From positions 1-22,166 of IMG/VR virus record IMGVR_UViG_3300030328_003676: DNA of 22,166 nt; one strand, written 5' to 3'. The notes beneath the pieces were generated by a model that worked only from the letters and a program-made list of their open reading frames with translations, was not told the DNA's origin and ran no database searches. Made by a program: the position numbers and the translations under genes. This DNA is from a virus. Positions 1 through 22,166 of the stretch are shown one piece after another; the stretch's first letter is position 1, and each line of letters opens with the position of its first letter.

Positions 1-169
1 GGGTATGCTATGCACGCACGCTCTGCGCCAGTGCGAAAGCTAAGTATAAAAACGAGTGTTACCTGCGCCGAAGGCCACGCCGCAGTGCAAAAGTGAAGTT
101 CTAAAACTAACCGCGAATTCGCGTGCTTGCCAAAGGTTTATCAAAGTTATCCCCCTCCCCACCCTGGAT
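1..169. other. GC-richer left edge, no convincing gene
   Basis: No credible coding region is seen here. The stretch is richer in G and C than most of the window and contains short inverted repeats, including a perfect 12-bp palindrome CGCGAATTCGCG at 112-123 and CTGCG/CGCAG arms around 63-84. It lies downstream of a leftward promoter at 170-199, so it may be the start of a leftward transcript that leaves the window. Whether that transcript codes for anything cannot be decided here. Confidence 0.4.
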
Positions 170-199
170 ATTATATCACATTTACCATAGCGGGGTCAA
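170..199 (-). promoter_or_regulatory. leftward sigma70-type promoter
   Basis: Read on the minus strand there is TTGACC (199-194), an 18-bp spacer and a perfect TATAAT (175-170). Transcription would start near 163 and run left. The spacer is one base longer than in the other promoters of this window. It is opposed to the rightward promoter at 362-390, so 200-361 is a divergent control region. Confidence 0.55.
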
Positions 200-272
200 G
201 AAATAGCTTATGCGGGGTTATGCGAAGATTGGGCAAGATTTGGGCACACCCGCGACGGTTTTTCCTCTTTTT

Positions 273-304
273 GCGAGATTTTCGAACGAAGTTCGACATT
301 TCGC
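273..304. repeat. imperfect dyad between divergent promoters
   Basis: The core is TCGAAC-gaa-GTTCGA (282-296), flanked by GCGA (273-276) and TCGC (301-304), giving a two-level inverted repeat. It lies between the promoters at 170-199 and 362-390, so an operator is a reasonable guess. No regulator can be assigned. Confidence 0.4.
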
Positions 305-332
305 GTCCCGCCCCCGAGAGTTCGCTTGCGTT

Positions 333-359
333 CTTTTCTTATGCTAAGCGTAAGAAAAG
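333..359. repeat. 9-bp perfect inverted repeat next to a -35 box
   Basis: CTTTTCTTA (333-341) and TAAGAAAAG (351-359) are perfectly complementary around a 9-nt centre. The right arm ends 2 bp before the TTGACT -35 box of the promoter at 362-390. The position suits an operator, or a terminator for transcription entering from the left, but no T-run follows the right arm. The operator reading is preferred. Confidence 0.45.
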
Positions 360-361
360 TA

Positions 362-390
362 TTGACTTTCTATTGCACGCCATATATAAT
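362..390 (+). promoter_or_regulatory. rightward promoter for a leaderless gene
   Basis: TTGACT (362-367), a 17-bp spacer and TATAAT (385-390). The ATG at 397 begins 6 nt after the -10 box, at the expected transcription start, so the mRNA should be leaderless. Confidence 0.8.
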
Positions 391-396
391 ATAAGA

Positions 397-579
397 ATGA
401 CAAATTATCAGAAATCACAACTAAGCGACCACTTCCATAGATGGAATGTAGCTTACTCAATGGCAGCTTTCCTAATAGTAGCTTTAGCACTATTAGCGTG
501 GGAAGCTAGGCAGGAGCAAAGGCTCGATAAACTAGAACAGTATTACGAGCACGTTGAAAAATATAAAGACATAGCGTAA
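397..579 (+). CDS. small single-span membrane protein (60 aa)
   Basis: This is an unrecognised small protein of 60 residues. It has a polar N-terminus, one hydrophobic segment at about residues 22-35 (AAFLIVALALLAW), and a charged, probably helical tail. That pattern fits a single-pass membrane protein with a cytoplasmic or periplasmic coiled tail. The reading frame is open further upstream to a TTG at 127. The ATG at 397 is preferred because a strong promoter at 362-390 would start transcription almost exactly there, so the upstream part would not be in the mRNA. No Shine-Dalgarno sequence precedes it, as expected for a leaderless message. Confidence 0.65.
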   Translation: MTNYQKSQLSDHFHRWNVAYSMAAFLIVALALLAWEARQEQRLDKLEQYYEHVEKYKDIA

Positions 580-587
580 GCTAATCC

Positions 588-616
588 TTGACATTCCATT
601 GAAAGCGTGTCATAAT
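588..616 (+). promoter_or_regulatory. promoter with short structured leader
   Basis: TTGACA (588-593), a 17-bp spacer and CATAAT (611-616). Unlike most promoters here it gives a leader of about 50 nt, with a hairpin CGCAA-aaga-TTGCG (641-654) ahead of the AGGAG ribosome binding site at 663-667. The bases after the -10 box closely match those after the promoter at 1096-1124. Confidence 0.8.
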
Positions 617-675
617 ATAAAAATAGAAATTAAATAAAAACGCAAAAGATTGCGAACTTAATAGGAGAAATAAAC

Positions 676-987
676 ATGGCAGAAGCCAAGAAAAATTACA
701 CAGAAGATATGGTTGCAGAAATGACAGCCGCATATCAAGCTAACCCAACAAGAGAAACAGTTGAGGAACTAGCATCTAAGTTCGGAAAAACAGTCAGAAG
801 CATAATCGCAAAACTAAGTAGAGAAGGCGTATATGTGGCACAACCTAGAGTAACTAAATCAGGTGAGCCAGTTGTTCGCAAAGCAGAACTAGTTGCTCAG
901 ATTAATGCAAAATTCGACTCAGAATTTCCAACATTAGTAAAAGCAAGCAAAGTGGATTTACAGAACTTAATAAACCACCTAAGCTAA
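676..987 (+). CDS. small Myb/HTH-like DNA-binding protein, single repeat (103 aa)
   Basis: The protein carries an N-terminal module at about residues 8-55 that reads as a Myb/SANT-like or HTH fold: an acidic first helix (YTEDMVAEMTAAY), a second helix with VEELASKFGKTV, and a recognition-like helix with RSIIAKLSREGVY. The C-terminal half (about 57-103) is a second small helical region. It is a clear paralog of the gene at 4438-4758 and shares the repeat unit with the genes at 7091-7270 (minus), 13234-13641 and 17047-17775. It has its own promoter, a leader hairpin, a good AGGAG site 8 nt before the ATG, and a terminator after it, so it is a one-gene unit probably expressed strongly. DNA binding is inferred from the fold pattern; the target and role are unknown. 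Confidence 0.8.
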   Translation: MAEAKKNYTEDMVAEMTAAYQANPTRETVEELASKFGKTVRSIIAKLSREGVYVAQPRVTKSGEPVVRKAELVAQINAKFDSEFPTLVKASKVDLQNLINHLS

Positions 988-1004
988 CCTAAGAAAAGGC
1001 TCTC

Positions 1005-1049
1005 CGCTAGTATAGAATATATCAGCACTAGCTAGCGAAGAACTTTTTT
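1005..1049 (+). terminator. rho-independent terminator candidate
   Basis: CGCTAG (1005-1010) can pair with CTAGCG (1032-1037), or GCTAGT (1006-1011) with ACTAGC (1027-1032). A run of six T follows at 1044-1049. It ends the one-gene unit at 676-987. A second AT-rich hairpin, AAGCAA with TTGCTT (about 1051-1085), follows it. Confidence 0.6.
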
Positions 1050-1095
1050 AAGCAAGATTTAAAAAAATTATTTTAAGTGTTGCTTGAAAAATTTC

Positions 1096-1124
1096 TTGAC
1101 TTTTCATTAATAGCGATATATAAT
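1096..1124 (+). promoter_or_regulatory. promoter of the large noncoding RNA
   Basis: TTGACT (1096-1101), a 17-bp spacer and TATAAT (1119-1124). Transcription should start near 1131. The bases after the -10 box (ATAAGAATAGAAATTGAAA) are nearly those after the promoter at 588-616, but here no reading frame or ribosome binding site follows. Confidence 0.85.
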
Positions 1125-1130
1125 ATAAGA

Positions 1131-2117
1131 ATAGAAATTGAAAAAAAGAAGGAAGTCAGGCGGACTCTGCAAATATGCAAAATCCTAGAGGCGCTAAGAG
1201 TAAAAAATACCTTTTTAGGTTTATGATTGAGCAATAGCCAATAAATACACTCGAAGCCTACTGCACTTCCGTCTCGAAGGCAAAGTTAGTGATGGAGCCT
1301 CGAAGGCCCCGCTTAGTATCAAGTAGAAAAGCGAAGAATAGGGCTGCTGATTAGAACCATGAGCACATCAGACTTCTTGACACATGAAAGAAGTTCTCTA
1401 AGCCACAATGAAAAGACACTCAGTGTGCTAGGCCACCAGTAGACGAATAGTCGGAACGCCCCTCAAGTAAATGCGAGCATAGTGTCAAAAAGACGAGCAT
1501 GAATGTGAAAAATAGTAACATCTGTATCTAAAGCGAGTCGCAAGATTATAAGTCTTTAGAGTGAGCGTCAAAAAGGGAAGTAAAGTGCGAAACACGTAAC
1601 ATAAGAACACGCGAGCAACACTGAAAGAGGAGAACAAACCAATTTATATGGTAGCAACCCACCCAACTGTTCGGGCCTTAGGAGCAGTATAAAAACGGAG
1701 CGTAGGAAGTGTGGAAATGCAATCCACGACTGCATAACGTGAGCAGAAAAGAATGACGAAACCAAGTGTAGCCCTGCACACTCACTTGTAAAACAGATGA
1801 ACAGGGGGTGATAGACGCGTAGATTCAACCTGAAAATCTCGTAGCATATCCGTAGGGAGAGGCTTAGTGTCCCTAATGTTTACCGAATGAAACAGAACGA
1901 GCTACTTGGTAAAGCAAACAGTCCCTTACAGCTATACAAATGGAAGATGCGTGTAAAACTGGCTAAGTAGAAATCTAATATGTAATCGAAGCTGGCGAGC
2001 ATCGTAAGTGGAAATCCTTTCTGAGCCCGTGTAATCCCTCTGCGCTATAAAATGAGGACTCGAAAAGAAAAATTAAATTCTAATTTATTTACCCTGACCA
2101 TTCGGCAGGGTTTTTTT
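1131..2117 (+). ncRNA. candidate giant ornate noncoding RNA (about 985 nt)
   Basis: The unit has a strong promoter before it, a strong terminator at its end, and no plausible rightward gene. It is visibly richer in G and C than its neighbours. Perfect helices read by eye include 1372-1378/1388-1394 (7 bp), 1527-1533/1554-1560 (7 bp), 1853-1858/1870-1875 (6 bp) and 1879-1884/1908-1913 (6 bp). Also seen is 1306-1309 plus 1310-1314 with 1329-1333 plus 1341-1344, and a contiguous arm 1999-2008 pairing with 1925-1929 and 1946-1950. Two H-type pseudoknots are clear: stem 1711-1715/1723-1727 with loop ATGCA pairing to TGCAT at 1731-1735, and stem 1763-1768/1783-1788 with loop CCCTG pairing to CAGGG at 1802-1806. 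Size, pseudoknots and phage setting recall GOLLD and ROOL RNAs. I cannot confirm membership, so it may be a relative or a new class. Its function is unknown. Confidence 0.75.
2092..2117 (+). terminator. strong rho-independent terminator of the large RNA
   Basis: CCCTG-a-CC (2092-2099) pairs with GG-CAGGG (2104-2110) around the loop ATTC, with one bulged A. Seven T follow at 2111-2117. Confidence 0.9.
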
Positions 2118-2138
2118 ATGCACAGCATAAAATACTTC

Positions 2139-2167
2139 TTGACAATTTTGTTGTGGCGTGATATAAT
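2139..2167 (+). promoter_or_regulatory. promoter of the 2.2-6.0 kb operon, leaderless
   Basis: TTGACA (2139-2144), a 17-bp spacer and TATAAT (2162-2167). The first ATG of the operon (2175) starts 7 nt after the -10 box. It probably drives the whole run of small genes to the terminator at 6056-6076, since no other rightward promoter was seen in that stretch. Confidence 0.85.
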
Positions 2168-2174
2168 ATAAACA

Positions 2175-2324
2175 ATGAAAAAATCAACAAAAAATGCGAA
2201 GAGAAAAAATCGGAACATAGTAGCAAAATATGCTGCAAAGTTTCAGCGTGGGAGGATATTCCGCGACAGGACAAAGTATAATCGCAAAAGAAAATTTAGT
2301 AACAGAACAGACGAACAGGAGTAG
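2175..2324 (+). CDS. very basic 49-aa protein, first gene of operon
   Basis: This is a 49-residue protein dominated by Lys and Arg, with an N-terminus rich in K, N and R and further KRK clusters near the end. Such a charge suggests binding to RNA, DNA or the ribosome, but no family is recognised. The start fits the promoter at 2139-2167 as a leaderless message, and no Shine-Dalgarno sequence lies upstream. The AGGAG that serves the next gene lies at its 3' end (2317-2321). Confidence 0.65.
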   Translation: MKKSTKNAKRKNRNIVAKYAAKFQRGRIFRDRTKYNRKRKFSNRTDEQE

Positions 2325-2328
2325 CAAA

Positions 2329-2550
2329 ATGACATTATTATTATTAGGAACAACAGACAGACAACTAGCTGTGCTTAAAGAAAGAACAGACAGTTGGGGC
2401 AAAGCAGCCAGAAGAGAAATCAAAAGAAGAAAAATGGTTGGCTTTTGGGACGGCACAAATGCCACAGTAGTAGACAGCAAGGAAGTAATAGACGCTACAC
2501 TGGACAAAAAAGAGGAGTATGTATATGCTCCAGGCGTAAGGAGAACATAG
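2329..2550 (+). CDS. hypothetical protein (73 aa)
   Basis: The family is not recognised. The frame is open further upstream to 2230, but the ATG at 2329 is chosen because AGGAG lies 7 nt before it and the upstream part overlaps the previous gene. The protein begins with a short hydrophobic strand (MTLLLLG) followed by a basic helix with ERTDSWGKAARREIKRRK and a mixed tail. The hydrophobic start is too short for a membrane span. Confidence 0.65.
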   Translation: MTLLLLGTTDRQLAVLKERTDSWGKAARREIKRRKMVGFWDGTNATVVDSKEVIDATLDKKEEYVYAPGVRRT

Positions 2551-2763
2551 TTGGCAAGAAGAAGGAACAAGCACTTGCAACAATGGAGAAAACGAATGGC
2601 GTGGTATCACAGGGTGAGAAAGGCAGAGCAGGCAGAAGAACAAGAGCCTGCTCTTGACTTTTTTGACCCCGCAGCGTCAGAGATAGTAGCCAAACAAAGT
2701 GAAACTACCCAATATTTTGAAGCTAGCTTAGTAGAAAAACTAAGTAAGGAAGTGAAAAAATGA
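2551..2763 (+). CDS. hypothetical basic/acidic protein, TTG start (70 aa)
   Basis: The start is a TTG directly after the previous stop codon, with AAGGAG (2538-2543) 7 nt upstream. An internal ATG at 2596 is a weaker alternative. The N-terminal third is strongly basic (MARRRNKHLQQWRKRMAWYH) and the rest is acidic and helical. No family is recognised. It overlaps the next gene by 4 nt (ATGA), so translation is probably coupled. Confidence 0.65.
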   Translation: MARRRNKHLQQWRKRMAWYHRVRKAEQAEEQEPALDFFDPAASEIVAKQSETTQYFEASLVEKLSKEVKK

Positions 2764-2954
2764 AGTGGGAAGAAAATATAGAATTACGAGATTTAGTAGT
2801 GAGACTAAAGAACTCGGCAAAAGATAAGGAATTTTTTATGAAATTCATATCACAGGTGGCAAATGATGAAACATTTGCAAAGACATTAACACACGCAATT
2901 GACTCAGAATTGCAAGACAGACAATGGAGAAAAGAACATGGCAACAATGTTTGA
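2760..2954 (+). CDS. hypothetical helical protein (64 aa)
   Basis: A small, charged and probably all-helical protein of unknown function. It starts within the stop codon of the previous gene, preceded by AAGGAAG. Residues 5-60 are compatible with two or three amphipathic helices. It has no cysteines, membrane segment or known motif. Confidence 0.7.
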   Translation: MKWEENIELRDLVVRLKNSAKDKEFFMKFISQVANDETFAKTLTHAIDSELQDRQWRKEHGNNV

Positions 2955-3147
2955 AAAAAGACATAAGCAAGTAGTAAGAGGTGGCTGGGGTCAATCAGCT
3001 AAATCAGTAATAAAATTTAGAACAATGGCAATGGTTTCAACACAAGAACTTATCGCTACTTTAAATAAGCACAATACAAAGCCTAAAATGAAGGCGAAAA
3101 TTTTAACCGAACTTACAAAAAGAGGAGTGAAGCTAGTATGGAAATAA
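2938..3147 (+). CDS. hypothetical basic protein (69 aa)
   Basis: The frame opens at 2899, but the ATG at 2938 has GGAG 8 nt upstream and shortens the overlap with the previous gene to 17 nt. The protein is basic, with a glycine-rich patch (VVRGGWGQSAKS) and a C-terminal segment (TLNKHNTKPKMKAKILTELT) that looks like a small helix-loop-helix. The family is not recognised; nucleic acid binding is possible from charge alone. Confidence 0.7.
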   Translation: MATMFEKRHKQVVRGGWGQSAKSVIKFRTMAMVSTQELIATLNKHNTKPKMKAKILTELTKRGVKLVWK

Positions 3148-3242
3148 CGACATTCATAGCTGGAGTATTAATTCTAAACATAGTATTAAATCTAATTATA
3201 TTAGTAGTAATACGAAATGGAGGAATACATAATGCCAGATAA
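3138..3242 (+). CDS. tiny single-span membrane protein (34 aa)
   Basis: Only 34 residues, almost entirely one hydrophobic segment (about residues 4-25, IAGVLILNIVLNLIILVVI) followed by a short basic tail. GAGGAG lies about 10 nt before the ATG. It overlaps the previous gene by 10 nt and the next by 11 nt. The role is unknown. It belongs to a set of very small membrane proteins scattered through this phage. Confidence 0.55.
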   Translation: MEITTFIAGVLILNIVLNLIILVVIRNGGIHNAR

Positions 3243-3588
3243 CATAGAATACACAGACCAAACGCTAGTTATACCTGCCGATGTTTGCAAAATCTTAGAA
3301 AGAGATAGTCTTATAGATGTTGCAGAAGATTTTGGCTTAAGTATTGAAATAGAGAACGGCAAAGTAAAAATAACCGACTTAATGGAATATATTGCTGAAG
3401 GGTATGAAGGCATGGAACCAGAAGTAGCATGGGACTTAGTGCGAAAGTGGTGGGACGACGAGCAAGAAGCTAATAGATATAGTATTGCTATAGGCAAGAA
3501 ACAAGATGAAATAGCTAAGTTGCAAAAAGAAATAAGCGCTTTAGTGAAAAAGCAAACAGATAAAAAACAAAAATGGAGATTATGGTAG
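3232..3588 (+). CDS. hypothetical acidic protein with C-terminal coiled coil (118 aa)
   Basis: The start at 3232 has GGAGG 8 nt upstream and is preferred over an ATG at 3217. The first 80 residues are acidic and appear folded; the last 35 (from about KKQDEIAKLQKEISALVKKQ) form a charged heptad-like helix, suggesting self-association. No known family is recognised. The stop codon overlaps the likely GTG start of the next gene. Confidence 0.75.
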   Translation: MPDNIEYTDQTLVIPADVCKILERDSLIDVAEDFGLSIEIENGKVKITDLMEYIAEGYEGMEPEVAWDLVRKWWDDEQEANRYSIAIGKKQDEIAKLQKEISALVKKQTDKKQKWRLW

Positions 3589-3854
3589 TGGCAAGAGAAT
3601 TTATAAATATTAGTAGCAGAACGGGCGAAACCTTAGTAGACGGAAAAGCAGTAGGAAAACGAAAATGGGTAGGAGAAGCAATAGCTGATTTCTCACTCAG
3701 CAAGGAATTTGTATTACAAGCAGCCGATGCAGAGGAATTTGAAGAAAAGGCATATCAAGCATTAGCAGGCCTAGCGAGAAAACAAGATTTAGAGCTAGGG
3801 CCAGTATATATTCAATGGAGTATGCCTGCGGAGGAGTATCATGGCGAAGGATAG
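3588..3854 (+). CDS. hypothetical protein, likely GTG start (88 aa)
   Basis: The GTG at 3588 overlaps the previous stop codon and has GGAG 9 nt upstream. ATGs at 3573 and 3582 in the same frame are alternatives but sit on or too near that GGAG. The protein has a strand-rich start (ISSRTGETLVDGKAVGKRKW) and a helical middle (DAEEFEEKAYQALAGLARKQ), so it is probably a small alpha/beta fold. The function is unknown. Confidence 0.7.
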   Translation: MAREFINISSRTGETLVDGKAVGKRKWVGEAIADFSLSKEFVLQAADAEEFEEKAYQALAGLARKQDLELGPVYIQWSMPAEEYHGEG

Positions 3855-4155
3855 TAGTAATGTGATACAATTCCCAAAAAGCATAGAGAAAGAGAAAAGG
3901 CTTAAAATGAAACAGGCACGGGTTGATGAAATTCAATTAGAAAATGATTGGCTTAGTGCAGATATTGAGCATTTGCAAAAAACTCTAGAAGGCAACATAA
4001 ATGAGATGCAAAAGCTATTGTTAGAATTAGCAGAATTGTATCAATTAGAAGTGCCAGAACTGATACAGAAAGAATTTCAGTTCGAAAACGAGTGGGGAGA
4101 CGATTTTGAGTTTACCCCTGATTTTAACTTAGACGATAATCCAGAGGAGGATTAA
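3841..4155 (+). CDS. hypothetical coiled-coil protein with VIQFP start motif (104 aa)
   Basis: The protein begins with a short segment containing NVIQFPKS, then a long helix (about 17-75) with heptad-like leucines, and ends in a very acidic tail (DDFEFTPDFNLDDNPEED). A similar VIPFPK start occurs in the unrelated-looking leftward gene at 6815-7081. No function is assigned. It overlaps the previous gene by 14 nt and its stop codon overlaps the next start (TAATG). Confidence 0.75.
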   Translation: MAKDSSNVIQFPKSIEKEKRLKMKQARVDEIQLENDWLSADIEHLQKTLEGNINEMQKLLLELAELYQLEVPELIQKEFQFENEWGDDFEFTPDFNLDDNPEED

Positions 4156-4364
4156 TGGAAGAAAAAGGAATAATAATGGGCAAAGAAAGCTCGCTTCATG
4201 TATATGAAGAAGATAAGCTTTTACATATTGTAGTTGATACTAGCAAGGAATTAGGTCCATCAGCTAGTGGTAAAACTACTTTAATTGCTAGCAGTGGTGG
4301 AAATGCTACTGTGGAATTGCAAGATGGGAGACAAGTTAAGCTTGGGCTTAATTTGTATTATTAA
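4155..4364 (+). CDS. small phage protein of an unnamed conserved family (69 aa)
   Basis: The core pattern TSKELGPSASGKTTLIASSGG, then a short strand and a final GLNLYY, matches a small uncharacterised protein type I recall from many tailed phages and prophages. GPSASGKTT formally fits a Walker A pattern, but the protein is far too short for a P-loop NTPase, and the conserved part in such proteins is the whole S-x-SGKT strand. ATP binding should therefore not be assumed. GGAGG lies at 4145-4149. The role is unknown. Confidence 0.75.
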   Translation: MEEKGIIMGKESSLHVYEEDKLLHIVVDTSKELGPSASGKTTLIASSGGNATVELQDGRQVKLGLNLYY

Positions 4365-4438
4365 TGTGGAATGGACAACCTGATATAGCTATAATAATAT
4401 TTATAGCTTTTATCATAATAATAGTAGGAGTAATGTAG
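4364..4438 (+). CDS. 24-aa hydrophobic peptide
   Basis: The ATG overlaps the previous stop codon (TAATG) and the stop overlaps the next GTG start. The peptide is almost one membrane span of isoleucines (about residues 8-24). Nested coupling on both sides supports translation, but the length makes it uncertain; it could serve mainly to carry ribosomes to the next gene. Confidence 0.4.
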   Translation: MWNGQPDIAIIIFIAFIIIIVGVM

Positions 4439-4758
4439 TGGCAGCAAATTATACAGAAGAGCAAGTAGCGTATATGGTTAATAAATATACTGCAAAGCCA
4501 AACAGAGATACAGTAGATGAACTAGCTCTTGGAATGAACAAGAGTATAAAATCTATAATAGGCAAACTTTCAAGAGAAGGTGTGTATCAAAAAGCTATCT
4601 ATAGAACTAAAACAGGCGAAATACCTATGACTAAAGGAGAAATCATAGTAAATATCGCTGAGCTTTTAGAAGCAGATTACAGTAAGATAGCTGGCCTAGA
4701 GAAATCTCCTAAACAAGACCTCAAGTATTTACTTGATGTTTGTAGGAGAATAACATGA
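4438..4758 (+). CDS. small Myb/HTH-like DNA-binding protein, paralog of 676-987 (106 aa)
   Basis: This protein aligns along its whole length with the one at 676-987: YTEEQVAYMVNKY, TVDELALGMNKSIKSIIGKL and SREGVY match in order, followed by a similar C-terminal helical region. It is therefore a duplicated DNA-binding-type protein. The start is GTG, overlapping the previous stop, with AGGAG (4426-4430) upstream. Here it is one gene among many in the operon, while the 676 copy has its own promoter and terminator, so the two probably differ in dose or timing. Confidence 0.8.
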   Translation: MAANYTEEQVAYMVNKYTAKPNRDTVDELALGMNKSIKSIIGKLSREGVYQKAIYRTKTGEIPMTKGEIIVNIAELLEADYSKIAGLEKSPKQDLKYLLDVCRRIT

Positions 4759-5129
4759 CTTTAGACCCTGAAGCTAACTTTATGAAAAGAATGGTGGAGA
4801 AAACGCAAGAAAAAGCAATTACTCCAACATACTTCAGGGAAAAAAGTTTATGCACTAAGAAGAAAATACCTCAATATGTTTTCGCTAAAGTACAGGATAG
4901 ATTTGGTAATTATCATTATTTGTCCGCAAATAACGAAAATGAGATAGATAAACATTGTGATGGAGGCGTGCTAGGATATGATATGGCAGTATGTGATTAT
5001 GCATATGAAGTCAGTCCTTTTATGGCCTCTAGGCACTTTAAGTGGGTTGGTAAGGGTAAAGACCCCTACCGCATATCACAACCAATTGATTATGCGGACC
5101 CGTATAAAAAACCAGTGGAGAAATGGTAG
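4755..5129 (+). CDS. hypothetical protein (124 aa)
   Basis: A soluble protein of mixed composition with three cysteines (in SLCTKKK, KHCDGG and AVCDYAY). The central part (YVFAKVQDRFGNYHYLSA) looks strand-rich. No family is recognised. It starts by an ATGA overlap with the previous gene, with AGGAG at 4744-4748, so the two are probably co-translated. Confidence 0.75.
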   Translation: MTLDPEANFMKRMVEKTQEKAITPTYFREKSLCTKKKIPQYVFAKVQDRFGNYHYLSANNENEIDKHCDGGVLGYDMAVCDYAYEVSPFMASRHFKWVGKGKDPYRISQPIDYADPYKKPVEKW

Positions 5130-5131
5130 AC

Positions 5132-5335
5132 ATGAGTAGAAAATATAATAGTAGAAAAAGAAGTTTTTACAAAACAATGACTTGGAGAATATTAGCAACG
5201 ACTGATACTTTCGTATTAAGTTTTTTTATAACAGGCAATTTGATTTTTGCAGGCTCTATAGCAAGCGTTGAAGTATTAACTAAGCTAGTATTATATTATT
5301 GGCATGAAAGACTATGGAACAATAGAATGAAGTAA
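5132..5335 (+). CDS. DUF2061-type small membrane protein (67 aa)
   Basis: The sequence follows the DUF2061 pattern: basic start (SRKRSFYKTMTWRILATTDTF), a first membrane span (FVLSFFITGNLIFAGSIAS), then a second segment ending VEVLTKLVLYYWHERLWN. That family is an uncharacterised two-span inner membrane protein of bacteria that also occurs in phages. The ATG at 5132 has GGAG at a better distance (11 nt) than the in-frame ATG at 5123 (2 nt). It lies directly before the tRNA gene. The biochemical role is unknown. Confidence 0.8.
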   Translation: MSRKYNSRKRSFYKTMTWRILATTDTFVLSFFITGNLIFAGSIASVEVLTKLVLYYWHERLWNNRMK

Positions 5336-5340
5336 CACAA

Positions 5341-5416
5341 GGGGCTGTAGCTCAGTAGGGAGAGCGGCTGGTTTGCATCCAGCAGGTCGCAGGTTCGATT
5401 CCTGTCAGCTCCACCA
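5341..5416 (+). tRNA. tRNA-Ala (anticodon TGC)
   Basis: A complete cloverleaf is visible: acceptor GGGGCTG with CAGCTCC (one G-U), D arm GCTC/GAGC, anticodon stem GCTGG/CCAGC with loop TTTGCAT (anticodon TGC at 5374-5376), and T arm with loop TTCGATT. The 3' CCA is encoded. It is cotranscribed with the operon and sits 14 nt before the bL33 gene, forming a small translation module. It would read GCN alanine codons, mainly GCA. Confidence 0.97.
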
Positions 5417-5430
5417 AGTAAGGAACTAAA

Positions 5431-5631
5431 ATGGCAAAGAAAGGCAAAAAATTAAAGGTAAATCTTATACCTGAAAGCGAGACTAGAAATAGTTATACAT
5501 ACGCTTATTCTGCGGAGAAAACATCAAGAATGGTATCTGAGCAGAAAAAACTAAGATTAAAGAAATTTAACCCCGTAAAAAGGGAACACGAATGGTTTGT
5601 AGAGGCAAAACTGCCTAGGCACACAAAATAA
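5431..5631 (+). CDS. rpmG: phage-encoded ribosomal protein bL33 (66 aa)
   Basis: The protein fits bL33, a small protein of the large ribosomal subunit near the E site. A basic start (MAKKGKKLKVNLIPESETR) is followed by a YTYAYSAEKT strand and the bL33 signature KLRLKKFNPVKREHEWFVEAK, comparable to the KLELKKFDPVVRQHV-type ending of bacterial bL33. The length is about 10 residues above the usual 50-56. There are no cysteines, so it is of the zinc-free type. AAGGA precedes the ATG. With tRNA-Ala just upstream and bS21 at 6580-6834 it suggests modification of host ribosomes. Incorporation into ribosomes is inference. Confidence 0.85.
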   Translation: MAKKGKKLKVNLIPESETRNSYTYAYSAEKTSRMVSEQKKLRLKKFNPVKREHEWFVEAKLPRHTK

Positions 5632-5643
5632 TGGGAGAAAGTA

Positions 5644-5928
5644 ATGAGCAGAGTAAAAAGAGAATTTACTACAAAGGTGAGACAGCCTTTTCAAGACGCA
5701 GTAGCTACAATACTTCATGTAATAGACTATCATAATTCGTTTTATGATAGCCCATTTCATATGGAACAAGCTAGAGTACTAAAACGATATTTAATAGATT
5801 TGAAGGATTGGATTGTGCTTGAAGAAGTCAAAGAAGCGGAAAAAGCCGCAGAAGTAGAAAGGGAATTTAATAGAAGAATAAGAGAACAAGCTGAAAGGGA
5901 TTTTAGAGCTAATGAGGAATGGGTGTGA
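5644..5928 (+). CDS. hypothetical helical protein (94 aa)
   Basis: A charged, helix-rich protein. The last 40 residues (EEVKEAEKAAEVEREFNRRI and onward) form a long amphipathic helix. A GGGAGAAAG stretch precedes the ATG. No family is recognised. Its stop overlaps the GTG of the next small frame. Confidence 0.7.
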   Translation: MSRVKREFTTKVRQPFQDAVATILHVIDYHNSFYDSPFHMEQARVLKRYLIDLKDWIVLEEVKEAEKAAEVEREFNRRIREQAERDFRANEEWV

Positions 5929-6017
5929 AGGAAAACTTTGAAAAGTATTTCGTGCATTTTTATTTTCTTAGCCTAGTAATACTAGTCATGCTTAATGTAT
6001 GGGTGATGCTAAGATAG
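5925..6017 (+). CDS. tiny membrane protein, GTG start (30 aa)
   Basis: A 30-residue frame starting GTG inside the previous stop codon, with GAGG about 6 nt upstream. Residues 8-29 form one hydrophobic segment (VHFYFLSLVILVMLNVWVML) ending in Arg. It is the last gene before the operon terminator. Its role is unknown. Confidence 0.5.
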   Translation: MKENFEKYFVHFYFLSLVILVMLNVWVMLR

Positions 6018-6044
6018 TATAAAAACGAAGTATAAAACCTAACT

Positions 6045-6100
6045 AAAACCGCAACGGGGCTTTCATAGCCCCTTTTCTTTACCCAAACCGCAACGGGGCT
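6045..6100. repeat. 16-bp direct repeat containing the terminator's left arm
   Basis: AAACCGCAACGGGGCT occurs at 6046-6061, where it forms the left arm of the terminator, and again at 6085-6100 without a matching right arm. This looks like a partial duplication of the terminator or a repeated binding site. Confidence 0.7.
6056..6076 (+). terminator. terminator of the 2.2-6.0 kb operon
   Basis: GGGGCT (6056-6061) pairs with AGCCCC (6067-6072) around TTCAT and is followed by TTTTCTTT. Read leftward the hairpin is intact but its T-run is interrupted. Confidence 0.85.
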
Positions 6101-6485
6101 AACAACGAGTATTCAAATCTAAGAGACTAGGGAACAATTTGTAAAAATTAAATGCCTACTGTATCAAGTTTATACAGCCAATAATAGATTAAAAATAATT
6201 TGCGATTGCCCAAGTTGATGAATCAAAATAGTTGCAAAAATTAGACGCAGATGTAGCAACTTAGTTGAAGTTGTTGTTGTGTGGAATTATATTAGAACTG
6301 TTTGATTTAAATAGCTACTTAGTTGCTTTAATCGCATAACACTCCCTCAACGAAAACAGAGATAACAGGTTTCGAGCCATCTCCCCTGAGGGGGAGCTGT
6401 CTCTCACGTGTTACTCTTTTGTTTAGTTCGGAGTTGAGTTTGATGTGTTGTAGTTAGCTTGGTTAGTTCTAATTTTTATGTATAT
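6101..6485. other. structured intergenic region, possible leftward noncoding RNA
   Basis: No gene is seen on either strand. Inverted repeats include CTGTAT/ATACAG (6159-6177), CAACTT/AAGTTG (6257-6273) and CTCCCC-TGAG-GGGGAG (6381-6396). The last is enclosed by ACAG/CTGT (6365-6368/6397-6400) and GAGA/TCTC (6359-6362/6402-6405). TAGCAACTTAGTTG (6254-6267) and TAGCTACTTAGTTG (6312-6325) are near-identical direct repeats. A weak leftward promoter at 6486-6514 could transcribe the region. An RNA is a possibility, not a conclusion. Confidence 0.45.
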
Positions 6486-6514
6486 ATTATACCACAATTT
6501 TAACAAAATTACAA
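6486..6514 (-). promoter_or_regulatory. weak leftward promoter candidate
   Basis: On the minus strand TATAAT (6491-6486) is perfect. A TTGTAA lies 17 bp upstream (6514-6509), matching the -35 consensus at four of six positions. It would transcribe 6479 leftward through the structured intergenic region. Confidence 0.45.
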
Positions 6515-6519
6515 CAAAA

Positions 6520-6557
6520 ATTTTTGAGTAGGTCATTTACTCGCAATCCTGTGCGAG
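6520..6557 (-). terminator. hairpins at the end of the leftward operon
   Basis: Read leftward, CTCGCA (6557-6552) pairs with TGCGAG (6545-6540). A second hairpin then pairs GAGTA with TACTC (about 6542-6526), followed by AAAAATTTTT. This fits a termination region for the leftward operon, although the A-run precedes the T-run. Confidence 0.5.
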
Positions 6558-6579
6558 TCTCATCTGACATAAAATACTT

Positions 6580-6834
6580 TTATTCTTCTTCGGGTGGTAG
6601 GGTTTTATCGGACAATATCGGTAAGCGAGGCTCAGGTGGGAGTTGATTTTTCTTGTGGAGAGCCGCCGATCTGCGTTTTGCAGCGTTCATTTTCTCTTGT
6701 CTGCGTTGTGCTGGTTTGGTATAATACTGTTTTTTACGCCAATCTTCTAGTTTGCCGTCTTTTTGAACTTTTCGTTTGAACTGCCTGAGTAGGCGATCGA
6801 AAGGGATTGGTTTGTCATTTTTGCGTTTTCTCAT
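6580..6834 (-). CDS. rpsU: phage-encoded ribosomal protein bS21 (84 aa)
   Basis: The protein follows bS21, the small-subunit protein near the anti-Shine-Dalgarno region: PIPFDRLLRQFKRKVQKDGK, then LEDWRKKQYYTKPAQRRQEK and a basic NAAKRRSAALHKK stretch. The first two blocks correspond to the PFD-ALRRFKR and R-REFYEKPTTER parts of bacterial bS21. The tail (about 65-84) is proline-rich and acidic, unlike the usual basic end. The ATG at 6834 is chosen over a TTG at 6852. It overlaps the upstream gene by 20 nt, so translation may be coupled. bS21 homologs are known from aquatic phages; the role proposed is biasing ribosomes toward phage mRNA, which is inference here. Confidence 0.88.
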   Translation of the reverse strand: MRKRKNDKPIPFDRLLRQFKRKVQKDGKLEDWRKKQYYTKPAQRRQEKMNAAKRRSAALHKKNQLPPEPRLPILSDKTLPPEEE

Positions 6835-7081
6835 ATAAGTCCGTAGGCACAAATTGCCTGATGTGTTTAGAAAGGGGATTTGCTACCCCTAGTGAGTTAT
6901 CAACTGTTACCTCTAAAAATTTGACAACCCAAGCCATATCAAAGACAAAGTCCTTGCTGGCAGTATTAATTCCATTTCTCTCTAGCAAATCTAATAATTT
7001 TAGAGAGATGTCGTTTACGATTACATCTGACCTTTCTTTTGGGGTCGGACGTTTGGGAAAAGGTATTACTTTTCCATTCAT
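6815..7081 (-). CDS. conserved phage protein of unknown function with VIPFP start (88 aa)
   Basis: The protein starts with a short basic segment (MNGKVIPFPKRPTPKERSD) followed by helices. The segment FVFDMAWVVKFLEVTVDNSL resembles small proteins recalled from marine myoviruses and podoviruses, but no function is known. AGGAG lies just upstream of the ATG, at the end of the previous leftward gene. It is the middle gene of a three-gene leftward operon with a Myb-like protein and bS21. Confidence 0.75.
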   Translation of the reverse strand: MNGKVIPFPKRPTPKERSDVIVNDISLKLLDLLERNGINTASKDFVFDMAWVVKFLEVTVDNSLGVANPLSKHIRQFVPTDLYEKTQK

Positions 7082-7090
7082 GATTTTCTC

Positions 7091-7270
7091 CTATCTGCGA
7101 GTTGTGTTAAATGTATAACCTCGCTTCCTTAAGTAGTGGACTTTAGACCTAATTGCACTATGCGATTTTCCTAGCATGATGCTCATTTCGTCTATCGCAA
7201 GTTCTCCATAGAACTTCTTTAACAAGGAAATATCCTTGTCCGTCCAGCGGCTTGATATAGATTTCTTCAT
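7091..7270 (-). CDS. Myb/SANT-like DNA-binding protein, leaderless (59 aa)
   Basis: The whole protein is one Myb/HTH unit: SRWTDKDISLLKKFYGEL (helix 1 with the W-T-D start), AIDEMSIMLGKSHSAIRSKV (helices 2 and 3), HYLRKRGYTF (end of helix 3). The LGKS-AIRSKV-LRKRGY pattern is the repeat seen at 676-987, 4438-4758, 13234-13641 and 17047-17775, reduced to its minimum. The -10 box of the promoter at 7277-7305 ends 6 nt before the ATG, so the mRNA is leaderless. As first gene of the leftward operon and facing a divergent promoter, it could be a local regulator; that is inference. Confidence 0.8.
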   Translation of the reverse strand: MKKSISSRWTDKDISLLKKFYGELAIDEMSIMLGKSHSAIRSKVHYLRKRGYTFNTTRR

Positions 7271-7276
7271 ATTTAT

Positions 7277-7305
7277 ATTATACTAAAATTTAACTCTGAA
7301 GTCAA
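7277..7305 (-). promoter_or_regulatory. leftward promoter, cassette type, leaderless
   Basis: On the minus strand TTGACT (7305-7300), 17 bp, TATAAT (7282-7277), then ATG at 7270. It carries the conserved upstream AAAAATAGTTCTTGAC (7316-7301). It is back to back with the rightward promoter at 7337-7365. Confidence 0.9.
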
Positions 7306-7336
7306 GAACTATTTTTAGGTAAGTTGAAGATAAATC

Positions 7337-7365
7337 TTGACTTGGCACTTAAATTTTTGTATAAT
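7337..7365 (+). promoter_or_regulatory. rightward promoter, cassette type
   Basis: TTGACT (7337-7342), a 17-bp spacer with GGCACTTAAATTTTTG, and TATAAT (7360-7365). A GTG at 7373 starts 7 nt after the -10 box. It shares spacer bases with the promoters at 10313, 13199, 14275 and 16230. Confidence 0.9.
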
Positions 7366-7372
7366 ATGTATA

Positions 7373-7465
7373 GTGAAAAAAGAAATTGGGAAAGTGGCAA
7401 AACATAAACATAAGGAAAGCCAATGGAAACACAGTATGAAATTTTATATTTTATCTTTCTCTTAG
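7373..7465 (+). CDS. possible leaderless 30-aa leader peptide
   Basis: A GTG at the expected transcription start opens a 30-residue frame, basic at first (KKEIGKVAKHKHKESQWKHS) and ending FYILSFS. It overlaps the next gene by 43 nt in another frame. It may be a leader peptide coupled to the next gene, or simply an untranslated leader; GTG is a weaker leaderless start than ATG. Confidence 0.35.
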   Translation: MKKEIGKVAKHKHKESQWKHSMKFYILSFS

Positions 7466-7566
7466 CTAGTGTTCATATCACATGGACTCTAGGTAAAAGA
7501 CAAGGAATAGTAGATACACTAGACTATCTTGAAGAAAAGGGAGACATAGAACTAGACGAGGACTGA
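7423..7566 (+). CDS. small membrane-anchored protein (47 aa)
   Basis: A membrane span at about residues 5-22 (YEILYFIFLLASVHITWTL) is followed by GKRQGIVDTLDYLEEKGDIE and an acidic end. The G-x3-G-I-x-D-T-L-x-x-L-x-x-x-G pattern after a single span recurs in small phage proteins, but the function is unknown. AAGGA lies just before the ATG. Confidence 0.75.
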   Translation: METQYEILYFIFLLASVHITWTLGKRQGIVDTLDYLEEKGDIELDED

Positions 7567-7576
7567 AAAATAGTTC

Positions 7577-7605
7577 TTGACAAGATGCTCATTTTTTGAT
7601 ATAAT
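7577..7605 (+). promoter_or_regulatory. promoter of the hsp20 unit, cassette type
   Basis: TTGACA (7577-7582), 17 bp, TATAAT (7600-7605), preceded by AAAAATAGTTCTTGAC (7566-7581). Unlike its sister promoters it is followed by a leader of about 220 nt rather than a start codon. Confidence 0.9.
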
Positions 7606-7611
7606 ATATAT

Positions 7612-7773
7612 GTAGTGGAGAGATATCACTACGCAACAGAATGCGCAGTAGCGGAACCTGCATTGTTAAAGCCGCACTTATGTCTGGCACGAGTAGGAAA
7701 CAAGATGCTTTCCGAGGGCGAGGTCAGGAGTCTCACTACCACCAGTGAGCGGGTTTGTTAGACATAATTTTTT
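7612..7773 (+). ncRNA. structured leader RNA or attenuator upstream of hsp20
   Basis: The transcript would begin with a 5' hairpin GTAGTG/CACTAC (7612-7617/7627-7632). A bulged helix follows, 7635-7637 plus 7640-7644 with 7660-7667, and part of its loop (GCGG, 7651-7654) can pair with CCGC (7672-7675) as a pseudoknot. A domain closed by a perfect 8-bp helix TTATGTCT/AGACATAA (7678-7685/7760-7767) holds hairpins GGAAA/TTTCC (7696-7713) and CTCACT/AGTGAG (7732-7749). Six T follow directly at 7768-7773, so this may end transcription or act as an attenuator. No start codon with a ribosome binding site is seen inside. Known classes were not recognised. Confidence 0.65.
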
Positions 7774-7779
7774 ATAAAC

Positions 7780-7820
7780 GAGTTGCCGAAAGGAACTCAA
7801 GACGACTGCCGAAAGGAGTC
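7780..7820 (+). promoter_or_regulatory. twin GAAA-tetraloop hairpins before the hsp20 ribosome binding site
   Basis: GAGTT-g-CC-GAAA-GG-AACTC (7780-7798) and GACT-g-CC-GAAA-GG-AGTC (7804-7820) have the same design: one bulged G and a GNRA loop. The stem bases differ between the two but pairing is kept. AGGAG (7824-7828) follows. They may protect the mRNA or bind a protein. Confidence 0.75.
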
Positions 7821-7834
7821 AACAGGAGAAACAA

Positions 7835-8269
7835 ATGACAGGATTACAAACTGCATTAAATTTTAACGATTTCGACAAATTGTTTGTCGGATTTGATCGC
7901 TTGCACAATCAGCTAGCGAGTAGGGTAACAGATTTACCCATTACTAATTATCCAAGATATAATCTAGTTGCTATAGGAGAAGAGGCTTACCGAATTGAAT
8001 TGGCATTACCAGGCTGGAAGAAACAGGACATAGAAATAAAACAACACAAAAATGAGCTTACCATAGAAGGTAAGGAAAAACAGGAGTTGGACTCAAATGA
8101 TGAACGCTACATCTATAAAGGACTTAGCGGGAAAACATTTAAAAGAGTTTTTACTCTTGGCGATTGGGTTGAAGTTAAGGACGCTGGCTTCAAAGACGGA
8201 TTATTAGTAGTAAATCTAGAGGTAAATACACCCGAAGCAGAAAAACCTAAAGCGATAGAAATAGGTTAA
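7835..8269 (+). CDS. hsp20: Hsp20 / IbpA-type small heat shock protein (144 aa)
   Basis: This is an alpha-crystallin chaperone, which holds unfolding proteins in a soluble state without ATP. A short N-terminal arm (about 1-38) leads to NYPRYNLVAIGEEAYRIELA, then LPGWKKQDIEIKQHKNELTI and the GFKDGLLVVNLEV strand typical of IbpA-like proteins. The C-terminal KPKAIEI holds the conserved I-x-I contact. The length is normal for the family. Hsp20 genes are common in marine phages and are thought to help virion or replication protein folding. It has AGGAG 6 nt before the ATG and a long structured leader behind its own promoter, so expression is probably regulated at the RNA level. Confidence 0.92.
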   Translation: MTGLQTALNFNDFDKLFVGFDRLHNQLASRVTDLPITNYPRYNLVAIGEEAYRIELALPGWKKQDIEIKQHKNELTIEGKEKQELDSNDERYIYKGLSGKTFKRVFTLGDWVEVKDAGFKDGLLVVNLEVNTPEAEKPKAIEIG

Positions 8270-8279
8270 GGAGAAAGAC

Positions 8280-8438
8280 ATGCAAACAGCATTGCGATTC
8301 TTGAATCGTTATGCGGATTTGCAGGCGATTCACGGAAATTTAAAAGAGCGTATCAATGAATACGCAGAAATAGTTGTCTTTGGAATATTAGTATCTTGTA
8401 ACGTATGGATACTTTTATACCCGATATTTTATTGGTAG
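8280..8438 (+). CDS. small membrane protein (52 aa)
   Basis: The N-terminal half is amphipathic (LRFLNRYADLQAIHGNLKER) and the C-terminal half is a single span (about 30-50, EIVVFGILVSCNVWILLYPI). AAGGAGA lies just before the ATG. It follows hsp20 by 10 nt and shares its transcript. Its position before the lysozyme gene makes a lysis role possible, but no known holin or spanin family is recognised. Confidence 0.7.
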   Translation: MQTALRFLNRYADLQAIHGNLKERINEYAEIVVFGILVSCNVWILLYPIFYW

Positions 8439-8452
8439 ATAACTAAAGACTT

Positions 8453-8538
8453 GAAATGACCCCGCAGCTCGAAAAATTCTAAGACTGTAGTATTAATCCG
8501 ATTTCGAAAGGTGAACTACAGCCGACTCGGGGCATTTC
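8453..8538 (+). promoter_or_regulatory. long stem structure just before the lysozyme gene
   Basis: GAAATG-a-CCCCG (8453-8464) pairs with CGGGG-CATTTC (8528-8538), giving 11 bp with one bulged A. Inside it CTGTAGT (8485-8491) pairs with ACTACAG (8515-8521). TCGAAA (8469-8474) could pair with TTTCGA (8502-8507) in the inner loop, a possible pseudoknot. The ribosome binding site AAGGA (8543-8547) remains outside. No T-run follows, so it is not a terminator. Confidence 0.7.
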
Positions 8539-8552
8539 ATTTAAGGAAAATT

Positions 8553-8981
8553 ATGAAATTAGAACAAAAAGGAACAGAACTACTTAAACACTTTGAAGGT
8601 TGCGAATTAACTGCATACCAAGATAGTGTAGGAGTATGGACTATAGGGTACGGGCACACTAAAGGTGTCTATGAAGGCATGACTATAACACAAGAAGAAG
8701 CAGAGCAAATGTTATTGACGGAACTTGAAGAATACGAAAGCTACATAGAAAATATGGTAGCAGTACCGCTAACACAAAATCAATTTGACGCTCTAGTAGT
8801 ATGGGTATACAACTTAGGGCCGACTAATTTCAAAAACAGTACCTTACTCAAGGAATTAAACTCAGGGAACTACACCGCAGCAGGCAAAGAAATATTAAGA
8901 TGGAATAAAGCTGGCGGAAAAGTCCTTGCAGGCTTAGTTAGAAGAAGGGAAGCAGAGGCCCAATTATTTAATGATTCTTAA
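8553..8981 (+). CDS. GH24 (T4-type) lysozyme endolysin (142 aa)
   Basis: The enzyme cleaves the glycan of peptidoglycan at the end of infection. The catalytic triad is complete and spaced as in T4 lysozyme: E15 in HFEGCELTAY, D24 in YQDSVG, and T30 in VWTIGYGHT. The C-terminus has the GLVRRREAEAQLF ending of this family. There is no signal peptide, so export would need a holin. The ATG at 8553 has AAGGA upstream; the open frame before it (to 8511) lies within the leader stem and is rejected. The structured leader suggests timing of translation. Confidence 0.95.
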   Translation: MKLEQKGTELLKHFEGCELTAYQDSVGVWTIGYGHTKGVYEGMTITQEEAEQMLLTELEEYESYIENMVAVPLTQNQFDALVVWVYNLGPTNFKNSTLLKELNSGNYTAAGKEILRWNKAGGKVLAGLVRRREAEAQLFNDS

Positions 8982-9138
8982 ATATAAAGGGAAAAATATA
9001 GAAGTATCTAATGATTTTATAAATGATTGTGGTATGCACGCCGCTCAAAGGGGAATGACTTTGGAGGAGTACATAGCAGAAGCATTTACAATGTTAGAGA
9101 ATAAACCAACACAAATTAAAGATGGAAAAAACAATTAA
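8971..9138 (+). CDS. hypothetical protein (55 aa)
   Basis: A small frame overlapping the lysozyme end by 11 nt and the next gene by 17 nt. The sequence shows a short strand (MILKYKGKNIEVS) and a helix with AAQRGMTLEEYIAEAF, the latter resembling the end of a ribbon-helix-helix or small regulator. No strong ribosome binding site is seen, so translation may depend on coupling. The function is unknown. Confidence 0.6.
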   Translation: MILKYKGKNIEVSNDFINDCGMHAAQRGMTLEEYIAEAFTMLENKPTQIKDGKNN

Positions 9139-9406
9139 AGAAATAGTAGAAAAATCACACAATGCCTATAAAGGAAAATTTTGGAACAGACACATAAAAA
9201 AATTCCAAAGTTGGGAAGAGCATATGACGTGGTTAAAAGATTTTGAACAATTCTGTAGCAGAATGTGGTTAGACAATGAAGAAGAAAACCTTTCACCTCT
9301 AGCCGCTGGTAATAGATTATCAAAATCAAAATACATAGAGACATATGAAGATTGGCTAGTACAAAAGTTTGTTAAAAAGCAAATGGTAGACAGGTCAATT
9401 ATATGA
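9122..9406 (+). CDS. hypothetical helical protein (94 aa)
   Basis: A charged, aromatic-rich and probably all-helical soluble protein (KFWNRHIKKFQSWEEHMTWL). It starts in the end of the previous gene and its stop overlaps the next start (ATGA). No family is recognised. Confidence 0.7.
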   Translation: MEKTIKEIVEKSHNAYKGKFWNRHIKKFQSWEEHMTWLKDFEQFCSRMWLDNEEENLSPLAAGNRLSKSKYIETYEDWLVQKFVKKQMVDRSII

Positions 9407-9603
9407 AAACGCAAGATTTTACAATAACAATAACAGCTAAAGCAGATGTTACCGATAAGGCGGTAAAAGATTGGTTACCGAGTGCCTTACAAGAAGGCGA
9501 TTTTAAGTATAGGTTAGTAAAAATTTATAGTACAGAAATCACGCCCGTAGACAGAAGCGATTCTAGTAATAAGTATTTAGACGATATGGATACTAGTGGC
9601 TAA
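9403..9603 (+). CDS. hypothetical protein (66 aa)
   Basis: Starts by ATGA overlap. The first half is strand-like (QDFTITITAKADVTDKAVKD), then WLPSALQEGDFKYRLVKIYS and an acidic tail. This could be a small ferredoxin-like or other alpha/beta fold. The function is unknown. Confidence 0.7.
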   Translation: MKTQDFTITITAKADVTDKAVKDWLPSALQEGDFKYRLVKIYSTEITPVDRSDSSNKYLDDMDTSG

Positions 9604-9618
9604 GACAACAGGAGAAAA

Positions 9619-9819
9619 ATGGACGACGGCGAACCGAGTCAATTATATCAAACATTACTATTAGAACAAGAGATGAACCCCTCACAAGCAATATCAATTC
9701 TAATAGCGTACTACAACATGAGTGAGGAAGAGGCTAATTTGGTATCAAGAGAATACCATCTTAGATTGGGAGAGTTACAGAATGTCAAATGGACAGCAAA
9801 TGGGACAATTCTCAGGTGA
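9619..9819 (+). CDS. hypothetical protein (66 aa)
   Basis: A small helical, acidic protein (SQAISILIAYYNMSEEEANL). It has AGGAGA before the ATG at 9619. Its last 38 nt overlap the beginning of the membrane protein gene at 9782 in another frame. No family is recognised. Confidence 0.65.
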   Translation: MDDGEPSQLYQTLLLEQEMNPSQAISILIAYYNMSEEEANLVSREYHLRLGELQNVKWTANGTILR

Positions 9820-10168
9820 TATGGACAGGAACGAAGTTGAGATAGACCTCAACAAGTTTATGGCTTTATTACAAGAGAAGTCCGAACTCAAAGACAGAAT
9901 AAGAGAACTAGAAGATATAACTAATGTTAACCCATTTCAGAAATGGATTTTTCTAGCTCAAATGGTAGATAGTTGGAGAATATTCCCTAGATTATTCTTG
10001 AGTATCTATATGTTCTTACTTTATTTCGCAACATTTTGGTTTATGGAATTGGTAGACCCAAGCTTTGAGCAATCAGGGTTAATATCAGTATTAGTTGGAG
10101 CAGGCGCAGCTTGGTTTGGACTATATGCTGGAACACATAAATCAGCAACCGCAGGTCAAAAAGATTAG
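9782..10168 (+). CDS. two-span membrane protein, possible holin (128 aa)
   Basis: An acidic N-terminal region with a short coiled coil (about 20-45, ALLQEKSELKDRIRELED) is followed by two membrane spans. Span 1 is about 70-92 (FLSIYMFLLYFATFWFMEL) and span 2 about 99-121 (GLISVLVGAGAAWFGLYAGT). Two spans, small size and a position 0.8 kb after lysozyme are compatible with a holin, but the order of domains also fits other phage membrane proteins. The ATG at 9782 has GGAGAG upstream; an in-frame start at 9722 is less likely because it lies inside the previous gene. Confidence 0.65.
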   Translation: MSNGQQMGQFSGDMDRNEVEIDLNKFMALLQEKSELKDRIRELEDITNVNPFQKWIFLAQMVDSWRIFPRLFLSIYMFLLYFATFWFMELVDPSFEQSGLISVLVGAGAAWFGLYAGTHKSATAGQKD

Positions 10169-10299
10169 TGAAAGAAAGAATAGGGCTTACAACAACAGTA
10201 GTATTATTAGTAGTTTTAACAATTTTACCTATAGTATGCCCTATTCCTACTCACCACCACTTATTTACACCTACCTATCATTTTCCGTATTTACCATAG
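10168..10299 (+). CDS. small secreted or membrane peptide (43 aa)
   Basis: A GTG overlapping the previous stop starts a frame with a signal-like segment (MKERIGLTTTVVLLVVLTIL, then PIVC) and a His- and Pro-rich tail. The Cys resembles a lipobox, but the preceding Val breaks the usual Ala/Gly rule. A proline-rich tail after a Cys recalls Rz1-type spanins; the evidence is weak. Confidence 0.45.
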   Translation: MKERIGLTTTVVLLVVLTILPIVCPIPTHHHLFTPTYHFPYLP

Positions 10300-10312
10300 G
10301 TAAAAATAGTTC

Positions 10313-10341
10313 TTGACATAGCGCTTATATTTTGATAAAAT
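10313..10341 (+). promoter_or_regulatory. promoter, cassette type, leaderless
   Basis: TTGACA (10313-10318), a 17-bp spacer with AGCGCTTATATTTTG, and TAAAAT (10336-10341). It is preceded by AAAAATAGTTCTTGAC (10302-10317). The ATG at 10348 begins 6 nt later. Confidence 0.88.
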
Positions 10342-10347
10342 ATAAAA

Positions 10348-10470
10348 ATGAAAAAAGTTAAATTCAGATTACGAGACGATTTAACAGTATGTTTCCCACC
10401 AAATTGGTCGGAGGAACAAAAAGACATTTGGTTAGCCAAATGGCATAAGTATAACAACACAACACACTAG
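10348..10470 (+). CDS. small leaderless protein (40 aa)
   Basis: A 40-residue protein with a basic start (MKKVKFRLRDDLTVCFPPNW) and an aromatic, charged helix (SEEQKDIWLAKWHKY). The start codon coincides with the predicted transcription start. The ribosome binding site of the next gene (AGGAGG) follows right after its stop codon. The family is not recognised. Confidence 0.65.
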   Translation: MKKVKFRLRDDLTVCFPPNWSEEQKDIWLAKWHKYNNTTH

Positions 10471-10478
10471 GAGGCTCT

Positions 10479-10895
10479 GTGAAAACAGACGAACAAGCAA
10501 CATTTGACGAATATGGAAAATTCGTACAATCAACAACATCACAAGAAAGTTTACATACAGAAACATTAGTCGATAGATTAATGGATTTGCACGTTAAACA
10601 TGACGCACAGTTCTCACAGCTATTAACAGCATCTATTGGCATGCAAGCCGAATCAGGAGAATTTTCCGAAGTAATCAAAAAGATTATATTTCAAGGAAAA
10701 GAATTTAATGAACACGAAAGATTTCATCTCATGCGAGAGCTAGGAGATGTGCTTTGGTATTGGGTGCAAGGCTGCAGAGCCTTAGGTTATACGCCTCAAC
10801 AAGTAATGGAAGAAAATATTAACAAACTAGAAAGTAGATATCCTAACGGCTTTGAAGTTATTCGAAGCGAAGTAAGAGAGGAAGGAGACATATGA
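10479..10895 (+). CDS. mazG: MazG-like nucleotide pyrophosphohydrolase (138 aa)
   Basis: The protein is an all-helical NTP pyrophosphohydrolase, which hydrolyses nucleoside triphosphates or related nucleotides to monophosphate and pyrophosphate. Metal-binding acidic residues sit in AESGEFSE (E58, E61, E64) and in ELGDVLWYW (E87, D90), followed by the typical end ENINKLESRYPNGF. Length and order fit a single-domain phage MazG. The start is GTG with AGGAGG upstream. In phages it is thought to adjust nucleotide pools or alarmone levels; the substrate here is unknown. Confidence 0.88.
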   Translation: MKTDEQATFDEYGKFVQSTTSQESLHTETLVDRLMDLHVKHDAQFSQLLTASIGMQAESGEFSEVIKKIIFQGKEFNEHERFHLMRELGDVLWYWVQGCRALGYTPQQVMEENINKLESRYPNGFEVIRSEVREEGDI

Positions 10896-11059
10896 GCTTT
10901 TTAGATATATTCTTATTCCCATTTACTATGCTTGAGTATTTATTCTCAATAATGTTTTGGATATTTATAATGTCATGGATAATGATGGCAGATTGGTATC
11001 GTGATTTAAGTCATGAAATCTCATGGAGATATAGAGAATTAAGAGATAAAAACAAATGA
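10892..11059 (+). CDS. small membrane protein (55 aa)
   Basis: The first 33 residues are very hydrophobic (two short stretches or one long span, FLDIFLFPFTMLEYLFSIMF and on), followed by a charged tail (DWYRDLSHEISWRYRELRDK). AAGGAGA precedes the ATG. It overlaps both neighbours by 4 nt (ATGA), so it is translated with MazG and DenV. The role is unknown. Confidence 0.75.
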   Translation: MSFLDIFLFPFTMLEYLFSIMFWIFIMSWIMMADWYRDLSHEISWRYRELRDKNK

Positions 11060-11478
11060 CACGAATAAATCTAGTGCCTGTTGGAGAGTTAGCAGACCAA
11101 CATTTAGTAGCAGAATATCGAGAGATATTTATGGTAGGAAGTGCCTTACAGCGCTCTCTTGCTTCGCCTAATTGGGAGAAGAATAAAAAGAGTATACCTA
11201 CTAAGTTTTGCTTAAATACAGGTCATGTGAAGTTTTTTTACGATAAAGGCAAGTATCTAAACGATAGGTATTTACTTTTAGTAGAAGAAATGAAGAAAAG
11301 GGGTATGAAACCAAACCCAGACAGAAAATTTAAAAAAGAACAATGGCCAGATGAATTATATAAAGACTGGAACCCTACTGATAGAGATTTAGTAATAATT
11401 AGACAGAGGCTACAAGAAAAAATAGATATGAAACCAGAGTGGTATAAATGGAGTGATAATGGCGAAACCAGAGTATAA
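11056..11478 (+). CDS. denV: pyrimidine dimer DNA glycosylase (T4 endonuclease V type, 140 aa)
   Basis: The enzyme flips out and removes UV-induced cyclobutane pyrimidine dimers and then nicks the abasic site. The start MTRINLVPVGELADQHLVAE and YRE give the catalytic Thr2 (after Met removal the N-terminal nucleophile), Arg3, His16, Arg22 and Glu23. The end EKIDMKPEWYKW matches the Trp-Tyr-Lys motif of T4 DenV that contacts the dimer. The length (140) is close to T4's 138. Position 26 is Met instead of the Arg of T4, as I recall for some other homologs. A sunlit surface-water habitat is consistent with keeping this gene. Confidence 0.95.
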   Translation: MTRINLVPVGELADQHLVAEYREIFMVGSALQRSLASPNWEKNKKSIPTKFCLNTGHVKFFYDKGKYLNDRYLLLVEEMKKRGMKPNPDRKFKKEQWPDELYKDWNPTDRDLVIIRQRLQEKIDMKPEWYKWSDNGETRV

Positions 11479-11779
11479 ATTCGGTGAAGATAGAATAATA
11501 ACTAAGTTAAAAACTTATATAGATTCAACTTATAGTAAGCATTATAGTTCTGGTAAAATACAGTCAACTGAAGTTATTTTTGATGCAGAACATGGAGAAA
11601 GTTTTTGCATAGGAAATATAATGAAGTATGCTCAAAGATATGGTAAAAAAGACGGCAGAAATATAAAAGATTTATTTAAAATTATTCACTATGCCATCAT
11701 ACTGCTAGGAAAGATAGCGGAGGAAGAAGAAAGAGAATACAGAGAATATTTAGATGAACTACAGAAGGATAGTGATTAA
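11459..11779 (+). CDS. DUF3310-like phage protein (106 aa)
   Basis: The pattern HYSSGKIQSTEVI, then GESFCIGNIMKYAQRYGKKD and DLFKIIHYAIILLGK follows the DUF3310 family, a small helical phage protein often encoded near nucleotide metabolism genes and called a nucleotide kinase in some annotations without clear proof. The acidic, coiled tail extends about 20 residues. The ATG at 11459 has GGAG 5 nt upstream. It overlaps denV by 20 nt. Confidence 0.8.
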   Translation: MAKPEYKFGEDRIITKLKTYIDSTYSKHYSSGKIQSTEVIFDAEHGESFCIGNIMKYAQRYGKKDGRNIKDLFKIIHYAIILLGKIAEEEEREYREYLDELQKDSD

Positions 11780-11871
11780 TGAATAGTACAGATTCAATGG
11801 TTTTAGTATTTTTATCATCAATCGCTTTATGTACGGTATTTTGGTTTATATTAACAACACTAATACATTAA
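11779..11871 (+). CDS. tiny single-span membrane protein (30 aa)
   Basis: The start overlaps the previous stop codon (TAATG), with AAGGA about 9 nt before it. Residues 7-29 form one membrane span (MVLVFLSSIALCTVFWFILT). The function is unknown. Confidence 0.6.
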   Translation: MNSTDSMVLVFLSSIALCTVFWFILTTLIH

Positions 11872-11872
11872 T

Positions 11873-12571
11873 ATGGCAACAAGAGGAATTAGAAAAAAGG
11901 CAGGAGAAAAATTAGACGAGGCAAACCTAACTAGGGTATCAGCATTACTTAATCAAGATAATCCGATAACTAAGAAGGAAGCCTGTGAGATGCTAAACAT
12001 AAGTTATAATACTACGAGATTAAGTAGAATATTAAACGAACACAATGACACAGTATCTTACCGAGAAACAAGAAAATCTCATAATAGAGGTAAAAAAGCC
12101 ACAACTTTAGAAATTAAAGAGGCTATTGAATCTTATCTGAATGGTGAAACCATATCAGATATAGCAAAAAGATTATTTAGAAGCACTACATTTGTTAAAA
12201 ATATATTAGACAAGGTAGGAGTTCCAGAAAAATTGCCCAAAACAAAAAGAAAAGGCCCAGCCTACTTACCAGAGGAGTGTGTAAGTGATATCTTTGAAGA
12301 AGGGCAAAAAGTATGGGCAGCGAATTATCATGCTCCAGCTATAATTAAAAAGAAATATACTAAAGAATATCAGGATAGCAATCCAGGCATTAGGTATACA
12401 AACTATGAAGAAAAATATGGCTGTAGTTTATACAGTATTTGGGTAATTGAAGGAGAAGCTGAATGGAATGACCAATTTGGATTCATAACAGGTGGTTTCA
12501 ATGCACATCAATTAGCCTATGATTTAGGAAGTTTAAAGCATTTAGAAGAATACGGCATTAAACTCGGATAA
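11873..12571 (+). CDS. HTH DNA-binding regulator-like protein (232 aa)
   Basis: At least two helix-turn-helix-like units are visible. One at about 32-58 reads ITKKEACEMLNISYNTTRLS, and one at about 80-115 reads ATTLEIKEAIESYLNGETIS followed by DIAKRLFRSTTFVKNILDKVG. The C-terminal half (about 130-232) is aromatic and probably a separate effector or oligomerisation domain. The pattern resembles large phage transcription regulators or origin-binding proteins, but no exact family is recognised. No clear ribosome binding site precedes the ATG; the start lies 1 nt after the previous stop, so reinitiation is possible. Confidence 0.7.
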   Translation: MATRGIRKKAGEKLDEANLTRVSALLNQDNPITKKEACEMLNISYNTTRLSRILNEHNDTVSYRETRKSHNRGKKATTLEIKEAIESYLNGETISDIAKRLFRSTTFVKNILDKVGVPEKLPKTKRKGPAYLPEECVSDIFEEGQKVWAANYHAPAIIKKKYTKEYQDSNPGIRYTNYEEKYGCSLYSIWVIEGEAEWNDQFGFITGGFNAHQLAYDLGSLKHLEEYGIKLG

Positions 12572-12582
12572 AGGAAAAACAT

Positions 12583-12846
12583 ATGGGACTATGGATAGTC
12601 ATAGCTTCTGCATTTATTACTACTTGGATTATGATGGTATATCGTACATGGTCTATTAGTATGTTTATGATAGAAATAAAACAACCTGAAAATCTAATGA
12701 TAAAACATAGAATTTTAGGGTTTATTATTTATTCGTTTTGCATGACACTATTGGTGCCATTTATACCACAGGTAGCAGTAAGTAATAGAGCTAGAAAGAG
12801 TTTTTGTTTATCTTATGTAAAAGCAATAACAAAGGAAGAAAAATGA
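12583..12846 (+). CDS. two-span membrane protein (87 aa)
   Basis: Two hydrophobic segments, about 3-28 (LWIVIASAFITTWIMMVY) and 46-68 (ILGFIIYSFCMTLLVPFIPQ), separated by a polar loop, with a basic tail. AAAGGAAA lies before the ATG. A holin-like topology is possible, but the context (regulators) gives no support. The function is unknown. Confidence 0.7.
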   Translation: MGLWIVIASAFITTWIMMVYRTWSISMFMIEIKQPENLMIKHRILGFIIYSFCMTLLVPFIPQVAVSNRARKSFCLSYVKAITKEEK

Positions 12847-13043
12847 GACAACAAATAAAGCAAGCCCTTATACTGGGCTATAAAGGTGAAATAGCTAGAG
12901 CCAATGCTAATATAGAAGTATATATGCGAGAGCCCGTAGGTATTGGAGAACACCCAGACATAATAGCTGCAATAGATTCTGAAATAGAAAAAGCAGCGCA
13001 TGCTCAAGAAAAGCTAGAGTATGTAGAAGATTTGGTAGATTGA
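12843..13043 (+). CDS. conserved small phage protein (66 aa)
   Basis: The frame opens at 12804, but the ATG at 12843 overlaps the previous stop (ATGA) and is preceded by GGAAGAAA. The protein is helical with a central conserved-looking stretch ANIEVYMREPVGIGEHPDII and a coiled second helix. I recall similar short proteins with GIGEHPDI from many phages, all of unknown function. It probably dimerises through the helices. Confidence 0.75.
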   Translation: MRQQIKQALILGYKGEIARANANIEVYMREPVGIGEHPDIIAAIDSEIEKAAHAQEKLEYVEDLVD

Positions 13044-13195
13044 TGATTCATTCACCAAAAGAAGTAAAGACAAAACTAAATGGATTAAGAACCTATTTAA
13101 AAATGAACTTGGGGCAACCCGTAACTCAAAATACGATTGACCAATGTAATCAATTTATTACTGAAATAGAGGCGGAACTCACCCCCGAAAAATAG
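13043..13195 (+). CDS. hypothetical protein (50 aa)
   Basis: The ATG overlaps the stop of the previous gene by one base (TGATG). The protein is helical and polar, with one Cys (TIDQCNQF). Its last codons lie inside the conserved upstream part of the next promoter (AAAAATAG ends the gene). The function is unknown. Confidence 0.65.
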   Translation: MIHSPKEVKTKLNGLRTYLKMNLGQPVTQNTIDQCNQFITEIEAELTPEK

Positions 13196-13198
13196 TTC

Positions 13199-13227
13199 TT
13201 GACCTCGCACTCAAAATTTAGTATAAT
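13199..13227 (+). promoter_or_regulatory. promoter, cassette type, leaderless
   Basis: TTGACC (13199-13204), a 17-bp spacer with CGCACTCAAAATTTAG, and TATAAT (13222-13227), preceded by AAAAATAGTTCTTGAC (13188-13203). The ATG at 13234 begins 6 nt after the -10 box. Confidence 0.9.
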
Positions 13228-13233
13228 ATAAAT

Positions 13234-13641
13234 ATGAGTGATAGATTTTATTTTCAACAACAACAAAGAAGGAGAAGAAAGATGGCATGGACTGACGAAA
13301 GCAAAGCAGAAGCCGTTGAACTATACACAGAAGCAGAACCAACTCCAGAAACAAGTATGGAGATTGTTAAAGATATAGCTGACCAATTAGGAGAAAGCCC
13401 TAATGGAGTTAGAATGATTTTAACTAAAGCTGGTGTATATGTCAAGAAAGCTCCTGCAACAGGTTCCGCTAAATCATCAACAGGTGGTGGCGGTTCTAGA
13501 GTAAGCAAAGCAGACTCACAGCAAACTTTAAAGGATGCTCTGAGCGACGCTGGACAAGATATTGATGAGGACATCATTGATAAATTGACTGGTAAAGCTG
13601 CTGTTTATTTTGCAGGTGTTATTAACGCAATAAACAATTAA
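13234..13641 (+). CDS. Myb/HTH-like DNA-binding protein with two possible starts (135 or 119 aa)
   Basis: From the internal ATG at 13282 the protein reads MAWTDESKAEAVELYTEAEP and then a unit ending DQLGESPNGVRMILTKAGVY, the same repeat as at 676-987 and 17047-17775. A flexible Ser/Gly linker (STGGGGS, about residue 90 of the long form) joins it to a small acidic helical C-terminal domain. Two starts are supported: the ATG at 13234 fits leaderless initiation from the promoter at 13199-13227, and the ATG at 13282 has a strong AAGGAGA upstream. The long form adds 16 residues rich in Gln and Arg. Both may be made. Confidence 0.78.
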   Translation: MSDRFYFQQQQRRRRKMAWTDESKAEAVELYTEAEPTPETSMEIVKDIADQLGESPNGVRMILTKAGVYVKKAPATGSAKSSTGGGGSRVSKADSQQTLKDALSDAGQDIDEDIIDKLTGKAAVYFAGVINAINN

Positions 13642-13649
13642 TTATACTG

Positions 13650-13687
13650 CCGTTACTACGAAGAAAGAGTTTTCTTAATAGTAATGG
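13650..13687 (+). promoter_or_regulatory. hairpin overlapping the next ribosome binding site
   Basis: CCGTTACT (13650-13657) pairs with AGTAATGG (13680-13687, one G-U), and AAGAAA (13661-13666) with TTTCTT (13671-13676). The GG at its end is part of the GGAG (13686-13689) before the GTG at 13697, so folding would hide the site. No T-run follows, so it controls translation or mRNA stability rather than ending transcription. Confidence 0.65.
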
Positions 13688-13696
13688 AGTATATTA

Positions 13697-13966
13697 GTGA
13701 AAAAAGAAGAGTTCAAAACTCAAGTAAACAACTGTGGAGACGCAGTAATAACATACAGAAGCACAAATTCTAAAAAGATAAAGTATAATGTATGTACCCT
13801 AGACTTTAATAATAAGTATATTCAGGACAAAAAGAATAGAGCTAAAGAAGCAGACGATACTGTTTTACTATTTTGCTGGGACACAGATTCATATAGGTTA
13901 TTAAAACCTGAAAATGTGACCAGCATAGTCCCACTAAGCGCAATGCTAAGAGGGAGAAAGAAATGA
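13697..13966 (+). CDS. hypothetical protein (89 aa)
   Basis: The start is a GTG behind a GGAG partly held in the hairpin at 13650-13687. The protein is strand-rich (GDAVITYRSTNSKKIKYNVC) with WDTDSYRLLKPENVTSIVPL near the end, suggesting a small beta fold such as an OB or SH3-like domain. It lies before the PC4-like gene (ATGA overlap), so a role in nucleic acid binding is possible but unproven. Confidence 0.7.
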   Translation: MKKEEFKTQVNNCGDAVITYRSTNSKKIKYNVCTLDFNNKYIQDKKNRAKEADDTVLLFCWDTDSYRLLKPENVTSIVPLSAMLRGRKK

Positions 13967-14265
13967 AAATATACGAAGCACCAGAGGTGTATGAAAAGTT
14001 AATATCTGAAAATGCAGATGGTACAGAACAAGTTAAACTAACAATTAACGAATTTCGGGGTGTAGAATATTTACACCTTAGAAAATACTATTTAGACTTT
14101 GAAGGAGACTTTAAGCCTAGTAAGGACGGCGTAGCCATGTCCCTTGATTTCCAAAACTCTCGAGCATTATTCGAGGGGTTAGTAGAGATTTTATCTCTAG
14201 CAGAAGCAAAGGGTATCTTAGAGTCTCAGTTCAAAGATATTTTAGATGAAATTTACCTTACCTAA
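13963..14265 (+). CDS. PC4/YdbC-like single-stranded DNA-binding protein (100 aa)
   Basis: The stretch VKLTINEFRGVEYLHLRKYY followed by LDFEGDFKPSKDGVAMSLDF fits the PC4 fold: strands with a conserved R-G, an R-x-Y-Y motif, a P-[ST]-K-x-G turn, then a C-terminal helix (RALFEGLVEILSLAEA). PC4-type proteins bind single-stranded DNA as dimers. Its place ahead of the ligase and replication genes fits a helper in replication or late transcription. It overlaps the preceding gene by 4 nt. The family call rests on pattern only. Confidence 0.7.
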   Translation: MKIYEAPEVYEKLISENADGTEQVKLTINEFRGVEYLHLRKYYLDFEGDFKPSKDGVAMSLDFQNSRALFEGLVEILSLAEAKGILESQFKDILDEIYLT

Positions 14266-14274
14266 ATTTAGTTC

Positions 14275-14303
14275 TTGACTTCGCACTTATTTTTTGTTAT
14301 AAT
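14275..14303 (+). promoter_or_regulatory. promoter of ligase part 1, cassette type, leaderless
   Basis: TTGACT (14275-14280), a 17-bp spacer with CGCACTTATTTTTTG, and TATAAT (14298-14303). The ATG at 14310 begins 6 nt after the -10 box. Confidence 0.9.
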
Positions 14304-14309
14304 ATATTA

Positions 14310-15257
14310 ATGGAAAATATAAAAGCACTTTTAAGAAGGGCAGCAATGGCTTACTACAATGGTAAGCCTATCATGTCTGACGAAGAATTTGATAGTCTTG
14401 CAGAGTTACATAACTTTGAAGAGGTCGGAACTACTGATGGTAGAATTCCTCATGCCTATCCTATGTATTCTTTACAAAAAGTGTTTTCCACTGACCTCAA
14501 TAGCAACCCCCTTAAATCTTACGCATCGGGAGTAACAGTTACTCCTAAGCTAGATGGTGCTGCTGTCGCTATAACCTATGTAAATGGGGAATTTCGCAGA
14601 GCATTGACAAGAGGAGATGGCAAAAAGGGACTAGACATTAGTAATCATATGAAAACGCTAGTTCCAAATAGACTTACTTCCCCTGTGCCATCGTTATTGC
14701 AAATAACAGGAGAAGTAGTCGCCCCAAAAACTATTAAGAACGCAAGAAATTATGCCGCAGGAGCCTTGAATCTAAAAAGCACAACGGAATTTGTTAGTCG
14801 AGAACTCATCTTTATAGCACATAACTCTGAACCCTATGTAAACGACAGCTATGCAAACGCTATGGCTGAATTACGTGATACGTTAGGTTTTGATACCGTG
14901 CTCGACAGTGACTGGACAAAATACCCTCACGACGGGGTGGTTTTTAGAATTGACAGCTATAAGGACTTTGAGAAATTTGGTCATACTTCTCGCCACCCTA
15001 GAGGAGCATATGCTCTGAAAGAAAGGCAAGAAGGAGTTATCACAACATTAGTTGATGTTAAATGGCAAGTTGGTAAGTCTGGAGTTGTTGCTCCTGTAGG
15101 TATTTTAGAGCCTACAGAGATTGATGGCGCTGTAGTTAGTAGAGCAACTTTACATAACATGGCACATATAGAGGGGTTAGATTTAGAAATAGGCTGCTTA
15201 GTAGAAGTTATACGAAGCGGAGAAATAATACCAAGAATAGTAAGGAGAGTGGATTAA
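14310..15257 (+). CDS. ligA: NAD-dependent DNA ligase, adenylation and OB part (315 aa)
   Basis: This is the catalytic half of a bacterial-type NAD ligase, which seals nicks using NAD. A short Ia-like region has AYYNGKPIMSDEEFDSL (about 14-30), the NMN-binding pattern. The nucleotidyltransferase core has the active lysine K80 in TPKLDGAA, R101 in LTRGDG, E135 in ITGEVV, D208 in PHDGVV and K251 in VKWQVGKSG. The OB fold follows (about 258-312), ending SGEIIPRI. The chain stops there: zinc finger, HhH and BRCT domains are on the gene at 16267-17028. It is leaderless behind its own promoter. T5 also has a two-gene NAD ligase, a precedent for function in pieces. Confidence 0.93.
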   Translation: MENIKALLRRAAMAYYNGKPIMSDEEFDSLAELHNFEEVGTTDGRIPHAYPMYSLQKVFSTDLNSNPLKSYASGVTVTPKLDGAAVAITYVNGEFRRALTRGDGKKGLDISNHMKTLVPNRLTSPVPSLLQITGEVVAPKTIKNARNYAAGALNLKSTTEFVSRELIFIAHNSEPYVNDSYANAMAELRDTLGFDTVLDSDWTKYPHDGVVFRIDSYKDFEKFGHTSRHPRGAYALKERQEGVITTLVDVKWQVGKSGVVAPVGILEPTEIDGAVVSRATLHNMAHIEGLDLEIGCLVEVIRSGEIIPRIVRRVD

Positions 15258-15862
15258 TGGCAAATCATGTATATTTTAATGTAAATGTAAAAACAAACGA
15301 CCCAAAAGTAGAGAAAGCTTTTGAAGAAGTAATGGTTATGGAGGAAATAACTAGACCTTTCTATGCCTCAGAGGACACTTATACTGTAAAAGAGCTAATA
15401 GATATTGATAGACTTGCATTTATGCCTAAAGGCAAGTATGATAGCGATGATTATTTAGAGAACTCATGGGATTATTATGTGAATAATGTAGGAGCTAAGT
15501 GGTGTCATATAGAAGATGTAGACCACGATAACCTTTTCTTTTCAGGGTATTCTGCTTGGTCACCCCCCATTCAATTAATAGAAAACCTACAAAATTACCT
15601 AGAAGGTTATGGAGAGGTTTCTATAAGAATGACATATGATGATGAGGGGTGGTGTTTTGTAGGAGTAGCTAATGGAGAGGGAGATTGTGAAGAACTCGAA
15701 GATAGTGATATAGATGGACTCCTTTTAGAAGAATTAGACTTAGAAGAACTACCAGACGATTGGGAAGATAATGAAGAAATTTTCAAAAAACTAGGAGATA
15801 TAGAACCACGAGAATGGCTTGAGAATAGAATATGTGAGTGGCAAGATGAAATCGACCTATAA
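15257..15862 (+). CDS. Api92/YubB ferredoxin-like domain protein (201 aa)
   Basis: The beginning (MANHVYFNVNVKTNDPKVEK) and the later GAKWCHIEDVDHDN, SAWSPPIQLIENL and GEVSIRMTYDDEG follow the DUF1281/Api92-type ferredoxin-like domain found in phages and plasmids. There the W-C and S-x-W-S-P-P motifs are typical. The C-terminal third is very acidic (EELDLEELPDDWEDNEE). The function of the family is unknown. It starts in the ligase stop codon (TAATG) and sits between the ligase halves. Confidence 0.7.
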   Translation: MANHVYFNVNVKTNDPKVEKAFEEVMVMEEITRPFYASEDTYTVKELIDIDRLAFMPKGKYDSDDYLENSWDYYVNNVGAKWCHIEDVDHDNLFFSGYSAWSPPIQLIENLQNYLEGYGEVSIRMTYDDEGWCFVGVANGEGDCEELEDSDIDGLLLEELDLEELPDDWEDNEEIFKKLGDIEPREWLENRICEWQDEIDL

Positions 15863-16233
15863 TGGCTAGTATAGGAAAGTATAATCCTACATACTTTGAA
15901 AATCACCCAGAGGAAAAAGAAAGAGAGGGTGTTCTATACGGAATTATCCTAGTAAATAGAAAAACATTTGAACGAGAATGTATTAAAGTAGGAATTGCTT
16001 CAGGGAAGGACTGGAGACACATTGTAAAGCGTAGTAGAGGGTTTAAAGGATACGATATCCGTATTCAAAGAACTTGGACTGATACTCTTTATCATGTGTG
16101 GATACAAGAACAGTATTTACATGAAATTTATAAAGATGACAAATATGAACCAAAAATCAAGTTTGGAGGTCATACAGAGTGTTTCAAAATTAATTCGTTG
16201 ATTCTCTCGGACTTCCCCAAAAATAATTCTTGA
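15862..16233 (+). CDS. GIY-YIG-like nuclease, putative homing endonuclease (123 aa)
   Basis: The order of motifs fits the GIY-YIG superfamily: LYGIIL (25-30) for GIY, IKVGIA (41-46) for YIG, an Arg-rich stretch KRSRGF (56-61), a likely catalytic Glu (E83 in IQEQYLHEIY), and FGGHTECF near the end. The Tyr of the second motif is Val, so the call is tentative. Such genes are often mobile and sit beside or inside replication genes. Here it lies between the two ligase pieces. Its stop codon is inside the -35 box of the next promoter. Confidence 0.6.
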   Translation: MASIGKYNPTYFENHPEEKEREGVLYGIILVNRKTFERECIKVGIASGKDWRHIVKRSRGFKGYDIRIQRTWTDTLYHVWIQEQYLHEIYKDDKYEPKIKFGGHTECFKINSLILSDFPKNNS

Positions 16234-16258
16234 CATGGCACCTCAAATTTGATATAAT
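16230..16258 (+). promoter_or_regulatory. promoter of ligase part 2, cassette type, leaderless
   Basis: TTGACA (16230-16235), a 17-bp spacer with GGCACCTCAAATTTG, and TATAAT (16253-16258), preceded by AAAAATAATTCTTGAC (one change from the common form). The ATG at 16267 starts 8 nt after the -10 box. Confidence 0.9.
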
Positions 16259-16266
16259 ATATATAA

Positions 16267-17028
16267 ATGGAAAAAGAATTGCAAATAATAACACCGCCAA
16301 CAAACTGTCCTATATGTGAATCAGTTTTAGAGTGGGAAAAAGACCAAATCTTTTGTTTTAATGCTAATTGTAGTGGTAAAACAAGTAAAAGAATGGAACA
16401 TTTTGCAAAGACTTTGAAAATAAAGGGGCTCGGCCCTAGAACAATAGAGAAATTAAGGATAGGTAATCTTTATGACCTCTACGAAATGAATCTTGATTTA
16501 ATGATAGATTTATTACAATCCGAGAAACTGGCAGTTAAACTGCACAGAGAGATTCAAGCTAGTAAGAAAGTTGATTTAGTAGACCTATTACCAGCCTTCT
16601 CAATTAAGTTGATTGGGACTACGGCTTCTCAAAAAGTATGTGAAAAGATAGACTCGCTTTTAGAGTTGAACGAGAAAGTATGTAGTGAAGCAGGACTAGG
16701 CCCGAAAGCAACAGAATATTTACTAGATTGGTACTATGACGAATTTACAGATGGTTATGATAGATTACCTTTTAGTTGGAAAACGACAGTTCAAAAACGA
16801 ACTGTAACTGAGACAAAAGGAACAGTATGCATAACAGGTAAGTTGAAAAGCTATCCAACAAAGGCAGCCGCAAATAACGTATTGGAAAAAATGGGCTACC
16901 TTGTAAAAAATAGTTTGACAAAAGATGTAACTATCTTAGTAAACGAAAGCGGAATTGAATCCGCAAAAACACAAGCAGCCCGAGAACGGGGTGTTCAAAT
17001 AATAACAAACCTAAAAACAATTTTATAA
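16267..17028 (+). CDS. ligB: NAD-dependent DNA ligase, zinc finger-HhH-BRCT part (253 aa)
   Basis: This is the C-terminal half of the split ligase. A four-cysteine zinc finger (C14, C17, C30, C35 in CPIC and CFNANC) is followed by helix-hairpin-helix elements (LKIKGLGPRTIEKL, about 50-63; further units to about 160) and a BRCT domain (about 180-253, TKGTVCITGKLKSYPTKAAA onward). These parts bind DNA around the nick; the adenylation and OB domains are on the gene at 14310-15257. The promoter at 16230-16258 makes this piece independently expressed, at probably similar strength because the promoters are alike. Confidence 0.92.
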   Translation: MEKELQIITPPTNCPICESVLEWEKDQIFCFNANCSGKTSKRMEHFAKTLKIKGLGPRTIEKLRIGNLYDLYEMNLDLMIDLLQSEKLAVKLHREIQASKKVDLVDLLPAFSIKLIGTTASQKVCEKIDSLLELNEKVCSEAGLGPKATEYLLDWYYDEFTDGYDRLPFSWKTTVQKRTVTETKGTVCITGKLKSYPTKAAANNVLEKMGYLVKNSLTKDVTILVNESGIESAKTQAARERGVQIITNLKTIL

Positions 17029-17046
17029 AAATTACGGAGAAAAAAC

Positions 17047-17775
17047 ATGGCATTACCTAAATGGACAGATGACAGAACTCAAAGTCTTACAGACTTCGTG
17101 GGTTCAGAAAGCCCAATCTCTCAAGCAACAGTTGCCGCTGCAGCTGAGCATTTAGAAACTTCTACAAGAAGTGTCTCTAGCAAATTGAGAAAAATGGGAT
17201 TTGATGTAGAATTAGCCTCTTCAGTATCTAACAGAACTTTTTCTGACGATCAAGAAGCTACTTTATCACAATTCGTTACTGACAACAGTGGTCAGTACAC
17301 TTACGCAGACATTGCTAACTCTTTCGAGGGCGGGCATTTTTCTGCAAAATCAATACAAGGGAAAATCCTATCTATGGAACTTACTTCCCACGTAAAACCT
17401 GCTGAGAAACCAGAATCAGTTAGAACTTACTCTCCCGAAGAAGAAGCCACATTTGTGGAAATGGTTAACGACAGTGCATTTGTTGAAGAAATCGCAGACG
17501 CACTTGGCAAATCTGTTAATTCTATCAGAGGAAAAGCTCTCAGCTTATTAAGGTCTGGCGAAATAAACGCTATACCTAGACAAAAGGTTACTAAAGGCTC
17601 TAGTAAAGTCGACCCTTTGTCTGAATTAAACGGTGATATCGCCGACATGAATGTTGAAGATATTGCTGATGAAATCGGCAAAACTGTAAGAGGCGTAAAA
17701 ACTATGTTGACAAGACGTGGTCTAACTTGCGCAGATTACGACGGCGCTGCTAGAAAAGAAAAAGCTTCTAGCTAA
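17047..17775 (+). CDS. four-repeat Myb/HTH-like DNA-binding protein (242 aa)
   Basis: Four successive repeats of the small DNA-binding unit are visible. R1 is about 5-55 (PKWTDDRTQSLTDF to SSKLRKMGFDVE), R2 about 62-115 (RTFSDDQEATLSQF to SIQGKILSMEL), R3 about 125-180 (RTYSPEEEATFVEM to SVNSIRGKALSLL) and R4 about 190-235 (DIADEIGKTVRGVKTMLTRR). Single-unit relatives are at 676-987, 4438-4758, 7091-7270 and 13234-13641. The codons look somewhat less AT-biased than its neighbours, as in a highly expressed gene. A strong terminator follows. Genome coating, histone-like packing or regulation are possible; none is shown. Confidence 0.75.
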   Translation: MALPKWTDDRTQSLTDFVGSESPISQATVAAAAEHLETSTRSVSSKLRKMGFDVELASSVSNRTFSDDQEATLSQFVTDNSGQYTYADIANSFEGGHFSAKSIQGKILSMELTSHVKPAEKPESVRTYSPEEEATFVEMVNDSAFVEEIADALGKSVNSIRGKALSLLRSGEINAIPRQKVTKGSSKVDPLSELNGDIADMNVEDIADEIGKTVRGVKTMLTRRGLTCADYDGAARKEKASS

Positions 17776-17791
17776 ATTTCATTAATTTTGA

Positions 17792-17825
17792 GGGCGGGTG
17801 GCTTTAGAGTCGTCTGCCCTTTTTT
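17792..17825 (+). terminator. strong terminator between the repeat protein and the helicase
   Basis: GGGCGGGTGGC (17792-17802) pairs along all 11 positions, with some G-U, with GTCGTCTGCCC (17809-17819) around TTTAGA. Six T follow. No promoter is seen between it and the helicase at 17847, so downstream genes depend on readthrough or antitermination. Confidence 0.88.
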
Positions 17826-17846
17826 AACTTCGAGGAACGGGCAAAC

Positions 17847-19211
17847 ATGAATCTACCTTCAGCTTTACTGAAGCAAATAATTACGCAACAAGATTTTGAC
17901 ACTTGGGTTACCCTAAGGGAGAATTATTTGTCTAGTGATTATCAAGGAGTATATAAATTTATCGGAAGTCATGTAAAGAATTTTAACAGTTTACCTACTT
18001 TTGAGGATTTAAAACTGTCAATACGAGACCCCAAACTACAAGAAAAGATATTTGCAATAGAAGCTATTGACATAGATGTTGATGCTTGGATTTTGCTTGA
18101 ATATCTAAAGAATGAATATGCTCAATCAGAAATACTAGATGAATTAGATAAGTTTATAGAAAGTACTATAGCTATATCGAGAGCAGAAGAAAATGTTGAA
18201 GCTCTACAACAGATAGTATTAGGTATTGGAGAACGAGTAGATTTAAAGCCCCCCGAAGAAAATATGCAAACAATCAATTTGTTTGCGTCAGAACAAGAAC
18301 TCTCAAAGTATTTACCACTAGGATTAAACCAAGACTACGACCAGCAGTTGAGATTTACTCCCAAAGATTTAATACTTATAGGAGCCTTTAGAGGCGGAGG
18401 AAAAACTCTTACCTGTGTAAATATAGCAAATAATATGTATGAACAGGGACGAAGTGCCTTATACTTCTCTATAGAGATGGACGGAAGGCAGATTTTACAA
18501 AGAGCTTGTTCTTTAGGCGCTAATGTGCCTTTGGGCAAGATAATAAATAGACAGTTAACCCCCGCTGAATGGAATAGAGTAGCACAATGGTGGGCAAATA
18601 GATTTGAAGATGGAGTAGATATTCTACCTGAATTTTACGAGAGTAAAAACTTTGATGATTTCCATAAAGAACTATCAAAGAAAAAACTATTAGACCGTCA
18701 AATTGATGTAGTTTATGATAGTCAATTAACTTTAGCAACTATTAAAGCAGAACTTGAGAGTAAGTTAAGTTCGCAAGATGTTGGAGTTATAATAGTAGAT
18801 TATCTAAACCAAGTCAAAAGACATAATGCCCCTAGCCGCTCAGGACAATATGATTGGATGGAGCAAATCGAGTTAAGTAAGTCTCTGAAAGCCTTAGCTC
18901 AGGAGTATGAAACTCCAATTGTTTCAGCTTATCAAACAACGGAAGGTGGAGAAGTAAGAATGTCAAAAGGTATTTTAGATGCGTGTGACGCAGCTTTTGT
19001 ACTAGATACGCATGACCCTAATGAAAATGCGTGTATCACTTTTAAATGTACAAAAATGAGAAGTGGTAGTATGACAGATTTTACTAGTACAATGGATTGG
19101 GAAACTCTTAAGATAGGGCCTCAATCTGCAGCTCTACCCGAAGTTCAAAAGAAAATTAAAACAGAGATAGAAAAAGGAAGTACAAAAACTGGAGAAGATA
19201 TTTATGACTGA
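17847..19211 (+). CDS. DnaB-type replicative helicase (454 aa)
   Basis: A hexameric 5'-3' helicase that unwinds DNA at the fork and works with the primase at 19981. An N-terminal helical domain (about 1-130) precedes a RecA-like ATPase. This has Walker A GAFRGGGKT (179-187), a following FSIEMDGRQILQR segment typical of DnaB, and Walker B VIIVDYLNQV (about 314-323). A glutamine switch sits in SAYQTTEGG, with a late sensor or arginine-rich segment in KCTKMRSG. The length is normal for phage DnaB/gp41-type enzymes. The start follows the terminator at 17792-17825 by 21 nt, with GAGGAACGGG as a modest ribosome binding site. Confidence 0.92.
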   Translation: MNLPSALLKQIITQQDFDTWVTLRENYLSSDYQGVYKFIGSHVKNFNSLPTFEDLKLSIRDPKLQEKIFAIEAIDIDVDAWILLEYLKNEYAQSEILDELDKFIESTIAISRAEENVEALQQIVLGIGERVDLKPPEENMQTINLFASEQELSKYLPLGLNQDYDQQLRFTPKDLILIGAFRGGGKTLTCVNIANNMYEQGRSALYFSIEMDGRQILQRACSLGANVPLGKIINRQLTPAEWNRVAQWWANRFEDGVDILPEFYESKNFDDFHKELSKKKLLDRQIDVVYDSQLTLATIKAELESKLSSQDVGVIIVDYLNQVKRHNAPSRSGQYDWMEQIELSKSLKALAQEYETPIVSAYQTTEGGEVRMSKGILDACDAAFVLDTHDPNENACITFKCTKMRSGSMTDFTSTMDWETLKIGPQSAALPEVQKKIKTEIEKGSTKTGEDIYD

Positions 19212-19440
19212 ATACACAGACGTAGTAGAAAAATATAAACTTAAGCAAGATGCCGAAGCATGGGGTCGAGAGGTTAAGTATATGCACGCTAGTAGCGGAA
19301 TTATTGAAACTAAATTTAATAATGGAGATGTTAACTATCATGAAAATTGGGAAGGCGGTAGAAACTGGACAGTATACGCGGAAGAGCCTACGAACTTAAT
19401 TGATAGGTTTTTAAGATGGAGAGCAGACAATGGTAAGTGA
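19204..19440 (+). CDS. hypothetical protein (78 aa)
   Basis: A small soluble protein between helicase and the ParB-like gene, overlapping both. It is strand-rich with a repeated N-G-x-V-x-Y feel (IIETKFNNGDVNYHENWEGG) and ends in a basic helix (DRFLRWRADNGK). No family is recognised. GGAGAAG lies ahead of the ATG. Confidence 0.7.
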   Translation: MTEYTDVVEKYKLKQDAEAWGREVKYMHASSGIIETKFNNGDVNYHENWEGGRNWTVYAEEPTNLIDRFLRWRADNGK

Positions 19441-19984
19441 TAGAGTAGGTAGAACAGCTGCTAATTTAGTAGCGGTACCCCCTTTTGAAGTAAGAAAGGT
19501 AACGACTAACTTTATTCTAAAGCAAGAAACTGTGGATAGGAATATACATGGGGTGCCTCTTAATGAACCTTTAGTAGAAAGTCTACTAAAAGAAGGTATG
19601 AAAAACCCAATACTAACTATGGAAAGCTGGTATCCTTTAGCAGGTAGTCAAAGACTTCGAGCAGTAGTACATATTAAAGAAGAAATCGATCCAGATTTTA
19701 ATTTAAACATAATAGTTCATAGATTCTTAGCTGATTACCATAATGTATTTTACTTATGGTCAGACAAAGAATTTAGAAATAAAGCAATAGCTATCTGGTT
19801 CCAACTTCAAGAACTAGTATTTAAAAGCCTATACTATGAACATGAAGTTGACGGGCAAGGACGAAAGATGACTGAATACGAAGATTTAGGCGAAGAACTT
19901 AAATGGGAACATGATGGAACTGAAGACAGCATGGATAATAGCAGTAATAATAATAATAATGGCGACAATCCTAACATAATATGA
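19430..19984 (+). CDS. ParB/Srx-fold-like protein (184 aa)
   Basis: The segment LNEPLVESLLKEGMKNPILT followed by WYPLAGSQRLRAVV (to about residue 80) matches the ParB N-terminal pattern, where a G-x-x-R loop binds nucleotide. The C-terminal half is helical. The tail (DNSSNNNNNGDNPN) comes from a run of TAA/AAT triplets and is probably disordered. Phage ParB-fold proteins include nucleases, CTPases and regulators; which applies is unknown. GGAG precedes the ATG. It overlaps the primase gene by 4 nt (ATGA). Confidence 0.65.
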   Translation: MVSDRVGRTAANLVAVPPFEVRKVTTNFILKQETVDRNIHGVPLNEPLVESLLKEGMKNPILTMESWYPLAGSQRLRAVVHIKEEIDPDFNLNIIVHRFLADYHNVFYLWSDKEFRNKAIAIWFQLQELVFKSLYYEHEVDGQGRKMTEYEDLGEELKWEHDGTEDSMDNSSNNNNNGDNPNII

Positions 19985-20817
19985 AAGTAGAAGAATTACT
20001 ATTAGAAAAAGCAATCGATTATAAAGTTTCGGGCAGGGATTTTTTAACTAAATGTTTGAATCCTGACCATGAAGATACAAACCCTAGTATGAGAATTGAC
20101 AATACTACAGGGATTTTTCATTGCTTTTCATGTGGTTTTAAGGGAAGTGTCTTTAAACACTTTGGAGCACTTCCCAACTTTCTTGAAATAAAAAGACAGA
20201 GCTTAAGAGAAAAAATACAAGAGAAACGAGCTGGAAGTTCGGGATATAAGATGCCAAAAGGGTATTCTAATTATGTGGGTAATTGGAGAGGTATAAATCC
20301 AGAAACTTATAAAAACTTTGAGGCATTTACTCACCCTCACCCGCAGTTTAATGGTAGAGTAGTATTCCCTGTAACAAATATAATGGGAAAGATAGTAGCA
20401 TTTATAGGTAGACATATGACATATACAGCAACGCCCAGATATATGATTGCCCCTAGTAAAGCAACTTTACCTTTATATCCACCAGTGGTAGAACCTATAA
20501 AAGGTAGGATAATTCTTGTCGAAGGGATTTTTGATATGATAAATCTTTTCGACAAGGGTTTATCCAATGCGATATGTTGTTTTGGTACAAACAACGTAGA
20601 CGTAGATAAACTCTCTATTCTTAAATTACAAAATATAGTAGGAGTAGATATATTATTTGATGGAGATGACGCAGGAAAGAAAGCAGCTGAGCATGTAAAG
20701 CTTCTAGCTGAAAAAGCGGAACTTTCTCCTAGAATTGAATCACTACCAAATAATACAGACCCAGGCGATTTAAACAAACAACAAACAACAGAATTAAAAG
20801 GAAGATTATATGGCTAA
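19981..20817 (+). CDS. DnaG/T7-type primase (278 aa)
   Basis: The enzyme makes RNA primers for lagging-strand synthesis. A zinc-binding domain has C25, H30, C48 and C51 (KCLNPDH and FHCFSCGFKG), the CHC2 pattern. The TOPRIM core follows: the conserved Glu is E181 in RIILVEGIFD, and the DxD-like acidic set is in LFDGDDAGKKAAEH (D227, D229, D230). It is a stand-alone primase, while T7 gp4 fuses primase and helicase; here the helicase is separate at 17847. It overlaps the ParB-like gene and the polymerase gene, so translation is probably coupled. Confidence 0.92.
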   Translation: MKVEELLLEKAIDYKVSGRDFLTKCLNPDHEDTNPSMRIDNTTGIFHCFSCGFKGSVFKHFGALPNFLEIKRQSLREKIQEKRAGSSGYKMPKGYSNYVGNWRGINPETYKNFEAFTHPHPQFNGRVVFPVTNIMGKIVAFIGRHMTYTATPRYMIAPSKATLPLYPPVVEPIKGRIILVEGIFDMINLFDKGLSNAICCFGTNNVDVDKLSILKLQNIVGVDILFDGDDAGKKAAEHVKLLAEKAELSPRIESLPNNTDPGDLNKQQTTELKGRLYG

Positions 20818-22166
20818 CGTAGCAATAATAGAAGCAAAACCAAGTAGAACAAACTACGAACAAACATTTGAGAATGCATTTGAATTTGATAGATATGCAT
20901 TATGCTCAGACTCTAGTAAAAAGAAAGTATTGAAAGCAGACGTAGATATAGATATAGATATTGATGCATATGAATGGGTAATACTTATTGGGTCTGAAGC
21001 ACTAAAATCCTATACAAAATTAACAAAAATCACAGAATATAGTGGTAGATGTGTAGAAGATAAATTTTTACCCGCAATTAACCCATCTATGCTGGCTTTT
21101 AAACCCGAAGCTAAGCCTATGTGGGAAGAAAGTAAGAATAATATAATAAAATTTATTAGTGGAGAACTAAAAGTAGAAAAAGTAACCGAAGAAAATGCAA
21201 AAGGAATTGATACTGCTGAAGAGCTGTATAAATTCTTAGAGAAGGCTTTAAACCATGATAATCAATTTATAGGACTTGATTCAGAGACTACAGGATTATA
21301 CCCTAGAGATGGTTATATGATTGGTTTCAGTATGTCCTATGAAAAGAATAAAGGAGCTTATGTACTTACAGATATAATAGATGAAAAAGCAGAAAGAATG
21401 ATGCAAGAACTTTTTAATACAAAAGCAGTAGTATTTCATAATGCTAAATTTGACTTAGCATTTTTTGAGTATCATTTCAATTTTAAATTCCCCCACTTTG
21501 AGGACACTATGTTATTACATTACTGTATAAATGAAGTACCAGGAACACATGGATTAAAACAACTTGCAATGCAATATACTCCTTATGGAGACTATGAAAA
21601 ACCTCTAAATGATTGGATAGATGGATATAGAAAAGCTAATAGAATACTGAAAGACCAATTTACATGGGATATAGTTCCTTACGAAGTAATGAAGGACTAT
21701 GCTGCAATGGACGCAGTAGTAACACTATTGATTTTTGAAAAGTTATACCCACAAGTTAAGGGTAACCCAAAGCTTTGGAGAGTATATACAGATATATTAA
21801 AACCTGCTTGTAGATTTTTAACTGATGTACAAGATGCTGGAGTTCCTTTTGATAGGGATAGACTAGCAAAGGCCGCTGTGTTAATGCAAGAAGATATTGA
21901 TAATGCAGTAGCAGAATTATATAAGTTTGATGCTGTTGAAACTTTTGAAAGGATTGAGCAAAAGGAATTTAACCCTAATAGCACAGTACAATTACGAAAA
22001 TTATTATTTGATTATGCTGGACTACAACCGACAGGAAGAAAAACAGGTACTGGAGCGGATACAACTGATGCAGAAGCATTAAAAGAGTTAGCAGTAAAAA
22101 ATGATATACCAAAACATATTATTAGTATTAGACAAAAGTCAAAAATTAAAAATACTTATTTGGACA
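20810..22166 (+). CDS. polA: family A DNA polymerase, 5' part only (at least 452 aa)
   Basis: The frame is open to the window edge, so the palm and C-terminus are missing. The first 130 residues look like a UDG-fold remnant (WVILIGSEALKSYTKLTKIT and NPSMLAFKPEAKPMW). A DnaQ-like 3'-5' proofreading domain follows: Exo I D157 and E159 in GLDSETTGL, Exo II in FHNAKFDLAFF (D215), Exo III Y297-x3-D301 in YAAMDAVV. Next come helical parts typical of the start of the PolA core (GRKTGTGADTTDAEALKELA, about 410-430). The ATG at 20810 overlaps the primase end by 8 nt. This is the replicative polymerase of the phage. Confidence 0.93.
   Translation, partial: MANVAIIEAKPSRTNYEQTFENAFEFDRYALCSDSSKKKVLKADVDIDIDIDAYEWVILIGSEALKSYTKLTKITEYSGRCVEDKFLPAINPSMLAFKPEAKPMWEESKNNIIKFISGELKVEKVTEENAKGIDTAEELYKFLEKALNHDNQFIGLDSETTGLYPRDGYMIGFSMSYEKNKGAYVLTDIIDEKAERMMQELFNTKAVVFHNAKFDLAFFEYHFNFKFPHFEDTMLLHYCINEVPGTHGLKQLAMQYTPYGDYEKPLNDWIDGYRKANRILKDQFTWDIVPYEVMKDYAAMDAVVTLLIFEKLYPQVKGNPKLWRVYTDILKPACRFLTDVQDAGVPFDRDRLAKAAVLMQEDIDNAVAELYKFDAVETFERIEQKEFNPNSTVQLRKLLFDYAGLQPTGRKTGTGADTTDAEALKELAVKNDIPKHIISIRQKSKIKNTYLD

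Follow-up and report, generated by a model that had tools for sequence, protein, structure and literature searches.

The 22,166-base virus record analysed here in full (the window) carries T5-like replication genes and, near its beginning, a stretch of about 1 kb for which a preliminary description proposed a large structured noncoding RNA in place of a gene. Is such an RNA encoded there, to what class would it belong, and what might it do for the phage? The elements that delimit the stretch, together with one gene that becomes relevant further on, are listed below.

676-987, + strand: upstream gene, encoding a 103-aa helix-turn-helix-like DNA-binding protein with weak matches to PHROG 1725/323
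1096-1124, + strand: sigma-70-type promoter of the RNA, TTGACT-17-TATAAT, 11/12 consensus
1131-2117, + strand: large noncoding RNA of ~985 nt, its start taken from the promoter and its end from the terminator
2092-2117, + strand: intrinsic terminator, CCCTG (2092-2096)/CAGGG (2106-2110), then T7
2139-2167, + strand: next promoter, 12/12 consensus, starting the downstream gene cluster
6580-6852, - strand: gene for ribosomal protein bS21 (PF01165, E 7.4e-12)

Both the promoter and the terminator named in the preliminary description were found as claimed, and they enclose a self-contained unit (1096-2117), composed of the promoter, ~985 nt and the terminator and located between the 103-aa gene and the next cluster; since the promoter at 2139-2167 precedes the downstream genes, the RNA unit is set apart from that cluster. 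The RNA promoter region is 92–93% identical among close relatives. The claim that no credible gene is present also holds: the longest + strand ORF within the unit has 27 aa, a TTG frame of 85–86 aa on the - strand is without a PHROG match, and across 60 homologous units the longest + strand ORF has a median length of 51.5 aa vs 52 aa in shuffled sequence. The surroundings, described as gene-dense, are so broadly, from about 2.2 kb onward, but other spacers are present, e.g., at 6020-6560. Judged by the anatomy of the promoter and terminator and by coding capacity, the unit is a self-contained noncoding transcription unit.

The replication genes of the window include a split NAD-dependent DNA ligase, a D5-like regulator, a DnaB-like helicase and a primase, and the identity of the helicase to proteins of cultured phages does not exceed ~30%. 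The ligase is encoded by two genes (14310-15257 and 16267-17028) that are separated by an unrelated gene region. The product of the upstream gene shows 45–83% identity among ten aligned relatives, and the gene marks the slot of the RNA across relatives; on the bacterial side, its only occurrences were in two MAG contigs, from which no host can be assigned. The spacer at 6020-6560, a second long gene-poor region, has convergent gene clusters on either side and contains terminator-like hairpins and the repeated AAACCGCAACGGGGCT. A bS21 protein is encoded by 15 of 17 related records, its gene mostly lying at a distance of 4–6 kb on the strand opposite to the RNA. The region 7606-8269 contains an Hsp20 gene (PF00011) with its own promoter and a ~230-nt leader of structured appearance. 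Some relatives possess tRNAs in the fetched flank, and none were found for others.

Relatives were gathered via the upstream gene (282 in IMG/VR, 80 kept), the downstream gene and short conserved motifs, and the removal of near-duplicates left 62 dereplicated loci. In 60 of these, an ORF-poor promoter-to-promoter unit of 585–1304 nt (median 1000) lies behind the helix-turn-helix-like gene. Locus L017 has the upstream gene and a slot without a long unit, so the RNA is not universal. A strict terminator scan was positive in 28 of the 60 homologous units and in none of 60 shuffled sequences; by eye, most units end in a hairpin and a T-run, most of those negative in the scan having long loops, which an exact-terminator scan misses. 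The window shows the features of the family, including the slot behind the 103-aa gene, its own promoter and terminator, a length within 0.6–1.3 kb and ORFs at chance level. Searches of cultured phages with the window RNA and with the unit of L014 gave promoter- or terminator-like matches only. A scan with 16-mers yielded many matches that were set aside as chance after inspection of their context. A hairpin GUGAGGAAACCACGCU (L088:4888-4902 region), absent from the window, is common to 16/60 units at the 11-mer level (null maximum 3).

Comparison of the units revealed several recurring modules, of which the window RNA carries the following four.

1198-1252, + strand: module F, with a closing stem GAGU/ACUC, an A-rich internal loop, a small inserted hairpin and an AUUG(A)GC-tetraloop-GCCAAU hairpin
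1415-1486, + strand: module A, with stem P1 GACACU (1415-1420)/AGUGUC (1481-1486), conserved CAGUGUGCUAG and CUCAAGUAAAUGCGAGCAU, and an exchangeable apical hairpin (1432-1459 in the window, with GACGAAUAGUC)
1625-1665, + strand: module B, a hairpin with the conserved internal loop AACAAACC...GGUAGCAA
1763-1838, + strand: module C, an H-type pseudoknot followed by a GYGAUURA linker and the hairpin GAUU (1822-1825)/AAUC (1835-1838)

Together, modules A, B, C and F make up about a quarter of the window RNA, and no alignable relative of the remainder has been found so far among the collected loci. Some units in the slot contain none of the four modules by pattern.

Covariation supports each of these modules. 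The closing stem of module F, in 11 sequences manually trimmed of the A-rich loop and the inserted hairpin, shows 14 double-change cells and a covariation score of 0.353 vs 0.121 in shuffled alignments (0/500). Stem P1 of module A is 98.9% paired in 15 sequences, and these sequences, after removal of the variable apical part by a script, contain 47 double-change cells, with a covariation score of 0.765 compared with 0.214 for shuffled and at most 0.125 for slid controls; 29 distinct model matches of the same module give 0.723 vs 0.181, a value favoured by the alignment of the matches to the model. The outer stem of module B, which is shorter in the window than in most relatives, scores 0.428 vs 0.102 in the relatives, and module C, represented by 39 distinct sequences, shows 103 double-change cells and a score of 0.636 vs 0.161 in shuffled alignments. 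Because kinship among the sequences inflates these scores, more weight is due to the slid controls and to how many distinct compensatory types occur than to the shuffles; both agree. A further module, E, is absent from the window and has a hairpin stem that covaries in relatives. Its interpretation as an H-type pseudoknot (GUUUG with CAAAC) was rejected because both loops would have zero length, and module E is counted as a hairpin stem only.

Covariance models of modules C (R1) and A (R2) were used to scan 662 kb from 94 sources at E<=0.05. All 52 matches of R1 and all 42 matches of R2 fall within the slot that directly follows the upstream gene and have the orientation of that gene; many of the sources were outside the training sets, and some were other fetches of the same contigs. 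In the window, module A is matched by R2 with 76.1 bits, module C by R1 with 74.5 bits over 1761-1846 and module B by model R3 with 44.9 bits. Thus, the stems of modules A, B, C and F are supported by compensatory changes among phage homologs, and the proposal of a large structured noncoding RNA is upheld by this covariation, the promoter and terminator anatomy, the lack of coding capacity and conserved synteny.

The finer structural proposals of the preliminary description fared unequally, and among them the second pseudoknot (1763-1806) alone was confirmed. This pseudoknot pairs CAAGTG (1763-1768) with CACTTG (1783-1788) and CCCTG (1772-1776) with CAGGG (1802-1806). An equivalent of the first helix was found in 32 of 37 distinct relatives vs 13.2 ± 2.6 (maximum 22 in 1000 trials) when the strands were dealt out anew among the sequences, a flexible-offset comparison that supersedes a rigid version of the test (19/29 vs 7.5); as the helix lies outside the structure of the search model, this test is independent. 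The second helix covaries. The other pseudoknot (1711-1735) is not supported: the complementarity is present in the sequence, but no homolog was found among the collected relatives. The many perfect helices mentioned earlier did not stand out, as 11 local 6-bp stems compare with 7.5 ± 3.4 in dinucleotide shuffles. The suggested tertiary pairings of 6 and 7 nt do exist exactly as described, but with no homologs to back them they do not rise above chance: distant 7-mer complements number 15 in the window RNA vs 24 in shuffles. The folding energy of the window RNA is no better than that of 20 shuffles (z = +0.95). Since these single-sequence measures are at the level of shuffles, the evidence for structure is comparative.

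The arrangement of the modules varies strongly among relatives. The order is F-A-B-C in the window and C-B-E-A, C-D-E-A, F-C-A or H-C-E-A-B in relatives, and C precedes A in every other unit matched by both models, the window alone having A before C; a scan of the window unit with filters off found no second copy of module A or C. The tip of module A can be replaced wholesale, by module B in L047 and L049, by module D in L053 and by other hairpins elsewhere. Loci with neighbouring genes 85–94% identical can have as little as 15–31% of the RNA in common: for gene pairs with an identity of 85–90%, the alignable fraction of the RNA has a median of 0.56 (range 0.15–1.00), and for L115 and L125, with a gene identity of 94%, it is 0.31. 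The window shares the promoter and terminator with its nearest relatives by gene, L002 and L022, and little of the body. A circular permutation, considered for L003 and L004, was dropped when more relatives pointed to reordering of modules and not to rotation. One subgroup (L007, L008, L010, L011, L012, L014 and L016) is largely collinear in its core, which a long-range helix (columns 754-759/1223-1228) encloses, and 33 of its 115 predicted pairs show at least one compensatory change. As far as these alignments reach, the RNA body is changed by block replacement rather than by drift, and the modules are swapped at a pace that, next to neighbouring genes that change slowly, suggests strong and shifting selection on the RNA.

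Module B is also found by itself, at or near transcript 5' ends, in unrelated marine phages (L063, L064, L066, L067, L069, L074 and L075), and in two of them, L064 and L066, it is carried by leaders of hsp20-like genes (the gene of L066 was read from the sequence). It was absent from the bacterial genome collection searched. As a stand-alone hairpin, module B may serve as a portable element for stability or protein binding.

Taken together, comparative sequence evidence leaves very little doubt that the loci contain a noncoding RNA family of separately folding modules behind one DNA-binding-protein gene, and this family, borne by T5-like uncultured phages, apparently has no earlier description among the large structured phage RNAs. 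As for its action, host RNA polymerase would make an abundant early, free-standing untranslated transcript of ~1 kb, which would act as RNA. Because loop sequences are kept while the order, number and surroundings of the modules change, each module would most likely be a separate binding site. The whole RNA may then act as a multivalent platform or decoy by which RNA-binding proteins are titrated or brought together; candidate partners are phage proteins and host factors of RNA decay, defence or translation, and fast replacement of modules would mirror changing host partners. This mechanism is proposed tentatively, whereas the noncoding modular RNA family combined with the multivalent binding platform or decoy is the best explanation overall, held with a confidence just short of even. 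A more speculative idea, for which the doubts prevail, is an RNA class that evolves like a modular protein, its domains being recombined, nested and reordered, and that serves as an order-independent binding array directed against host machinery or redirecting it.

The platform or decoy is favoured over an RNA-only structural assembly of the ROOL or GOLLD type, which is considered rather unlikely. In such an assembly, one global fold would form a homo-oligomer (a cage or scaffold), in the manner of the ROOL and GOLLD nanocages, built as an 8-mer and a 14-mer (PMC12286853), and the size, phage setting, pseudoknots and separate transcription unit of the RNA are consistent with it. The collinear core and enclosing helix of one subgroup point to a defined global architecture, not to beads on a string, and count against the platform. 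The variation of module order and content among relatives, with the inverted A/C order of the window, and the lack of an Rfam match argue against the assembly; yet ROOL and GOLLD are likewise highly variable, so variation by itself is no proof of independent modules. The present data do not separate the platform from the global-fold reading.

Other explanations account for less. A translation-related RNA, binding the (phage-modified) ribosome or free bS21, is improbable: the frequent bS21 gene of this phage group and the published OLE-RpsU proposal and GOLLD-ribosome pull-down statements (PMC12286853) are in its favour, but the whole region is syntenic, so the co-location with bS21 is not independent evidence, and the RNA contains no rRNA-like sequence. 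In a comparison with E. coli rRNA and tRNA-Glu, no mimicry-like similarity was found and rRNA words were at chance level. An antisense or leader RNA regulating neighbouring genes in cis or in trans, suggested by the position directly before a gene cluster and by the satellite PLE IIR transcript with its antisense homology to gene leaders (PMC7567579), is still less probable, as the unit has its own terminator, the next gene has a separate 12/12 promoter, and 1 kb of covarying structure far exceeds the need of such RNAs. High turnover of blocks would also be expected of a DNA-level element, i.e., a recombination or replication site of shuffling sequence with the RNA as a by-product; the strand-specific covarying modules, including G-U pairs possible on one strand only, and the conserved promoter and terminator indicate selection on the RNA and make this very unlikely. 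Least credible is a true GOLLD or ROOL member diverged beyond Rfam, to which only size and setting point. Rfam searches of the window gave no match to the RNA at the gathering score, nor at E<=10 with permissive filters, the only hits being the tRNA and noise. At E<=10, ROOL (RF03087, gathering 99.1 bits) was not found in the window and ten related records, nor was GOLLD (RF02032, gathering 150 bits) in the window and eleven records, the control genomes used being without a true ROOL or a true GOLLD. Of the three classifications left open in the preliminary description (member, divergent relative or new class), membership in GOLLD or ROOL is not supported by these searches, and a new class stands.

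Giant phage RNAs comprise very few families and have no settled function, and the present RNA adds one that is apparently unreported; a literature search, with most subscription papers outside its scope, found no published report of it. The family offers many independent sequences and several covariation-supported modules, each of which can be synthesised and tested on its own, and its natural permutations show which parts of the RNA need a fixed order. Questions about the function of giant phage RNAs and about RNA-only particles become open to direct experiment. Carried by uncultured bacterial viruses, this RNA exchanges its building blocks from one virus to another at an unusually high rate.

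Among reported RNAs, GOLLD, ROOL and the ICP1 lncRNA come closest. ROOL is a multi-pseudoknot RNA of ~570–660 nt (model/example) encoded by phages and prophages (PMC12286853), and the window RNA is also large and phage-encoded and has a pseudoknot, but the new family has a greater average length (median 1000 nt) and modules that are reordered and swapped, and there is no covariance-model match. GOLLD exceeds 800 nt, occurs in a phage setting, often near tRNAs, and consists of a conserved and a variable part (PMC12286853). The window RNA resembles it in being large and phage-borne. The window has a tRNA-Ala 3.2 kb downstream of the RNA, and the unit of L076 is followed by a sequence that looks tRNA-like on visual inspection; in contrast to the universal 3' region and variable 5' region of GOLLD, the relatives share different modules, none of them universal. 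The ICP1 lncRNA, a ~800-nt top phage transcript from a ~1-kb ORF-less gap of a lytic Vibrio phage, is neither GOLLD nor ROOL (PMC7567579, PMC9040626), and it is comparable to the window RNA in size and ORF-less phage setting. It differs in adjoining lysis genes and in its nucleotide-level conservation among ICP1-like phages; in the phage collection, it matches Vibrio phages only, and it has no match to models R1–R3 and no Rfam match above the cut-off. The ICP1 sequence (L193:14098-15108, - strand) has AGUAGC and GUAAA-rich loops and many short stems of similar look, without the modules. The long, abundant lncRNAs of phage K (Kayvirus), which have been likened to GOLLD and ROOL by position and abundance (PMC9241854), resemble the window RNA by description. 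The RNA described here apparently adds a new family to the known giant structured phage RNAs and is distinguished by unusual modular exchange.
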